From: Treponema maltophilum ATCC 51939
Lineage (GTDB): Bacteria > Spirochaetota > Spirochaetia > Treponematales > Treponemataceae
DNA: 64,000 nt
Direction of reading: 5' to 3'
NCBI RefSeq assembly: GCF_000413055.1
Contig: NZ_KE332518.1
Coordinates: forward strand, 1,861,583-1,925,582
Shown piece after piece: positions 1-64,000 of the stretch. Numbering within the stretch: position 1 is the stretch's first letter; every line of letters starts with the position of its first letter. A program made the position numbers and the translations under genes. A model generated the notes under the pieces. That model was not told where the DNA came from, did no database searches, and was given only the letters and a program-made list of their open reading frames with translations.

Positions 1-253
1 CGGCAAAGGCTAAAATCGAACCGACCGATAAGTCTATTCCCCGTGAAATAATAACAAAGGTCAAGCCTATGGCCATTATGCCGAAAATAGCGGTTTGATT
101 TAAAATATTGAATATATTGCGGCTCGTTAAAAATTCCGGTTTAAAAATACTTATAACAATAACCATTAAAAGCAATACGAACAATATACCGTATTTTTTC
201 AGCATTGCGCGAAACGAAAACGATTGCCCGCTTCTTTTTATCAGATCTGCCAT
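1..253 (-). CDS. RbsC-type sugar ABC permease, N-terminal part (runs off the left edge)
   Basis: This is the N-terminal 84 residues of an integral membrane permease of the ribose/galactose/inositol (CUT2) class. It starts at an ATG preceded by GGAGG. A hydrophobic helix (KKYGILFVLLLMVIVISIF) is followed by the family-typical stretch with FLTSRNIFNILNQ and the ISRGIDLSVGS motif. The same motif occurs in the fucose-operon permease of this window. The gene follows the matching ATPase by 15 nt and should form the membrane channel of the importer encoded with iolB, iolD and iolG. The C-terminus lies outside the window. The family is clear; the substrate (myo-inositol) is inferred from neighbours. 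Confidence 0.88.
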   Translation of the reverse strand, partial: MADLIKRSGQSFSFRAMLKKYGILFVLLLMVIVISIFKPEFLTSRNIFNILNQTAIFGIMAIGLTFVIISRGIDLSVGSILAFA

Positions 254-268
254 AATTTCCTCCATTTA

Positions 269-1789
269 TCAGGCAACCGATTCCTGTTTTTGAGCTCCGG
301 TCGCATAGGTCATAATATTTTCCTGAGTGAACCCGTCCGAACGTTCAAGGATTGCGGTAACGGAACCTTCATGAAATACGACAATACGGTCGCTTAACCC
401 GATAATTTCGGGCAGCTCCGAAGACACCATAATGATACTTTTACCGCTTTGAGCAAGTTTTTCAATCAATTTATAAATTTCCGTTTTTGCTCCGACATCG
501 ATACCGCGTGTCGGCTCGTCCATAAAAAGAATATCCGGCGATGTTAAAAGCCAGCGCGCTACCAATACCTTTTGTTGATTGCCGCCGCTTAAAAACTGTA
601 TTTGCTGACTCAAACTCGGCGTTTTAATATTAATATCGCGCACGTATTTATCGCAATCTTCTTTAACCATTTTAAAGTTTAAAAAACCGCTTTTGCGCAA
701 ATACTTTTTCATATTGGCGACGACCATATTATAATCGACGGACAAAACGGGAAAAATGCCGGTTTCGCGCCTCTCTTCGGTAAGCAAAGCCATTTTGTGG
801 CCGATTGCATCTCTGGCATTACCGATACGGACTTCTTCGCCGTTCAACAGAATTCTTCCGCTTGTTTTAGGCCGCACACCGAACAAAGTTTCAACCACTT
901 CAGTTCGCCCGGCACCGACCAAACCGGCAAATCCCAGTATTTCGCCTTTTTTAAGCGTAAACGATACGTCTTTAAACTTTTTGCCGGAAGAAAGGTTTTG
1001 AACTTCCAAAATTACCTGTCCCGGTTCGGTCGTTTGCTTTTGAAATAAACCGGAAACATCGCGGCCGACCATAAGGTTTATAATTTCATCCATCGAAATA
1101 CCGGATGTATCCGCAGTTTTTATATACTTACCGTCCCTAAAGATCGTAACCCTGTCGGCTATTTCAAAGATTTCGTCCATTTTATGCGAAATATAGATAA
1201 TCGAACGGTTTTGAGATTTTAAGCGTCTGATAACTTGAAACAAATCTTCAACTTCATGATTTGTAAGAGAAGAAGTCGGTTCATCCATAATGATAAGCTT
1301 TGCATCATACGATACGGCTTTTAGGATTTCCACCATTTGAATTTTTGCTACGGTTAAATCGCGCATTAAGGTTTTAGGATCATCTTGCATGTCGATCGAT
1401 AAAAGCAATTCAAGCGTATCTTCATACATTTTTTTATGATCCACAAAGCCGAATTTATTCAGCGGTTCGCGTCCCAGCCATATATTTTCCATTATAGGAC
1501 GATGCAAAACAGGAGATAATTCCTGATGAATCATCGAAATTCCCAAATCCAAAGCTTGCTTTGTCGTACCTATATCGCGTTTTTTACCTTCAAAAAAAAT
1601 CTCGCCTTTTGTCGGTCTGTACATTCCGATAATGCATTTCATAAGGGTTGACTTTCCCGCTCCGTTTTCGCCTATGAGTGCATGAACCTCGCCTCTGCGG
1701 ACTTCCATGCCGACATCTTCCAACGCTATAACACCGGGAAATACTTTTGTAATATTTTTTACTTCCAGTAAAGGATCGGCGGTATTCAT
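269..1789 (-). CDS. RbsA/MglA-type sugar ABC ATPase (tandem nucleotide-binding domains), probably inositol import
   Basis: This is a cytoplasmic ATPase of 506 residues with two ABC domains, as in RbsA and MglA. The first has Walker A GENGAGKST (residues about 40-48) and Walker B IIMDEPTSS. The second has the degenerate P-loop GLVGAGRTE that is usual for this family, then LSGGNQQK and FMDEPTRGID. The ATG at 1789 was chosen over a longer frame because GGAGG lies just upstream and the homology begins there. It sits between the solute-binding protein and the permease in the iol operon. Its role in inositol uptake is inferred from context; ribose or another sugar is possible. Confidence 0.92.
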   Translation of the reverse strand: MNTADPLLEVKNITKVFPGVIALEDVGMEVRRGEVHALIGENGAGKSTLMKCIIGMYRPTKGEIFFEGKKRDIGTTKQALDLGISMIHQELSPVLHRPIMENIWLGREPLNKFGFVDHKKMYEDTLELLLSIDMQDDPKTLMRDLTVAKIQMVEILKAVSYDAKLIIMDEPTSSLTNHEVEDLFQVIRRLKSQNRSIIYISHKMDEIFEIADRVTIFRDGKYIKTADTSGISMDEIINLMVGRDVSGLFQKQTTEPGQVILEVQNLSSGKKFKDVSFTLKKGEILGFAGLVGAGRTEVVETLFGVRPKTSGRILLNGEEVRIGNARDAIGHKMALLTEERRETGIFPVLSVDYNMVVANMKKYLRKSGFLNFKMVKEDCDKYVRDINIKTPSLSQQIQFLSGGNQQKVLVARWLLTSPDILFMDEPTRGIDVGAKTEIYKLIEKLAQSGKSIIMVSSELPEIIGLSDRIVVFHEGSVTAILERSDGFTQENIMTYATGAQKQESVA

Positions 1790-1866
1790 ATTCGTTTCCT
1801 CCACGTTCGGTATTCGATTGAATTTTATGCAAAAAAAATTATAACCAACCCGCTGGTACGGGAAAA

Positions 1867-1899
1867 CGGGAAGTTTCACGGTTTAATCGAAACTCCCCG
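1867..1899. other. Intercistronic hairpin between binding-protein and ATPase genes
   Basis: An inverted repeat with arms GGGaAGTTTC and GAAACTcCCC spans the gap after the binding-protein stop codon. Such hairpins often protect the upstream mRNA, so that the binding protein is made in excess over the ATPase. There is no clear U-tract, so it is not a confident terminator. Confidence 0.5.
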
Positions 1900-1917
1900 T
1901 TATATTTACTTTATCAA

Positions 1918-2862
1918 TTAATCGAATTCTTTTACGTTTTCAGGGGTAATCAATTTAAAAGGAATCCACGTAACGCTTTCGGGTTTTTCACCTTTCAGCG
2001 CTTTTAATACCGTCGTTATCGAACCTTCGCCCTGCCCCTTTGAATCCTGCAAAACGGATCCCGCTAAATCGCCGGCTTTGATTGCCGCACGGGCATCGGG
2101 AATTCCGTCAATACCGATAACCAATACATCTGTACGGCCGACTTCTTTAAGAACGCGTACCGCTCCCAACGCCATTTCGTCGTTATTGGAAAGAATCGCA
2201 TTTAAAGATTTTCCGTAAGCGGTCAACCAATTTTCGGTAATAGCCATCCCTTGGTCGCGCTGCCATTTACCCGTTTCTTTTGCAAGAATTTTTATGTTGG
2301 GGAATTTTTGCGCAATAATTTTTTCATTTCCTTCCGTGCGCTTCAATGCTCCTTCGTTGCTTAAAATACCCTGTAAAATCGCAACGCCGCCTTTCCCGTT
2401 CATCTTTTTGCCGATATATTCTATTTGCATTTCACCGGCGGTAATTTCCTGAGAACCGACATAATATACATTCGGCGGAAGTTTCCCGTCGGGATAGGGA
2501 TTACGATTTACATAGCACAGAGGGATCCCCGCGTTGGCAGCAGCGCGCGTAATCGGTGCCATCGCGCTTGTATCAACGGGAACGACAATCAATGCATTAA
2601 CACCTTTCGTAATAAGCGAATTGACTTGATCCTGTTGAATAATAACGTCTTCCTGTCCGTCGGCAGTAAGGAATTCAACTTCGGGTTTGTCGGCTAAATA
2701 TGCTTTAATCGCATCGACAATATAGGTTTGGAAAGTATCGTTGAAGTTGTTTATACAATAACCTATTTTAATTTTTTTCCCGGACGATTCTTTTCCTCCT
2801 GCGGCAAAAACCGAAGCGGCAAAAATAAATACCGCACATGCCGTAATAACACGTTTTTTCAT
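1918..2862 (-). CDS. RbsB-type periplasmic sugar-binding protein, probably inositol
   Basis: This exported solute-binding protein of 314 residues has a signal peptide over residues 1-21 and the mature start AAGGKESSGK. The periplasmic binding protein type I fold is shown by KIGYCINNFNDTFQTYI, VNALIVVPVDTSAM and a closing region with NDEMALGAVRVLKEVGR and VIGIDGIPDARAAI. AGGAGG precedes the ATG. It lies between iolG and its ATPase, so it is likely to deliver inositol or an inositol-like polyol to the CUT2 importer. No lipobox cysteine is present, so it should be soluble in the periplasm. Confidence 0.88.
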   Translation of the reverse strand: MKKRVITACAVFIFAASVFAAGGKESSGKKIKIGYCINNFNDTFQTYIVDAIKAYLADKPEVEFLTADGQEDVIIQQDQVNSLITKGVNALIVVPVDTSAMAPITRAAANAGIPLCYVNRNPYPDGKLPPNVYYVGSQEITAGEMQIEYIGKKMNGKGGVAILQGILSNEGALKRTEGNEKIIAQKFPNIKILAKETGKWQRDQGMAITENWLTAYGKSLNAILSNNDEMALGAVRVLKEVGRTDVLVIGIDGIPDARAAIKAGDLAGSVLQDSKGQGEGSITTVLKALKGEKPESVTWIPFKLITPENVKEFD

Positions 2863-2950
2863 TCATTTCCTCCTAAATTTGAAACGGTTTTTATCGTCAA
2901 CTCGTTTCCGCCGAAATTGCGAAGACGAATATAACGCAGAACAATCCAGC

Positions 2951-2984
2951 AAGGGAGGCGGCGACGCTTACCGCCGCTTCCCTT
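2951..2984. other. Intercistronic hairpin after iolG
   Basis: An inverted repeat, AAGGGAgGCGGCG with CGCCGCTTCCCTT-like arms around a 7-nt loop, sits directly downstream of iolG and before the binding-protein gene. It may be a partial terminator or an mRNA stabiliser within the operon. Confidence 0.5.
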
Positions 2985-2993
2985 CTTACGTTT

Positions 2994-4007
2994 TTACTTT
3001 CCTACCTTTACGGGTGTGCCGCCTTTATCGCTCGATTTTTGTGCGGCAAGAGCGATAAGAACGGGCTGCAATCCGTCGAAGGCGCCGACGGGCGTGTCGG
3101 TGTTTTTCAAACAAGCCTCGACGAATTCCTTCGCTTCGGCAATATAGGCGTCGTTATAGCGTTCCAGGAAAAAGTGCAGCGGTTTTTCGCGGTTTACGCC
3201 CTTATCGGTGTACACGACGGTATTGTTTGCCGTTTCGTTGTCGGCGATAATTTGTCCTTTTGAGCCGAATACTTCGACGCGCTGATCGTAGCCGTACGAC
3301 GACTGGCGGCAGTTATCGATAACGCCCAGGCAGCCGTTTGCAAAACGCAGCGTAATAACGCAGGTGTCCACATCGCCCGCCTTTCCGATAGCCGGATCGA
3401 CCAAACAGGTGCCGGCTGCGCTCACTTCAACAACTTCGCTGCCGGAAAGATAGCGCATCATATCGAAGTCGTGGATCGTCATATCGGCGTAGATGCCGCC
3501 GGAAACTTTTATGTATTCGACGGGAGGCGGCGCGGGGTCGCGCGAGGTGATTTTTATAATGCGCACTTGTCCCACTTCACCCGCTTTAACGGCTTCTTTT
3601 ACGCGGCGGAAGTTGCGGTCGAAGCGGCGGTTAAAACCGACTTGATACTTTATTCCGCTTTCTTTAACGGCGTCGAGCACGGATTTAATTTTTGCGATAT
3701 TGTGGTCTATGGGTTTTTCGCAAAAGATGTGCTTGCCGGCTTTTGCCGCCGCCGCCGAAATCTTTGAATGTGTATCGGTCGACGAACAGATAAATACGGC
3801 TTCAACTTCCGGATCCGCCAACAGCTTTTTATAATCGCTGTAAACGGCCGGAATTCCCAATTCGGCGGCAAGTTTTTCCGCGCTTTTTTTATCCACATCG
3901 GACACGGCGGTGAGCTTTGCGCCCGGAACGCGCGTCGCCAAATTGAAAGCGTGCAGCTTTCCGATACGGCCCGCTCCGATAACGCCGATTTTTAATTGTT
4001 TTTTCAT
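2994..4007 (-). CDS. iolG: Inositol 2-dehydrogenase
   Basis: This NAD-dependent oxidoreductase of the Gfo/Idh/MocA family is predicted to oxidise myo-inositol to 2-keto-myo-inositol in the cytoplasm, the first step of inositol breakdown. The Rossmann motif GVIGAGRIGKLHA lies at the N-terminus. EKPI (the family EKP lysine), VGFNRRFD and the later DMTIHDFDMMRYL with the catalytic DxxxH pattern are all visible. The start at 4007 follows GGAGG by 5 nt; a frame four codons longer starts inside the ribosome site. It lies 36 nt after iolD and is followed by the importer genes. Assignment to inositol rests on the family plus iolD, iolB and iolE nearby. Confidence 0.9.
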   Translation of the reverse strand: MKKQLKIGVIGAGRIGKLHAFNLATRVPGAKLTAVSDVDKKSAEKLAAELGIPAVYSDYKKLLADPEVEAVFICSSTDTHSKISAAAAKAGKHIFCEKPIDHNIAKIKSVLDAVKESGIKYQVGFNRRFDRNFRRVKEAVKAGEVGQVRIIKITSRDPAPPPVEYIKVSGGIYADMTIHDFDMMRYLSGSEVVEVSAAGTCLVDPAIGKAGDVDTCVITLRFANGCLGVIDNCRQSSYGYDQRVEVFGSKGQIIADNETANNTVVYTDKGVNREKPLHFFLERYNDAYIAEAKEFVEACLKNTDTPVGAFDGLQPVLIALAAQKSSDKGGTPVKVGK

Positions 4008-4043
4008 CCATACCTCCAAAAAACTTTCCGATTAATGCCCGCT

Positions 4044-5966
4044 TTAATATTTACGGGCGGTTTTTATATGTTCAAGCTGATCTTTGCACGCATCCCTGTT
4101 CGCTTTGCGATCGGACACTTCGGCAAATCCGACACGCCACCACGAACCGTAGCCGTCAGTCATCGATTTGGGAAGCACTTTTATATCGAAGAGAACCGGA
4201 ACGTCTTTTACTTTTTTCGCTTCCGCAAAAGCTTTTTTCAGTTCTTCTTCGGTACGTATCGTCCATGCGCGCGCCCCGTAACCGCGGGCAATGGCGGCAT
4301 AGTCGACATTCAAAAATTTGCCGCGCAGTTTGCCGTCCGAAGAGCGGTAGCGCAGTTCGGTACACAGGGTTTCGTTTCCCTGCCCCGTCTGCAAATTGTT
4401 TATGCAGCCGAAGCTTGCGTTGTCGAAAAGGCAGAGGTGAATTTTTTTATGTTCCTGCACTGCGGTCAGCAATTCCGAATGCAGCATCACAAAGCTTCCG
4501 TCGCCGACCATCGAATACACTTCTTTATCCGGTTCGGCAAATTTAATACCCAAAGCGCCCGACACTTCATAGCCCATGCACGAATAACCGTATTCCATAT
4601 TGTACGTATCGACTGCGCGCGGCCGCCACATGCGCTGCATACAGCCGGGAAGACTTCCGGCGGAACCGATAACCACGGCGTTTTTTTCGGTCAGCATATT
4701 GATAAGGCCGAGCGCGCGGGTTTGCGTTAAACTCGTGCCGACGTCCTTTGCAAAGCGGGCGGCCGACGACGCATTCGCATCGTTTATATTCGGCACATAG
4801 TCCGAATCGAAGCGCAGCGAATCCAAACGCTCAAGTTCTTTTATCCAAGCGTCTTTCGCCTTTTTAATGTCGGCGTCGTAATTCGCTTTATAGCCCTTTA
4901 ACAGTTTTTTTAAGTCTTTAAGAGCGGTTTTCGCGTCGGCGATAAGCTGCACGGCGTCGAGCTTGGCCGCTTGGAAAGGAGATACGGTAATGTTTATAAA
5001 ACGCGCTTTTTCGTTAAACAGCCATTTCGACGAGGTTGTAAAATCGGTATAGCGCGTTCCCACGCCGATTACAAGGTCGGCCGTTTTGGCGATTTCGTTT
5101 GCGCACGCGGTTCCCGTAACGCCGATACCGCCCAAATTGTAAAAATCTGTCCACACGACGGCGCTTTTACCCGCTTGGGTTTCGCCGAAGGGAATGCCGA
5201 ATGTTTTTGCAAACGAAGCGAATTCGGCATGAGCTTCCGAATAGCGTACGCCGCCGCCGCAGATAAGCATGGGGCGTTTTGCCTTTTTAATAAGATCGGC
5301 CGCCCTTTGCAACGCCTCTTTTTCGGCAGGCCGGCGGGCAAGATAATGCACGCGTTTTTCAAAAAACGAAACCGGATAATCGTAGGCTTCTCCCTCCGTA
5401 TCCTGCGGAAGAGCAATGCACACCGCCCCCGTATCGGCAGGGTCGGTCAGTACGCGCATTGCGTTGAGCATGGCGGACATAAGCTGTTCCGGTCGCACAA
5501 TGCGGTCCCAGTATTTGCACACGGGGCGGAACGCATCGTTCGTCGAAAGCGACAAATCGTGAGTTTGCTCGATTTGCTGCAAAACCGGATCCGGCTGGCG
5601 GCATGCATAGACGTCGCCGGGCAAAAGCAAAACGGGAATATTGTTCGCCGTTGCCGTCGCCGCGGCCGTTATCATATTTGCTGCCCCCGGCCCGACCGAA
5701 GAAGTTACGGCAAAAATCTGCTTGCGCTTGCGTTGCTTTGCAAAGGCTACCGCGACATGGGCCTGCCCCTGCTCGTTTTTACCCTGATACACTTCAAGGC
5801 GCTTTGCTTCCTGAGTCAATGCCTGACCCAAACCAACAACGTTCCCGTGTCCGGGCAGCAAAAAAACGCCTTTTACAAAGGGCTGTTCATTATCGTCCCA
5901 GCGTATATACTGATTTTCCAAAAACCTGACCAGCGCTTGGGCCGTCGTCAAACGTACCGTTTCCAT
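4044..5966 (-). CDS. iolD: 3D-(3,5/4)-trihydroxycyclohexane-1,2-dione hydrolase
   Basis: This thiamine-diphosphate enzyme of 640 residues opens the ring of trihydroxycyclohexanedione to give 5-deoxyglucuronate, the third step of inositol catabolism. The acetolactate-synthase-like layout is clear. The N-terminal part has [14 protein letters not shown] and the active-site region [14 protein letters not shown], where the glutamate is expected to activate the cofactor. The C-terminal cofactor motif is GDGSFVM followed by an NNLQ stretch. Length matches the family. It sits 22 nt downstream of iolB in one operon. The ATG follows AAGGAAG. Confidence 0.95.
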
Positions 5967-5988
5967 TTTTTCTTCCTTTTATTGCTCT

Positions 5989-6786
5989 TTATTGTCGTTC
6001 TTTAAAAATATGATCGTTTGCATCGCTTTCCCAAAGCCATGCATGCTCTTTATCGTCGATACGCGTTTTTTTCCACGGATCGCCGTCCAAATGCCGGATA
6101 CCCCATACATAACACATCGCGTAGCCGGGAGCCGCGCCCTGAGAATGGAAGCCGCTCGTAATAACGGTGAGCCCGTTGTGTGCCGACTTGAAGATTTCTC
6201 CGCCTGCAAAACTTACGCCGAAGCCCTGCGGTTTATCGAAGCGGTGAAAATACACTTCCGGCTGGGGATGATGGTGCGGCGGATACGACGACCACTTTCC
6301 GGGAAAATTCAGCACTTCGCCGAGCACCATGTTCGAATACGGCGCGTTGTCGTAGTCGAAAAACGTTTTTATTTCGCGCCGCATACAGCCCATCAATTCG
6401 CCCTTGTTTCCCGCATGCTGAACAATCACATCCGAAGGCGCATAGAGCCTCGATTCAAAGCTGCGTTCATTTATCGTTTTTTGCACATACAGTTCGCTGT
6501 GAGCGAGCGCGGTAATCGTAACTTCGGTTCCGGCGCATACGTGCAGGCACCATCCGTCTTCTTCAAATTCGTTTTTGCGGCTGCAGTCGCGCTCGATTCC
6601 GTTCCATTTAAAGCGCACTTTCCCGCAAAACAGCAAAAAAAGCGCTTCCGATTCCGTACCGGGGAAAACAAAGCTTTCTCCCGCATCCAAAATCAAAAGC
6701 CCCACATCCATCATCGTTCCGCAATCGTCTTTTTTTGAATCGATATAAGAATTGTATCCTTTTACGGCATTTTTTTGTATATACAC
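5989..6786 (-). CDS. iolB: 5-deoxy-glucuronate isomerase
   Basis: This cupin-type isomerase of 265 residues converts 5-deoxyglucuronate to 2-deoxy-5-keto-gluconate, the fourth step of the inositol pathway. The metal-binding cupin signature is YPPHHHPQPEVYFHRF, and a second histidine comes in VITSGFHSQGAAPGY. The C-terminus with WGIRHLDGDPW is typical of the KduI/IolB group. The start codon is GTG, fixed by GGGAGG four nucleotides upstream. It is the first gene of the iol operon, behind a TTGACA promoter. Confidence 0.95.
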   Translation of the reverse strand: MYIQKNAVKGYNSYIDSKKDDCGTMMDVGLLILDAGESFVFPGTESEALFLLFCGKVRFKWNGIERDCSRKNEFEEDGWCLHVCAGTEVTITALAHSELYVQKTINERSFESRLYAPSDVIVQHAGNKGELMGCMRREIKTFFDYDNAPYSNMVLGEVLNFPGKWSSYPPHHHPQPEVYFHRFDKPQGFGVSFAGGEIFKSAHNGLTVITSGFHSQGAAPGYAMCYVWGIRHLDGDPWKKTRIDDKEHAWLWESDANDHIFKERQ

Positions 6787-6882
6787 AAAACCTCCCGCAT
6801 ATCGGCATACGCATAAAAAGCGGCAAAACGCACACCATTTACCGTCTCGCCGAATTGAATTTATAACTATTATGATACATAC

Positions 6883-6911
6883 AAACTACCATGACTTTAC
6901 AACGATGTCAA
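6883..6911 (-). promoter_or_regulatory. Candidate promoter of the iol operon
   Basis: On the minus strand TTGACA (6911-6906) is separated by 17 nt from TAGTTT (6888-6883), which is a perfect -35 and a weak -10. It lies about 100 nt upstream of the iolB GTG. A weak -10 with a strong -35 is compatible with activator control. The rest of 6787-6988 holds no gene; it also contains a spaced inverted repeat (ATCCACA...TGTGGAT) near the end of the AraC gene. Confidence 0.5.
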
Positions 6912-6988
6912 TAAATATTTTTAATGCACAGGCAACAAATACTAAAACTTATCCACAAAAGAACAAAGAGTTTACCTGCACTGTGGAT

Positions 6989-8884
6989 TTATTTCTTTTT
7001 TCGCAGAGTTCCGGGCGTAGTCGATTCATATTTTTTGAAAACTCTGATAAACGAAATATCGCTTGAAAATCCGACAGCCAAAGCTATTTCCTTTACATCG
7101 GAATCCGTTGTAAAAAGCAACTGCTTTGCCTCGCTTATGCGCAACTGCGTAATGTATTGCACGGTACCTATAGCATAGGTATTTTTAAACACGGTAGAAA
7201 GATAAGAGTTACTGATACCCAACTCTTCCGCAATACGATATGTCCCGAACAGCGGATCTTTAAAATCCCGTTCGATTATTTCTTTCGCCTTTTGCGCCAA
7301 AAGCATTCCCGCCGTTTCGTTCTTTTTAAGTGCCGATAAAGTCTTTTGAAAATCGTCGTATCGATCATTGTCCGTTTCGGTTCGGTTATAACAAAAAACA
7401 TTGTCGGTGCAAACCTGTAAAGAATTATTCAAAGCCTCCAGCGCCTCTTTATAACTTGCAGGAATATCTTTCAGCGTATCATAACACAAACCGATTCCGG
7501 CTGCAAATTGTATGTCTTTAGGAAAAATATCGGCGGCTTTCTTTATGATTGTATAAAAAAAAGAAGAAGTTTTAAATTGTTCGCTGTTTAATAGGATAAC
7601 ATATGCATTATTCTTACAAATGACTGCCGCTTCATAGTCATATTCTTTAAAAAAACGTATTAATTCTTTATCATACTGTGCCCGGTCGCCTTCGTTCAGC
7701 GCCATTACACATACGACAAAAAAAGGAAACTCAAACATAATATCGTATTGTCTCGCCAGCAAAAAAGCTTCCGCTTCGCTTGAACACGGTTTTTCTATAA
7801 GGCGTGCTAAAAACAAACCGTTTAAGGTATCCTGTCGCGATTGCAATTTTGCCATTTGTATATTTTTTTCATTCATTAAGTTATTGATCTTTTGCGATAT
7901 TGCTTTTATCGTATCTTCTTCCGCAAGCGGATCTATGCCGATTTGTTTTAACAAAAGATTCAGCGGCTTTAGATTTTTAAGACTGATAAAATACGAAAGG
8001 GATAAAGCTGCAAGACATATTACCGAAAACGATATTATGCATATACTCAAAAGTACATACAGCGGCCTGAAAATATCGTTATATGAATAAAAGGACACAT
8101 ATCGAAGATTCGGAGAGAAGGAAGACGATACAATAAAAATATCGGAAAAAGGTTTCCGAAGCAAAAAATTTCCGTCGGCAAACGCATGTATTATGTGCTC
8201 CGAACCGGTATAATCGACTAATTGATTATCGAATAAAATACCGTATGCTTTATAGTTTACATCGGAAGATATGCTTTGAGTTATATTTTTTAATAATTCA
8301 TTCGTACGTAATTTTATTACGATATAACCGGTTTTTTCTCCTTGATAATATAATAATTTTACATAATATAATTGCGATTTGTCGTCGGCGGCGACTGCAA
8401 TAAAACCGCTGTTGCTTTGCGCAACAAAAGCCTTTTCATCAATATGCATCACAAAAAAATCGTTTTCCAACATGCAATATGATTGTACGGGGAAACAGCC
8501 TAAATTCCCGATAATCAAATTCGCGTACGGATAACAAATATAAATACTACCTATCGCAGAATGGATATTTTTATAATCCTGCAATTGATTGGTAAACGTA
8601 TACAATTCTTCAGAATATCTCTCTTTTGTATTTTTAATTTTTTTCATACGGATATTAACCGGATGTAAATCCAAGGCAAAAACATATTTTTGTATTTCCA
8701 ACAAAACGGTATCTATCGTACTCTTCGTAAATTCCGCCGTATTTACCGCATTTGCAAGTAAAGTATCTTTTAACGAAAATAAAATAAAAGCCGACACCAG
8801 TGAACAAAAGAAAAGAACAAGTGCCGCAACGAGCATTATCGATTTTATCCACTGCCGACTTGTTTTCGGGATTCGTATAAGCAT
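6989..8884 (-). CDS. Membrane-anchored AraC-family regulator (YesS-like architecture)
   Basis: This protein of 631 residues has a first membrane helix at about 15-37, an extracytoplasmic sensor region to about 273, a second helix at about 275-300, a cytoplasmic linker, and a C-terminal AraC double helix-turn-helix from about 530. The last is seen as LFGTYRIAEELGISNSYLSTVFKN and VKEIALAVGFSSDISFIRVFKKY. This layout matches one-component sugar sensors such as YesS of Bacillus. It directly follows a CUT1 importer and a DUF4091 gene, so it probably senses the imported glycan and activates that operon. The start at 8884 sits just 7 nt after the preceding gene. Confidence 0.85.
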   Translation of the reverse strand: MLIRIPKTSRQWIKSIMLVAALVLFFCSLVSAFILFSLKDTLLANAVNTAEFTKSTIDTVLLEIQKYVFALDLHPVNIRMKKIKNTKERYSEELYTFTNQLQDYKNIHSAIGSIYICYPYANLIIGNLGCFPVQSYCMLENDFFVMHIDEKAFVAQSNSGFIAVAADDKSQLYYVKLLYYQGEKTGYIVIKLRTNELLKNITQSISSDVNYKAYGILFDNQLVDYTGSEHIIHAFADGNFLLRKPFSDIFIVSSSFSPNLRYVSFYSYNDIFRPLYVLLSICIISFSVICLAALSLSYFISLKNLKPLNLLLKQIGIDPLAEEDTIKAISQKINNLMNEKNIQMAKLQSRQDTLNGLFLARLIEKPCSSEAEAFLLARQYDIMFEFPFFVVCVMALNEGDRAQYDKELIRFFKEYDYEAAVICKNNAYVILLNSEQFKTSSFFYTIIKKAADIFPKDIQFAAGIGLCYDTLKDIPASYKEALEALNNSLQVCTDNVFCYNRTETDNDRYDDFQKTLSALKKNETAGMLLAQKAKEIIERDFKDPLFGTYRIAEELGISNSYLSTVFKNTYAIGTVQYITQLRISEAKQLLFTTDSDVKEIALAVGFSSDISFIRVFKKYESTTPGTLRKKK

Positions 8885-8891
8885 TCGCCCT

Positions 8892-10553
8892 TCATTCCGT
8901 ATATGAGCGTATACATGTATTGATTTTATAACGTAATTGCGTTAAATATTCGCTTTCCAAAGGATATTTGGTAAAAGTTATCGGATAATCGAGTCCTTCA
9001 TGAATTATGTCGCATACCTTTGAACGCCCTGCAAGAGATTCCGCTTTTTGCAGCGCGCGCAAATCCGCAAAAGCTTCCATTTGTACTTCATTTCTGATCG
9101 AAGCATATGCGCTGCCGTCCGGTGCGGGATACACTAAAAACGCATCGCCGGAAGGAAAGGCAAAACCGCAATCGGTAGTAATAAAAGGGTTAATGTGTTT
9201 TTTTGAAAACTGCGTATTGTAAAAATTAAAACCCCAATGTAAAAAGCCTTTTATATTATACAGATACAACAATACGCCCATTATTCTGTTCCGCGAACTC
9301 GGCATGGAAAAAAATCTGTTAGGTACGTCAACGCTTTGCGAAACACAATAATACACCCACAAGTCTTTAACTTTGTGATCTATAAAAGGTTGAATATGAT
9401 CATTTGAAGGAATCGGATGCGAAACCACTCCTTTTTTATAAAAATCATAGCTTGAAAGCGCATCCATAACCGTATAGCCCTTGAGCAGGGGTATTATAAT
9501 TTTTTTTGCTTTAAGATATGAACGCAGATGCTGTTCATGCGGTTCATCCGATACATGAAATATTATATGTTTTTTATCGAAGCCTTCGTCATGCAATACC
9601 CGTATAAGTTCGGGAATAAAAGCGGTTAAGAATTTTTTATATGCAGCCGAGTCGGCAGCCGTGTGCCAGCCGAACAGTTTTGTTTCAACACCGTCCACGT
9701 TTGCCATTATTTTAGGCGTCGATTCCGCACCCCATTGCGTAAAAAAGTGTGCAATTTCAAGATAGGTAATTCCTTCTTTTTTGCACAACCTGCACCAGCG
9801 TTCCAATAAAGTAAAATTAAATGAATAAACGCCCTTGGTCTTTGTAACGGATACCAATTGTACCGTTGTTCGTTCCCCGCCGACGGCGGTATCCAAAGGC
9901 GGTGTAAATATAGGCGTTAAAAGCATATTGATTCCGCAATCGTGTGCCGCGGCGTGTATAAAATTGCCTATTATTTTCCAGTGAGCTTCGGAAAAAACCG
10001 GCACTGCATAAAAGTCGGCAAGACAATCCGTGTGGAACCATTCGGTATGAATAAGTTTTTGCCCGGGCAGCTCGCAGTCTATTACTTCAAGATCCGCATA
10101 TAATTCTTTCGATAGAGACGTATTGCTCTCTGAACGAACGGCAACACAAAGCCGATAATTTCCGGCCTTTGCGGAAGATAAATCCACGTCGATCCACACG
10201 CTCCCGAACTGATCGGAAACGGGTTTTATTTTCCCGGAAGACGGAACGAGCAGGTCGGGATACAAACCGGGGGCTGTTCGCAAATAGTTTTTATCCCGCT
10301 TATCCGTCACCGGATAGTGGGAAGGCACCGATATGACATCCCGTAAACGAACAGGAACATCAATACCCGATACCGTAACGTCGAATTCCGGAAGAGGAGA
10401 TCTTCCGTGATTTCCGTGTACGGAGTACACCAATTGAAACGCAATGCGATCGCCGATTAACCCGTTAAAAGTATAATCGTACAAAGGTTTCGGCCTCGAG
10501 TCGGCAAAAACTTTTTCAAGCGAAGAAGCTAAAAAAAACTCAAATGCGCTCAT
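8892..10553 (-). CDS. DUF4091-family protein, probable glycoside-hydrolase-like enzyme
   Basis: This protein of 553 residues has no signal peptide, so it should be cytoplasmic. An N-terminal beta-sandwich part (residues about 1-160) precedes a TIM-barrel-like part. The stretch IIFHVSDEPHEQHLRSYLKAK is the SDEPH hallmark of DUF4091 proteins, which resemble glycoside hydrolases. Residues around WGAES and HWGFNFYNTQF also fit that group. It lies between the permeases of a CUT1 importer and an AraC regulator. The likely role is intracellular processing of the imported oligosaccharide or glycoconjugate. Its substrate cannot be told from sequence. Confidence 0.8.
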   Translation of the reverse strand: MSAFEFFLASSLEKVFADSRPKPLYDYTFNGLIGDRIAFQLVYSVHGNHGRSPLPEFDVTVSGIDVPVRLRDVISVPSHYPVTDKRDKNYLRTAPGLYPDLLVPSSGKIKPVSDQFGSVWIDVDLSSAKAGNYRLCVAVRSESNTSLSKELYADLEVIDCELPGQKLIHTEWFHTDCLADFYAVPVFSEAHWKIIGNFIHAAAHDCGINMLLTPIFTPPLDTAVGGERTTVQLVSVTKTKGVYSFNFTLLERWCRLCKKEGITYLEIAHFFTQWGAESTPKIMANVDGVETKLFGWHTAADSAAYKKFLTAFIPELIRVLHDEGFDKKHIIFHVSDEPHEQHLRSYLKAKKIIIPLLKGYTVMDALSSYDFYKKGVVSHPIPSNDHIQPFIDHKVKDLWVYYCVSQSVDVPNRFFSMPSSRNRIMGVLLYLYNIKGFLHWGFNFYNTQFSKKHINPFITTDCGFAFPSGDAFLVYPAPDGSAYASIRNEVQMEAFADLRALQKAESLAGRSKVCDIIHEGLDYPITFTKYPLESEYLTQLRYKINTCIRSYTE

Positions 10554-10577
10554 ATCTCTCCTCTTCTTTCGGCAAGT

Positions 10578-11420
10578 TTACGCTTTAATTCCGCTTAATG
10601 CAATCCCTTCGACAAATCGCTTCTGCAATATAAGATATAAAATAAACGGGGGTAAAAATGCCAATGTCGAACCTGCCATAACCAAACCGTAATTGGTTGT
10701 GTAACTGCCTTTTAACGCCGCAATGGCCAAGGTTAATGTTTTCATATGCGGTTTCGACGCAATAACCAGCGGCCACAAAAAATCATTCCAGCTCGATATA
10801 AAGGTAAAGATCGTTAATGAAACCAATACGGTTGTTATCAGCGGCAGCACCAACAAAAAAAAGATTCTATGCTCGGAACAACCGTCGATTCTGGCTGCTT
10901 CCAATAAATCGTTCGGGATACTTAGCATAAATTGTCTTACTAAAAAAACGCCGAACGCATTAACGATAGGAAAAATCAATGCGGGGTAGGTATTTAATAA
11001 TCCTAAGGACTTCATAATAAGAAATACGGGCACCAGCGTAACCTGTCCGGGTATCATCAAGGTCGCAATGTATAGGGCAAAAAGCGTATCACGGCCTTTG
11101 AATTGCTTTTTTGCAAACACATATGCGGCCATAGAACTGATAAGTGCATTAAAAAAACAGGCGCAACCGGTAACAATAAAACTGTTGCGTAAATTAACGA
11201 TGATATTAAAATTTTTAAAAACCAAGTCGTAATTGCTCAGATTGAATTCGCGTACATTAAAATCAAAATTAAGCATCGTTTTTTGCGTAAATGAAACCAA
11301 AATCATATAGGCAAAAGGAAAAATTGCCGAGACGGAAAACACAAAAAGTATTATTCCGAAAATGGAGTTAAAAATATACGTTTTTATTTTTGTTTTTGTT
11401 TTTATATTTGTATCACTCAT
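10578..11420 (-). CDS. MalG-type (CUT1) sugar ABC permease
   Basis: This inner-membrane permease of 280 residues has six predicted helices. The EAA loop that contacts the ATPase reads LEAARIDGCSEHRIFFLLVLPL, close to the consensus. Its start overlaps the end of the upstream MalF-type gene by 8 nt, indicating coupled translation. It forms the channel with that partner. No ATPase gene is in this operon, so a shared MsmX-like ATPase encoded elsewhere is expected. Confidence 0.9.
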   Translation of the reverse strand: MSDTNIKTKTKIKTYIFNSIFGIILFVFSVSAIFPFAYMILVSFTQKTMLNFDFNVREFNLSNYDLVFKNFNIIVNLRNSFIVTGCACFFNALISSMAAYVFAKKQFKGRDTLFALYIATLMIPGQVTLVPVFLIMKSLGLLNTYPALIFPIVNAFGVFLVRQFMLSIPNDLLEAARIDGCSEHRIFFLLVLPLITTVLVSLTIFTFISSWNDFLWPLVIASKPHMKTLTLAIAALKGSYTTNYGLVMAGSTLAFLPPFILYLILQKRFVEGIALSGIKA

Positions 11421-12291
11421 CTTTACCGCCCGCTAAAAGTTTTTTTTGCACAGCTTGAATTACTACAACCAATATAAACATCAACAACGCGATTGCACTT
11501 GCATATCCCATATTGTATTCTTTAAAAGCCGTATTATAGATCGTCAATACAAGTGTTACGGTAGATAATCCCGGCCCGCCGCCGGTCATTGTATACACCA
11601 TATCGAAAATCTGAAACGACCATATTGTACCGAGCGTAATAATCAAATAGGTGATTTTCGATAAACCGGGCAGCGTAATATTAAAGAAAGTCTGTATCGG
11701 ATTGGCTCCGTCAACCTTTGCGGCTTCATACAAACTCGCAGGTATATCGAGGATTCCCGCGTAAAAAATAACAAGAAAATAACCGATATGCTTCCAAACT
11801 GTTGCCGCACTGATGCCGATAATGCTTGAAATCTTTCCACCGAACCAGTTTACGGCCGGCAATCCGAATATTTTCAGCAATTCGTTTATCGGACCGTACG
11901 AAGAAAGCAACAACGACCAAAGCGTACCGACAAGAACCGATGAAGCGATAACGGGAATAAACAGCGCACTGCGCACAAAGTTGCCGAAAGTCTTTTTAAA
12001 ATTTGCAGCAATGATAGCCGCAAGCAATAAGGAAATAACCGTTTGACAGGGAACAATAATAAGCGTAAATAAAACGGTATTTTTAAATGAAGCGCCGATG
12101 TACGGATCCTTAAGCATACGCAGATAGTTATCAAACCAAACCGGCTGCGGCCTTTGTATAACGTTATATGACGTAAAACTTAAAAAAATATTCATTAAAA
12201 TCGGAATAATCGAAAAAGTCATCAGTAATATAAAACTGGGCAGTATATACAGCAGACAAAATCCCAAATCCGATCCGGTGTTTTTTTTCAT
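11413..12291 (-). CDS. MalF-type (CUT1) sugar ABC permease
   Basis: This inner-membrane permease of 292 residues has an N-terminal helix, LLYILPSFILLMTFSIIPIL, and an EAA loop, YEAAKVDGANPIQTFFNITLPGL. FDMVYTMTGGGPG is the usual C-terminal motif of MalF-like partners. It pairs with the MalG-type gene that overlaps its 3' end, and with the binding protein encoded 110 nt upstream, beyond a strong hairpin. Confidence 0.9.
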   Translation of the reverse strand: MKKNTGSDLGFCLLYILPSFILLMTFSIIPILMNIFLSFTSYNVIQRPQPVWFDNYLRMLKDPYIGASFKNTVLFTLIIVPCQTVISLLLAAIIAANFKKTFGNFVRSALFIPVIASSVLVGTLWSLLLSSYGPINELLKIFGLPAVNWFGGKISSIIGISAATVWKHIGYFLVIFYAGILDIPASLYEAAKVDGANPIQTFFNITLPGLSKITYLIITLGTIWSFQIFDMVYTMTGGGPGLSTVTLVLTIYNTAFKEYNMGYASAIALLMFILVVVIQAVQKKLLAGGKDE

Positions 12292-12317
12292 TCCGTATTT
12301 CCTTACACAATAAAATC

Positions 12318-12381
12318 GGGGCTGCCCGAAAATCCCGATAGTCGGGCAGCTTCTATTAAAACAAGCTTTTAAGACAGCCCC
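12318..12381. terminator. Hairpin cluster between binding protein and permease genes (attenuator-like)
   Basis: GCTGCCCGA (12321-12329) can pair with TCGGGCAGC (12342-12350). An alternative outer pairing joins GGGGCTG (12318-12324) with CAGCCCC (12375-12381). The two structures share bases and cannot form together. It probably limits read-through so that the binding protein exceeds the permeases. Confidence 0.6.
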
Positions 12382-12401
12382 GTCTTACAACTTTTTAACA
12401 G

Positions 12402-13673
12402 TTACTTTGATATAACGCTTTTACTGTAATCAACCGTATTTGATATGGCTTTTTCGGGACTGATATCTCCGAGCATCATAAGCTGCAAATTCTTAAAGAG
12501 ATTGTCCATAACTTTAAAAGCGCCTTCGGCAACAGGAAGGGTACGGAAATATTTACTTTCATTATCAAACAAGCTTTTAAAAGCGGGATCGGCATTATAA
12601 CCTTCATCACGCGTAATAGCCGGGAATGCGGCAATTTGTGTGTGGAACAGCGTCATCGTTTCTTTGCTTGTAATAAATTTCATAAGAGAAGCCGCCAATT
12701 CTTTATTCTTACACGCTTTACTCATTATGAGCGCATCGGAAGCTACCCAAATCGCTTTTGTTTTATCCTTAAAACTGGGAAGATACGTCCAGTTTACTCC
12801 GGATTGTCTTAAAGCATTTGCAGATTTGGCATCCATACTCGCAATCGCAATCTTTCCCTGTGTGAACAAGGTTCTCACGGAACTGGTGTTAAGCGAAAGA
12901 CTTTCTTTGGGAAGTACATCGTATTTAAAACGTAAATCATGCAAGAACTGTGCAACTCTGACCGCCGCATCGTTATCCATTAACGCAACTCTATTGCCTT
13001 CTTTATTGTAAATTTCGCCGCCCGCCTGCCACAAATACGGATAAAAAATATTATTCAAAGCGCCGATGGAAGAATCCGCCCATTCCATAGCGATAGGCAT
13101 AACACCGGGAAGATTAAGTTTTTTTACATCCAGCGCACATTGAATCAGCTCGTCCCATGTTTGCGGCAGCGTGTTCCAACCGGCTTTTTTGAGAATATCC
13201 GTATTAAAAAACGGAACACGAGGATTACCGACAACAAAGGGCAATGCATATTGCGCGCCTTTCATATTTCCCTGTTTCCAATAAATATAATTATCTTTTT
13301 CTTTTTGTGTAAAATAGGGAGCAATGTCGGCCAAAGTTCCCATTTCGATAAAATCGTTAAATATTTCAAGATACATGTAGCCGACATCGGGGCCTTCTCC
13401 GGCTGCAAAACCGGTAAGATATTTTTCTTCATATCCGCCCCAAGGAGTAATTTCAATCGTCAGGTTACAGTTGTTTGCATCCGCCCAAGGTTTAAGGGTC
13501 TCGGTCCAAAATTGCATATCCAGCGACTTACCGGATGAAAGCGGAGGCAGCCACAGCAAAAGCGATTGTTTTTTCCCGTCCGACCGTTTTGCACCGCTGT
13601 CGGAAGATCCCGACGCAAATGACGCCATTGCGACTGATATACATAACAAAGCCGCTAATAAAGTTTTTTTCAT
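12402..13673 (-). CDS. Extracellular sugar-binding protein (CUT1)
   Basis: This secreted solute-binding protein of 423 residues belongs to the SBP_bac_1 type. The signal peptide spans residues 1-20 and cleaves before SGSSDSGAKR. Motifs include FAAGEGPDVGYMYLEIF and PFVVGNPRVPFFNTDILKKAG, followed by SMDAKSANALRQSG. It delivers an oligosaccharide or glycoside to the two permeases downstream. The start follows AAGGAG. There is no cysteine at the cleavage site, unlike the other CUT1 binding protein in this window. Confidence 0.88.
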   Translation of the reverse strand: MKKTLLAALLCISVAMASFASGSSDSGAKRSDGKKQSLLLWLPPLSSGKSLDMQFWTETLKPWADANNCNLTIEITPWGGYEEKYLTGFAAGEGPDVGYMYLEIFNDFIEMGTLADIAPYFTQKEKDNYIYWKQGNMKGAQYALPFVVGNPRVPFFNTDILKKAGWNTLPQTWDELIQCALDVKKLNLPGVMPIAMEWADSSIGALNNIFYPYLWQAGGEIYNKEGNRVALMDNDAAVRVAQFLHDLRFKYDVLPKESLSLNTSSVRTLFTQGKIAIASMDAKSANALRQSGVNWTYLPSFKDKTKAIWVASDALIMSKACKNKELAASLMKFITSKETMTLFHTQIAAFPAITRDEGYNADPAFKSLFDNESKYFRTLPVAEGAFKVMDNLFKNLQLMMLGDISPEKAISNTVDYSKSVISK

Positions 13674-13732
13674 TGTACACGCTCCTTTTCAATGTGTTAA
13701 TGATACGTAATGTTCGAACACGTCATGAAAGG

Positions 13733-13761
13733 ATTTTAATCCGCGTTTTCGAATTTGTAAA
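13733..13761 (-). promoter_or_regulatory. Promoter of the DUF4091/AraC importer operon
   Basis: On the minus strand TTTACA (13761-13756), a 17-nt spacer and TAAAAT (13738-13733) match the vegetative promoter consensus at five of six positions in each box. It lies 60 nt upstream of the binding-protein ATG, so this importer has its own promoter apart from the fusion-kinase operon behind it. Confidence 0.65.
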
Positions 13762-13823
13762 TTATCATTTTTTTCGATTTTCAGATAATTTATAAAGTTA
13801 AAAAAATGTTAATTATTAAAAAT

Positions 13824-14705
13824 TTATCCGACCGCTTTTATGTCCGTTTTGAATCTTTTTATCAGATATGTGCTTGCCAAAATAAGCACCGCTGCGGTCA
13901 TTATAACGGAAGCGGCGCCCGAATAACCTATCTGCAAATTCTTTGTACCGTACTGATAAATATACTGGCTGATTGTTGCGGTTGAATTTGCCGGCCCGCC
14001 CCGCGTTAAGATATTGATTTTATCGAACAATCTGAATGTATCTATCGTACGCAGCAAAACGACCATACCTATGCCCGTTGAAATATCGGGAAGAATAATA
14101 TGAATTAATTTATTCCAATATGAAGCCCCGTCTATATCGGCGGCTTCATACTGCGACTGCGGAACGGTTTGCAGTTCGGCATAAATGAGCAAAAAAGAAA
14201 GCGGCGTATACTGCCAAATATCTATAATAAGAATCGCATTAAACGCCGTCTTTACATCCATAAGCCAGTTTACCGGAGACATTTTGACAAACTCGAGCAT
14301 CTGATTGATAATTCCGTTGTTATTTGAAAACATCGTCTGCCATATGAGGGCCGCCGTAACGGTAGGCACAAGCATGGGAAGCAGCAAAAGCGTACGGACT
14401 AAGTGCTGACCTTTTCGCAAACTGTTTACAAAAAGCGCCAGCACAAGCCCGAAAAGCGTTTCGGCGATGACGGCAAGTACGGTAAACTTAACGGTATTCC
14501 AAAGCGATTTTTGAAAATACGCGTCTTTAAAAATATTGACGTAATTACGCACTCCTATAAAAGACGAGCGTGTTTTCGACAACAGATAATAATCGGTAAA
14601 GCTGTTTTTTATCGTAAAAAACAGCGGAAAAATACTGAGTACCGTCAACAGCACCGCCGAAGGCAATATCATGGAATATATAAAAGATTTGTTTGTCTTT
14701 ATCAT
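13824..14705 (-). CDS. MalF-type (CUT1) sugar ABC permease, GDPD-kinase operon
   Basis: This inner-membrane permease of 293 residues has the EAA loop YEAADIDGASYWNKLIHIILP and the MalF-type motif FDKINILTRGGPAN. It is the last gene of the operon headed by the GDPD-PfkB fusion and follows its binding protein by 3 nt. It should form a heterodimeric channel with the MalG-type protein encoded at 16002-16832. No ATPase is encoded with it. Confidence 0.9.
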   Translation of the reverse strand: MIKTNKSFIYSMILPSAVLLTVLSIFPLFFTIKNSFTDYYLLSKTRSSFIGVRNYVNIFKDAYFQKSLWNTVKFTVLAVIAETLFGLVLALFVNSLRKGQHLVRTLLLLPMLVPTVTAALIWQTMFSNNNGIINQMLEFVKMSPVNWLMDVKTAFNAILIIDIWQYTPLSFLLIYAELQTVPQSQYEAADIDGASYWNKLIHIILPDISTGIGMVVLLRTIDTFRLFDKINILTRGGPANSTATISQYIYQYGTKNLQIGYSGAASVIMTAAVLILASTYLIKRFKTDIKAVG

Positions 14706-14708
14706 ATA

Positions 14709-15953
14709 TTATTTTGCCATTATTTCTTCTATAGCTTTTTTTGCGGCAGCCAAACCGTCGTCGATGCTCTTTCCTGCGGAAACGACATTCGAAAGTTCTA
14801 TGCCGAATGCATTTTCAACGGACGACCATTTCGGTGTGCGCGGGCGTACGACCGAATTATTGGTGCCTTCGTAAATAACGCTGAAATACGGATATTTTGC
14901 GGTTATTGCGGAATCGGTAAAAACGCTTGTACGTGTAGGAACGCCGCCCTTATCAACTGCGGACTTTTGCACTTCCGCACTTGTTAAATAAGTTAAAAGT
15001 TTTAAAGCCGTTTCTTTATGAGTACTGTTTGCGGTAATACCCATCATCCAGTTGCCGATCATACCTGTTGCGTGTTTTTCCGAAGACGAGGATACGCGAT
15101 CGGGAATTGCGGCATAGGAAGCTTGAGCGTTTGACGAAGAAATAAACCACGAAGGCCAGCCCAAAGCCATACCCGCATTACCGTTCGCAACGGAAGCGAC
15201 AATATCGTTCTTTTCATAATTGGCACCGGCGGCAAACAAATCACAGTACATTTTTAAAGCTTTTTTTGCTTCGGGCGAATCTACGACAACGTTCCAGTTT
15301 TCATCAAATACATCGCCTCCGTAAGCCCATAAAACCGGCAAAAAATCGGATACAATGGGATTTCCCTGCTGGCCGCGGATTACATAACCGGCTTTTCCCG
15401 CCGATTTTATTTTTTTTGCGGTTTTCAGCACATCTTCCCACGACGACGGCAGCGGCATTCCCGCATCTTTTAAAACGGAATCATTGTAAAAGAAAAGCTG
15501 AACGTTTCCCGTAAAAGGCAGCGCATAGGTATCGCCTGTCGCATACGGGCTTTTTCCCAAAGCCAAAGATTTTTCCACAAAGTCCGTATCGTCTTTATAG
15601 CCCATTGCGGTTAAATTCTGCAAAACGCCGTTTTCCGTAAATTCGGGCATAACCGGATCGTCGATCATCACCAAATCGTATACGCCTTTTGTGTTGATGG
15701 AATCCAAAGCGGCGTGCTGTTTTAAGTCGTCCGCGCTGAAAGCAAGTACGTTTACCGTACAATTATTTTTTTGTTCGAAATCGCCCTTTACGGCTTCGAT
15801 AACATCGGTATGCGTACCGCCGCGCGCGGCAACGGTTAAAACGATTTTTCCCGTAGAAGATACCGAGCTTTCATTCTTTCCCTTGCATCCCGAAAAACAT
15901 ACAATCCCGGCAACAAAGACCGCAAGGGCCGCAGCGATTTTTACTTTTTTCAT
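14709..15953 (-). CDS. Sugar-binding lipoprotein (CUT1), GDPD-kinase operon
   Basis: This lipid-anchored solute-binding protein of 414 residues has the lipobox FSGC at about residues 20-23. The family fold is seen in DLVMIDDPVMPEFTENGVL and ALPFTGNVQLFFYNDSVLKDAG, with GMALGWPSW later. It lies between the two permease genes, an unusual order for CUT1 operons, in which the binding protein usually comes first. Since the operon begins with a glycerophosphodiesterase-kinase fusion and faces iolE, a glycerophosphodiester or inositol derivative is a plausible ligand. This is an inference. Confidence 0.88.
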   Translation of the reverse strand: MKKVKIAAALAVFVAGIVCFSGCKGKNESSVSSTGKIVLTVAARGGTHTDVIEAVKGDFEQKNNCTVNVLAFSADDLKQHAALDSINTKGVYDLVMIDDPVMPEFTENGVLQNLTAMGYKDDTDFVEKSLALGKSPYATGDTYALPFTGNVQLFFYNDSVLKDAGMPLPSSWEDVLKTAKKIKSAGKAGYVIRGQQGNPIVSDFLPVLWAYGGDVFDENWNVVVDSPEAKKALKMYCDLFAAGANYEKNDIVASVANGNAGMALGWPSWFISSSNAQASYAAIPDRVSSSSEKHATGMIGNWMMGITANSTHKETALKLLTYLTSAEVQKSAVDKGGVPTRTSVFTDSAITAKYPYFSVIYEGTNNSVVRPRTPKWSSVENAFGIELSNVVSAGKSIDDGLAAAKKAIEEIMAK

Positions 15954-16001
15954 TTTCTCCTCCTAAAAATATATTAAAAAAGTTTGTCGGTTCGGTAAGG
16001 C

Positions 16002-16832
16002 TTAACCTTTTACGGCGCCGCCGGCCAAACCTTTTATAAGATACGTTTGAGCAAAAAGCACAAAAAGCGACACCGGAATAACCGAAAGCACGCCGCCTGC
16101 GGCTATGTTTCCCCATTGCGCCAGTTCCTGTTCACTGTTTAACGTCGCCAATATAAGGGGGACGGTATAGTGATCCGATTTTTGTACGAAAATAACGCCG
16201 TACAGATATTCGTTCCATGAAGTCATAAAGGTTAAAATCAGTACGGCTGCAAGGCCGGGAAGAATAAGCGGTAAAATGATTTTCAAAAAAACCGTCCATT
16301 CTCCCGCACCGTCGATTTTCGCACTTTCCTCCAATTCTTTCGGCTGGTTCGCAAAAAAGCTTACCAAGTACCAAATAATAAAAGGAATGTTTAAAAGTAT
16401 ATGCGATAAGACTATGGGAATTTTCGTCCCCAGCAAGCCGATACGGTTCATCATAACGTACAGCGGAATGGCAAAAGCGATCGGCGGCAAAACTCTGAGC
16501 AAAAGCACCCACAAAATCCCCGTCTTTTTCAAACGAAAAGCAAAACGTGCGCGCGAAAATATATACGCGCAGGGAACACCGGCACATACCGCAATCGCAA
16601 GCGAAACCAAAGCAACCTGCAAACTGTTTACGATCGAATTACCTATATGCTTAAATTTGAACAACGAAACAAAATGGCTGAAAGTAAAAGAGTGAGGCAG
16701 AATGGAAAGCTTTGCCGTTAATTCGGCATTGCTGCGGATGGAAAGCGACAGCATCCAATAGATGGGAAACAAAGTCCAAAGCAACACAATCGCAAGAAAC
16801 AACGCTTTAAGAGGCCTTATTTTATATTTCAT
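16002..16832 (-). CDS. MalG-type (CUT1) sugar ABC permease, GDPD-kinase operon
   Basis: This inner-membrane permease of 276 residues has the EAA loop LEESAKIDGAGEWTVFLKII and a C-terminus ending in KGLAGGAVKG, which is typical of MalG-like proteins. It follows the fusion kinase by 28 nt and precedes the binding lipoprotein. It is the partner of the MalF-type protein at 13824-14705. Confidence 0.9.
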   Translation of the reverse strand: MKYKIRPLKALFLAIVLLWTLFPIYWMLSLSIRSNAELTAKLSILPHSFTFSHFVSLFKFKHIGNSIVNSLQVALVSLAIAVCAGVPCAYIFSRARFAFRLKKTGILWVLLLRVLPPIAFAIPLYVMMNRIGLLGTKIPIVLSHILLNIPFIIWYLVSFFANQPKELEESAKIDGAGEWTVFLKIILPLILPGLAAVLILTFMTSWNEYLYGVIFVQKSDHYTVPLILATLNSEQELAQWGNIAAGGVLSVIPVSLFVLFAQTYLIKGLAGGAVKG

Positions 16833-16860
16833 AAAAACATCCTATTCCCAAAACGCGTTT

Positions 16861-18420
16861 TTACACGGAAACGGAGCGTACGTCCTCGTCCGTATAAAAG
16901 TTTTCTATATACTTGCGGACATCGGCGCGCGTTCCCCGGAAGGGGCCCTTTGTTTCCATCTTAAGCGATACGAGCGCGGTTGCAAACAGTAAAGCTTCGG
17001 GTATGGAAGAAGTGTTGCGCTCGGCGATATAGGTCGCAAAGCAGGTGTCGCCCCGCCCGGTGCGGCCGGCAAGGGAACGCGCCTTTATCGGGCAGCTGTA
17101 CAAAAAATCGCGCGTGCGCACGATAACCTCGGTATTGTGCGTAATGAGTACTTCTTTTGCGCCCCAATCGCACAGCTGCGCGGCGGCCTTGCGCGTATCG
17201 GATAAGCCGGTCAGGATTTCGCCCTCTTTTGCGTCGGTTTTAAAATAATCTATATAGGATAAATACGTGCGTTTATTTTTCCAATCGGCATAATCCATGG
17301 AGCCGGAGGTTGTCGGGCGCCGGAGCAGGCACTGGGCATCGACGGCGATTTTACCGTGGCCGAGTGCGGCGACAAAAAGCGTATCGTCAAAATCGTCGGT
17401 GGTTAAACCTGCAAAATGATAAATGCGCGCCGGAACTTTTAAGATATCGCAGGCATAAAAGGGATCGGATTCGCTGATCAAATCGCACGTGCGCTGTTCT
17501 TTGTCCGCCGTAAAATAGGTATTGCGGATTGAAGTCGTATCGGCGCTGAAAAAACGGTACACGTCCATGGGCGCCTTATCCAATTCGGCAAGCGTTGAAC
17601 TGTCCGTATCGTTGCATTTGGTGCACACGGCCGTTTTAAAACCCGCACCGTACGCGGCATAGCCCGATTGAATTATCGCGCCGCCGAGCAGACGGTCTTC
17701 GTTGCCCAAGTGGTCGATCATAATGTCTTTTGACACGGGACCGATGCACACGATATCGTACAGTCCTTCAAATTTCTTTGATCGCGCACTCAACAGACAT
17801 TCCGATGCTTGAATGACGCGGTTTGCCGTTATGCCGTCAACGCCGAAATCGATCATACGTTTTACGTCGTTTGCGCCGTCAACCGTCCATACAAAAACCT
17901 TCAGCCCCTGTGTATGGCAAGCGTCGACAAGGTCTTTCGAAGCGTCTTTATAATATAAATTGAGCGCCTTTAAACCAGGCATTTTTTGTTTTAAATCGCG
18001 CAAAAAAGAATCGGCGCCGGACTTTAAAGAAGCGCCGTCTATATTGAACAGGACGCGACCTTTGCCGTTTTTAAGCGCGCAAAAACTTTCCTGCGAAACC
18101 GAACCGCTGAAAAACGCGCGGTACATAAAATTCTTTTGTTCCAAATATTCGGCAAGCGAGCATACAATATCTTCTTTTAAATCGAAGTTGACGCAGACGG
18201 AAGGCTTTTTACCCAAGAATTCGAGCGCTTCATCGAGCATTACGGCGGACTTTCCGTGCGGCGCATCGTGCGAAAGATAAAATCCGTCCGCACTTTTGCG
18301 CACATCGATTTCGATAATGTCGCAGGGCAGATCGAGCGCCTTTTGTATATATTCGGCGGAATTCGGTACCGTATTTTCACAGCCGCTGTGGGCCGTCAAT
18401 AAAATCAATTTTTCGGACAT
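16861..18420 (-). CDS. Fusion of glycerophosphodiester phosphodiesterase and PfkB-family sugar kinase
   Basis: This protein of 519 residues has two domains. Residues 1 to about 215 are a GDPD barrel with catalytic-site residues H11, E37, D39 and H51 in AHSGCENT, IIEIDV and LSHDAP. Residues about 222-519 are a PfkB/ribokinase fold with GPVSKDIMID, GGAIIQSGYAAYG and the anion-hole and base motif GRGDTCF (base D458). No signal peptide is seen, so it is cytoplasmic. It would cleave a glycerophosphodiester and phosphorylate the freed alcohol or a later product. It heads a CUT1 importer operon and is divergent from iolE. It could fill the missing IolC step or act as an inositol kinase; neither is proven. 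Confidence 0.85.
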   Translation of the reverse strand: MSEKLILLTAHSGCENTVPNSAEYIQKALDLPCDIIEIDVRKSADGFYLSHDAPHGKSAVMLDEALEFLGKKPSVCVNFDLKEDIVCSLAEYLEQKNFMYRAFFSGSVSQESFCALKNGKGRVLFNIDGASLKSGADSFLRDLKQKMPGLKALNLYYKDASKDLVDACHTQGLKVFVWTVDGANDVKRMIDFGVDGITANRVIQASECLLSARSKKFEGLYDIVCIGPVSKDIMIDHLGNEDRLLGGAIIQSGYAAYGAGFKTAVCTKCNDTDSSTLAELDKAPMDVYRFFSADTTSIRNTYFTADKEQRTCDLISESDPFYACDILKVPARIYHFAGLTTDDFDDTLFVAALGHGKIAVDAQCLLRRPTTSGSMDYADWKNKRTYLSYIDYFKTDAKEGEILTGLSDTRKAAAQLCDWGAKEVLITHNTEVIVRTRDFLYSCPIKARSLAGRTGRGDTCFATYIAERNTSSIPEALLFATALVSLKMETKGPFRGTRADVRKYIENFYTDEDVRSVSV

Positions 18421-18460
18421 AGCATTCTTCCTTTAGAAAATCCTTCAACGATATTGTTCA

Positions 18461-18489
18461 ACTATAACATGAGAATTCGGCGCTGTCAA
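18461..18489 (-). promoter_or_regulatory. Promoter of the GDPD-kinase/importer operon
   Basis: On the minus strand TTGACA (18489-18484), a 17-nt spacer and TATAGT (18466-18461) give a near-consensus vegetative promoter about 40 nt upstream of the fusion gene ATG. Confidence 0.78.
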
Positions 18490-18556
18490 ATATTTTAAAG
18501 AGTTTTTCAAAAATCGGTTATATTTTGAGTAATTATATGTGCACTTATGAATTTTC

Positions 18557-18585
18557 TTGCAAATTTTATCGTTATGCTCTATGAT
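18557..18585 (+). promoter_or_regulatory. Promoter of iolE
   Basis: TTGCAA (18557-18562), a 17-nt spacer and TATGAT (18580-18585) form a good promoter pointing at iolE. Transcription from it would start near 18592 and give a leader of about 277 nt, filled by a chain of hairpins. It is divergent from the fusion-kinase promoter. Confidence 0.62.
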
Positions 18586-18597
18586 GTGGTAAATAAG

Positions 18598-18864
18598 AAA
18601 AACTTTTTCGCAAGTTGATTCGCTGCCTGCGCGAGCGGGCGCGTAAATCGGTTCTTTACAGAACAGAGCCGCGAGGCTCTATACTTGCTTCAAAAGTTTT
18701 TTAGGAGGAGCGATAAAAAGCGCCGTCTGAAATGGCGCCGGCACTTTTTATGCCGAGTTTGCGTTGCAAACTCGTTATCTATTGCGCTTTCTCAACTCTC
18801 GTTTGCGAAAGCGCGAAAAAACTTTTTCGCAAGTTGACACTTGCTTCAAAAGTTTTTTAGGAGG
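18598..18864 (+). repeat. Composite hairpin and Shine-Dalgarno repeat, copy A (iolE leader)
   Basis: In order, this holds five elements. First is a long stem (18598-18615 with 18683-18702) enclosing a small hairpin (AGAGCC/GGCTCT) and ending in AGGAGG. Second is the block GCGATAAAAAG...GCCGGCACTTTTTAT. Third is the palindrome CGAGTTTGC-GTT-GCAAACTCG (18754-18774). Fourth is GCGCTTTC/GAAAGCGC (18784-18814). Fifth is a final hairpin, AAAAAACTTTT / GCAAGT-TGAC-ACTTGC / AAAAGTTTTTT (18816-18858), followed at once by the AGGAGG of iolE. The same order of elements recurs on the minus strand at 51806-52083 before another gene. The ribosome site belongs to the repeat, so folding could control iolE translation. 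Confidence 0.75.
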
Positions 18865-18868
18865 AAGT

Positions 18869-19768
18869 ATGTTTAAAAAGGATGCGGTTTTTTTGGGTAT
18901 TGCGCCGATCGGCTGGTGCAATGACGATATGCCGGAATTGGGCAAAGAAAATACCTTTGAGCAAATTATAAGCGAAATGGCTTTGGCGGGTTTTACGGGC
19001 TGCGAAATCGGCAACAAGTATCCGTCGGATCCGGCGGTTTTAAAAGAAGCGCTCGACTTGCGCGGTATGCGCATTGCAAGCCGCTGGTACAGTTCTTTTT
19101 TGCTGACCAAACCGCTGAAAGAAAATGTCGCTTCTTTTAAAAAAGAATTGGATTTTTTAAGCGCGGTAAAAGCAAACCGCATAAACGTGAGCGAACAAAG
19201 CTACAGCATACAGGGTAAGATGGATGTTCCCGTTTTGCAAAACAAAAAGCACGTGATGAACGATGAGGAGTGGAAAACCTTTACGACGGGATTAAACGAA
19301 CTGGGAAAGGTTGCGACGGACAAGGGCTTTAAGCTGTGCTATCACCACCATATGGGAACGGTTGTGCAAAGCCTTACCGAAACGGAACGCATGATGGAAC
19401 AAACCGACCCGCGTTATGTGTACCTGTGCTACGATACGGGACACTTCACTTTTGCAGGCGAAGACCCGGCAGCCATTTTGAAAAAACACATAGGACGCGT
19501 CGGACACGTACACTTAAAAGACGTTCGGCCGAAAGTCCTCAAGCAGGTAAAAGACAACGGCTGGAGTTTTTTAACCGCAGTTAAAAACGGCGCGTTTACC
19601 GTTCCCGGCGACGGCTGCATAGATTTCGACACGGTATTCAAGCTGCTTGCCGACAACAAATACGAAGGTTGGATTTTGGTGGAAGCCGAACAGGATCCGG
19701 CAAAAGCGAATCCGTTCAAATACGCCAAAATGGCGCGCGCCTTTATAAAAGAACACGCAAAGATATAG
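18869..19768 (+). CDS. iolE: 2-keto-myo-inositol dehydratase (inosose dehydratase)
   Basis: This cytoplasmic TIM-barrel enzyme of 299 residues dehydrates 2-keto-myo-inositol to trihydroxycyclohexanedione, the second step of the pathway. The N-terminal LGIAPIGWCNDDMPELG is the family hallmark. Metal-ligand regions follow: YHHHMGT, CYDTGHFTFAG and VHLKDVRPK, with VPGDGCIDF near the end. The ATG at 18869 follows AGGAGG. An upstream in-frame ATG at 18764 would run through the hairpin repeat and is not the start. The gene is separated from iolB-iolD-iolG by about 12 kb and reads the opposite way, so its control may differ. Confidence 0.95.
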   Translation: MFKKDAVFLGIAPIGWCNDDMPELGKENTFEQIISEMALAGFTGCEIGNKYPSDPAVLKEALDLRGMRIASRWYSSFLLTKPLKENVASFKKELDFLSAVKANRINVSEQSYSIQGKMDVPVLQNKKHVMNDEEWKTFTTGLNELGKVATDKGFKLCYHHHMGTVVQSLTETERMMEQTDPRYVYLCYDTGHFTFAGEDPAAILKKHIGRVGHVHLKDVRPKVLKQVKDNGWSFLTAVKNGAFTVPGDGCIDFDTVFKLLADNKYEGWILVEAEQDPAKANPFKYAKMARAFIKEHAKI

Positions 19769-19940
19769 GACATATCGAAAAAACCGCTTTTAGCGTTTTT
19801 TTTCGATATGTCGCCGAGTTTTCACTCGCGATAATACAGCGAGTGAAAACATCGCATCTACAATTAAGGAAACTGTCCAAAAACTGAAGTTTTTGGACAG
19901 CCTCGTCAAAGTCCGGTTTGCCGCGGAAAAGGCAAACCGG
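19769..19940. terminator. Cluster of four strong hairpins between convergent genes
   Basis: There are four hairpins. GACATATCGAAAAAA pairs with its complement (19769-19812). GTTTTCACTCGC pairs with GCGAGTGAAAAC (19818-19850). CTGTCCAAAAACT pairs with AGTTTTTGGACAG around a 2-nt loop (19873-19900). CCGGTTTGCC pairs with GGCAAACCGG (19913-19940). They fill the space between iolE and the oppositely oriented Pot-type permease gene and should end transcription from both sides. Confidence 0.8.
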
Positions 19941-19960
19941 ATGCCCTTTTGCTTTTCCGG

Positions 19961-20809
19961 CTAATTCTTTTCCCACGCCTTTTCTTTTAAGTTCGTATAA
20001 ATGTACACGCCTGCCGACACGGAACACAGCAAAAACATAATGACCGAAAGTGCGGCCGCGCGTTCGTAGCGCAAATACTTATTGAATTGATCGAACAGCG
20101 AAATGCCGAGCATTTTCGGAAAGTTGCCGCCCATCAAATACGGCGTCGTAAAAGCGCCGACATTTGACATAAACACAAAGGTTCCGGCAACGACAATGTC
20201 TTTAAGCGACAGGGGCAAAATCATCGAAAAGAACACGCGGATTTTACTTGCACCGACGTCGCGCGCGCTTTCGATTATCGAATCGGGAACGGCGCTCAAA
20301 CCCGCGGTAATCATAAGAGCGGCAAAGGGAATGTTAAACCACAGGTTCATAAGAATCATGCCGCCCGCATGGTACATAAGCCCGAGCTTAATGTCCGCGC
20401 CGAACACGTTCGAAATGCGGTTTATAAGACCGGAATCGCGGATAATCGTAATCATCGCATACACGGCGACAAGGCCGGGAACGAATCGCGGAAGCAAATA
20501 CAAACTGCCGATTGCGCGCGAAAAGGGCGAATCGACAAAGCGCAAAAACAGAGCCAAAAGATAGGCAACCGTAATCGCGATAACCACCGTCATAACAACG
20601 ACGAACAAGGTAAAGCCCAAATTGGTCAATTCGCGTTTTGTCGTAAAAAAGAACAGGTAATTTTCAAACGTGAATTCTCCGGTTTTCGGGTGCGTAAAAC
20701 TTTTTTGTACCGCAGCGATAATCGGAAGGGCAACGACCGCCATAACCGTTAAAAACGCGGGCATCACCAAACCGTATGCAACCAAGCGTTGTTTAATCGT
20801 TTTATTCAT
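19961..20809 (-). CDS. PotB-like ABC permease
   Basis: This inner-membrane permease of 282 residues belongs to the spermidine/iron/phosphonate importer class. Its EAA loop, IIESARDVGASKIRVFFSMILP, is of the Pot/Fbp type (DVGAS rather than DGA). The start was set at the ATG 20809 that opens NKTIKQRLVAYGLVMPAF; 40 extra upstream residues in frame look non-coding. It is the last of four genes (binding protein, permease, ATPase, permease). Confidence 0.87.
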   Translation of the reverse strand: MNKTIKQRLVAYGLVMPAFLTVMAVVALPIIAAVQKSFTHPKTGEFTFENYLFFFTTKRELTNLGFTLFVVVMTVVIAITVAYLLALFLRFVDSPFSRAIGSLYLLPRFVPGLVAVYAMITIIRDSGLINRISNVFGADIKLGLMYHAGGMILMNLWFNIPFAALMITAGLSAVPDSIIESARDVGASKIRVFFSMILPLSLKDIVVAGTFVFMSNVGAFTTPYLMGGNFPKMLGISLFDQFNKYLRYERAAALSVIMFLLCSVSAGVYIYTNLKEKAWEKN

Positions 20810-20823
20810 AACCGCGCCCCTTT

Positions 20824-21798
20824 TTAAAACTCGTGATATCGGTTTAAGCCCAAGTGAACCTGTTGTCCGGGCGCCAGATTTTTTGCCTGTTCGCGCGTCG
20901 CAAAACAGCGCACAATCGAATTTCCGCATTGCACGGTTACTTCTTCGTAGTGGCCGAGTACCATAATCGTGCGGATTGTACCGGAAAAATCCGAAGCTTT
21001 TTCGCTTATCGTAATATCTTCCGGGCGGGCGGCGATAATTTTTCCGTTGTGATTCAAAAAGTTCATATCGCCGATAAACGAAGCAACGTAGCGCGAAGCG
21101 GGCTTGTCGTAAATTTCGGTGGGGGTACCGATTTGTTCGAACACGCCCTTATTCATAACGACGATGCGGTGTGAAATTCCCATCGCTTCTTCCTGGTCGT
21201 GCGTAACAAACACAACCGTAATGCCCAGTTCCGATTGAATCTTTTTGAGCTCTTCGCGCATTTGCTGGCGGATTTTCGCATCAAGGGCCGAAAAAGGCTC
21301 GTCGAGCAAAAGCACTTCGGGCTTGAGCATCAAAGAACGCGCAATCGCAATGCGCTGTTGCTGGCCGCCGGAAAGCTGCCCCGGATATTTTTTTTCGCAG
21401 CCGCTCATGGATACAAGTTCCAAATATTTTTCGATTTCGGTTTTAATCGTCGCTTTCGGAATTTTACGCAGCTTAAGGCCGAAGGCAAGATTTTCGTAAA
21501 TGGTCATGTGCGTCCACAAGTTATAGCTTTGAAAGACCATAGCCGTCGGCCGTTTTTCCGGCGGCAGCGCAACAATCGATTTATTGTCGATTAAAATATC
21601 GCCCGAAGTTACATCCAAAAAGCCGCCGATCGTACGCAAAATGGTACTTTTACCGCAGCCGGAAGGTCCGAGCATGGTTACGATTTCGCCCTCATAAATA
21701 CTCAAGTTTATGTTTTGTACCCCGTCGCCGTTTTTATACAGCTTCGACATATTCCGGATTTCAAGCTTTACCGGCCGATTTTCTTTATTTTCATTCAT
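20824..21798 (-). CDS. PotA/FbpC-like ABC ATPase
   Basis: This ATPase of 324 residues has Walker A GPSGCGKST, Q-loop VFQSYNLWTH, signature LSGGQQQR, Walker B VLLLDEPFSALD and the switch THDQEEAM. A C-terminal TOBE-like regulatory domain follows from about residue 235, with ARPEDITISEK and the closing GLNRYHEF. It energises the two Pot-type permeases on either side. It is the only single-domain importer ATPase in the window and could in principle also serve the orphan CUT1 systems. Confidence 0.9.
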   Translation of the reverse strand: MNENKENRPVKLEIRNMSKLYKNGDGVQNINLSIYEGEIVTMLGPSGCGKSTILRTIGGFLDVTSGDILIDNKSIVALPPEKRPTAMVFQSYNLWTHMTIYENLAFGLKLRKIPKATIKTEIEKYLELVSMSGCEKKYPGQLSGGQQQRIAIARSLMLKPEVLLLDEPFSALDAKIRQQMREELKKIQSELGITVVFVTHDQEEAMGISHRIVVMNKGVFEQIGTPTEIYDKPASRYVASFIGDMNFLNHNGKIIAARPEDITISEKASDFSGTIRTIMVLGHYEEVTVQCGNSIVRCFATREQAKNLAPGQQVHLGLNRYHEF

Positions 21799-21848
21799 CT
21801 TTTTCCTCGCATTGTAAACATTTTAAAGACAACTTTGAAAACGCGTTT

Positions 21849-22691
21849 TTATTTCATTTTAAAACCGCCGGCAATAGCGGCAGGTCCGATATATTTTCTC
21901 ATTGCCAATATAAGCACCAAAGACGGAACAATCAGTATGAGCGCAAAAACGGCTCCGGCTTGTCCCGGGTAATCGAGAATAACACCGTACATTTCGACCG
22001 GCATGGTTTTTATGCGCCCCAAGCCGACGAGCATGGTTCCCTGGGCTTCTTCCATGGAACCCAAAAAAGTATACAACGTCGCGACGGCGATGCCGGGCAT
22101 AGCCATCGGAAGCGTTACCGAAAAAAAGGTGCGCAAGGGACCGGCACCCACATCGCGCGCAGCTTCTTCCTGCTGGCGGTGTACGGAACGGAACGCACTT
22201 GCGGGAAGCCACACCATAAACATCATCGAATTGATCATGTGAATGATGACGACGCCGGCAAGGGTGCCCATCAAATTATATTTATAAAACAAAATACCTA
22301 TGGATGTATAAATTCCCAATTTGGGGAAGGCATTCGTCAGTAAAAACGAAAGCATAAAAATCTTTCTGCCGGGAAATTTAAAACGGGCAAGCGCATAGGC
22401 CGCGGGAATGCACAGCACCATCGAACACATAGTCGTAATTGCGGCGACGGTAAACGACTGAACAATCGAAGACACGAGGCTTTGCTGGCCGAAAATAAAT
22501 TTCCACCATTTTATTCCCCATTGTTGGGGAAATACGGCCGGTACCGTGTACGTGTCGGCAAAGGCCAGCATACACATGTTTAAAAGCGGGCCGTAAAAAA
22601 ACAAAATAAATACGGCAAAGATGATAAACTCAATAAAACGTTTGCGCCCGACGGCAAAATAAAAACGTTTGGGATTCAAATACTTGAACAT
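21849..22691 (-). CDS. PotC-like ABC permease
   Basis: This inner-membrane permease of 280 residues has the EAA loop EEAARDVGAGPLRTFFSVTLP and closing text GPAAIAGGFKMK. It lies between the binding-protein and ATPase genes and pairs with the PotB-like permease. The start at 22691 is the only sensible ATG before the first helix (FIIFAVFILFFYGPLLNMC). Confidence 0.88.
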   Translation of the reverse strand: MFKYLNPKRFYFAVGRKRFIEFIIFAVFILFFYGPLLNMCMLAFADTYTVPAVFPQQWGIKWWKFIFGQQSLVSSIVQSFTVAAITTMCSMVLCIPAAYALARFKFPGRKIFMLSFLLTNAFPKLGIYTSIGILFYKYNLMGTLAGVVIIHMINSMMFMVWLPASAFRSVHRQQEEAARDVGAGPLRTFFSVTLPMAMPGIAVATLYTFLGSMEEAQGTMLVGLGRIKTMPVEMYGVILDYPGQAGAVFALILIVPSLVLILAMRKYIGPAAIAGGFKMK

Positions 22692-22846
22692 AAAAACTCC
22701 GAAAAGCGATTCAATCGGGAAACGCCGATTATTGTTTGGCTGCTTTCTTAAATGATTTTAAAAGGCTGCGAAAAACGCGGTAGAAAAACTTCAGCGGAGG
22801 GCGCCGAAAAGTTCACCCTTCAGGCACCCTCCCCCGTTTTTTTAAA

Positions 22847-24004
22847 CTACTTCAGCGTACTGATTTCCACATCCCAGCGTTCATTAAAGGCGGTCGAAAG
22901 ATCGCCGATAGACATAACGCGGAATTTGCTTACGTCGAGGTCGCGCAAATCTTCATAGCCGGTTAAGTCCATCTTTGTCGTATCGACAAGCGGAATGGCG
23001 GCCATTTTGCGCACGAGCATGGTTTGCGTCTGCTCGCTCAAAATGTAATTGATAAACGCAAAGGCGCCGTCGCTGTTCGAACCGAAATTCGGAACAATCA
23101 AGCCCTGAACGGAACCGGTAAAAGAGGGTTCGATCGTGCACATTTTGATGTATTCGGGGACCGTTCCCGCAGCGCGCTGCGAAAGCAGCATATCCGCCCA
23201 TGCGGGGCACATGTCGATTTCGCCGTTGGAAAGAAGGTCGAGCGTTCCCTGGTTTTTATTGGGATACACAACCGCTCCGCCGGATTTATACATATACGGA
23301 TGGATTTTCGCCAAATAGCCGAATCCGGGATCCCATTCTTTTGTCCATTTTTCGTCGTCGCTCATCATCGCCGCAGGATCCGAAATAAAGTTGTACACGG
23401 CCGTGCGCGCAAACGAATCGCCGGCACCGCCGGTTCCGGGCGTGTTGTAAGAAAAGCGTCCGGGATGATCCATAATCCACTGCGTCAATTCGTCGGTGGT
23501 TTTAGGCGGAGTGGGAACCGTTTTGGAATTGTAGGCAAGAACGACGGTCGTTCCGCGGTACGGCTGCAACTTACCCTTTGCCGTCGGCGGCTGAGCGGAA
23601 ACCCCGGCCGCATTGGGCACCTTGGCCGGATCGATTTTCAAAAAGCCCTGCTCACCGATAAGCGAAACCGTGCGCGACAAATCGTCGCCGCCCAAATCGA
23701 CCAAATCGTAATCGGTTTTGGTTTGCTTCGCCTTATAGGCCGCCGTAAGCATATCGACCAGAGACTGCGTTCCCGTGCCGCTGAGCATAAAATTCAATTT
23801 GATTTCATACTTTCCCGCGTATTCGGAATTCGTGTTGAAATCGGTTGCCAACGCTTCAAATATTTGGCGGACATTGTCCGAACCGGTTGCCCAAAGGTTG
23901 ACGGTTTTGTTGTCTTTTGCCTGCGCTTTTTTTCCGCACGCAGTAAACAAAAGCGATAACGCGGCGCACACGGAGAGAACCGCGTAAATCCGATTTTTTT
24001 TCAT
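22847..24004 (-). CDS. Solute-binding lipoprotein of the Pot-type importer
   Basis: This lipoprotein of 385 residues has a lipobox at LFTAC (cysteine about residue 20). Stretches such as NLWATGSDNVRQIFEALA, LSGTGTQSLVDML and YNTPGTGGAGDSFAR fit the iron, phosphonate or thiamine-type binding proteins more than polyamine ones. The ATG at 24004 follows AAGGAG; a longer in-frame region upstream crosses a promoter and a poly-G shadow and is rejected. It heads the four-gene importer operon. The ligand is unknown. Confidence 0.85.
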   Translation of the reverse strand: MKKNRIYAVLSVCAALSLLFTACGKKAQAKDNKTVNLWATGSDNVRQIFEALATDFNTNSEYAGKYEIKLNFMLSGTGTQSLVDMLTAAYKAKQTKTDYDLVDLGGDDLSRTVSLIGEQGFLKIDPAKVPNAAGVSAQPPTAKGKLQPYRGTTVVLAYNSKTVPTPPKTTDELTQWIMDHPGRFSYNTPGTGGAGDSFARTAVYNFISDPAAMMSDDEKWTKEWDPGFGYLAKIHPYMYKSGGAVVYPNKNQGTLDLLSNGEIDMCPAWADMLLSQRAAGTVPEYIKMCTIEPSFTGSVQGLIVPNFGSNSDGAFAFINYILSEQTQTMLVRKMAAIPLVDTTKMDLTGYEDLRDLDVSKFRVMSIGDLSTAFNERWDVEISTLK

Positions 24005-24050
24005 GTGTTTGTACTCCTTTTTGTGAAAAAAATCTGAATATGATTTAAAT

Positions 24051-24079
24051 AGTTTAGCACGAGAATTTCTATCGCGCAA
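24051..24079 (-). promoter_or_regulatory. Candidate promoter of the Pot-type importer operon
   Basis: On the minus strand TTGCGC (24079-24074), a 17-nt spacer and TAAACT (24056-24051) lie about 47 nt upstream of the lipoprotein ATG. Both boxes are imperfect. It is divergent from the poly-G promoter about 35 nt away. Confidence 0.45.
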
Positions 24080-24112
24080 GGAAAAAAAATCAGAAATTTG
24101 GCTTTTTTTTAC

Positions 24113-24143
24113 TTGACAAAATGGGGGGGGGGGGGGGTAATAT
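24113..24143 (+). promoter_or_regulatory. Promoter with a 15-G tract in its spacer (phase-variation switch)
   Basis: A perfect -35 TTGACA (24113-24118) and a -10 TAATAT (24138-24143) are separated by 19 nt, of which 24123-24137 are 15 consecutive G. Loss of two G would restore the ideal 17-nt spacer. Homopolymer slippage here would change transcription of the downstream outer-membrane-type gene. In Treponema pallidum, poly-G tracts upstream of tpr genes and of an OmpW-like gene are known to act this way. Confidence 0.82.
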
Positions 24144-24183
24144 AAAAGAAAATCTTCGAAACACAAGAGGAGGAGCTTTAAAG

Positions 24184-24834
24184 ATGAAAAAGTTGTGTAC
24201 GGCTTTGGCAATATTCTTTTTTGCATTGCCGTTTTGTTTTGCGCAGAACTTTTTGCCGCGCGGAACATACCGTTCTCCTTTCGAAAACGGTATGAACGGT
24301 ATAACTGCCGAAAAGAAAAGCGGCGGCATAAAAGGCCGACGTTTTCTTACGCCGACCATAGGATACGCAAATCATCTCACATTGGGCAGCAGCAACAGCG
24401 CAAATACGCTTTTACTGGGCGCGGATTTTATGTATCGCAGAAATTCGGGCTTTACCCTTTGGTTCAATAACGCCCTTGTCGCAGGGCCTATTGATTATAC
24501 GGAGAGGGACTACTATGGTTTTAATATGTATAAAAGAACCGGGTTCATCGCCGGTTGGATGGGCGAGCTTCTTTTGGGATATTCAACAATACTGCAAAAT
24601 CATCAATTCGAATTCGGTGCAGGCTTGCAAACGGCGTATGCCTTTGGATCTGCAATGTTGGCGGAATTAGGCGCACTGGCTTTTCGATTTAATTATACGT
24701 ATTTTTTGAATGAAAAAACGGGAATAGCGGCTTGCATTACGGACGGAATCGGTCTCGGTATGATAGGAAGATCGGGCGGTTATGACTATATAAATGCCTT
24801 CAGCATAAAAGTCGGCCCCGTCTTTAAATTATAA
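24184..24834 (+). CDS. Small outer-membrane-type beta-barrel protein (hypothetical)
   Basis: This exported protein of 216 residues has a signal peptide over residues 1-20 ending FCFAQN. The mature part is rich in alternating hydrophobic and aromatic strands (TPTIGYANHLTLG, LLLGADFMYRR, FTLWFNNALV, HQFEFGAGLQTAY, ALAFRFNYTYFL) and ends in SIKVGPVFKL, as expected of a barrel of about eight strands. The start follows GGAGGAGC. Upstream codons through the G tract are not coding. It is probably co-transcribed with the next lipoprotein gene and is controlled by the poly-G promoter. No close family is recognised. Confidence 0.72.
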   Translation: MKKLCTALAIFFFALPFCFAQNFLPRGTYRSPFENGMNGITAEKKSGGIKGRRFLTPTIGYANHLTLGSSNSANTLLLGADFMYRRNSGFTLWFNNALVAGPIDYTERDYYGFNMYKRTGFIAGWMGELLLGYSTILQNHQFEFGAGLQTAYAFGSAMLAELGALAFRFNYTYFLNEKTGIAACITDGIGLGMIGRSGGYDYINAFSIKVGPVFKL

Positions 24835-24863
24835 TTACTTTAAGAGAATAAGGAGAACTTTGT

Positions 24864-25334
24864 ATGAAAAAATTTTTTAATGTATGTTTTGTTTCGGTTA
24901 TAGCCGCCTTGATTTTAGCGGCATGTACAAGCGTTTCGCCTACGGTAAGTGAAATAAACAGAATACGCCATGGCGAACCGGCTCTGCCGGAGATCCCGTA
25001 TGAAGCGTATACGGTTGTCGGCCGCGTAAGCGGTGAAAGTACCGTTTCAAACAGGCGGACATCGGTCGGCTTATTTGAAGGCGACACCGGAAATTACGGC
25101 AGCCTCGATACATTCGATGCAATTTATCTTAATATCGGCGAAAAAGCCGCTGTAGCTCCGCAAACACCCTTTGACGCGGCGCTTGCAAATGCCGTATATA
25201 AGATGATCGCGCAAGCGGACGAACTGCAAGCCGACGCCATTTTTTTTGTGCGCACAAAAACAAAAATTGCCTCTGAAAACGAAAAACAAACTGTTTCCGT
25301 CCAAATACGGGGAATTGCGGTAAAATTAAAGTAA
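24864..25334 (+). CDS. Hypothetical lipoprotein
   Basis: This lipoprotein of 156 residues has the lipobox LILAAC (cysteine at 21). The mature part has the pattern YEAYTVVGRVSGESTVSNRR and, near the end, ANAVYKMIAQADELQADAIFF, followed by a basic C-terminus. The last segment resembles small lipoproteins with a YbjQ/heavy-metal-associated-like fold, but this is only an impression. It lies 29 nt after the barrel-like gene and follows AAGGAGAAC, so the two probably share the poly-G promoter. Confidence 0.7.
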   Translation: MKKFFNVCFVSVIAALILAACTSVSPTVSEINRIRHGEPALPEIPYEAYTVVGRVSGESTVSNRRTSVGLFEGDTGNYGSLDTFDAIYLNIGEKAAVAPQTPFDAALANAVYKMIAQADELQADAIFFVRTKTKIASENEKQTVSVQIRGIAVKLK

Positions 25335-25368
25335 GCGAATCGTGCCTCTTTTACTTTAATATTTGATT

Positions 25369-25452
25369 AAGGGAACTGTAAAAAAACTGCAAGCCTATCG
25401 GCTTATTCTGTAAGGAAATTATTTTAAGAATCAGTTTTTGAACAGTTCCCTT
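25369..25452. terminator. Bidirectional terminator
   Basis: The arms AAGGGAACTGT (25369-25379) and ACAGTTCCCTT (25442-25452), with further pairing AAAAAACTG/CAGTTTTT inside, form a long stem between two convergent genes. Confidence 0.7.
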
Positions 25453-25481
25453 GATTTTTATAATGACCTTTTTTACATACC

Positions 25482-25793
25482 TTATTTCCGCTTTTTCGAA
25501 TCGGCGCTTATAAAAATCAGCAGCGCGATTAACAGCAGCGTTAAAAACGCGATATAACCGAGCGTAATGATATCGACACAGTGCGGAAAAAACGGCACCG
25601 CAGCGCCCGCACCCAAGGTGCCAAACCCCAAAACGAGTACAAAGCGCGAACTTATAAGATTCAAACGGCGCAAAGCGCGGTGCTCATCGCCGGCCATCGC
25701 GGGCGACGAGGTTTTACGCTTTATAAAAATGCGGGCGGCAATGCAAAAAATTCCCGCCGCAATAAAAAGCAAACAAAAAACGACGGTTTTCAT
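25482..25793 (-). CDS. Hypothetical small membrane protein
   Basis: This protein of 103 residues has three predicted helices: TVVFCLLFIAAGIFCIAARIF, then VLVLGFGTLGAGAAVPFF, then IITLGYIAFLTLLLIALLIF, and a basic tail SADSKKRK. The ATG at 25793 lies one base after the chemoreceptor stop codon, suggesting coupled translation. A longer frame from 25844 would overlap the receptor. No family is recognised. Confidence 0.6.
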   Translation of the reverse strand: MKTVVFCLLFIAAGIFCIAARIFIKRKTSSPAMAGDEHRALRRLNLISSRFVLVLGFGTLGAGAAVPFFPHCVDIITLGYIAFLTLLLIALLIFISADSKKRK

Positions 25794-25794
25794 A

Positions 25795-27954
25795 TCAGGA
25801 TAAACGTATTTTGAATTTATTGATTTCGGTCGCAAGCGCTTCAATGCTTTGCTTGTTTTCCGCAGTAATCTCGTTCACTTCCTGCACCGCCTTGGTTATC
25901 TGTTCGGAACCGGCCGCTATTTCATTTACGCTGTTCGATATGATTTCGGTCAGATTGCCCAGCTTGGACATTTCGTTTGCTGCGGCATTTCCGCTGCGCA
26001 GAATTCCCCCCGAACCTTCTTTTATCGTTACCGTCGCCTCGTTGATGTTCCGGATCGCTTCAAGCACTTCGCGGCTGCCGTTTTCCTGTTCCTGCATCGC
26101 TTCGGTTAAACGCGTACTCATATCCTTAACCTGATTCGTCAAACTGAAAATCGTGTTGAATTTTTCCTCGGCGGTTTTCGACGCCGCAGACAAAACTTCT
26201 ATTTCATTGCCCAATTCTTTAAGCGTTGTCGTTATGGTTTTTCCCTGGGCGCTTGAATCTTCGGCGAGTTTGCGGATTTCGTCGGCAACGACGGCAAAGC
26301 CCTTACCCGCCTCACCGGCATGAGCGGCTTCAATGGCGGCATTCATGGCCAAAAGATTCGTTTGGTTTGCAATATGCTGAATAACGCCCGATGCTTCAAG
26401 CAAGCCGCCCGATTCTTCGGCTATGCGCTGCGTAATACCGTTTGAATTGACGACGGTGTCGCGCCCGTCGGCGGTGGCGGGCGCAAGCGTTTTGATCACT
26501 TCATCGGTTTTGCCGAGCGTTTGACTTATCGAAGCGATATTGCCGGCCATTTGTTCTATAGCCGAAGACGATTGTTCGACGCTTGCGGCCTGCGATTCAA
26601 TACTGTCGTTCAATTCTTTTATCGTTTCGATAATCCTGTCAACCGTTACCGATGTTTCGCTTACACTTGCCGATTGTTCGGCCGCCTTTTTCGTCATGCT
26701 GCCGACATTCGCACCGATTTCTTCAATCGCGCTTGCCGTTTCGGTCATATTCGCGGAAAGCCGTTCTCCGATGCGGCTCATCGATTTCGATTCGCGAATC
26801 AATACACCGATCATGGTACAGATATTATCCATTGTCCGGTTAAAATATTCCAAAAGCGTTCCCGTTTCATCATGGGATTTATACTCGATACGTTCGGTAA
26901 TATCGCCCGAAGCGATTTTTTCAAACAGCGTTTGCAAACGCTTAAAATAATCGAGGAGCCGATTCGACAAAATAAAACCGACGATAAAAACGATTACAAA
27001 CAGCGCAAAGCCGATAGCTGCCGTATTTTTTACAATACGGAAAAAAGTTTCCTGCACTTCATTTTTCTCGACAAAAACGATCAGCTTCCAGTCAATCCCG
27101 CTTACGTCAAACGATTGCGCAAACCAGTGTTTACCGTCCATCGTCAAAGAAATCCTTGCATCATATTCCGTATGCAAATGTTCGAACGCGGGAATTCCCG
27201 ATTCGCTCAGCAATTTAAAGTTCGCTTCTTCGTGCTTGGGATCGGCCAAAATCGTTCCGTCGCCCTGTACCAGCATAACGTGCCCCGTTTTACCGATGCG
27301 GATGTTGCGGATAAACGCAGTCAACTCGTCAAGGCTTACGTCAAGCCCGACACAGCCGATAAACTTGTTTTGTTCCGATTGTACCGAATGAGCGAAACTG
27401 ATAACGACTTCGCCGCTCGTAGACAAATAGGCCGGCGTTACAACGGTTTTGCCTGCCGCTTCTTTAGCCTGCTTATACCATCCGCGTTCCCGCGGATCAT
27501 AACCGATTTGATCTTCGCCAGGCCAGGAAGTAACCGAACCGCCCCAAACCGTTCCCATGTAAACTTCCAGCAATTCGGGATAGCTTTTTTGAATGTACTT
27601 AAACAGCGCTAAAATCTCACGCCCGCGTTCACTGATCGCCGATCTGCCGTTTGAAGCGGCCGCCGCCTCGCGCGTAAAATTGGGCAGACTGTTGTCGGCA
27701 GCTTTAACCGCAGGATACGAAGCCACCATACTCAGCGTGTTTTCATTATTTTTCATAAATATGGAAACGGTTTGATTTGTCGTCGCAACTTGCTGCCGTA
27801 TAAACTGTTCAAACTGATTTACATTCATTTTGTATATTTGTAAACCGATAACGACGCAAATAAGCGAAATGACCGCAAAAACCGTGAGCATCATCAAAGC
27901 GATAAATTTAGTACGAATGGAAAAATGTTTTCGTCGAGCCGTATATTCTCTCAT
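25795..27954 (-). CDS. Methyl-accepting chemotaxis protein
   Basis: This inner-membrane chemoreceptor of 719 residues has a first helix at about 18-42, a periplasmic dCache-like sensor ([30 protein letters not shown] is the characteristic region), a second helix near 330-350 and a HAMP region. A long cytoplasmic coiled coil contains the signalling hairpin tip with [20 protein letters not shown]. It would control the flagellar motor through CheA and CheW. dCache domains of this type often bind amino acids or small acids. The start at 27954 follows AAGGAG; the longer frame reads into the neighbouring pdxK end. Confidence 0.93.
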
Positions 27955-27992
27955 GTCGTAAAAAACTCCTTTTGTTTTATTCTGTGGCAAAA

Positions 27993-28820
27993 TTAAGCCC
28001 CGGTAAACAAGGTTGTGCCGCGCCATGCCGACGGGTTGCCCGGCCCGACCCAGCGGTTCAGGGGGAACGAAGCATTCAAACTCGCCTCAATAAATTTCTT
28101 TGCAAGCAAAACCGCATCGCGCACCGAAAGCGAACGAGCAAGGCCCGCCGTAATCGCCGCGGCGACCGTACAGCCGGCTCCGTGAGTCCATTCGGTTTTA
28201 ATTAAGGGACTTTCGATAAATTCGGCACAAACGCCGTCGTACAAAAGATCTACGGCAACGGACGAGCCGGCAAAAGAAGCAAGTTTTGAGCCGCCTTTTA
28301 TAAAGACGTTCTTTGCGCCCTTGTCCGCAATAATGCGCGCGGCCTTTTCCATCTGCTCCGTCGTTTTTATTTCGCCGACTCCCGCAAGCTGCGATGCTTC
28401 AAATAAGTTCGGCGTAACAATCGTGCACAGCGGGAGCAGTTTTTGTTCGATATCGCGATTCAATTCCGGATGCAGCGCTTCGCCCGCCCCCTTGCACACC
28501 ATAACCGGATCCAAAACATAGGTGCAGTTTTTCGACTGAATGTACTCGCGCGAAAGCTCTATCGCATAGGAGCTGCCGAGCATACCGGTCTTTACCGCAT
28601 CGGGCCCCACTCCCGTAAAAATCGTTTCCAATTGCGCGCGCAGCACCTTTTCTTCAAGCGGAAAAACCGCGTGCGCCCAATTATTGTGCGGATCCATCGT
28701 CGCAATCAATGTTACCGCCGTCATACCGTATACGCCGTATTCTTCAAACGTTTTCAAATCGGCTTCCAAACCGGCGCCGCCCGAAGCATCGGAACCGGCA
28801 ATAGTCGCTGCTTTAATCAT
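27993..28820 (-). CDS. pdxK: Pyridoxine/hydroxymethylpyrimidine kinase (ThiD/PdxK family)
   Basis: This ribokinase-fold kinase of 275 residues has the N-terminal [21 protein letters not shown] and C-terminal motif [15 protein letters not shown] that hold the anion hole and catalytic base. [16 protein letters not shown] and [12 protein letters not shown] are typical. The stretch [14 protein letters not shown] and the overall pattern resemble the Bacillus PdxK enzyme more than the thiamine-pathway ThiD, so salvage of vitamin B6 is the preferred reading. AAGGAAGG precedes the ATG. No thiamine gene is adjacent. Confidence 0.85.
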
Positions 28821-28910
28821 AGCATACCTTCCTTATAGATGACGGCATCCTAACATATTATCGATAAATTTGTAAGAGCGCGCCGATTAGTGATTTTTAT
28901 ACGGGCGTTC

Positions 28911-28972
28911 CCCCATGGGGTCGGGCTTTCCGTTCCAATGTGCAGCCGCCTTCCTCCGCACCGCTGCACATT
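28911..28972. repeat. Palindromic element after the PD-(D/E)XK-like gene
   Basis: The block holds the palindrome CCCCATGGGG (28911-28920) and a stem AATGTGCAGC/GCTGCACATT (28937-28946 and 28963-28972). It is followed by a stretch ending CCCTAACGC. The rest of 28821-29074 has no gene. The structure looks like the end of a mobile or cassette-type element, but the family cannot be named. Confidence 0.45.
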
Positions 28973-29074
28973 TCCACTGCAATCCCTAACGCGGGGACCG
29001 CAAAAAAAGTCAATCGGTAAAAAAGGAACTATTTGTTCTTCGATTCTTGTCCTTTAACCCAAAGGTATGTATGC

Positions 29075-29731
29075 TTAAACTTCAACTATTAAATACCGGA
29101 AAGTTTTGCCGTCTTTTTTGTCCGGACCTTCCAAAGGAGGCATCCATTGTATCTTATGGCTTCCTGAAAATTCAACGGACTGACCTTTACGACCTTTCCA
29201 CTCCGCTTTATATGTTTTGGGAATCAGCTCGGTGCCGTCGCATAAATTAAAGGCTTCCTTGAGTGTACCTTTCCGCGTGGGCTTCCAATACAAATGATCA
29301 TTTGTAATAAAAATTGCAAAACCTTTTTCGATGTGGAATTTTTTGTTCTTTTCTTCTCTTAAATCTTCCAAACGCTGAACATCTTTGAAAAAATCGAATT
29401 TATTGTTGTTGTCGGCACCGTGATTCGGATATTCTCCGCCGGGAACCGCTTTGTTTTTATATTTTAATTCTATGCCTACCTTTTTACCGCCGATTTCGAA
29501 CATTATATCAATTCTTCTTGTTGAGGATTTCAAATCGCTTTCTACATAAGGCACGCTCCATTCCAAAACGGGGTCAACACCGAATTTTTTAGATAATTCA
29601 TTCACCAATTTACACTGAATTGAAGCTTCTTTATAATAGCGTTTATTATCTTTTTCAAGCTGACACAAAAATTCCTCCGTGATAATCTCGATTAACTCCT
29701 CTTTTACATTTTTAATCGTAAGCGCTTCCAT
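29075..29731 (-). CDS. Hypothetical protein with PD-(D/E)XK nuclease-like core
   Basis: This protein of 218 residues is predicted to be cytoplasmic. The segment RRIDIMFEIGGKKVGIELKYK has the order D75...E88-x-K90, which matches the metal-binding core of PD-(D/E)XK nucleases, with E45 upstream as the usual helix glutamate. It has no partner methylase and stands alone next to a palindromic element. It could be a remnant restriction or defence enzyme, or a cassette-borne nuclease. The fold is an inference from this motif only. AAGGAG precedes the ATG. Confidence 0.6.
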   Translation of the reverse strand: MEALTIKNVKEELIEIITEEFLCQLEKDNKRYYKEASIQCKLVNELSKKFGVDPVLEWSVPYVESDLKSSTRRIDIMFEIGGKKVGIELKYKNKAVPGGEYPNHGADNNNKFDFFKDVQRLEDLREEKNKKFHIEKGFAIFITNDHLYWKPTRKGTLKEAFNLCDGTELIPKTYKAEWKGRKGQSVEFSGSHKIQWMPPLEGPDKKDGKTFRYLIVEV

Positions 29732-29827
29732 AGATCTACTCCTTAGTATAATTGTATACGCGGTTGTCCGAAAATTTTCGATTTTCAGACAACACCGATG
29801 TAACCGGTACCCGGTATTTTAGTTTTT

Positions 29828-31129
29828 TTACGGAACCTCATCTATCTTATTTTCATCAACACCGCCAGCTATAAGTTTTTGTTTTAAGCCGCTGCCCGTT
29901 TTAACCTTGTATCTTGCCGCCGTACAGTTTGTAAAAGCGGAACTACCTATTTCAGTAAGCCGGGTACAGGATGAAAAATCAAAATTGCTTACCTTGTTAC
30001 AGTCCCGAAAAGCGTTCTTCTTAATTGCTGTAAGTCCCGAAGAAAAACGTACCTGCCCCGTCAACTCCGTACAGCCCTTAAAAGCATAATTATTGATTAC
30101 AAAAGACTGCGTACAGGCGGAAAAATCAAGACCCGTTATCCCCGTACAGCCGTTAAAAGCATCCACTCCAACCGTTTCAAGTTTTGCAGGTAAGCTTACC
30201 GTTCCCGTCAACCCCGTACAGACGGAAAAAGCACCACCGCCTATCGTTTTAAGACTTGCAGGTAAGTTCACACTCGTCAAACTTGTACAGCCGGAAAAAG
30301 CATAGGCGGCTATTTCTTCAAGCCCGTCCGAAAAGATAACCGATGTAACTTTCGGTATTCTGCATAACAACTTTGTCTTATCCTTAGTGTAGACGATATT
30401 GTCTATCGCGCATAAATGCGCACTTGCAGAATCCACCGTAAGGCTTGTAAGACCTGTACAGCCGTAAAAAGCGGAACTTGCAATCGTTTGAAGACTTGCG
30501 GGTAATTGCACTTGCGTTATCTGCGTACAGTTTGCAAAAGCGGCATAACCGATTTCAGTAAGCTGTGTACACTGCGAAAAATCAAACTTGTTTACCTTGT
30601 TACAGTCCTGAAAAGCGTTCTTCTTAATTGCTGTAAGTCCCGAAGAAAAACCTACCTGCCCCGTCAACTCCGTACAGCCGGCAAAAGCATAATCATTGAT
30701 TACAAAAGGCTGCGTACAGGCGGAAAAATCAAGACCCGTTATCCCCGTACAGCCGGCAAAAGCATACTCTCCAACCCTTTCAAGTTTTGCAGGTAAGCTT
30801 ACTGTTCCCGTCAAACCCGTACAGCCGGCAAAAGCACTGTTGCCTATCGTTTTAAGACTTGCAGGTAAGTTCACACTCGTCAAACTTGTACAGCCGGAAA
30901 AAGCATAGGCGGCTATTTCGGTAACTCCTGCGGGAACATTCAGTACGGTCGGGGGTGTTTCCTTCCAGCCTTTAAGTACACCGCCTTCGATCCACAAATT
31001 GGGATCGGGCCCGCTTTGTGCTCCCCCCGACGGCCCGCTGTCTATCTTTTGCGGGCAGCCCGTAAACAAAACTGCACCGGCAAACAAAATCGCCGTTATA
31101 ATTACGGCATATCTTTGTACGGTTTTCAT
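29828..31129 (-). CDS. BspA-like leucine-rich-repeat lipoprotein
   Basis: This surface lipoprotein of 433 residues has a lipobox FTGC (residues about 22-25). The rest is a chain of 23-residue repeats of the LRR_5 (BspA/TpLRR) type with cores such as AFSGCTSLTSVNLPASLKTIG and AFAGCTGLTG. The first and second halves are near-duplicates (protein text SGCTSLTSVNLPASLKTIG occurs twice), with a non-repeat insert around VDSASAHLCAIDNIVYTKDK. Proteins of this type in oral treponemes mediate adhesion and coaggregation. TAGGAGG precedes the ATG. Confidence 0.9.
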   Translation of the reverse strand: MKTVQRYAVIITAILFAGAVLFTGCPQKIDSGPSGGAQSGPDPNLWIEGGVLKGWKETPPTVLNVPAGVTEIAAYAFSGCTSLTSVNLPASLKTIGNSAFAGCTGLTGTVSLPAKLERVGEYAFAGCTGITGLDFSACTQPFVINDYAFAGCTELTGQVGFSSGLTAIKKNAFQDCNKVNKFDFSQCTQLTEIGYAAFANCTQITQVQLPASLQTIASSAFYGCTGLTSLTVDSASAHLCAIDNIVYTKDKTKLLCRIPKVTSVIFSDGLEEIAAYAFSGCTSLTSVNLPASLKTIGGGAFSVCTGLTGTVSLPAKLETVGVDAFNGCTGITGLDFSACTQSFVINNYAFKGCTELTGQVRFSSGLTAIKKNAFRDCNKVSNFDFSSCTRLTEIGSSAFTNCTAARYKVKTGSGLKQKLIAGGVDENKIDEVP

Positions 31130-31269
31130 CTTATCCTCCTATCAAAACCGAATGTATATACGTGAAAAAAGTGCACGCTATGCGCGCTATATGTCCGCAC
31201 GTTTGTGCGGAAGAGAGAACAATTTCGTGAATGTAAGTTTGAATGTGAGTTATAAAAGCTGTATATCCG

Positions 31270-31300
31270 CGAGTTTCGCCGGCGCAGCCGGCGAAACTCG
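31270..31300. repeat. Perfect 14-bp inverted repeat (CGAGTTT family)
   Basis: The arms CGAGTTTCGCCGGC and GCCGGCGAAACTCG surround a 3-nt loop. A second inverted repeat, GCATAAAAGC/GCTTTTATGC, follows immediately. It belongs to a set of CGAGTTT...AAACTCG palindromes scattered over this window. Confidence 0.7.
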
Positions 31301-31340
31301 AAGCATAAAAGCGAGCGGCTCTGCAGCGAGCTTTTATGCA

Positions 31341-31438
31341 GGTATCGGGTATCGGGTATCGGGTATCGGGTATCGGGTATCGGGTATCGGGTATCGGGTA
31401 TCGGGTATCGGGTATCGGGTATCGGGTATCGGGTATCG
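31341..31438. repeat. Tandem 7-bp repeat, 14 perfect copies of GGTATCG
   Basis: Exactly 98 bp of an uninterrupted 7-bp unit lie 212 to 309 bp upstream of the leucine-rich-repeat lipoprotein start. The unit length is not a multiple of three, and predicted frames through it are simple repeats, so it is non-coding. Copy number should vary between strains. Apart from this and the adjacent inverted repeats, nothing else is recognised in 31130-31745. Confidence 0.92.
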
Positions 31439-31745
31439 AAGGGCATTATACGGCGCGGTCTCTTTGTGTCAAGAGTTTTTTTCGGGAAAATGCAATTTTT
31501 GTGCGGAAGTATGTAAGCTTGCGCCCGTCGTGCAGCCTTCATAAAAAAAGTATAGCACGGTACAGGCGGAATTGACAAGGGTACAACGTCTTGTCCGCCA
31601 GCAACCGATCTGCAGGCAGCCATTCTACGGAATGCAAAGATTTTCCGCTTTTACTTCGGTTGCAAGTTCTTCTTTTATTTCCCGAACGATACATTGCTCG
31701 GGAGTTTCACCCGCTTACGGTTATTTGTTTCATGTTTCCCTGTTT

Positions 31746-32114
31746 TTAATCTGAAAGCGTACGCCGTCCATAGCGGCCGATAAGCAGCAATACAAGAGCC
31801 GACCCCGTCAGAATACCGTCGCCGATTCCGGACGGCACCAAAAAAATCATTAAAGCGAGCGTGATAACACACATAACAACGGCCAGGTACCAACTCCACA
31901 AGCGCTCGCGTCTCAACCCGATCGCGGCGATTATGCGCAATATGCCGAAGATTGCACCGACAGCACCGACCGTTATAAGATTTTCTTTTAGAAACGGCAG
32001 AGCAAAAATATGATTTTTGATTTTATCGGACGGCGCAAACGACATTAAACTGCTGAAAGTTTCGATCGCGCCGTGGATGAATAAAACGATTGATGCATAG
32101 CGTATATGTTTCAT
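31746..32114 (-). CDS. Hypothetical four-helix membrane protein
   Basis: This protein of 122 residues has about four predicted helices: an N-terminal one with IVLFIHGAIETFSSL, then LITVGAVGAIFGILRIIAAIGL, LWSWYLAVVMCVITLALMIFLV and GILTGSALVLLLIG. No family is recognised. It reads leftward, alone, between the fucose operon terminator and the leucine-rich lipoprotein region. Confidence 0.55.
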   Translation of the reverse strand: MKHIRYASIVLFIHGAIETFSSLMSFAPSDKIKNHIFALPFLKENLITVGAVGAIFGILRIIAAIGLRRERLWSWYLAVVMCVITLALMIFLVPSGIGDGILTGSALVLLLIGRYGRRTLSD

Positions 32115-32271
32115 GTTTTTCTCCCCGTCATACTAATATCCGCAAAACAAACGGCGAGCAGTGCACCGCCTATTTTCGGTAATTCAATTTTCTCGTCCAT
32201 AACAAACCTCTCTTAGTGATAATCCGTAATCTTTACTTCATAAGCTTCATTATACGGAAAAACATAAAAAA

Positions 32272-32307
32272 GCGCCGATTAGTCCGCTTGCCGCGACTAA
32301 TCGGCGC
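32272..32307. terminator. Terminator of the fucose operon
   Basis: GCGCCGATTAGTC and GACTAATCGGCGC form a 13-bp perfect stem around a 10-nt loop, about 50 nt beyond the fucI stop codon. A related half-arm occurs at 28880. Confidence 0.75.
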
Positions 32308-32359
32308 CGAGTTTAAAGATGCGCCTTAACGTTCACCGTATTGCAAAGCGCGGCGCGTT

Positions 32360-34159
32360 TTAATAGGTTCCGTACATGGGGCCGTAGGCTTTGCATGCGC
32401 GGAAGTCTTGGCCTTCTTTATCCATGCCGAACGCGTTCCACGACGAGGGGCGGAATATCTTGCATTCGCACACGTTGTGCATGCTGACCGGAATGCGCAA
32501 AATGGAGCACAGGGTAATAAGGTCGGCTCCGATATGGCCGTAGCTTATCGCGCCGTGGTTGGCGCCCCAGTTGTTCATAACGTCGTAAGCCGATTTGAAG
32601 GCGCCCTTGCCGGTTACGCGCGGAGCGAACCACGTGCACGGCCACGTATAATTCGTGCGCAGCCACAGCTTGTCGGTAACTTCATCCGGCAAAAGCACGG
32701 TCCATCCTTCGGCAATTTGAATGACGGGGCCCAAGCCTTTTACAATGTTCAACCGGGTCATCGTTACCGGCATTTCGGCATTGGTTACAAAACGGGACGA
32801 AAATCCGCCGCCGCGGAAATAGCCGAAGTCGGCCGCGCACCAGGTCGTCGCCTTAAGACAGGCTTTTTGATCCTCTTCGGTAACTTCCCAAAACGGCTTT
32901 ATAACGCGGTTACCCTTTTCGTCTTTCATTTCGGCGCTGGCGTCCAAACAGCTTGCCCCGGAATTGATAAGATGCAAAAATCCGCCGGCTTCTTTTGCGG
33001 CTCCTTCCAATTCATAGCCTGCGGCCTTTTTAACGGCATCGGCGCTCCAGTACGTTCTCACGTCGGAGAAAATCTGCGAGCGGCCGGTAAGCAGTTTGCC
33101 GAAGAGCATGGAAACGCCGTTGAGCGTGTCGTTTTCGGTTGCCAAAACGTACGGCTCGCGCGCGCCTTCCCAGTCGAACGACGAGTTCAGCATAGCTTCG
33201 GGGAAGTCACAGTTCGGGTAAAAGTCCGTCCATTGGCGCTGACCTTGGAAACCGCCGGCAATCGCGTTGTGCCCGACCTTTTCTTCCGAGCAGCCCTTGG
33301 GCAGGTTTTGATTTCCGTTGTACAAATCTTTGATAATGCACATCATCTTTACGATGAATTCCCAAGATTCGGCCTTTTCTTTGGCGGACTTTTTCATGTT
33401 GTCCGGATTCATATCGATGCCTTCGGGGCAGTTTTTCTTTGTCCACGCGAGGGCTTTTTCGTATTCGGCTTTGTCGTACACGCCTTCGGTCATGCGGCGG
33501 ATTATTTCCACTTCGTCTACCGATTCGACCCTCATGCCCAAATAGCTTTCAAAGAACGACGGATCGACGATCGAACCCGCAATACCCATACAGATCGAAC
33601 CGATTTGCAGGTAGGATTTTCCGCGCATAGTGGCGGCGGCGACTGCGGCGCGGGCAAAGCGCAGCAGTTTTTCCTGTACGTCGGCGGGAATGTTTTTCGC
33701 GTCGGCTTCCTGCACGTCTTTTCCGTAAATACCGAAAGCGGGAAGTCCCTTTTGGGCGTGAGCCGCCAGTACGGCCGCCAAGTACACGGCGCCGGGGCGT
33801 TCGGTTCCGTTAAAGCCCCACACGGCCTTTATCGTCATCGGATCCATATCCATGGTTTCCGAACCGTAACACCAGCACGGCGTAACGGTGAGCGTAATGT
33901 CTACGCCGGCTTTTTTGAACTTTTCGGCGCAGGCGGCGGCTTCGGCAACGCGGCCGATGGTCGTGTCGGCGATAATTACTTTAACGCTTTCGCCGTTCGT
34001 ATAGCGTATATGTTTTTTAAAAAGCTTTGCGGCGGCCTTTGCCATGTTCATCGTCTGCTCTTCAAGAGCGGCGCGCACGTTCAAAGGTCCCTGCCTTCCG
34101 TCAATTGTAGGTCGAATTCCGATAATGGGATATTCGCCGATAAGTCTGTTTTTTGCCAT
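32360..34159 (-). CDS. fucI: L-fucose isomerase
   Basis: This cytoplasmic enzyme of 599 residues converts L-fucose to L-fuculose. The N-terminal [23 protein letters not shown] and the region [16 protein letters not shown] are typical. Metal-site residues are expected in [19 protein letters not shown] and in [23 protein letters not shown] near the end. Length agrees with the family. It is the last gene of an operon with a mutarotase, a sugar importer and a LacI regulator. The kinase (FucK) and aldolase (FucA) are not in the window. TAGGAGG precedes the ATG. Confidence 0.95.
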
Positions 34160-34207
34160 GTTTTACCTCCTACGGCAATCTATTGTAATCCGATACTATG
34201 CAAACAC

Positions 34208-35185
34208 TCATCGTTTGATAAGCGATGTCGGCAGTCTGAGTTTTTTGAACTCCGCTTCGGGATTTTCGATTCGTTCTATTATCATGCGGGCAGCCTGTGT
34301 GCCCATATCCTGCATGGGCTGGGCGACAAAATAGCGGCACCACGAAATAAGCGAGGAATAATACACGTCGTCGAAGGCGGCGAACACAATGCTTTTTTGC
34401 ACGCGTTCGCCTTCTTCCATAACGCGTTTTGCCGCTCCGAGGGTAACCATCAAATTGACGCAAAAATATGCGTCCGGCCGTTCTTTCATCGCAAGCATTG
34501 TCTGCATTGCTTTGTAGCCGCCTTCCATGTTTAAACCGGTCGAAGCGGTAAGTTTTTTGTCGCAGGCGATGCGCGCATCCTTTAGCGCCTGTACGTAGCC
34601 GGCATAGCGTTCGCGGCTCGTCATCGAACCGCTGTCGCCGCCGAGAAAGGCGATCCGTTTAAAACCGTCGCGGATGAGCGCTTCGACCGCTTTGTACGAA
34701 CCGCCGGTATTGTCCACCAATACGCAGTCGGTATTAAACGCGTCGAAATTGCGGTCGACCAGCACGAGCGGAATGTCTTCCTGCACCCGCTTAAAATGGC
34801 GGTACACGGGACTGACGGGAATCGCGATAATGCCGTCCACAAACTGAGAAGCAAGGTAGTCGAGGCGTTTTTTTTCGACTTCGACGGAATTGTTCGAACA
34901 GCACAAAATCATCGAATAACCGGCTTGGTGCAGCACCCGCTCGAAGCATTCGCACAAAAACATAAAAAAATAGTTGGAAAGTTCCGGCGCAATAACGCCG
35001 ACCGTCTTGCTCTTTCCCATTTTCAAACTGCGCGCCGCAGGGTACAGCCGGTACTTTAAACGGGCGATAGACGTAGTTACCGCGCGCCTTTTTTCGTCGG
35101 AAACTTTTAAATCCTTGTTCAATACGCGCGACACCGTTGCCGTTGAAACTCCGGCATCCTGCGCGACATCTTTTATCGTAATCAC
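34208..35185 (-). CDS. LacI-family repressor of the fucose operon
   Basis: This protein of 325 residues has an N-terminal helix-turn-helix, MITIKDVAQDAGVSTATVSR, then hinge residues, followed by a periplasmic-binding-type effector domain (VGVIAPELSNYFFMF, VDGIIAIPVS, ALIRDGFKRIAFLGGD). It is encoded within the operon between permease and fucI. It probably binds the doubled TGTAAACGATTACA-type site over the promoter and is released by fucose or a derivative. The start is unambiguous because the helix-turn-helix begins at residue 3. Confidence 0.9.
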   Translation of the reverse strand: MITIKDVAQDAGVSTATVSRVLNKDLKVSDEKRRAVTTSIARLKYRLYPAARSLKMGKSKTVGVIAPELSNYFFMFLCECFERVLHQAGYSMILCCSNNSVEVEKKRLDYLASQFVDGIIAIPVSPVYRHFKRVQEDIPLVLVDRNFDAFNTDCVLVDNTGGSYKAVEALIRDGFKRIAFLGGDSGSMTSRERYAGYVQALKDARIACDKKLTASTGLNMEGGYKAMQTMLAMKERPDAYFCVNLMVTLGAAKRVMEEGERVQKSIVFAAFDDVYYSSLISWCRYFVAQPMQDMGTQAARMIIERIENPEAEFKKLRLPTSLIKR

Positions 35186-35232
35186 GTCCGTCTTCCCGTC
35201 TGTATTTTTGTTACATCATCCGCGCATCCGAA

Positions 35233-36234
35233 CTAGGCTTTGCGCGCGTTTTTGCGCATATCAAAGTACACGGCGATAATGATGATCGTTCCTTTTACCA
35301 AAAGCTGGTAGTACGAATCGATACTCAAATAGGTCATGCCGTAGTTGATTATGCCCATCGTCAAAACGCCGACAAGCATACCGCCCATCGTTCCCACACC
35401 TCCGGATTGGGAAATACCGCCGACGGTAACCGCCGCAATCGCATCCAATTCCATTCCTTGACCGGTCAGCGAGTTTGCAAGACCGAGGCGCGAAGCCTGC
35501 AAAACGCCGGCTACTCCGTATAAAAAGCCGGCAAGCGCATAAACGACGACGAGGTTCGCTTCGACGTTTATGCCCGCAACGCGCGCCGCCTGCGGGTTTC
35601 CGCCGATGGCGTAAAAGTTTGTCCCGAGCCTCGTATGCTTTAGAATGAGCCACACGATAAAGGCCGCGACGGCCACATAAATCACAAGGTTCGGCACCGG
35701 CCCGATAAATCCTTGCGCGATCGCTTTGTAATTATCCTTTACGCTTCCGACAACCTTCGCCTGCGTATAAATAAGCTGAATGCCGCGCGCAAGCGACATC
35801 GTTCCCAGCGTTGCGATAAAGGGCGGCAGTTTTGCATACGCGACAAGCACGCCGTTAAACGCGCCGAACAGGGTACCGACCGCAATCGCCGTTAGAATCG
35901 GCAAAAACAGCGGAAAATTTACGCCCGGATACATTGCCGAACTGTAATCGGGATTTTGCGCAAAAGATGCGGCGATGCTCGTCGTAAGGCAGACCATAAA
36001 GCCGATGGAAAGGTCGATGCCGCGCGTTATGATAATCATGCCGACGCCCAATGCCGCAAAAGCGCGCACCGATTCGGCGATGACGAGGTTTTGCAGCGAC
36101 GTCAGCTGCATGGAGCCTCCGCGCGTTAAAATACCCAACACGATAAATAAAAACACAAAGGTAATATAGTTCGTATATTTGCCGCCGAATTCCTTTATTG
36201 TACCGCGGTTTATCGTCAATTTATTCATATTCAT
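35233..36234 (-). CDS. RbsC-type sugar ABC permease (fucose operon)
   Basis: This permease of 333 residues has about ten helices. The family motif ITRGIDLSIGFMV is near residue 70, and GGNPQAARVAGINVEANLVVVY, a typical cytoplasmic-loop signature, follows. It pairs with the RbsA-type ATPase gene 48 nt upstream. It likely imports L-fucose or a related 6-deoxy sugar, by operon context. Confidence 0.92.
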   Translation of the reverse strand: MNMNKLTINRGTIKEFGGKYTNYITFVFLFIVLGILTRGGSMQLTSLQNLVIAESVRAFAALGVGMIIITRGIDLSIGFMVCLTTSIAASFAQNPDYSSAMYPGVNFPLFLPILTAIAVGTLFGAFNGVLVAYAKLPPFIATLGTMSLARGIQLIYTQAKVVGSVKDNYKAIAQGFIGPVPNLVIYVAVAAFIVWLILKHTRLGTNFYAIGGNPQAARVAGINVEANLVVVYALAGFLYGVAGVLQASRLGLANSLTGQGMELDAIAAVTVGGISQSGGVGTMGGMLVGVLTMGIINYGMTYLSIDSYYQLLVKGTIIIIAVYFDMRKNARKA

Positions 36235-36282
36235 TCTCCTGAACCGTTTTTATAAAAAATCGCTTCCGTAAAACGCCGTGCG

Positions 36283-37809
36283 TCAATCGGAAAATTTCGT
36301 GGCCAAACGCATAATCGATTCCTGCGTCGCATCCCGTTTGCCCAACACGCCGGTGAGCCGTCCGTTGCACAGCACCATAATGCGCTGCGACATGCCGATA
36401 AGCTCCGGCATTTCCGACGATACCATGATAATCGATTTGCCCTCGCGCACCAAATCGGCCATAATCATATAGATTTCGTATTTAGCGCCCACATCTATAC
36501 CGCGCGTCGGTTCGTCCATAATGAGGATATCCGGCAGCGTCATAAGCCAGCGGCTTACGATAACCTTTTGCTGGTTGCCGCCGGAAAGATTTTGTATCTG
36601 CGTTTCCATCGACGGCGTTTTTGTGCGGAGCAATAGGCTCAACCCGGAGGCCATCTTTTCCACTTCTTTGTGCTTAATAAGACCGAATTTATTCAAATAT
36701 TTTTTTTCGGTATTCGTCGTAACGGCGGCCATTGCCGTATTTTTCGTAATCGACAGCAAGGGGAAAATGCCCGTACCGCGACGGTCTTCGGTAATGAGTC
36801 CGATTTTATTTTTTATCGCATCGCGCGGCGATCTGATTTTTACCTTTTTGCCGTGAACGCTTATTTCGCCGACGACAACGTCGCGCAAGCCGAACAGGGC
36901 TTCAACCATCTCCGAGCGCTGAGCGCCGACCAAACCGCCTATGCCCAAAATTTCGGACTTGCGCAAATCGAAGCTGATGTCCTGAAACGAATGAGGATTC
37001 GGCGAAGAAAGATGTTCGACGCGCAAGCACACTTCACCCGGTTCCGTGTCGATCGACGGAAAGCGCTGGGTCGTTACGCGGCCGATCATCAAATTGATAA
37101 GCCGGTCTTCATTCAATTCGGAAGCCGGATAGGTTCCGACCACCGTTCCGTCGCGCATAACCGTTACCTCGTCGGCTATGCGGAATATTTCGTTCATGCG
37201 GTGCGATATATAGATAACTGCGACGCCCTTTGCGCGCAAGTCGTTTACGATTCTGAAAAGGTGCTCAACTTCTTTTTCCGACAGAGAAGAAGTCGGTTCG
37301 TCCATAACGACGACGGACGCCCCGTAAGAAACCGCTTTTGCGATTTCGCAGGTTTGCTGCGCCGAAATGGAAAGGTCGCACATTTTGCTCGACGGCGATA
37401 TCGGCATATTCAGTTCTTTTAAAAGAGTAGCCGTATCTTCGGTCATTTTGCGGTGGTCGAGCAGGGGCAGCGGCCCCTTTTTCAGCGGTTCCCGGCCGAG
37501 CCAGATATTTTCGGCGACCGTGCGCTGCGGAACGTTCGACAGTTCCTGATGAATCATCGAAATGCCGGCTTCGAGCGCGTCCTTTGCGTCGCGGAATTTT
37601 ACCTCTTTACCTTTAAATATGATTTTACCCTTGTCCGGATGATAGATGCCGAAAAGGCATTTCATGAGCGTCGATTTTCCCGCGCCGTTTTCACCCATAA
37701 AAGCGTGCACGGTTCCCGGCTTGACATTTATCGATACGTTATCGAGGGCAAGAACGCCGGGAAACTCTTTTGTTATACCCTCCATACGGAGAACATATTC
37801 GTCGTTCAT
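36283..37809 (-). CDS. RbsA-type sugar ABC ATPase (fucose operon)
   Basis: This ATPase of 508 residues has two ABC domains. The first carries MGENGAGKSTLMK and VVMDEPTSSLSEKE. The second carries the degenerate GLVGAQRSEMVE, then LSGGNQQKVIVSRW and ILIMDEPTRGID. It is closely similar in layout to the ATPase of the iol operon in this window. It is preceded by a 150-nt gap after the binding-protein gene that holds imperfect GC-rich inverted repeats. Confidence 0.93.
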   Translation of the reverse strand: MNDEYVLRMEGITKEFPGVLALDNVSINVKPGTVHAFMGENGAGKSTLMKCLFGIYHPDKGKIIFKGKEVKFRDAKDALEAGISMIHQELSNVPQRTVAENIWLGREPLKKGPLPLLDHRKMTEDTATLLKELNMPISPSSKMCDLSISAQQTCEIAKAVSYGASVVVMDEPTSSLSEKEVEHLFRIVNDLRAKGVAVIYISHRMNEIFRIADEVTVMRDGTVVGTYPASELNEDRLINLMIGRVTTQRFPSIDTEPGEVCLRVEHLSSPNPHSFQDISFDLRKSEILGIGGLVGAQRSEMVEALFGLRDVVVGEISVHGKKVKIRSPRDAIKNKIGLITEDRRGTGIFPLLSITKNTAMAAVTTNTEKKYLNKFGLIKHKEVEKMASGLSLLLRTKTPSMETQIQNLSGGNQQKVIVSRWLMTLPDILIMDEPTRGIDVGAKYEIYMIMADLVREGKSIIMVSSEMPELIGMSQRIMVLCNGRLTGVLGKRDATQESIMRLATKFSD

Positions 37810-37962
37810 TGGAATTCCTGTGGTCTTTTAAAAAAGGGCGGCGGCAAACCGACCGCTTCGTTTCGGCCGGCTTGCTGCCGAACGCTTCGGTTTTCCGGCG
37901 CTCGGCAGGCAATTCCGTCCTTCTTTTTTTTTACAATCCGCGTATTACAATTTGCATCCGCG

Positions 37963-39045
37963 TTATTTTACAATCGGTTTAAAGGGAACCAAAAAGCACT
38001 GATCCAAAATGGATGCATCCGTTACCGGATCTTCGCCGGTAACTTCTTTGGCGGCCGACAAACCGTCTTTGGTCGTATAACCGATCGCCGTACCTTTTGT
38101 TGCAACCTGATACACCAATTCGAAGGCCGTCGAGGACTGACCGATGGAATCCTGCAAAACGGTCGCGTACATTTTATTTTCGTTCATCGAGCGCACGCCC
38201 GTTTCCGTTCCGTCAACACCGAGAACGGGAACTTTAAGTACGGTGCCGTCGCCGTTCGTATCTTTTGTAACGTCGCTCGGATCGTCGGTGTATTTATTGG
38301 TCAACATCGATTCGATTGCGCCGAGCGCCATGTCGTCGTTTTGCGCAACGACAACGTTGAATTTGCCGTTGTGCGCGGCAAGCCATGCGTCCATTTTTTG
38401 CTGAGCTTCGCCGGCTCCCCAGTTTGCCGTATCTTCGGCAACCATGTTTACCGTATAACCGCGCGATGCAAGACCTTCAAGAACGCCCTTTCTGCGGTTT
38501 ACTTGTGCCGGATGTCCGAGCTGACCGTTTATGAGCAGCATATTGATTGTCTTTCCGGGCGCCTTATCGGGATAAGTTTTGAAATAATCGTCGATGATTT
38601 GAGCCTGAATGTCGCCTGCAACGCTTTCGGGCGACGAAGCGAGGAAAAAGGTTTTGCCCGTTTTTAATGCGGCAACCGAAGGCTGAATGTTTGAAAAAGC
38701 CGCGGCTCCACCTTTTGCGCCGATTGCCTTTGCCATTTGTTCGGTTGCAGCCGTATCCTGCGGAACGATGACAAAGTATTTAACGCCCTGCGTTAAAAGC
38801 GTGTTCAGCTGATCAAGCTGAGTCGCAACATCGCTGTTGCCGTCGAGCAGTTTCAGTTCGACATTGTTTTCATTTGCCAGTTTTTTTAAGTTGTCGGCAT
38901 AATCGCGCAAAAACGTTTCATTCAAATTGCGAATAAGGGCGCCCATAACGACCTTTCCGCCCGCAGCGCTTTTCTTTGCGCAGCCCGTCAACACCGTTCC
39001 CGCCATAAGAACGGAAAGTGCCAGCACCAAAGCAATTTTTTTCAT
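37963..39045 (-). CDS. RbsB-type sugar-binding lipoprotein (fucose operon)
   Basis: This solute-binding lipoprotein of 360 residues has the lipobox VLTGC (cysteine about residue 22). The fold is supported by MGALIRNLNETFLRDYADNLK, VKYFVIVPQDTAATEQM and AQNDDMALGAIESMLTNKY, with VLGVDGTETGVRSMNENK near the end. It is lipidated, unlike the iol binding protein. A small hairpin precedes the gene, and the gene follows fucU by 66 nt. The expected ligand is L-fucose. Confidence 0.9.
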   Translation of the reverse strand: MKKIALVLALSVLMAGTVLTGCAKKSAAGGKVVMGALIRNLNETFLRDYADNLKKLANENNVELKLLDGNSDVATQLDQLNTLLTQGVKYFVIVPQDTAATEQMAKAIGAKGGAAAFSNIQPSVAALKTGKTFFLASSPESVAGDIQAQIIDDYFKTYPDKAPGKTINMLLINGQLGHPAQVNRRKGVLEGLASRGYTVNMVAEDTANWGAGEAQQKMDAWLAAHNGKFNVVVAQNDDMALGAIESMLTNKYTDDPSDVTKDTNGDGTVLKVPVLGVDGTETGVRSMNENKMYATVLQDSIGQSSTAFELVYQVATKGTAIGYTTKDGLSAAKEVTGEDPVTDASILDQCFLVPFKPIVK

Positions 39046-39111
39046 AAAAACTCCTATTTAATTTATTTTGAGAATGTCCGGAAGCGATCGCCTTCAAACA
39101 TTCCGTAATAC

Positions 39112-39561
39112 CTACATACTCCAATGACTTGCAACCGGCACAACGCCTTTTTTTATAATAATATTTCCGTATTTTACCGTTTCGCCGCTAACGACTATCG
39201 CAAAGGCCGACTTTGAACGCTCATAAAACGCAAAGCGGTCGATGCGCGCAATCGCCGGCGCGTCCGGATAAATGTTTTTTATCGCCTTAAAGTAGGACGC
39301 TTCAACGGCCGGGTCGAGCGTGTCGCCCTTTGCCGCATTCATCATAACCAAAGGATCGTTTACATACGGATCTATATTTATAAGGCGCAAAATACCGTCC
39401 AACAACGCCGGAATCTTTATACCGTCAGCGCGCAAAACCCGCGCATTGCACGAATCGCCGGGATAAAACGCATCCGACAACACCAATTCATCGCCGTGGC
39501 CCATGCGGTGCAAAACGGAAATCAATTCCGGACTTATAACGGGCGAAACTCCGATCAGCAT
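39112..39561 (-). CDS. fucU: L-fucose mutarotase (RbsD/FucU family)
   Basis: This enzyme of 149 residues interconverts the alpha and beta anomers of L-fucose so that the isomerase receives the right form. The N-terminal PVISPELISVLHRMGHGDELVLSDAFYP, containing the catalytic histidine, is diagnostic. DRFAFYERSKSAFAIVVSGE near the end supports FucU over RbsD. It is the first gene of the operon, behind a promoter overlapped by a double operator. GGAGGAAGT precedes the ATG. Confidence 0.92.
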   Translation of the reverse strand: MLIGVSPVISPELISVLHRMGHGDELVLSDAFYPGDSCNARVLRADGIKIPALLDGILRLINIDPYVNDPLVMMNAAKGDTLDPAVEASYFKAIKNIYPDAPAIARIDRFAFYERSKSAFAIVVSGETVKYGNIIIKKGVVPVASHWSM

Positions 39562-39585
39562 ACTTCCTCCATAATATCGAGTTTG

Positions 39586-39616
39586 TGTAAACGATTACAC
39601 CGTGTAATCGTTTACA
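39586..39616. promoter_or_regulatory. Doubled LacI-type operator of the fucose operon
   Basis: A perfect 31-bp palindrome has arms TGTAAACGATTACAC and GTGTAATCGTTTACA around one C. Each arm is itself close to the 14-bp LacI-family operator TGTAAACGTTTACA. It lies 5 nt downstream of the -10 box of the fucU promoter, a position that blocks transcription when bound. Confidence 0.88.
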
Positions 39617-39621
39617 TACTC

Positions 39622-39650
39622 ATAATCGCACTGAAATTCGAATCTGTCAA
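39622..39650 (-). promoter_or_regulatory. Promoter of the fucose operon
   Basis: On the minus strand TTGACA (39650-39645), a 17-nt spacer and GATTAT (39627-39622) lie 61 nt upstream of the fucU ATG. The start of transcription would fall inside the operator palindrome. Confidence 0.75.
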
Positions 39651-39745
39651 GAAAATTCTTTTGCAAAAATCACACGGAACCGCATGTTTTTGTTCAAAAT
39701 AATACAGAAGACGATCTGAAATTTGCAGCACGTCGTACATATATA

Positions 39746-39774
39746 TTGCCTCTTTTTGTCGGTTTGAATATAAT
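39746..39774 (+). promoter_or_regulatory. Promoter giving a probable leaderless nucleotide-cyclase mRNA
   Basis: TTGCCT (39746-39751), a 17-nt spacer and a perfect TATAAT (39769-39774) are followed by only 7 nt before the ATG at 39782. Transcription would begin at or next to the start codon. Confidence 0.65.
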
Positions 39775-39781
39775 CGGGCGG

Positions 39782-40531
39782 ATGGATCCTAAAGATATAA
39801 AAAGCCTTGCCTTCGGTGCCCGGGAAAACGGCACTGTCGAATTGGACAGTTCAACCCTTGCCGGATTGAAAAAAATGCCGATCGATATTTTTGACAACGT
39901 TTATCTGGGAGAAACCAAGCCCGATGCATTGATTTTGTGTATCGATGTGCGCGGTTTCAGCAATTTTTTATGTTCGCACGACGAAAAAGTCGTTTTTTCG
40001 CTCATAACGTCGTTTACGTCGAATTTCCTTTCGTGCGTAAATCAATTCGGTGTCGGCTGTTCCTATTACAAACTGCTCGGCGACGGCGCCCTCGTCATTT
40101 GGGACAAAACCGACGCCAAAACTTTAAGCGAAGCCATTACCGTCTTTGAAATGTACACCGAATTTACGCGCGACGAATTGTTTAAGCCCTACCCCGAACT
40201 CGGCTTGGGCGGCGCCCTTGTAAAAGAAGAAGTATACAAATACGAGATTTCGGCCGAAGCTTCGCTTTTAAAATACCGCGATTATGTCGGCTACGGCATA
40301 AACCTCGCATGCAGGCTTCAGGGGCTTGCCGCAAAATCAAAGCTCATTTTGAACGAAAAGCTCGTAAACCTGAACGTATTTAAAACGTCCGCAAAAGACA
40401 CGCCGACTCTTATGGAAGAACTGGCGCGTTTAAAAGGCATCAGACCCGAAGATAAAGAAAAAGTATATTTTTATACGGGGATCAAACAAAACAACGCTTT
40501 CGGAATTACGAAACACAGCTACGACCGATAG
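39782..40531 (+). CDS. Class III adenylate/guanylate cyclase-like protein
   Basis: This protein of 249 residues has one cyclase homology domain. The metal-binding motif is ILCIDVRGFSNF (D55), the second metal region is KLLGDGALVIW (D101), and YVGYGINLACRLQGLA carries the asparagine and arginine of the active site. These residues suggest an active cyclase making cAMP or cGMP; substrate choice is uncertain. No membrane or sensor domain is seen. The ATG has no Shine-Dalgarno sequence and lies directly after a TATAAT box. A TTG 36 nt upstream is part of the -35 box. The 3' end overlaps the convergent GNAT gene by 13 nt. Confidence 0.82.
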   Translation: MDPKDIKSLAFGARENGTVELDSSTLAGLKKMPIDIFDNVYLGETKPDALILCIDVRGFSNFLCSHDEKVVFSLITSFTSNFLSCVNQFGVGCSYYKLLGDGALVIWDKTDAKTLSEAITVFEMYTEFTRDELFKPYPELGLGGALVKEEVYKYEISAEASLLKYRDYVGYGINLACRLQGLAAKSKLILNEKLVNLNVFKTSAKDTPTLMEELARLKGIRPEDKEKVYFYTGIKQNNAFGITKHSYDR

Positions 40532-41028
40532 TCCGCGGTTTTTTGGTAAGCAAGGCGCTCGCTTCCGTCGGCAAGAAAAATTATTCCGCAATAGGTAAAG
40601 CCGTGCTTTTCCAGCAAATGCCGCATGGGAATGTTGTCCCGGTGCGTGTCGATCCGTATGTTTTGAACGGCGGCAAAGCACCATTGCAGGCAAAAAGCGG
40701 CAATTCCGCACTTCGGCACGGCGACCGCAAGCCGGTGAATAAGGCCGTAGGGTTCATCGTTCAGCCATGCGCCGCGTATGGACGCATAAGAAGGTTCGTT
40801 TTCCACGGCAAAATAAAAAGTACCCGCAATACAATCGCCGGCAAGACATACGTAGCTTGAACCTTTTTGCATGTCGCGCGCAAGTTGATCGCGTCCGGGA
40901 TAGCCGTTTTTCCATTGGCCGGGATTTCCCGTACTGCGCATGTAAGCGCGCGCCGTTTCGTATATGGCAAGAATTCGCTCCGTGTCCGCCGGCTGCGCTT
41001 TACGTATCGTTTTTTGCAAATCCGTCAT
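40519..41028 (-). CDS. GNAT-family N-acetyltransferase
   Basis: This protein of 169 residues starts with IRKAQPADTERILAIYETARAYM. GLIHRLAVAVPKCGIAAFCLQW takes the place of the acetyl-CoA loop, and IDTHRDNIPMRHLLEKHGFTYCGII is the C-terminal GNAT motif. The target is unknown. The ATG overlaps the stop codon of the TPR gene (ATGA), so the two are translated together. Confidence 0.85.
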   Translation of the reverse strand: MTDLQKTIRKAQPADTERILAIYETARAYMRSTGNPGQWKNGYPGRDQLARDMQKGSSYVCLAGDCIAGTFYFAVENEPSYASIRGAWLNDEPYGLIHRLAVAVPKCGIAAFCLQWCFAAVQNIRIDTHRDNIPMRHLLEKHGFTYCGIIFLADGSERLAYQKTADYRS

Positions 41029-42230
41029 TTAGCGAACAAATCCAGATTTTCTTCGATTTCGGCCGTAAGATCGCCGTTTTTTACGAATTCGGCTTTCGCG
41101 TCCTTTGCCTTTGCGGCCGCTTTTTCTTTATCGCCGAGTTCGTGCAGCGAGTATGCGTAATGATACAACAGGTTTTGCCGCGCCTTACCCGATTCTGCAT
41201 ACGTCTTTAAGCACGCCTCGAAAAAATCCGGCAGCCATTTTTCCGTGCCGGCATTAAAATATTCCCGCATAATCATTTGCGGCGCGGCGGGATTTTCGGG
41301 TGCAAAGGCAAACAGTTTTTCGGAGGCTTTTAAAGTTTCTTTTTTATTTTTTTGCGCCGCATACAAGGCGATTGTTCTTTGCACAATCCGGTAATCTTTG
41401 GGGAAACGCTTTTCGGCGGTTTTAAGAAAGTTTTCGGCCTTTTTATAATTCTTCAAACCGAGGCAGCTGTCGGTACACACGAGGTACGAGTCTGACTGAT
41501 ATTCGGGCTCGTCTTTGTATCCTTCAATGCTTTTTTCCGCATATTGCAGCGCGGAGGCAAAATCATTCTTTCGCAAACAAATTGCGCCGAGGTTAAAATA
41601 ATCGTTCACGGAAAGCTCAAAGCCCGCTTCGATTTTCTTTTTATATATTTTTTCGGCATTCGTTAAGTCGACACTTCTATAATACGCGAGCGCCAGCACG
41701 CTTAAAGAGTGCCCGTCATAGCAGTTTTTATCGAAGGCTTTTTGCAAATATTCGATTGTCTTTTGTACCAGTTCTTCTTCGGACAAAAGCCATTGATTCC
41801 GATAGCGTAAAAGAACGTCATCGTAATACAAGCCGAGCGCGTAATTCAAAACGGGCTTGTCGCCGTTTTTCTTTTTAAACTCTTCGACGGCTTTAACCGG
41901 ATCGAACATTACCAGCGAATAGGAACCGCCTCCCGAACGCACATCGTAGAGCGTTTCGCCTTTTTTAAGATTTCTAAATGCGAACATTTGATGCATCATG
42001 CTTTGAGCAAAATAATTGATTGCAATTTCGATTTTTTTTGCAAGTACGAATTCGTCATCGAGCGCGTTGAGAGCCCCGAACGCCGATTCATATTGTTCTT
42101 TTTGAATAAGGTCGTCCGCTTTTTTAAGCAAAACTTGCGTATCGGCCGGAGCGAGGTCATACGGACTTTTTTGCGCAAAAACGAGCGCGGCGCACAACAA
42201 GGCAAAAACCGCCGCAGCGAATCTTTTCAT
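41025..42230 (-). CDS. Exported TPR-repeat protein (hypothetical)
   Basis: This protein of 401 residues has a signal peptide over 1-19 (ALLCAALVFAQ). The rest is helical with tetratricopeptide-like units, for example YNALGLYYDDVLLRYRN-like segments, GHSLSVLALAYYRSVDLTNAEK, DYFNLGAICLRKNDFASALQYA and DYRIVQRTIALYAAQKNKKE. It is probably a periplasmic scaffold or part of an envelope complex. GGGAG precedes the ATG. It forms a two-gene unit with the GNAT gene. Positions 42231-42410 upstream hold no gene. Confidence 0.75.
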   Translation of the reverse strand: MKRFAAAVFALLCAALVFAQKSPYDLAPADTQVLLKKADDLIQKEQYESAFGALNALDDEFVLAKKIEIAINYFAQSMMHQMFAFRNLKKGETLYDVRSGGGSYSLVMFDPVKAVEEFKKKNGDKPVLNYALGLYYDDVLLRYRNQWLLSEEELVQKTIEYLQKAFDKNCYDGHSLSVLALAYYRSVDLTNAEKIYKKKIEAGFELSVNDYFNLGAICLRKNDFASALQYAEKSIEGYKDEPEYQSDSYLVCTDSCLGLKNYKKAENFLKTAEKRFPKDYRIVQRTIALYAAQKNKKETLKASEKLFAFAPENPAAPQMIMREYFNAGTEKWLPDFFEACLKTYAESGKARQNLLYHYAYSLHELGDKEKAAAKAKDAKAEFVKNGDLTAEIEENLDLFAK

Positions 42231-42410
42231 AGTATACTCCCTTCATAATAATATTCGGTACAAACCAACCACACATGGACCGCCGTATAAAAGCGCCCGG
42301 CTATAGCGTAACACTGTTTGAAGTATAGCGCAACGAAGAACGGCTGTAAACGGAAGTGTGAGAAAGCGGATGGATGCCCGCATTTTCATGCGCCCCGTTT
42401 GCGCGGCGCT

Positions 42411-42725
42411 TTAGAGCAGCAGCATGTAAATGATTGTTCCGCCGAAGATGCTGATCATGGCGTTCCCTTTGTATATATGCGCCGCAACGGTAAAAGCGAT
42501 TGCCGCCAATGCGGGAAGGAACGACGAACGCTGCGAAAAATCGATATCCTTTAAAGTGTATAAAATAAGCAGCGTGATAACGAGCGGCGGAAGATATTTG
42601 CCGATGTAGCGGAATAAATCGGGTGCGTGTCCTTTCGAAAATAAAACGAATGAAAATGCTCTGGTGCAAAAAATAATCAGCGCCATAACCGGAATCGCAA
42701 TAAAGACTTCTTTCAGCGTAAGCAT
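42411..42725 (-). CDS. azlD: AzlD-family branched-chain amino-acid transport subunit
   Basis: This small membrane protein of 104 residues has about four helices (EVFIAIPVMALIIFCTRAFSFVLF, LVITLLILYTLKDI, FLPALAAIAFTVAAHIYKGN, ISIFGGTIIYMLLL). It is the usual partner of AzlC in export of branched-chain amino acids. Its ATG at 42725 is 5 nt after the azlC stop codon. A longer upstream frame runs antisense-like through azlC and is rejected. Confidence 0.88.
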   Translation of the reverse strand: MLTLKEVFIAIPVMALIIFCTRAFSFVLFSKGHAPDLFRYIGKYLPPLVITLLILYTLKDIDFSQRSSFLPALAAIAFTVAAHIYKGNAMISIFGGTIIYMLLL

Positions 42726-42730
42726 AAGCC

Positions 42731-43423
42731 TTACTCCCCTATTTTCTTTTCGACCGGTTTGCGCAGCAGCACTAAAAGCGTCATGCCCAAGGCAAGCGAT
42801 GTTACCAGCATTTTTCCGGGACCGAACACGACAAGCGCAATTACGCCTGCAAAAACGCCGATCAAAGGCGGCCACGGGTTCTTAGACGTTTTAAGCTGAT
42901 CTATAAGCAGTACGATAAACAGCAGCGTAAGGGCGAAATCCACTCCTTTGAGCGGAAAAGGAATCCATACGCCCAACAGGGCGCCGAGCAGGCTGCCCAG
43001 TACCCAATAGAACTGATTCAGCGCGGCGACCGAAGCGTACCACTGCCCCTTCGAGGCGTTGGGCGGAACGGCGGCCGATGTTAAAAGCGCGTAGGTTTCG
43101 TCGGTCAGCGCGAAGATTAAATACGGTTTGTATGTGCCCGTGCCGGCAAATTTCTCGGAAAGAGAAAGTCCGTATACGATGTGACGTATGTTTACCGCAA
43201 GCGTCGTCAGCGCTATGGCCGGAAGCGAAGCGCCCGACGCGAATAAGCCGACCGCCGCATATTGTCCCGCGCCGGCATACATTATGATGCTCATAATCGG
43301 AGCCGTATACCACGGATAGCCTGCCTGAGTTATCATAAGCCCGAACGGGATTCCGATCGCAATATATCCGAAAAAAACGGGAAGCGTCAGCTGCACCGAT
43401 TTAAAAAAAAGTCCGCGATCCAT
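42731..43423 (-). CDS. azlC: AzlC-family branched-chain amino-acid permease
   Basis: This inner-membrane protein of 230 residues opens with VFFGYIAIGIPFGLMITQAGYPWYT, the AzlC hallmark. IMYAGAGQYAAVGLF and ALTTLAVNIRHIVYGLSL follow, as does FALTDETYALLTS. With AzlD it exports branched-chain amino acids or analogues. The ATG at 43423 has no Shine-Dalgarno sequence and lies 7 nt after a TATACT box, suggesting a leaderless mRNA. Confidence 0.92.
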   Translation of the reverse strand: MDRGLFFKSVQLTLPVFFGYIAIGIPFGLMITQAGYPWYTAPIMSIIMYAGAGQYAAVGLFASGASLPAIALTTLAVNIRHIVYGLSLSEKFAGTGTYKPYLIFALTDETYALLTSAAVPPNASKGQWYASVAALNQFYWVLGSLLGALLGVWIPFPLKGVDFALTLLFIVLLIDQLKTSKNPWPPLIGVFAGVIALVVFGPGKMLVTSLALGMTLLVLLRKPVEKKIGE

Positions 43424-43430
43424 AAGCGGA

Positions 43431-43459
43431 AGTATACCACGTTTTATTTCCCTTGACCA
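43431..43459 (-). promoter_or_regulatory. Promoter of azlCD
   Basis: On the minus strand TGGTCA (43459-43454), a 17-nt spacer and TATACT (43436-43431) are followed by 7 nt and the azlC ATG. Confidence 0.55.
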
Positions 43460-43501
43460 TAAGGTAAAAATATGGCACACTTGCACGCGGAGGTGCTGCC
43501 G

Positions 43502-43735
43502 ATGGTTGCGCTTATTGTAGGTTTACTGCTTATAGCTTTTACCGTAATTGCCGCCCTGCCGTCCGTATTGGGCTGGGGACCGGAAATCGTGTTGTTTTTA
43601 AAGGGTTTTCTTCCTTTCTTTACCGCGTTCGTGGGAATCATCGCACTGTTTATCGGGATTGCCGATATCAAAGATAAAAACGAAGCAAAAAAAGAAGAAG
43701 CGGCGTCGAAACAGCAGGAATCCAAGACCGAATAA
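43502..43735 (+). CDS. Hypothetical small membrane protein
   Basis: This protein of 77 residues has two helices (VALIVGLLLIAFTVIAALPSV and FLPFFTAFVGIIALFIGIADI) and a charged tail KDKNEAKKEEAASKQQESKTE. The ATG at 43502 follows GGAGG by 8 nt; an ATG at 43472 is possible with a weaker site. It sits before the ribosomal operon. Function is unknown. Confidence 0.6.
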   Translation: MVALIVGLLLIAFTVIAALPSVLGWGPEIVLFLKGFLPFFTAFVGIIALFIGIADIKDKNEAKKEEAASKQQESKTE

Positions 43736-43759
43736 AATTGACGCCGAATAAAACGGCGC

Positions 43760-43789
43760 TTGACACGGCATTGCAAAAAGTGCTATCAT
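43760..43789 (+). promoter_or_regulatory. Promoter of rplM-rpsI
   Basis: TTGACA (43760-43765), an 18-nt spacer and TATCAT (43784-43789) give a strong promoter about 125 nt upstream of rplM. Confidence 0.75.
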
Positions 43790-43796
43790 ATAACTC

Positions 43797-43913
43797 CCGT
43801 ATATCTGTGTTTTTTCCGTATCAGTATGGGTTTGCTCGCCCGATGCGGAAAAGAAGCGGTTTACCGGATGCACGGTTGCGCCGCTTTGAAGATTTTTTAT
43901 GTAAGGTATATTC
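43797..43913 (+). promoter_or_regulatory. Structured leader of rplM, possible L13 autoregulatory RNA
   Basis: The leader can form TTTTCCG/CGGAAAA around an inner GGG/CCC stem, then a second hairpin AAGCGG/CCGCTT with ACCG/CGGT inside. In other bacteria L13 represses its own operon through such a leader. The match here is only at the level of position and general shape. Confidence 0.4.
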
Positions 43914-44342
43914 ATGAAAACGATTTACATTAATGAAAAAGACTGTGTCCGAAACTGGTATCTTATCGATGCCGCAGACAAACCGCTCGGACGCGTTGCG
44001 GTAAAAGCCGCTTCTTTTTTGCGCGGCAAAAACAAGGTTACGTTTACTCCGAATCAGGAAATGGGTGATTTTCTCGTCATTATCAATGCCGAAAAAGTTG
44101 CCGTGTCCGGTATGAAATTCCGGGATAAAATGTACTATCATCACAGCGGCTATGTCGGCGGCATGAAGGCTCATAATTTCGAAAAGACAATCGAGCGGCA
44201 TCCCGAAGATCCGCTTATGATTGCGATAAAGGGTATGCTTCCGAAAGGACCTTTGGGACGGAAAATGCTTAAAAACGTAAAAGTATATGCGGGATCCGAA
44301 CATCCCCATGCAGCCCAGCATCCTCAAGTTTTGGAAATATAA
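43914..44342 (+). CDS. rplM: Ribosomal protein L13
   Basis: This large-subunit protein of 142 residues has the diagnostic stretches NWYLIDAADKPLGRVA, GDFLVIINAEKVAVSG and ERHPEDPLMIAIKGMLPKGPLGRKML, and ends in HAAQHPQVLEI. Length is normal. It is followed 13 nt later by rpsI in the conserved rplM-rpsI pair. A weak AAGG site precedes the ATG. Confidence 0.97.
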   Translation: MKTIYINEKDCVRNWYLIDAADKPLGRVAVKAASFLRGKNKVTFTPNQEMGDFLVIINAEKVAVSGMKFRDKMYYHHSGYVGGMKAHNFEKTIERHPEDPLMIAIKGMLPKGPLGRKMLKNVKVYAGSEHPHAAQHPQVLEI

Positions 44343-44355
44343 TTAGGAGTCTATT

Positions 44356-44748
44356 GTGATAAAGAATCTTGCAATCGGAACAGGAAGAAGGAAAACCGCC
44401 GTTGCCCGCGTTTTTGTCCGCGACGGCTCGGGCAAAGTTACCGTAAACGGAAAGGATCTGGACAAATATTTTGCGACCCCCGAACAGGCGAAAATCGCAC
44501 GCCAGCCGTTAATGGTTACCGCGAGCGAAAATAAATACGACATTCTTATACACGTCATCGGCGGCGGTTTGAACGGTCAAGCCGGAGCCTGCCTGCACGG
44601 TTTGGCTCGCGCATTGACGCAGATAGACCAGGCGAATTATTCCGCCTTAAAAGCAAACGGTTTTCTCACGCGCGATTCCCGCATGACCGAGCGCAAAAAG
44701 TACGGTCAGCGCGGCGCTCGCCGAAGATTCCAGTTCAGCAAGCGTTAA
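44356..44748 (+). CDS. rpsI: Ribosomal protein S9
   Basis: This small-subunit protein of 130 residues begins NLAIGTGRRKTAVARVFVRDGSG, has GGGLNGQAGACLHGLARAL, and ends in the invariant RKKYGQRGARRRFQFSKR tail that reaches the ribosomal P site. The start at 44356 is read as GTG or TTG-like by position (GTGATAAAGAATC), preceded by TTAGGAGTC. It is co-transcribed with rplM and recX. Confidence 0.97.
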   Translation: MIKNLAIGTGRRKTAVARVFVRDGSGKVTVNGKDLDKYFATPEQAKIARQPLMVTASENKYDILIHVIGGGLNGQAGACLHGLARALTQIDQANYSALKANGFLTRDSRMTERKKYGQRGARRRFQFSKR

Positions 44749-44750
44749 TT

Positions 44751-45383
44751 TTGACCGTCAGTTCCGTAGAAGAAGGCCCCGGAGGCTGTATAAAAATTAT
44801 CACTTCCGACGGGCTTTCTTTTTTTATGCGCAGCGACTATCTGCAATCGGTAGCGCTGCAAGATATCCGCAGCGGCACCTGCTTTACCGAGGATGAGTCG
44901 GACGATATTGTTCAGGCGGGCTTTGCGTTCGCTGCGGAACGACAGGCGCTTTCGTTTTTGAACCGCAGCGAACACAGCCGCTACATGCTCGAGTGCAAAC
45001 TTGAAAAAAAAGGCCATGCAAAACAAGCGGTAAAAAAAGCGCTCGATCTTTTGGAAGGGAAAAAACTGCTCGACGATTTGCGCTTTGCGCAGGCATGGCT
45101 TCACGATCGGCTTATAACAAGGGCCGAAGGCCCCCTGCGCTTGTCGGGCGAACTTGCAAACCGCGGCGTAAAGCGGGACCTTATCGATAAAGCGCTTGCC
45201 GCCCTTTTTGAGGACGTGAGTGTCGACGAATTGTTCGTTCGCGCCCGCACAAAGTTGGAGCGCGCGGGAAAAAGCGGCAAAAAACTCGAAGACGCTCTTA
45301 TCCGCAAAGGTTTCGATCTTCGCAGCGTACGGAGTATTCGCAGCATAGGGGATGAAAGTCAATATAATAAAAAAACGGATTGA
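44751..45383 (+). CDS. recX: Regulatory protein RecX
   Basis: This protein of 210 residues has the RecX triple-helix repeats: ALSFLNRSEHSRYMLECKLEKKGH, LLDDLRFAQAWLHDRLITRAEGP and VDELFVRARTKLERAGKSGKK. RecX limits RecA filament growth. It starts with TTG three bases after the rpsI stop, without a clear ribosome site, so translation is probably coupled. An internal ATG near codon 26 is less likely because it would remove conserved-length N-terminal sequence. Linkage of recX to rplM-rpsI rather than recA is notable. Confidence 0.85.
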   Translation: MTVSSVEEGPGGCIKIITSDGLSFFMRSDYLQSVALQDIRSGTCFTEDESDDIVQAGFAFAAERQALSFLNRSEHSRYMLECKLEKKGHAKQAVKKALDLLEGKKLLDDLRFAQAWLHDRLITRAEGPLRLSGELANRGVKRDLIDKALAALFEDVSVDELFVRARTKLERAGKSGKKLEDALIRKGFDLRSVRSIRSIGDESQYNKKTD

Positions 45384-45470
45384 CTGCGGTTTTTCGGTTG
45401 ATTTTATCGGTAAAAAAAACTAAAATGGATCCGCAGGGTCGGGAAGGAAAGTTCATAAAGCGAGGTTACA

Positions 45471-46076
45471 ATGTCGGGAAAAACACGTAAGACAATCATT
45501 TATTCGGCTTTGGAAGTTGCAAATATTTGCGGAGTTGTAAATCAAACGGCCATAAATTGGATACGCAACGGATACCTTACCGCTTTTAATACCCCCGGCG
45601 GACAGTATCGGGTTTATCTTGACGATTTAATCGATTTTATGAAAGAACGGAACATGAGGATTCCGGACGATTTGTTGAACGCTGCCGGCCGAAAGGTTCT
45701 TTCCGCCAGTTTTTTAATCGTAGACGACGATAAGGGCTTAAATACCGTGTTGGCAAAATTCCTGCAGCGGGAATTTAAAGATGCGACCGTTTATCAAGCC
45801 TTCGACGGTTTTGAAGCGGGGACGCTTTTGGCGAATAAAAAACCGTCATTTATTATTCTCGATTTAAGTTTGCCCGGTGTCGACGGTTTTAAATTATGCA
45901 AGAAAATACGCGAATCGGCCGATTACGGCAATCCCTTTATCTTTGTCGTTACCGCGCTGAACGAAGACGGGTTGGAAGCAAAGGTTAAGGAACTTGGAGC
46001 AAACGAATTTTCCCGCAAGCCGCTTAACCTTACGAATATGGCGGCCATGTGCCGAAAATACTTCGGCACCGATTAG
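45471..46076 (+). CDS. Inverted response regulator: N-terminal HTH plus C-terminal receiver
   Basis: This protein of 201 residues has an N-terminal MerR/excisionase-like helix-turn-helix, residues about 10-60 (ALEVANICGVVNQTAINWIRNGYL, then TPGGQYRVYLDDL). It is joined to a complete receiver domain from 78 (acidic pocket D85-D87, phosphoacceptor D131, T161, K183). In most response regulators the receiver comes first. No histidine kinase is adjacent. It could control gene expression after phosphorylation by a distant kinase. GCGAGG precedes the ATG. Confidence 0.85.
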   Translation: MSGKTRKTIIYSALEVANICGVVNQTAINWIRNGYLTAFNTPGGQYRVYLDDLIDFMKERNMRIPDDLLNAAGRKVLSASFLIVDDDKGLNTVLAKFLQREFKDATVYQAFDGFEAGTLLANKKPSFIILDLSLPGVDGFKLCKKIRESADYGNPFIFVVTALNEDGLEAKVKELGANEFSRKPLNLTNMAAMCRKYFGTD

Positions 46077-46096
46077 TCCGATTTATCAAATTTTTT

Positions 46097-46906
46097 TTAA
46101 GCTTTGTTTTTTTCCTGCGCTTGTCGTACCAAAGGCAAAAGATCTTGCGGCCGGTTAGATATGAGACCGGTTGCGCCCTTGTCGAGCATGCTGCGGGCAA
46201 TTTCCGTTGAGTCAACCGTCCACACCCAGCTTTCTTTTTTAGCCGTGCGATAATCTTTCCAACAGGGTTTTAACACGTCGGGATTGCAAAACAACTTTCC
46301 TCTTCCGCCGCGTATATAAAAAGGCGCTTCGGGATTGCTGTCGTATATGAGCGACACGGGAATGGTTGAACATAATTTTGCAAAATAACGGACGGCGAGC
46401 GGGTTAAACGAAGATACCAAAAAGCGGTCGGGATTTTCGGGATGCTTGCGCAGTTCTTCCTGCAGCACTTCATATGTTTTTTCGGTAACGGGTTTAACAT
46501 TCATCGTATCGATTTTTATTTCGATATCGACGTAGGTTTCGGGGCCTAAAAGTTCGAGCACGTCGGCTAAAAGCGGAATGCGCTCGCCGGCAAATTCGGG
46601 CGAAAAGGATATGCCGAAGTCATATTGCCGAACTTCTTCCCACGTCATCCGTTCGACGTCTTTATCCGGTGCGTCCTGCACGGTTTTGCCGTCGTACAGT
46701 CTTCCCGTGCGTTTAACCGATTCGTCGTGAATGACGACCAGTTCGCCGCTTTTTGTTAGGTGTACGTCGAGTTCCACGCCGGGAATGCCCAGCTCTTTAA
46801 CTTTTTTGAATGCCGCCATCGTATTTTCGGGCGCCAAACTTGAAACTCCGCGGTGCGCAAATAAAAGCGGCCGTTGTGCATTCGGTAAAATATTTTTTTT
46901 ATGCAT
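46097..46906 (-). CDS. Glycerophosphodiester phosphodiesterase
   Basis: This protein of 269 residues without signal peptide is probably cytoplasmic. It cleaves glycerophosphodiesters to glycerol 3-phosphate and an alcohol. The catalytic motif FAHRGVSSLAPENTMAAF, VELDVHLTKSGELVVIHDE and later DIEIK and WTVDS are complete. The start at 46906 follows GGAG; 26 upstream in-frame residues overlap the promoter. It is divergent from an MFS carrier with only 107 nt between, suggesting uptake and hydrolysis of one compound. It is the second GDPD in the window. Confidence 0.9.
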   Translation of the reverse strand: MHKKNILPNAQRPLLFAHRGVSSLAPENTMAAFKKVKELGIPGVELDVHLTKSGELVVIHDESVKRTGRLYDGKTVQDAPDKDVERMTWEEVRQYDFGISFSPEFAGERIPLLADVLELLGPETYVDIEIKIDTMNVKPVTEKTYEVLQEELRKHPENPDRFLVSSFNPLAVRYFAKLCSTIPVSLIYDSNPEAPFYIRGGRGKLFCNPDVLKPCWKDYRTAKKESWVWTVDSTEIARSMLDKGATGLISNRPQDLLPLVRQAQEKNKA

Positions 46907-46927
46907 AATGTAATTCTCCGTATGGCT

Positions 46928-46957
46928 ATTATACCGAATTTGAGGTATACTTGTTAA
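46928..46957 (-). promoter_or_regulatory. Promoter of the glycerophosphodiesterase gene
   Basis: On the minus strand TTAACA (46957-46952), an 18-nt spacer and a perfect TATAAT (46933-46928) lie 21 nt before the ATG. Confidence 0.68.
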
Positions 46958-47013
46958 GTATGCAAATCTTACAATAATTTGCAATAATGTTTACTAAAAA
47001 GTGAGGACTTCTC

Positions 47014-48351
47014 ATGGTTGCTGAAAAGAAGGCGGAAAGTACGGGATTCGGAAAGTATCTTCCCGTAACGTTTTTAATCGGAACGGGATTTTTTACGATG
47101 GGGTTAATGGATCCCCTGTACGACAGTTATGTAACGATTTTTTTAAGTAAATTCATTCCTTTTAAATGGCTGGTCGGAATTTTTATGTCGCTCGATAATA
47201 TTTTGGCGATTTTTTTGATTCCGGTTATCTCGGCATTGTCGGACAAAACCCGTACGAAAATCGGCCGCAGAATGCCGTGGATAATCGTTCTTTTGCCTTT
47301 ATCGGCCGTCATGTTCACCTTTATTCCGTATTCGGCACAGCATTCTTTAAGCGCGCTTATAATCGTGCTTGCCTTATTGAATTTATTTAAGCAATCGGTG
47401 CGCGGTCCGGTGGTTGCCTTAATGCCGGATATCGTTCCCGCCGAATTCCGCTCGCAGGGCAACGGCGTTATAAACACGATGGGAAACATCGCCGCGATTG
47501 TCGGAACTTTGTTTTTGGCGCGGCTCATGGACGTCGATACGGTGCTGCCGATTATCGGGCGCACAAAAGACGTACTCGCCTTCCCCGCTGCGGGTATTCT
47601 TGTCGTGCTTGCAACGCTCATGCTTGCAATCTTTGTGCGCGAAAACCGCAGCGCTCAGGATTTGAGCGTTCCTTCCGAAGATGAAAAACGCGTTCCCTTT
47701 TTGCAAGCGATGAAAACGGTACTCGCCGGCACAATCGATAAAAAAACGGGCAAAAAAGACAACAGCGCTTTATTGGTTCTTTTGTCCCTCCTTTTGTGGT
47801 TTTTGGGCTATTCGGGTATGGTGCCTTACGTTGCCGAATACAGTATAAAAACCTTCGGCGTATCGACGGGGCAAGCGCCCTTTGCCGCCGGCATGGTCGG
47901 CATCGCGTCGGCACTGTCGGCAATTCCGATGGGATATGCCGCCGGAAAATGGGGCAGAAAGCGCATGATCCGCATTTCGCTTGCCGTTATCGCGTCCCTG
48001 TGCGTGTTCCAATTCTTTTTGTCCGAAATTACCGGATTTTTCGGTATAGGCGGCGGCCAAATTAAATACGTGTTTTGGACGGGAATGTTTATATTCGGTA
48101 TTTTTTGGATTTGCATTATCGCCAATTCCTTTCCCATGCTCTGGCAGATGGCGGGCTTTTCGCACATCGGTTTGTATACCGGTTTGTATTACACCTTTTC
48201 TCAAGCGGCCGCCATTCTCGCACCGTTTTGCGCCGGTCTTATTATAGACCTTTTGGGCTACAGAGCGGTGTTTGTATATTGCGCTTTCTTTTTTGTGATG
48301 GCCTTTATAACGATGGGGCGCGTTACCCGCGGCGAAAAAAACGATTCATAG
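47014..48351 (+). CDS. MFS transporter of the sugar/cation symporter type
   Basis: This inner-membrane carrier of 445 residues has about twelve helices. The loop SDKTRTKIGRRMPWIIV between helices 2 and 3 is the GxxSD-RxxxGRRRP-type signature shared by SLC45-like sugar carriers. GKWGRKRMIRISLAV is the matching loop in the second half. GAGG precedes the ATG. Being divergent from a glycerophosphodiesterase, it may carry a sugar or glycerophosphodiester; substrate is not readable from sequence. Confidence 0.85.
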   Translation: MVAEKKAESTGFGKYLPVTFLIGTGFFTMGLMDPLYDSYVTIFLSKFIPFKWLVGIFMSLDNILAIFLIPVISALSDKTRTKIGRRMPWIIVLLPLSAVMFTFIPYSAQHSLSALIIVLALLNLFKQSVRGPVVALMPDIVPAEFRSQGNGVINTMGNIAAIVGTLFLARLMDVDTVLPIIGRTKDVLAFPAAGILVVLATLMLAIFVRENRSAQDLSVPSEDEKRVPFLQAMKTVLAGTIDKKTGKKDNSALLVLLSLLLWFLGYSGMVPYVAEYSIKTFGVSTGQAPFAAGMVGIASALSAIPMGYAAGKWGRKRMIRISLAVIASLCVFQFFLSEITGFFGIGGGQIKYVFWTGMFIFGIFWICIIANSFPMLWQMAGFSHIGLYTGLYYTFSQAAAILAPFCAGLIIDLLGYRAVFVYCAFFFVMAFITMGRVTRGEKNDS

Positions 48352-48394
48352 GTTGAAAGGCGGGCTGGCTATATCATAAAATAAAAAATATCGA

Positions 48395-48488
48395 GGACGG
48401 AGTTCGCCCGCATGCGTCGCGGTTGAGCTTTTAAGGCAAAATAACCCGCGAATAACGCTCAAAGCGTCTCGCGGTCGTAACTCCGTCC
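48395..48488. terminator. Large inverted repeat between convergent genes
   Basis: GGACGGAGTT (48395-48404) pairs with AACTCCGTCC (48479-48488), with further inner pairing (TTGAGC/GCTCAA). A partial repeat of the left arm region (GCGGAGTTCGCCCGCA) recurs at about 48542-48557. It lies between the MFS carrier and the oppositely oriented kinase gene. Confidence 0.6.
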
Positions 48489-48559
48489 TTTGATCGTTTT
48501 ATTATAAAAATATATACCCCGCCTTTCCATACGGCGTTGGGGCGGAGTTCGCCCGCACG

Positions 48560-49915
48560 CTATGTAGGGATTTCTACGGCACCTGCGGGGCGAATGCTCA
48601 TGGCGAAAACGGGGCTTTTTTGTCCCGTGCCCGCATCATAGCCGAGCGCTTTTTCCATGTATGACGTGTACGCGCCGCACAGCGAACGGGGAATAAAGGC
48701 TTGAATGACGCCGGCAAAGCCTCCGCCGTGTACGCGGCATGCGCCGGCATTATGGATGCGGATAAAATGTTCGGTAAGCGCGAGACACACGGCAACCGGC
48801 TGGCTTTCGGGCTTGTCGGCAATGCAGATATTTTGGAGCCACTTCCACGACGAATTGCCCGATTCGGTAATCAGATTTAAAAAGGATGTAAAATCGACCG
48901 TTTTAAGCGCGCGTACTTCTTTGTCGACGCGTTCGTTTTCTTCAAAAAAATGAAAGGCCCGCATAACGGCGCGGTCGCCGCAGGTTTTGCGTATGCGGCA
49001 CAGGTTTTCATAGACTTCTTCAAAACTTGTGTCGCGAAGATGTTCTTTTCCCAAAGCGCGCGCAACCGACTGCATTTCGGCGGGAATGGCCGAATACGCT
49101 TCGGATAAGTCGGCATGGCCGCTTCCCGTATTTACAATCATCAGCGCATATTCTTCTTTATCAAAGTCGAAGGGAATTTTTTCTATAAGCGGCTGCGCGG
49201 GATTTTTAAAGTCGATAGCGATAAGGCTGCCCAAAACGCAGGCCGTTTGGTCGAGCATGCCCGACTTTTTGTTCCAATAGCGGTTTTCGGCAAAACTGCC
49301 GATTGCAGGAAAGGCCGTAAGCGGAATTTTACCGCCGTTAAAAAGATTGTTCAAAATAACGCAGATAAGCATTTCGAATGCGGCGGAAGAACTGACGCCC
49401 GCAGCGGCGATGACATCGCTCGTAAAACAGGCTTTAAAACCGCCCGTTTTATAGCCGGCGTTTTTAAATCCCTGCACAATGCCGCGGATAAGGGCAGCCG
49501 AGCCTTTTTCCTCACGAGGCGGATTGTCGGCATCCGTGCAGGCCGCACCTTTTTGCACTGCCTGCGCTCGCTCGTCGTCGCTGCCGCCGATGTTTATGCT
49601 GTAATCCGCGTTATAACCGGGATCGTATACGTAAACGGTATTGTCGTCGGTTGCGCGGACGGCGGCGATGCAGTCCTGCCTGATACTTGCGGCCAACACT
49701 TTGCCCAAATTGTGATCGGTATGGTTGCCGCCGATTTCGCTGCGCCCCGGCGAACTGAAAAAACGCAAGGATGCAAAATCCGCGTCTTTGTCGCCGGTTC
49801 CGTAGCGCCTGTGCCATAGTTCGGCCAAAGCGTTATAGCGCTTTTCTTGAGCGGCAAGAACGCTTCGGTCGGTTCCGTATAAAAGCTCGAATAATTCCCG
49901 TGAAAAGCGAATCAT
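48560..49915 (-). CDS. galK: Galactokinase-like GHMP kinase
   Basis: This cytoplasmic kinase of 451 residues would phosphorylate galactose or a related sugar at C1. Motif 1 is SPGRSEIGGNHTDHNLGKVL, motif 2 is AAGVSSSAAFEML (phosphate loop) and motif 3 is CRVHGGGFAGVIQAF. In motif 1 the usual GEHTD is GNHTD (N64), a variation seen in a subgroup of kinases annotated as galactokinases. The symbol is therefore tentative. The ATG at 49915 follows CGGAG; a start five codons earlier is inside that site. No other Leloir gene is adjacent. Confidence 0.8.
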   Translation of the reverse strand: MIRFSRELFELLYGTDRSVLAAQEKRYNALAELWHRRYGTGDKDADFASLRFFSSPGRSEIGGNHTDHNLGKVLAASIRQDCIAAVRATDDNTVYVYDPGYNADYSINIGGSDDERAQAVQKGAACTDADNPPREEKGSAALIRGIVQGFKNAGYKTGGFKACFTSDVIAAAGVSSSAAFEMLICVILNNLFNGGKIPLTAFPAIGSFAENRYWNKKSGMLDQTACVLGSLIAIDFKNPAQPLIEKIPFDFDKEEYALMIVNTGSGHADLSEAYSAIPAEMQSVARALGKEHLRDTSFEEVYENLCRIRKTCGDRAVMRAFHFFEENERVDKEVRALKTVDFTSFLNLITESGNSSWKWLQNICIADKPESQPVAVCLALTEHFIRIHNAGACRVHGGGFAGVIQAFIPRSLCGAYTSYMEKALGYDAGTGQKSPVFAMSIRPAGAVEIPT

Positions 49916-50001
49916 ACTTTTTCTCCGCACTTTTTACGCATTCATTCGCATTCAATATTCATCTTATTGATTGCCGTTTTGCCGATTATCCTGATAATCG
50001 A

Positions 50002-51075
50002 TTATCGGTGATAATAATATGCCGGCAACGGCAGATCTTCCGGAATGCCCGAAACGCGCTTTACCGAATCGGCAAGTTCCGCTTCGATGGCACTCTTTTT
50101 TGCAAAAAACGATGCGCCCCGGTACAGATAGTCCGAAACGGTTTTTTTGCGTTCAAACCGAAAATGCTTTACCGACACGTCTTCGTTTCCTTCAACCGCA
50201 TCGAGCATGTTGTCGACGGCATTTTCGTACGTGTCGACATAGTCGATTAAACCGTTCGCTTCGGCCTGCGCCGCGGTATAAATACGGCCGTCGGCAAGCG
50301 CGCGCACCTTTTCGATTTTCATGTTGCGGCTTTGCGATACGATATCGGTAAATTGATCATAGGCTTCGTCGGCAATGCCCTGCATAATCGCCCGGTGTTC
50401 TTCGGTCATCGGACTGTCTATGTTCAGCATGTTTTTATTTTTGCCGGCGGTTACGGTCGTCATTTTTATGCCGTATTTTTTCATAAGTTCGGTTAAATCG
50501 ACCGACGTGGCGCTTATAACGCCGATTGAACCGGTGAGCGTGTTGCGGTTCGCATAGATGACGTCCGCCGCGCAAGCTATGTAGTAGCCGCCGGAAGCCG
50601 CCAAAGGCCCCATGTACGCCCATACCTTGTTGCCGGTGCTGTGCTTATAGTCTTCCAAAGCGAGGTAGACTTCGTCGGATTGATACACGCCGCCGCCGGG
50701 AGAATCGATGTACAGCAAAATCCCGCGGTTTTTTCGGTCGCGGCCGAGTTCGTCGATCGTATCCAAAATCCAATTTTGATTGTACGTTTCGCCCGAGTCT
50801 TCGATAACGCCTTCAACGTGCAAAACCGCAATGTATTTATCGAACGAAAAAGAAGAAAAATGCAAAGCGCTTTGCCGTATTTTTTCCGGCAAAAAAAGCC
50901 GGCCGCCGTGCTTAAGCGGTATGGGCGTAATAAAACTTCCGGCGTTTCCCAATGCGGCAATTTGAATTACCGCACCGGCTATTGCGGCGAGGATCACAAA
51001 GCACAAAACAATTAAGCCGGTTTTCGCTTTTTTCGTTAAGCCGTTTTTTCGCTTTTGCGGATATAAATCGGTCAT
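50002..51075 (-). CDS. sppA: Signal peptide peptidase SppA (S49 family)
   Basis: This membrane-bound serine protease of 357 residues removes leftover signal peptides. An N-terminal helix lies at about 18-42 (TGLIVLCFVILAAIAGAVIQI). The nucleophile is the serine in GPLAASGGYYIACAAD. The general-base lysine follows in the region GSIGVISATSVDLTELMKKYGIK. IDSPGGGVYQSDEVYLAL is the oxyanion region. Length fits the short single-domain form. Its ATG overlaps the stop codon of the upstream DUF975 gene (TAATG). Confidence 0.93.
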   Translation of the reverse strand: MTDLYPQKRKNGLTKKAKTGLIVLCFVILAAIAGAVIQIAALGNAGSFITPIPLKHGGRLFLPEKIRQSALHFSSFSFDKYIAVLHVEGVIEDSGETYNQNWILDTIDELGRDRKNRGILLYIDSPGGGVYQSDEVYLALEDYKHSTGNKVWAYMGPLAASGGYYIACAADVIYANRNTLTGSIGVISATSVDLTELMKKYGIKMTTVTAGKNKNMLNIDSPMTEEHRAIMQGIADEAYDQFTDIVSQSRNMKIEKVRALADGRIYTAAQAEANGLIDYVDTYENAVDNMLDAVEGNEDVSVKHFRFERKKTVSDYLYRGASFFAKKSAIEAELADSVKRVSGIPEDLPLPAYYYHR

Positions 51076-51797
51076 TATACGTTCCCGATAAAACCGGAGG
51101 TACCGAAATCTTCGGGTTTAAGAACACCGCGGTCGAATGCGCTTTGTTTGAGGAAGCGATATGCGTTTACCTGCGTCACGTTAATGTAGGGCGTGAGCCA
51201 CAAATAGCCGATGTATAAGGTCAGTGTGCTTAAAAGTGCCCAGCCTATAAAACTTAAACCGAGCACGAATAAATCGCCCTTATAGCCCTTGGTCATCGCA
51301 ATGCTTAAGCGCATCGCTTTTCGTACCGAAATATGCGGATTTTCGGCGACGATAAAAAAGGTTTGCGAGTAGGCCAGCGCTTTTACGATTCCGGGAATAA
51401 CAAAAAGGAGCGACCACAAATACGTCCACAAACTATACCACAGGCACGCTCTGAATCCGCGCCACCACAGGTTAAAGCTTTCCAAAAAAACGGAAAAAGG
51501 CGCGTTGCCTTGCCGCGCGGTAAAAACGAGGTAGTATTTTGCTTCGGCAATCACAAAAACGCCTATGCCAAGTATTACAATCGGAAAAATAATCAACGGA
51601 ATAAGCGATGCGTTTTCAATGTTTTCATAAGCTTGTTGATAATTGTAAACTTCTTCATAAGCGGAATAATATAGTGCCATCGGAATGATAACTATACTCA
51701 ACACTATTCCCGTAACCAGCGTTATTAAAACGGGGGTTGTCCAATGCCCTTTCAGCTGCGCTTTTGCCAGCCGCTTAAACTCCTGTCGATCAAACAT
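51075..51797 (-). CDS. DUF975-family membrane protein
   Basis: This inner-membrane protein of 240 residues has about five helices. The family pattern is visible: an N-terminal FKRLAKAQLKGHWTTPVLITL, then FNLWWRGFRACLWYSLWTYLWSLLFVIPGIVKALAYS and SIAMTKGYKGDLFVLGLSFIGW. Function is unknown. The ATG at 51797 follows AGGAG by 5 nt, and that AGGAG is the end of a hairpin repeat. A GTG six bases upstream overlaps the site. It is translationally coupled to sppA. Confidence 0.85.
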   Translation of the reverse strand: MFDRQEFKRLAKAQLKGHWTTPVLITLVTGIVLSIVIIPMALYYSAYEEVYNYQQAYENIENASLIPLIIFPIVILGIGVFVIAEAKYYLVFTARQGNAPFSVFLESFNLWWRGFRACLWYSLWTYLWSLLFVIPGIVKALAYSQTFFIVAENPHISVRKAMRLSIAMTKGYKGDLFVLGLSFIGWALLSTLTLYIGYLWLTPYINVTQVNAYRFLKQSAFDRGVLKPEDFGTSGFIGNV

Positions 51798-51805
51798 ATC
51801 CACTC

Positions 51806-52083
51806 CTATAAAAAGTTTTGCAGAAAGCGTCAGCTTCCGAAAAACTTTTTAGCAGCGCTTTCGCAAACGAGAGTTGAGAAAGCGCAATAAATAAACGAGT
51901 TTACAACGTAAACTCGGAAACCGCCAAGGATGGCGGCTAAATCATACAGAAGCGATATTTTGGCTTTGCCAAAATTCGCTATAAACAGATGTACAAGGAA
52001 GTACATCTGTTTATGCCGGCACTTTTTATCGCCACTCCTATAAAAAGTTTTGCAGAAAGCGTCAGCTTTCGAAAAACTTTTTA
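51806..52083 (-). repeat. Composite hairpin and Shine-Dalgarno repeat, copy B (DUF975 leader)
   Basis: On the minus strand the order matches the iolE leader. A hairpin (52082-52042) with loop TGAC is followed by AGGAGTG and GCGATAAAAAGTGCCGGCA. Three short extra hairpins come next, then CGAGTTTAC-GTT-GTAAACTCG (51916-51896), then GCGCTTTC/GAAAGCGC (51885-51855). A final hairpin AAAAAGTTTT / GGAAGC-TGAC-GCTTTC / AAAACTTTTT (51850-51810) ends in AGGAG before the ATG. Stem bases differ from copy A while pairing and the TGAC loop are kept. Confidence 0.75.
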
Positions 52084-52769
52084 GCTTTAAGTAATTCACT
52101 GTAATACATAGGTTCAATCTGTTCAAGTGGAATTCCGTATTTTTTTAAAAGCTTTTCGAGCGCAAGGCGCGTCTTTTTTATGCGGTTTTCGTCGGCCGTT
52201 TCGGCAAGGATTTCCATTTCCAAAAAGTCGCCCAAGGGTTCCACCGTACACAGTTCGATGAGCGCATCGCCTTTTTCCCACTGCATGCTTTTTTTGTGCT
52301 TTTCGTAAACGGCTTCAAAGCCCGCTTTGTGCAAAAATCGCTCAAACTCCGCGCGGTCGGACACGGCAAACTCTTTTTCGTCGTTTACTTCGAGAGCGGG
52401 ATTTTCTTTGCAGATGCGGCGCTTTTGCTTATACGTAACAAGATGTCGGCACGTTTTTTCTTTTGCCGCCGTTTCCGTGCATTCGGTTCTGATGCGTACG
52501 GTAAGGGAATTTCCCGCGTTTTTTTCCGCCGGCATTTTTTCGACGGGACAGGTTCTTCCGGCGTCGCCTTCGGGGGATGCCGTTTTTTTATCCGGCCGCA
52601 TCGTTCCGGCTTTGCCGTTTGCGTCGATTGCAGCATCCCGCACGAAGGCGGTTAGCCGCCAATAGGTATCGTTTTTTTCGGCCGTCCCCAGATAGCGGGC
52701 ATCCGCATTCAGCTTGGGGATAAGTTCATCCCGATTATAGACGTGCGCTTTTAATTCGATTTCGTACAT
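52062..52769 (-). CDS. CYTH-domain protein (class IV adenylate cyclase / triphosphatase family)
   Basis: This protein of 235 residues begins YEIELKAHV, the ExExK motif of CYTH enzymes. LTVRIRTE, VTYKQKRR, EFERFLHKAGFEAVYEKHKKSMQW, LIELCTVEPLGDFLEMEI and a C-terminal helix follow, the usual order for a triphosphate tunnel fold. An insert around residues 58-90 looks disordered. It could be a CyaB-like cyclase or a triphosphatase. Its last residues and stop codon lie inside copy B of the hairpin repeat. There is no Shine-Dalgarno site; TATACT lies 7 nt before the ATG. Confidence 0.8.
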   Translation of the reverse strand: MYEIELKAHVYNRDELIPKLNADARYLGTAEKNDTYWRLTAFVRDAAIDANGKAGTMRPDKKTASPEGDAGRTCPVEKMPAEKNAGNSLTVRIRTECTETAAKEKTCRHLVTYKQKRRICKENPALEVNDEKEFAVSDRAEFERFLHKAGFEAVYEKHKKSMQWEKGDALIELCTVEPLGDFLEMEILAETADENRIKKTRLALEKLLKKYGIPLEQIEPMYYSELLKAKKFFES

Positions 52770-52885
52770 CGGTAACAGTATAGCAAAAAAACATTTTTCG
52801 GTATACAAAACACCCACGGATTGGAGATATTTCGCTTTTTCTCTCCATTTTATGATATTTTACGCCATTTTGGGCCGATATTTAC

Positions 52886-52914
52886 TTGAAAAAATGAGGC
52901 TTTAGAGATAAACT
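52886..52914 (+). promoter_or_regulatory. Candidate promoter of the GGDEF/EAL gene
   Basis: TTGAAA (52886-52891), a 17-nt spacer and TAAACT (52909-52914) lie about 130 nt upstream of the ATG. The leader between has no obvious structure. Confidence 0.4.
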
Positions 52915-53042
52915 GAAAGTGAATTTAATGAAGTTGTTTTGCCGATTTTTTATTCGAAGCAGGCGCATAGTCAGTATATTTTATTCTTTAATAACCGGGA
53001 GGGTCTGCGCTTTTTGGAGTGTATTATGAGGAGTACTTGTAA

Positions 53043-54425
53043 ATGAGTGTCGATGTTACCGTTGAAAATACGCTGTTAAAACGTAAACTCGCCGCTTACG
53101 AAAAAATTCTGAAAGAAAAGGAGCGCGATCCGCTCACCGATTTATATTCGCGGCAACGTTTTTTTGAAGAAACGAGAGAATTGCTCGACAAAAATTCCAA
53201 AAAAAAATTCGTGTTTTTACGCTTCGATATTAACCGCTTTCAACTTATAAATTCGTTTTTCGGTTTGAAAGAAGGCGATAAACTGCTGCAGTATCTTGCG
53301 TTTAAAATCAAGCAGTTTGCACTTATTTTTCAAACGTACATTATCGGACGCATAGAAGGCGACGTTTTCGGCATGTGCTGCCAGCTTGCGGGGCATATCG
53401 ATGTGTTCAATGCGATGCTCCAGCGCGCCGTCGAGGAATTTATCAGCGGCTACCGTTCCGATTACGAATTGAGCATTTCGGTCGGCATTTATGTTATCGA
53501 ACATAACGATATGGCGCTCGAAGATATCTATTCGAAGGCGATTTTGGCCGCAAAAAAATGTAAGGAAAGGACGACCGGTCCCTGCTTTGTGTTGTATGAC
53601 AAAAAGCTGAGCGAAGCCGTTATGAAAAATCAGCGCATCACCAATCAAATGCATGCGGCATTGAACGAAAAACAGTTTGAAGTCGTTTTGCAGCCCAAGT
53701 GCGATTTAAAAACCGGTGAACTTGTCGGCGCGGAAGCGCTTACGCGGTGGAATCATCCCGAAGAAGGCGTTGTACCGCCGAGCGAATTTATTCCCGTTTT
53801 TGAAAAAAACGGCTTTATTTCGCGCTTTGACGAATACGTATGGACTTCCGCCTGCGCATATATCCGCTCGTGGCTGGACAAAGGAAATTGTGCGGTTCCC
53901 GTTTCGGTGAACGTGTCGCGCTGCGATTTGCGCAACCCCGCCCTTCCCGACAAATTTAAAGAACTGCTGGCACGCTACAATATACCGGCACATTACCTGC
54001 ATTTGGAAATAACCGAAAACGCCTATGCCGAAGACGCCAAGCACATTGCCGAAGCCGTGCAGCGCTTAAAGGATGCGGGACTGCATATCGAAATGGACGA
54101 TTTCGGAACCGCGTATTCTTCGCTGAATATGCTGAATGAAATTCCCATCGATACGCTGAAACTGGATATAGGTTTTGTACGCAATTACAAAAAAGGGCGA
54201 GGCAAAGATATTATTTTGGCCTTTATTATAAAGCTTGCGAAAGCTTTGGAACTTTCGGTTATTGCCGAAGGCATAGAAACCGAAGAGCAGGCGGCGCATT
54301 TGCTTTCTTTAGGATGCGAAAACGGTCAGGGCTATTATTTTTCGAAGCCCATATCGAAAAAAGAATTCGATATTTTTGCCGCAAAACGCCCCAAGCGTTC
54401 CGCATCCGAGGTTTCGGCATCGTAA
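53043..54425 (+). CDS. Cyclic-di-GMP phosphodiesterase with degenerate GGDEF and intact EAL domain
   Basis: This cytoplasmic protein of 460 residues has a short N-terminal coiled coil, then a GGDEF-type domain (DPLTDLYSRQRFF to about 190) whose active loop reads EGDVF (105-109) instead of GGDEF, so it should not make c-di-GMP. The EAL domain that follows is complete: GAEALTRWNHP, SVNVSRCDL, LEITENAY, MDDFGTAYSSL, LKLDIGFV and VIAEGIETEEQ. It should hydrolyse c-di-GMP, perhaps tuned by GTP bound to the degenerate domain. GAGGAG precedes the ATG. Confidence 0.93.
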   Translation: MSVDVTVENTLLKRKLAAYEKILKEKERDPLTDLYSRQRFFEETRELLDKNSKKKFVFLRFDINRFQLINSFFGLKEGDKLLQYLAFKIKQFALIFQTYIIGRIEGDVFGMCCQLAGHIDVFNAMLQRAVEEFISGYRSDYELSISVGIYVIEHNDMALEDIYSKAILAAKKCKERTTGPCFVLYDKKLSEAVMKNQRITNQMHAALNEKQFEVVLQPKCDLKTGELVGAEALTRWNHPEEGVVPPSEFIPVFEKNGFISRFDEYVWTSACAYIRSWLDKGNCAVPVSVNVSRCDLRNPALPDKFKELLARYNIPAHYLHLEITENAYAEDAKHIAEAVQRLKDAGLHIEMDDFGTAYSSLNMLNEIPIDTLKLDIGFVRNYKKGRGKDIILAFIIKLAKALELSVIAEGIETEEQAAHLLSLGCENGQGYYFSKPISKKEFDIFAAKRPKRSASEVSAS

Positions 54426-54518
54426 AAAATGTGCGCCGAAGAACGCGGGTTCACGGCAAAACCTTTCAGCCTCGCGGCAAAAATCGTGCGGAAACAGGGG
54501 GCACTTTTTACCTGCTTT

Positions 54519-55295
54519 TTATGCGGTTTTTTCCTGCCGCACGGGAATGCCCTTTGCCGCAAGTTCTTTTTTGATTTGTTCTACCGTGTACAGTTTTGCG
54601 TGTACGATACCGGCAACCAGGGCGGCGTCGGCCTTTCCTTCCGTGAGCGCTTGCGCAATGTGTTCGGGGTTGCCGCCGCCGCCTGAAGCGATAACGGGAA
54701 CTTCAACCGCTTCGGCGATAAGGCGCGTAAGCGGAATCTCATACCCCGCCTTTGTGCCGTCCGCGTCAATCGAATTCAATACGATTTCGCCTGCGCCTAG
54801 GTTTACCGCTTGCAGCGCCCATTCGCGCGCATCCAATTCCGTGGCGGTTCTTCCCCCGTTGATGAATACGCGGTAGCCCGACGGCATCGACGAATCGCGG
54901 GCGGCGTCCATGCCCAATACGATGCACTGGTTGCCGAAAATGCGGGCGCCCTTGCCGATAAGCGCGGGATTTTTTACCGCCTGCGAGTTTAAGCTTACCT
55001 TTTCGGCGCCGGCTAAAATAGCGGCGCGTATATCGTCTTCGGTTGCAATACCGCCGCCGACGCAAAAGGGTATAAAAAGCCGCTTTGCCGTTTCGCGTAT
55101 CAAATTCAAGTCTGCGCCGGTTCCCCGCGCGGATGCCATAATGTCGTAGAACACCAATTCGTCGGCGCCCTGCCGGCTGTATTCGGCGGCCATTTCCACC
55201 GGGTCGCCGATGTCGGCGTTGTCTTTAAAGCGTACGCCCTTTGTCGTGCGCCCGTCTTTTACGTCAAGGCATACGATTATTCTTTTTTTCAGCAT
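54519..55295 (-). CDS. hisF: Imidazole glycerol phosphate synthase, cyclase subunit
   Basis: This TIM-barrel enzyme of 258 residues forms imidazole glycerol phosphate and AICAR with ammonia from HisH. Catalytic aspartates are in [14 protein letters not shown] and LGMDAARD; phosphate loops are CVGGGIAT and [12 protein letters not shown]. It follows hisH by 9 nt. No other histidine gene is present in the window, so the pair could belong to a scattered histidine pathway or be recruited to another amidotransfer reaction. Confidence 0.9.
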
Positions 55296-55304
55296 AGGTT
55301 TTCC

Positions 55305-55958
55305 TTAATCGGTGTTTTGCGCACTGTGTACGCTGTGCGCATGCAGCGCCGCAAAATTCCGCAGTATACGCAGTCCCTGCATGCCCGATTTTTCGGGGTG
55401 GAACTGACAGGCGTAAATATTGTTTTGATGCACGGCGGCGGGAACGCGTATGCCGTAATCGGTATAGGCCGAAACAATTACTTCGTTCTCGGGGCAGATA
55501 AGATACGAATGCACAAAATAAAAATCGCCGTGCTCGGGGATTCCCTTAAACAGCGCCGCGGTATTTTTTGTGTAGCCAATGTCATTCCAGCCCATGTGGG
55601 GGATTTTCAAGTTTGCGGGAAAATCTTTTATACTTTTGAACAGCCTGACTTTTCCCTTGAGCAAACCGAGGCAGGGCGTATCGTCTTCTTCCGAGTAATC
55701 GAACAGAATTTGCGCACCTAAGCAAATGCCCAAAAGCGGAATTCCCTGCGCGGCGCGTTCTTTTAAAAAAGAATCGAAACCCGCTTTTTTGACGCGTTCC
55801 ATTGCATAGGCCGCGTTTCCGACACCGGGAAACATAAGGCACGAAGCATTTTCAAGATTTTTCGGCGTATCCGAAATCACGTATTCGATGCGCAAAAAAT
55901 CCAGCGCGTGCCGCACGCTTTGTATGTTGCCGGCTTTATAATCGACGATTCCAATCAT
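55305..55958 (-). CDS. hisH: Imidazole glycerol phosphate synthase, glutaminase subunit
   Basis: This class I glutamine amidotransferase of 217 residues supplies ammonia to HisF. The nucleophile is C79 in [13 protein letters not shown], and the histidine-glutamate pair is in [26 protein letters not shown] is the oxyanion strand region. The ATG at 55958 has no Shine-Dalgarno site and lies 5 nt after a -10 box, so the mRNA is probably leaderless; eight extra in-frame residues upstream cover that promoter. Confidence 0.93.
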
Positions 55959-55963
55959 AGCGC

Positions 55964-55992
55964 ATTGTACTTTGCAGCGCACGCCGTGTCAA
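55964..55992 (-). promoter_or_regulatory. Promoter of hisHF, leaderless type
   Basis: On the minus strand TTGACA (55992-55987), a 17-nt spacer and TACAAT (55969-55964) form a near-perfect promoter only 5 nt from the hisH ATG. Confidence 0.78.
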
Positions 55993-56044
55993 TTGTCCGG
56001 GCGGAAATTCCCATACCCGGAAAAGCCGTAAGTAAAAGATGCTT

Positions 56045-56150
56045 TTAGTTCAAAACCTGCACAAGATAGGTGCCGGTGAAGCTTATCCGATTCGCACGAT
56101 TTCTTCGGGTATGCCGCATGCGACGATTTTTCCACCGGCCGCTTCGATCA
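56045..56150 (-). pseudogene. uvrA: Remnant of the uvrA 3' end, frameshifted
   Basis: Read leftward, the sequence gives EAAGGKIVACGIPEEIVRI, then after a one-frame shift SFTGTYLVQVLN and a stop. This is the usual UvrA C-terminus (GGKIVA-GTPEE...SYTG-YL). Nothing else of uvrA is present upstream. It is instead overlapped by the end of a flavodoxin-ferredoxin gene. It looks like the scar of an insertion or deletion. Confidence 0.75.
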
Positions 56151-56975
56151 GAAAAAACGGGATTTATGCTTTCTTTTATTTATAATATGTAAACCTGGTT
56201 TGACTAGTATATTTTTAGGATAGGCTTCTCTTGCCCTCGTCGGGCATATTTTAACACATGCCATGCACACTATACATTCATTTTTATCGGTTGTCATATC
56301 CGCACGTATACAACTTTTAGGACATACTTTTACACATTCGGAACAGTGAATACATTTTTCGTTATCCGTATACGGAACAGTAAATATTCTTTTTCCGGTA
56401 TGTATCGGTTTATTATCCGCGACAAAACTTATAATTTTATCAAACACAGGTGCCCTATTATAAAGATGCCGTGTTTCCGTATGTAATAATCTGTTTTTTA
56501 CAGTCTTTCCGAATAGTACCGCTGTTTGTAAATCATCATTATCGGGTCTGCCTTTCGCAACCGGAATATCTTTACCGGAATATGAATGCTCCCCGACAAA
56601 TTCACCGTACCCGAGCAGCTTTCCGTTACCCTTTTGTATTATAGATATCATTTCTCCGGCAGCAAACATCGGTGATGCATTACCGTATAGTATGATTGCA
56701 ATTATACATTTTCCTTGAAAATCCAAATGCTTTAGGCAGTTTCTGAATTCCTTATATAAAAAACCTCCGTATGTCGGAGCGCCCACGATTATCAAATCCG
56801 CATCTACAAAACTTACATCTTGTGTTTTTTCTCTATTGTTCCGTTTAGTCAAATCCGTAGAACATATTATGTCCCCGTCAATTCCTTTAACAATATAATC
56901 AATGACTTTTTTCGTTGTTCCCGTAGGTGAGAAATAAATAACGGCAAGTTTAATTTTATCCGCAGGCATATTCAT
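56148..56975 (-). CDS. EFR1-type flavodoxin-ferredoxin fusion
   Basis: This protein of 275 residues has an N-terminal flavodoxin-like domain (VIYFSPTGTTKKVIDYI for the FMN phosphate loop, IIVGAPTYGGFLYKEF) and a C-terminal bacterial ferredoxin with two CxxCxxCxxxCP clusters (CIHCSECVKVCP and CIVCMACVKICP). It is an electron carrier of unknown partner. The gene is AT-richer than its neighbours and its last codons merge into a uvrA remnant, so it looks acquired. The ATG has TATAAT 8 nt upstream and no Shine-Dalgarno sequence; a second ATG two codons later is possible. Confidence 0.85.
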   Translation of the reverse strand: MNMPADKIKLAVIYFSPTGTTKKVIDYIVKGIDGDIICSTDLTKRNNREKTQDVSFVDADLIIVGAPTYGGFLYKEFRNCLKHLDFQGKCIIAIILYGNASPMFAAGEMISIIQKGNGKLLGYGEFVGEHSYSGKDIPVAKGRPDNDDLQTAVLFGKTVKNRLLHTETRHLYNRAPVFDKIISFVADNKPIHTGKRIFTVPYTDNEKCIHCSECVKVCPKSCIRADMTTDKNECIVCMACVKICPTRAREAYPKNILVKPGLHIINKRKHKSRFF

Positions 56976-57068
56976 TGCAGGCGATTATAACACATCGGCA
57001 TAAAACTTTCAGTCATTGCAGAGAATGTGCGCGTTTTGCGCCAGAGCAGGCCTTGCCCATTGTTTGAT

Positions 57069-57206
57069 CCCCCCTTATGCAGGGGCGCGGTTCCCCATTA
57101 TAATGGGGGACCGGCTATCATTATAATGGGGCGGCGGCTACCATTACCGTGGTAGACCTCCTACCATTGTAATGGTAGACTGCCTACCATTATGCCTCCG
57201 TACTGT
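57069..57206. repeat. Six tandem 23-bp palindromic units
   Basis: Units start at 57069, 57092, 57115, 57138, 57161 and 57184, each exactly 23 bp. The best units contain the 18-bp palindrome CTACCATT-NN-AATGGTAG type core followed by 5 bp; outer units drift to CCCCATTATAATGGGG. Units 5 and 6 encode the last residues and the stop codon of the ECF ATPase. There is no unique spacer and no cas gene, so this is not a CRISPR array. Confidence 0.85.
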
Positions 57207-58825
57207 GCGGAGCTATTCCTCCCTGCATCCGTTCGCAGCTGTTCAAACACCTTTTCCACCTGCGCTGCGGTAAAGGCGGTTTGCGAAACGATTTTTCCGT
57301 TTTCCATTAAAAGCAGTTCGTCGGCAACAAGGCTTAAAAATTCAAAGTCGTGGCTGATGATAAGAATCAGCCGGTCGGGAGCACGTACGGATTTAATGAG
57401 CGAAGCTGTTTCTTTCATGTGGAAATAATCCATACCGCTGGTCGGTTCATCGAAGATGAGAAGCTGCGCTCCCGAGGCAACGGCAGCGCCGATAGACACA
57501 CGCTGTTTTTGACCGCCCGAAAGGCTCAACGGATGACGCTCTTTTAATTGTGTAAGATTTAAAGCCGAAAGAACACGGTCGGTATCAAGCGCGCGGTTGT
57601 GTTTGTTTTTCCCGAGCGCTATTTCGTCGGCAACGCTTTCGGTAAAAAGCTGATAGCCGACGTCCTGCATTACAAGATAAGAAAGGGCAAGACGCTTTGC
57701 TGCGGACAGTTTTCTTTCACCGATATACACCGCTTCTTTGTTCGGCTTTGTAAGACCTGCAAGGCAATGCACAAAGGTACTTTTGCCCTGCCCGCTTTTT
57801 CCGACAAGGGCGGTTATATTGCCGAACCCAAGCGAAAGGTTTTCGACCGCGACGACAGGATTTTTTTCTTTCGGAAAACGGTAAAAAAGCCGTTCGATAT
57901 GCAGCATTTGTGCCCCTTGTACGGATTGCGCAACACTATCACCGGCAGACGATTTGCCGCCTGAATCGGCTCGATCGTAAACACCGGCGGACTCTGCATT
58001 ACCGGCAGACGGAAGCTCCCGCGCAAAAACGCGGCCGTCGAGCGTAACCGGGCGCAGCAAAAATTCTTTGCGTTTTTTTTCGGTTAAGCCGGCAAACTCG
58101 GCAGCCGAAAGCGAATGCGCAATTTTTCCGTCTTTAAGAATAAGCGCGCGGTCGATAATGTCTTTAAGAAAATACAGGCGGTGCTCGCTGATAATAATCG
58201 TCTTTCCCGCCGCCTTCAGTTTGCGCAAAACCTGAGCAATCTTTTCGATATAAAACACATCCAAATTGGAAGTCGGCTCATCGAACAAAATAATGTCGGT
58301 ATCGGAGGCAAGAGCTGATGCGATCGCAATCATTTGTTTTTCGCCGCCCGAAAGGTTGAAAATATTGCGGTCGAGCAAGTGCCCGATATGCAAAAACGAT
58401 GCGATTTCTCCAAGGCGCTCGCGCATAAGGTCGATCGGCGTTCCCGTGTTTTCAAGAAAAAAGAGTATTTCTGAGGTGGTATCCAAATTGAAAAACTGCG
58501 ATTTGGGATTTTGAAACACCGTCGCGGCCTTTTTCGACACTTCATAAATGGGCAAATTCGCGATGTTTTCGCGGCCGATAAGCACGCTGCCTGAAAGAGC
58601 GCCTTCGTAATAGCGCGGGATTAAACCGTTCAAGAGGCGTAAAATGCTCGTTTTGCCGCAGCCCGAAAGTCCGGTAAGCAACAGACATTCGCCTTTGCGC
58701 ACCTGAAAGGACACGTCGTTTATCGCCGCAGCGTCATTTTGTGCCGCATAGTTGAAGATGATATTTTCTATTTCGGCCGCAGGCGAAGCGTCGATCATAC
58801 GTTTTCCGTATTCGTGCATGACCAT
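57161..58825 (-). CDS. ECF transporter ATPase with two fused ABC domains
   Basis: This protein of 554 residues fuses the two energising ATPases of an energy-coupling factor importer. The first domain has LTGLSGCGKTSILR, LSGGEKQM and IILFDEPTSNLD; the second, from about residue 300, has LVGKSGQGKSTF, LSLSGGQKQR and LLIFDEPTSGMD. A low-complexity linker rich in S, A and G lies between them. It pairs with the EcfT and S-component genes upstream, from which it is separated by vapBC. Its ribosome site (GGAG) lies within the end of vapC. The final ten or so residues come from the palindrome array. Confidence 0.9.
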   Translation of the reverse strand: MVMHEYGKRMIDASPAAEIENIIFNYAAQNDAAAINDVSFQVRKGECLLLTGLSGCGKTSILRLLNGLIPRYYEGALSGSVLIGRENIANLPIYEVSKKAATVFQNPKSQFFNLDTTSEILFFLENTGTPIDLMRERLGEIASFLHIGHLLDRNIFNLSGGEKQMIAIASALASDTDIILFDEPTSNLDVFYIEKIAQVLRKLKAAGKTIIISEHRLYFLKDIIDRALILKDGKIAHSLSAAEFAGLTEKKRKEFLLRPVTLDGRVFARELPSAGNAESAGVYDRADSGGKSSAGDSVAQSVQGAQMLHIERLFYRFPKEKNPVVAVENLSLGFGNITALVGKSGQGKSTFVHCLAGLTKPNKEAVYIGERKLSAAKRLALSYLVMQDVGYQLFTESVADEIALGKNKHNRALDTDRVLSALNLTQLKERHPLSLSGGQKQRVSIGAAVASGAQLLIFDEPTSGMDYFHMKETASLIKSVRAPDRLILIISHDFEFLSLVADELLLMENGKIVSQTAFTAAQVEKVFEQLRTDAGRNSSAQYGGIMVGSLPLQW

Positions 58826-58830
58826 ATCGG

Positions 58831-59214
58831 CTATTCTCCTGCAAAGAGGTTAAGACCGAATAAATCGCGCATGAGACTGAAATGTTTATCAAATGAAAAC
58901 AACAAAAGATTATTGTTAATGGCATTTTGTGCAATGATTAAATCGGGAATGCCGACCTTGTTTATACCGTTCGTTATGTTCTGCGTCTGCATATCGATAA
59001 TTTCGTTCCAGTCTATTTCGAGTTCTATTCGTTTAATCGCAAGCAAGAGCTGTTTTAATTTATACTCTTTTTTCAGATTAATTGACGGAAGCAATTCGGC
59101 AAGCACAAGATTATTGATACAAAGCGTGTTGTTATGTATCAATTTTTTGAGCACGACTGAGCGTGCAGAGCCTTTAAAATATTCTATCCAAACGGAAGTG
59201 TCGACCAGTACCAT
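58831..59214 (-). CDS. vapC: VapC-type PIN-domain toxin
   Basis: This ribonuclease toxin of 127 residues has the four acidic PIN positions visible in VLVDTSVWIEYF, LVLAELLPS, GIPDLIIAQNA and LFSFDKHF. It starts 1 nt after the vapB stop codon. In isolation it would cleave tRNA or rRNA; VapB neutralises it. It is AT-richer than the surrounding importer genes and sits inside their operon. Confidence 0.92.
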   Translation of the reverse strand: MVLVDTSVWIEYFKGSARSVVLKKLIHNNTLCINNLVLAELLPSINLKKEYKLKQLLLAIKRIELEIDWNEIIDMQTQNITNGINKVGIPDLIIAQNAINNNLLLFSFDKHFSLMRDLFGLNLFAGE

Positions 59215-59215
59215 C

Positions 59216-59410
59216 TTACGTCCTTTTTCTCAATGTATCCAAATCGATATCCATATCGACCTTTCCATAATAGCTTTCCAACTGTTGCAGTTTCTCTTTT
59301 TGTATCAAATTTTCAAGTGCGTGTGTGATAACCTCCGTTTTTGTCGTAATTTTTGTCAGTGCCATCGCTTCTTCGAGCAGAGTATCCGACAAATCCAGCG
59401 TCGTTCTCAT
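59216..59410 (-). CDS. vapB: VapB-type antitoxin
   Basis: This antitoxin of 64 residues has an N-terminal ribbon-helix-helix segment, RTTLDLSDTLLEEAMALTKI followed by TKTEVITHALENLI, that binds DNA. Its C-terminus, DIDLDTLRKR, should wrap VapC. GGAGG precedes the ATG. It probably represses its own promoter through the adjacent inverted repeat. Confidence 0.9.
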   Translation of the reverse strand: MRTTLDLSDTLLEEAMALTKITTKTEVITHALENLIQKEKLQQLESYYGKVDMDIDLDTLRKRT

Positions 59411-59422
59411 AAATATCCTCCG

Positions 59423-59454
59423 TATGCATATTATAACATTGCATTATATGCATA
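59423..59454 (-). promoter_or_regulatory. vapBC promoter and operator
   Basis: The inverted repeat TATGCATAT (59423-59431) and ATATGCATA (59446-59454) surrounds a minus-strand TATAAT (59435-59430), 20 nt upstream of vapB. This is the expected arrangement for toxin-antitoxin autoregulation and gives the module its own promoter inside the ECF operon. The -35 is poor. Confidence 0.65.
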
Positions 59455-59462
59455 ATCAATAT

Positions 59463-60170
59463 TTACCACGCATGCAGCCGCGAGCCGATTACCGCGCAAA
59501 AGCCGGCGATAATGTACAGCGACACAAAGATGTCGGCAAGACCGAAGCGGGCGTTTTTGTAGCGGATTTTTTTGCCCGGCGAATCGACGCCCTTGGTGTG
59601 TCCCGCAGCCGCAAGCTCATCGCCGATGCGCGAAGCCGACGATAAGAGCGGCACCATCACGTATTCGAGCGTTGCAAGCGGGTGCAAAACGACGTTCAGT
59701 GCGTTTAAGCCGATGCCGCGCATTTTCATCGCATTTTTTATGCAGCGGTATTCTTCGCCGAGCGTCGGGAAAAAGCGGAACATCACCGAAAGCGTGATGA
59801 CCAAACTTTGCGGCACTTTCAGTTTTTCGAGCGCGCTCATCAAAAGTCCGACCGGCGTGGAATCTATAAGGTATTTGCCGGCGACAATCGGCAACATAAA
59901 ACGGCGCGCCATAAATGACACCGGCAATACCACCGTGCTGAAAACTCCCGTCCCTTGCGGAATATATGAAAGAGCGGCAAGCACAAGAAAAAAGGCCGTC
60001 AGCTTTACCGCCGTTTTTGCCTGTCCGTTGAAAACAAACAAACAGGCAAACAGCAGCATATTGACAAGTTCAACATACATAGGAACGAAAGCCGTAATCG
60101 AAAACCCCATGCACAGCACAAGAAAAAATTTGGTTCTCGGATCAAGAACGAGCCTTGCCTGTTGTTCCAA
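59463..60170 (-). CDS. ECF transporter transmembrane component (EcfT)
   Basis: This inner-membrane protein of 235 residues opens ARLVLDPRTKFFLVLCMGFSI, the EcfT hallmark. It carries the coupling-helix region with VMFRFFPTLGEEYRCIKNAMKMRGIG and the second short motif SASRIGDELAAAGHTKGVDSPG. It links the S component to the fused ATPase. Translation starts at TTG directly after the S-component stop codon. Confidence 0.9.
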   Translation of the reverse strand: MEQQARLVLDPRTKFFLVLCMGFSITAFVPMYVELVNMLLFACLFVFNGQAKTAVKLTAFFLVLAALSYIPQGTGVFSTVVLPVSFMARRFMLPIVAGKYLIDSTPVGLLMSALEKLKVPQSLVITLSVMFRFFPTLGEEYRCIKNAMKMRGIGLNALNVVLHPLATLEYVMVPLLSSASRIGDELAAAGHTKGVDSPGKKIRYKNARFGLADIFVSLYIIAGFCAVIGSRLHAW

Positions 60171-60779
60171 TTACACCAGCCCCGCTTTTACAAAATGCTT
60201 TTTAAGGATTTTTTTACCTAAAAGGCCGCCGAGGATGCCGCCGGCAAAAGCGGTAACATAGAGAAGCGGCATAATCCATATCGGAAGGCTGACAAGCTGC
60301 TCCGCGTATGCGGCGCCCATCATTTTTTCGGTCAGGGCACGATATTGATCGGTGAATATATAAATCTGCCAAAAAGCTCCGCACAGCCACAAGGACATAA
60401 TCGCATAGCCTACGATGCTTCCTTTTACGGTTTTATAGCCGAAGAGTTTACGCACAAGTTCGGCAAGGGCGGCAACAATGAGCGAGTGGATTGCAACCAC
60501 CGGCGTGTGTCCCATCAGTGTCATAAGGCAGCCGGGAAGGGCCGCAAAGATGAATAGACCGAACGGTTTTTGTACTTTCGCAAGCAAAAACATTACCGCA
60601 ATTCCTAAAACAACGCTCACTGCAAAGGGGAAAAACAAATACGTTACTACTAAAAAGCCGAACGGCATGCCGACGATGAAAAGTCCGGCAAAATAAATAA
60701 CGGAGAAAATACCGATATTAACCAAATCCTTTAACACAAGGCGGTTCTTTCCGCCGGACTGTAATTGTGTTTGTTCCAT
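60171..60779 (-). CDS. ECF substrate-binding S component, Trep_Strep (MptD/E) family
   Basis: This inner-membrane protein of 202 residues has about six helices, beginning LVLKDLVNIGIFSVIYFAGLFIVG and including GMPFGFLVVTYLFFPFAVSVVLG and LMGHTPVVAIHSLIVAALAEL. It looks like the Trep_Strep family known from treponemes and streptococci, which acts as the ligand-capturing part of ECF importers. The ligand is unknown. The ATG at 60779 follows AAGGAG. A frame 30 residues longer runs through a leader hairpin and is rejected. Confidence 0.85.
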   Translation of the reverse strand: MEQTQLQSGGKNRLVLKDLVNIGIFSVIYFAGLFIVGMPFGFLVVTYLFFPFAVSVVLGIAVMFLLAKVQKPFGLFIFAALPGCLMTLMGHTPVVAIHSLIVAALAELVRKLFGYKTVKGSIVGYAIMSLWLCGAFWQIYIFTDQYRALTEKMMGAAYAEQLVSLPIWIMPLLYVTAFAGGILGGLLGKKILKKHFVKAGLV

Positions 60780-60799
60780 AAAAATACTCCTTTTCTTAT

Positions 60800-60850
60800 A
60801 AGGGAGAGGGAAGCAACCCCGTTCAGGGCAGGGTTTCCTCCCTCTCCCTT
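60800..60850 (-). promoter_or_regulatory. Long GC-rich hairpin just upstream of the S-component ribosome site
   Basis: AAGGGAGAGGG pairs with CCCTCTCCCTT, and the stem continues as AACCC/GGGTT around a loop with CCTGAACG. It lies about 20 nt before the S-component gene and could regulate the operon or end transcription from upstream. No known riboswitch is recognised. Confidence 0.5.
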
Positions 60851-60857
60851 TAACCCT

Positions 60858-61177
60858 CTCTCTCCCCAAAATAAGCCTTTTATCCGTTCCGGCATGGACG
60901 CCGGAAATGCCATTCCGCCATAGTTGGCGGGGAAAACCGGCGGCGGGCGAGGTATTTGCCCCGCACGTTCCGGCATGGACGCCGGAAACGCCATACGTGC
61001 CCGAGTTTGCGGAGCAAACTCGAGTTAAAAATCGGACTTAGGATGTCCGATTTTTAAACCTTCCACTCGATGCCTTTTTTGAAGTTCTCCCACATACCGG
61101 CATAAAGACCTTTGCGCTTGAGCAGCTCGGCATGCGTTCCCGTTTCGGCAACCCTGCCCTCATCGATGACACAGATT
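60858..61177. repeat. 320-bp direct repeat, copy 1
   Basis: This segment matches 62527-62846 without gaps and with only a handful of base differences. It includes two internal copies of a CCGGCATGGACGCCGGAAA-type motif, a CGAGTTTGC-GGA-GCAAACTCG palindrome, a terminator hairpin and the last part of an exporter gene. It marks a duplication or recombination event. Confidence 0.9.
61054..61177 (-). pseudogene. 3' fragment of an ABC exporter gene
   Basis: This fragment encodes ICVIDEGRVAETGTHAELL and then YAGMWENFKKGIEWKV, the same tail as the exporter at 62723-64000. It is cut off at 61178, where a foreign alpha/beta hydrolase sequence begins. There is no start codon or other domain. Confidence 0.85.
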
Positions 61178-61178
61178 G

Positions 61179-61652
61179 TTAGGGAACAATTTTCATAAGT
61201 TTAAGCATAAATCCATAAGATTTATACTGTTTTTTCAAGCCATCAATTGCAGAGACCGACAAAGCTGAAGTTGAATAAAGTGCATAGGCTACATCAGTAC
61301 TTTTATATTTTCTCATGATAAGCTGTGCAAGAAATCCACCAAGAGATGCTCCTATAAAAATAGGATTTTCAATTTTCAACTGCCCAACAAACTTTATGAC
61401 AAAATCCGCAAGTTCTTCAATGTTGTTAATTTCCATTGGATAATCAAAGGTAAGAATTTGATAGTCCTTCTCCATTTGTTTCAGATGATTGAACCAGACA
61501 ATGCTACAGCCGGTTCCACCCACAAGATACACCAAATTTATTTTGCTTTCCGAATTTCAACATATCAGGTATTTTACCTCTATGTCATCCACTTTCATTT
61601 TAGAAAACGGATGAGTGTTCTGAAACGATTTAAGTTCTTCTGCAAACGTCAT
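61179..61652 (-). pseudogene. Broken alpha/beta hydrolase gene
   Basis: From an ATG at 61652 with GGAGG upstream the frame gives MTFAEELKSFQNTHPFSKMK and on to YLIC. There is an in-frame TGA at codon 32 (61559-61557), then NSESKINLVYLVGGTGCSIVWF, the nucleophile elbow GASLGGF, and an abrupt end KLMKIVP at the repeat junction. Typical hydrolases of this family are over 250 residues, so the C-terminal half is lost as well. It is AT-rich and Firmicutes-like in style. Confidence 0.75.
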
Positions 61653-61676
61653 ATTATCACCTCCATAAAATTCAAA

Positions 61677-62162
61677 TTAAAATAAAGATACACACAAACC
61701 AACTATCAGACACACCGGAAGTCCAAGTGCGGAACCAATGCAGGATTGCTTAATATGAAACAGATAATCCTTATATTCTGACATATCCTCTGTCCCCTGA
61801 ATACGCACTTTCTTAGAATGGCAAAACCAAACACAGTCCAAAATAAAGGCATCGTACCATGTAATCGCCAGCCAAATAATATACGACTGAAGAAAACCAC
61901 TCACAAAAGAAGTTGTACCGTTGATTTTATACATAATGAGAGCAAAAACTACAGGCAACACTATCATGCAAAGACATTTTCTCAGCATTTCCTTCTTAGA
62001 AAAACGCTTCTTTCTGTCTTCTACAAGACCTAATTCCACGCAACGTCTACGTATTTGTGGCGGGTAATCACCAATGGCACTTAATGGGTCTTTCAACACC
62101 CTGGGGACTATCAAAATCGTAAATAAAATAATTCCAATTATAATCTCTATAAAAAGTATCAT
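61677..62162 (-). CDS. Hypothetical membrane protein, probably acquired
   Basis: This protein of 161 residues has about four helices (LFIEIIIGIILFTILIV, MIVLPVVFALIMYKI, FLQSYIIWLAITWYDAFILD, IGSALGLPVCLIVGLC). A cytoplasmic stretch SAIGDYPPQIRRRCVELGLVEDRKKR lies between helices 1 and 2. It resembles small proteins found beside transport or hydrolase genes in clostridia, but no function is known. AAGGAG precedes the ATG. It is AT-rich and lies between the two copies of the 320-bp repeat with the broken hydrolase. Confidence 0.65.
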   Translation of the reverse strand: MILFIEIIIGIILFTILIVPRVLKDPLSAIGDYPPQIRRRCVELGLVEDRKKRFSKKEMLRKCLCMIVLPVVFALIMYKINGTTSFVSGFLQSYIIWLAITWYDAFILDCVWFCHSKKVRIQGTEDMSEYKDYLFHIKQSCIGSALGLPVCLIVGLCVSLF

Positions 62163-62260
62163 CCTTATCCAACTCCTTCTGTAGCGTATAAGTATCCTAA
62201 TGAAACTTCAAATTTTCTTTATTATAGCACTGTTTAAAAAGTGATACAACATATAAGAAG

Positions 62261-62289
62261 GACAGGGCTCAATAAATGTCCTGTCCATA
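62261..62289. other. Hairpin at the edge of the acquired block
   Basis: GGACAGG and CCTGTCC are separated by about 14 nt, upstream of the acquired membrane-protein gene. The remainder of 62163-62526 holds no recognisable gene; it contains a short GC-rich motif (TTCCGGCAGGACGCCGGGAAA) related to the motif repeated inside the 320-bp repeat. Confidence 0.4.
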
Positions 62290-62526
62290 TCATTATGCTA
62301 TGAATGCATCAGTTATCAGGGCTCCAGCCTATCCACAAATACAGTTCATAATTACGCTTAAGGGCTCAGAATTGCTACGCCTTGCTTGCAATTCCTTAAA
62401 AATCCCGACTTACAGCTATTGTTCCGGCAGGACGCCGGGAAAGCTGTATGTTATCGACGTTTTTACAAAGCCGTTATGCTTTCGAAAACTCGCCGTACTT
62501 TTCCCCGTGAGGACATCCTGCCCGTA

Positions 62527-62846
62527 CTCTCTCCCCAAAATAAGCCTTTTATCCGTTCCGGCATGGACGCCGGAAACGCCATTCCGCCATAGTTGGCGGG
62601 GAAAACCGGCGGCGGGCGAGGTATTTGCCCCGTACGTTCCGGCATGGATGCCGGGAACGCCATACGTGCCCGAGTTTGCGGAGCAAACTCGAGTTAAAAA
62701 TCGGACTTAGGATGTCCGATTTTTAAACCTTCCACTCGATGCCTTTTTTGAAGTTCTCCCACATACCGGCATAAAGACCTTTGCGCGCGAGCAGCTCGGC
62801 ATGCGTTCCCGTTTCGGCAACCCTGCCCTCATCGATGACGCAGATT
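62527..62846. repeat. 320-bp direct repeat, copy 2
   Basis: This is the partner of 60858-61177 at a constant offset of 1669 bp. This copy is continuous with an intact exporter gene, so it is probably the original. Confidence 0.9.
62694..62725 (-). terminator. Terminator of the exporter gene
   Basis: AAAAATCGGAC and GTCCGATTTTT form an 11-bp stem overlapping the stop codon of the exporter. The same hairpin occurs at 61025-61056 in the other repeat copy. Confidence 0.8.
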
Positions 62847-64000
62847 TTATCGGCATTTACGACCGACGAAAGGCGGTGGGCGATCATAATGACGGTTTTG
62901 TCTTTGAGCAGCATGTCGAAGGTTTTTTTGATTTTGTATTCGTTTTCGGCGTCGGCAAAGGCGGTCGCTTCGTCAAGTACAATAATCGGTGCGTCCTGCA
63001 GCAGGGCGCGGGCAATGGCAAGCCGCTGCGCTTCTCCGCCGGATACATAGGTGCCCTTGGTACCGTAGACGGTGTCTATACCGGCCGGCAGTTTTTCGAT
63101 GATGTCCATGCACTCGGCTTTGCGAAGCGCGTCAAGCACTTCTTCGCGGCTTGCGTCTTTTTTGCCGTAGCGGATATTTTCAAAAATGCTTTCTTTAAAA
63201 AGCTTATTTTCCTGAAACACAAAGCCGACGGTGTGCAAAAGGTCGCTTGTTTTAATATCGCGGATATCGACGCCGCCGATGCTGATCGAACCCGAATCGA
63301 CTTCCCAAAAGCGGCCGAGCAAATTGACGAGGGTGGTTTTGCCGCCGCCTGAAGGCCCAACCAACGCGGTCAGCGAATGTTCGGGGATATACAAACCGAT
63401 GCCGTTCACGGCGGGGCGGGCGGCGGTTTGCGGTATTTTATCGCCGCCGGGGTTTGTGTTCCCTGCGGCCGCCTCAGCAGCTCCGGCCGTTTCCGTTTTA
63501 TACGAAAATACCACATCCTTAAATTCTATATCGTATTTTTCGGGCAGCGTTGATTTTTCCGGTTCCTTTGTCGGCGGTGCTTGCAGTATGTCTTCGATAC
63601 GGTTGAGTGCATCGTTCGATCGCTGATGGAACGAATTGGCGTACATAATCTTCATCAGCATACCGTAGGTAACCGGTGCAAAGGCAAGATAAAATACAAA
63701 GCTGTAAAAAAAGCGCGGATCGAGCGTTGTACTGCCTGCCATCAAAAGGGCTGCGGGCAGCAGGAACAAAAATCCCATTTTGATGAGCGATAAAAAAATT
63801 GCATAGCCGTTTTCCCACGACATCGAATATTGCAGGACGAACTCTTTGTAGTTCATAATCGACGTATAAAAATTCTTAAAATAATACACGGACTGATTAA
63901 AGGTTTTGATAACCGAAATACCGCGCACGTATTCGGTACCGGCGTTGTTCATCTGTTCGAGCGCGTCTTCGTACTTTTGCATAAAGCCCGAGTTTGAGCT
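62723..64000 (-). CDS. ABC exporter-type permease/ATPase, C-terminal part (runs off the right edge)
   Basis: This frame is open to the window edge and lacks its N-terminus. The visible part has the last helices of an ABC transmembrane domain, then an ATPase domain with LVGPSGGGKTTLVNLLGRF, FQENKLFKESIFENIRYG, VSGGEAQRLAIARALL, IIVLDEATAFAD and AHRLSSV. A linker rich in A, E and G precedes the ATPase domain. Exporters of this type are often found next to Trep_Strep ECF genes, though here a repeat and foreign genes intervene. Confidence 0.9.
   Translation of the reverse strand, partial: SSNSGFMQKYEDALEQMNNAGTEYVRGISVIKTFNQSVYYFKNFYTSIMNYKEFVLQYSMSWENGYAIFLSLIKMGFLFLLPAALLMAGSTTLDPRFFYSFVFYLAFAPVTYGMLMKIMYANSFHQRSNDALNRIEDILQAPPTKEPEKSTLPEKYDIEFKDVVFSYKTETAGAAEAAAGNTNPGGDKIPQTAARPAVNGIGLYIPEHSLTALVGPSGGGKTTLVNLLGRFWEVDSGSISIGGVDIRDIKTSDLLHTVGFVFQENKLFKESIFENIRYGKKDASREEVLDALRKAECMDIIEKLPAGIDTVYGTKGTYVSGGEAQRLAIARALLQDAPIIVLDEATAFADAENEYKIKKTFDMLLKDKTVIMIAHRLSSVVNADKICVIDEGRVAETGTHAELLARKGLYAGMWENFKKGIEWKV

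Follow-up and report, generated by a model that had tools for sequence, protein, structure and literature searches.

In Neisseria meningitidis, a G tract situated between the −35 and −10 elements of porA tunes the expression of this outer membrane protein (PMC3639595), and for the tp0126 promoter of Treponema pallidum peak transcription is reported (Giacani et al. 2015, as recounted in PMC7864442) at a tract length that sets the spacer to 17 nt. In this context, we examined a candidate promoter of the same kind in Treponema maltophilum ATCC 51939, located within a 64000-nucleotide stretch of contig NZ_KE332518.1, which is referred to as the window and whose coordinates are used below, all features of the locus lying on the forward strand. 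Direct read-out of the sequence revealed a perfect consensus −35 element, TTGACA (24113–24118), followed by AAAT (24119–24122), which is the non-G portion of the spacer, a G15 tract (24123–24137), which completes a spacer of 19 nt, and a −10 element, TAATAT (24138–24143), which directly abuts the tract. An earlier note on this DNA had placed TTGACA and TAATAT 19 nt apart with 15 G residues in between, and this proved to be exactly right. Both hexamers are intact and lie outside the tract, such that tract length sets the spacer, as in promoters of the porA/TP0126 type, and 13 G residues would give a spacer of 17 nt.

The G15 tract is the sole G- or C-run of at least eight residues in the window, and pattern searches of the whole 2.53-Mb genome returned just four G-runs of at least ten residues, which are 12, 14, 15 and 16 long. 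By our own arithmetic, assuming independent bases, the chance expectation for runs of 15 residues is approximately 0.002 over both strands of the genome, even before a precise fit between a perfect −35 element and a good −10 element is required. The promoter was not reported by a standard promoter scan allowing spacers of 16–18 nt, because its 19 nt spacer falls outside this range; such an outcome is in keeping with a promoter away from its optimum when the tract has its assembled length.

The three other long tracts of this genome are found in different settings. A C14 run (gene strand; L022:3219-3232, G000:C1:1116218-1116231) occurs close to the start of a gene for a SAM-methyltransferase within a sugar/glycan gene cluster. 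At the assembled length, the start codon that has a ribosome-binding site does not share the frame of the remainder of the gene, which on sequence grounds resembles a translational contingency gene that is switched off. A G12 run (L023:3461-3472, G000:C1:1501460-1501471) follows the start codon of a secreted, lipoprotein-like gene by a few codons. The assembled length leaves the frame of this gene open and shorter lengths break it, and here the reading frame points to a likely translational switch. Finally, a C16 run (gene strand; L024:3518-3533, G000:C1:1735517-1735532) is found at the extreme 3′ end of a gene for a GGDEF-EAL protein, where its length affects the C-terminal tail only.

Downstream of the G15 promoter, a ribosome-binding region, GAGGAGGAG (approximately 24167–24175), precedes a gene with an ATG start at 24184 and a stop codon ending at 24834, the end of the feature under study. 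It encodes a 216-amino-acid protein with an N-terminal signal peptide, which matches the Pfam family DUF2715 (PF10895) over residues 54–216 with 41.8 bits, compared with a curated cut-off of 22. An AlphaFold model, for which an alignment of five related sequences was the input, displayed eight strands and a mean pLDDT of 81, with high confidence from residue 50 onwards and values mostly above 90 in the barrel. The top structural match of this model was OmpW (8qxp; Z 16.9, rmsd 2.6, 153 aligned residues), followed by OprG (2x27; Z 16.2, rmsd 2.6, 159 aligned residues) and then narrowly by NspA and OmpA, and each of these four is a single eight-stranded outer membrane barrel. The predicted structure thus firmly assigns the protein to the eight-stranded outer membrane β-barrel fold class, with no one particular family being singled out.

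Beyond position 24834, and separated from the barrel stop codon by 29 nt, lies a gene (24864–25334) with its own ribosome-binding site, encoding a 156-amino-acid lipoprotein with the lipobox LAAC. Its C-terminus shows a weak match with YbjQ_1, a family that scores above the curated cut-off in the orthologous lipoprotein of genome G088. The barrel and lipoprotein genes are adjacent in all four genomes examined, i.e. that of the window, G088, G092 and G015. The earlier description of a signal-peptide-bearing, β-rich protein with a lipoprotein neighbour is therefore borne out both by the predicted eight-stranded barrel and by the retention of this neighbour beside it. It is likely that the lipoprotein gene is the second gene of an operon with the barrel gene; the two genes are presumably co-transcribed and their products presumably exposed at the surface. 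Just 3′ of the lipoprotein gene, at 25365–25450, we also noted an inverted repeat, GGGAACTGT...ACAGTTCCC, which is possibly the terminator of the operon or a repeat element. Elsewhere in the window (29828–31129) there is a lipoprotein-like gene with what appear by eye to be BspA-type leucine-rich repeats, and its repeat block is internally duplicated.

Orthologues of the barrel protein with 66–67% identity were found in Treponema socranskii subsp. paredis ATCC 35535 (G092) and in its sister genome G088. The string CTTGACAAAAT(G)nTAATATA is letter-identical in the window and in both of these genomes, including the −35 element, AAAT and the −10 element, while the flanks and the 5′ untranslated region have diverged. 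The number of G residues differs among these related species (one genome per species), being 15 in the window, nine in T. socranskii ATCC 35535 and 13 in G088, which gives spacers of 19, 13 and 17 nt respectively. This region is 92% identical between G088 and G092, yet their tracts differ by four G residues, and in a second orthologous pair, from genomes G079 and G077, the loci are 90% identical and the tracts have nine and 12 G residues. In the window's genome the gene upstream of the promoter is a divergent transporter gene, and in T. socranskii it is a co-directional sugar-nucleotide dehydratase gene; as the upstream gene thus differs in both kind and orientation, the promoter belongs to, and travels with, the barrel operon. 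A more distant orthologous operon in G015, whose barrel protein is 46% identical, retains TTGACA and has no G tract, and the operon can therefore do without the switch. Genome G001, of the same genus, yielded no relative of the barrel gene.

We then searched 274 Treponemataceae genomes with the pattern TTGACA-N(0-8)-G8-N(0-12)-TAnnnT, which was present in 85 of them, with 231 raw matches (our own sum, in which nested choices of −10 are counted). The reversed pattern, used as a control, gave seven matches in four genomes, and a control with C in place of G matched 23 genomes, many of them through TTGACATAC(C)8-9. Outside the family, the pattern was present in five of 23 genomes that represent other families within the order and in ten of 149 genomes of a phylum-wide draw, only two of which were outside the order. 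As sites with more than eight bases ahead of the run fall outside the pattern, the true number is probably larger. The sites listed comprise 123 distinct sites in 60 genomes, and in 104 of these the G-run touches the −10 element directly. Where the gap was at most one base (109 sites), the spacer measured 16.5 ± 2.0 nt, and the variance of this summed length, 4.2, was below that of every shuffle of tract and non-tract lengths (mean 7.7). When a single site per genome was taken, this constraint was weaker but persisted (median permutation p of 0.01). Longer tracts also tended to be accompanied by fewer other spacer bases, and this compensation was likewise weaker with one site per genome (median rho of −0.25). 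The earlier promoter reading of the locus thus gains support from two sides, namely the footprint in three genomes, in which −35, AAAT, the G-run and −10 are kept and only length varies, and the recurrence of the same arrangement across the Treponemataceae.

The start codon is typically 28–50 nt past the −10 element at the census sites, and few of the proteins encoded downstream match known families. A signal-peptide-like N-terminus was detected in 71 of the 87 downstream genes, 51 of which also have a lipobox, although paralogous lipoprotein families inside one genome are non-independent events in this count. The background was 12 of 40 for the genes of the window and 17 of 50 for other genes of the same loci, giving an excess with Fisher p values of approximately 4e-8 and 3e-8 respectively, where all calls were made with the same crude hydrophobicity rule of our own. 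In genomes G176 (L113–L123) and G034 (L137–L143), approximately ten promoter tracts per genome precede small lipoprotein genes, several of which share a common leader, and this suggests that promoter and signal peptide have spread jointly as a cassette. In addition, genomes G131, G274 and G276 contain repeated copies of TTGACATAC(C)8-9 followed at varying distance by a TAnnnT box, which may represent a further class of variable promoter, built on a C tract, in certain treponemes.

That this promoter grammar is common to many treponemes and favours genes for exported proteins is of more interest than the single locus. On balance, we favour the view that the Treponemataceae and some neighbouring families possess a lineage-wide repertoire of spacer-type poly-G promoters with one grammar (TTGACA, a few bases and G8–17 abutting TAnnnT), reaching approximately ten or more per genome in some species and serving mostly lipoproteins and outer membrane proteins, in which case random surface variation through slippage would be a general treponeme habit rather than something peculiar to the syphilis agent. 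A poly-G switch at a single locus is of a known type; in the open-licence literature, we found no description of treponeme-wide promoter tracts outside T. pallidum or of such a lineage-wide repertoire, and a homopolymer survey that includes Spirochaetales deals with tracts inside coding genes (PMC2831843).

For the locus itself, we consider it highly probable that the tract constitutes a spacer-length contingency promoter, i.e. a slippage switch of the porA/TP0126 type. Slipped-strand mispairing during replication would add or remove G residues in the tract that fills the gap between −35 and −10, the spacer would thereby pass through its 17 nt optimum (13 G), and transcription of the barrel–lipoprotein operon would be shifted up or down in a random, heritable and reversible manner; with the assembled 15 G (19 nt), the promoter would be weak or off. 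The anatomy of the promoter, the gene pair, the predicted barrel fold, the footprint and the differences in tract length between related species are established here, whereas slippage within the population and a response of RNA polymerase to spacer length are inferred. Because the grammar recurs across the Treponemataceae, mainly before genes for exported proteins, this locus probably belongs to a set of switchable surface genes that extends across the lineage. It is also conceivable that the tract works not by spacing but via the structure of the promoter DNA or through a regulator, an example being the CRP homologue examined at tprE/G/J, with length tuning binding or melting. Such behaviour has parallels in T. 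pallidum, where the tprL tract overlaps the −10 element and a spacing mechanism has been argued against, and where CRP (Tp0262) acts jointly with tract length at tprE/G/J (PMC7864442). At the present locus, however, both hexamers are outside the tract, and the spacer in the census is held at approximately 16–17 nt, tighter than two independent parts would give, and we regard this explanation as unlikely.

If the tract were an artefact of assembly, or an expansion that is passive or frozen, and had no effect on expression, the G015 orthologue that has no tract would be accommodated. Some sequencing methods are indeed error-prone at homopolymer lengths, and the assembled length of G15 may stem from an error in sequencing or in the consensus. 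Against this, the flanking hexamers are invariant in three genomes in which the surroundings have diverged, the G pattern is enriched over the reversed and C-tract patterns, and the genes downstream are biased to exported proteins, making a tract of no consequence very improbable. Equally, the tract could be imagined as a translational switch, given that an ATG at 24121–24123 opens a frame through it (MGGGGGNIKEN...). With 15 G this frame runs on into that of the barrel gene, giving an open reading frame at 24121–24834, and most other tract lengths would put the two out of register. This ATG, however, lacks a ribosome-binding site and falls within the promoter, 5′ of the point where transcription is likely to begin, whereas the ribosome-binding site and the signal-peptide ATG at 24184 have counterparts in the orthologues; a comparable over-extended frame of TP0126 was corrected (PMC7864442). 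As the orthologous frames through the tract at nine and 13 G end before or just at the gene, we disfavour a translational role, which we hold to be extremely unlikely.

T. pallidum, in which the promoter slippage of treponemes has been studied, is hard to grow and manipulate, and the same switch in a T. socranskii relative and in many treponemes would make its mechanism, rate and role in surface variation testable in more tractable species. The census grammar would, in addition, give a simple sequence rule with which to list switchable surface genes in any treponeme genome.

Among known systems, porA of N. meningitidis shares with the window locus a G tract between the −35 and −10 elements of an outer membrane protein gene (PMC3639595), although organism and protein are unrelated, and graded expression and immune escape are proven for porA, whereas for our locus switching is predicted. 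T. pallidum tprE/G/J and tprL also have poly-G tracts, with length effects, in the promoters of outer membrane protein genes (PMC7864442), and to this extent the comparison with tpr genes in the earlier note holds; it does not extend to mechanism at tprL, which differs in the overlap of tract and −10 and the case made against spacing mentioned above. DUF2715 (PF10895) barrels of T. pallidum belong to the same Pfam family as the barrel described here, but their nearby G-runs are elsewhere, several apparently inside or near coding sequence. The comparison of our locus with TP0126 and OmpW, also made in that note, stands for the promoter arrangement and mechanism (PMC7864442) and for the fold class, but not for the sequence family, which is DUF2715. 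TP0126 and the window protein are dissimilar, with no similarity detectable by hhalign (probability 0.1%, E 0.5), and in Pfam TP0126 matches OMP_b-brl below the cut-off and the window protein matches DUF2715 only; on both grounds we rejected the barrel protein as a homologue of TP0126 by sequence. The window locus also differs from tp0126 in its perfect TTGACA and in the lipoprotein gene that comes next. Nevertheless, in tp0126 (genome G020, presumed to be T. pallidum) a G-run likewise lies between −35 and −10 and abuts the −10 element, TAGAAT, and there too the promoter precedes a gene for a single-domain eight-stranded outer membrane barrel.
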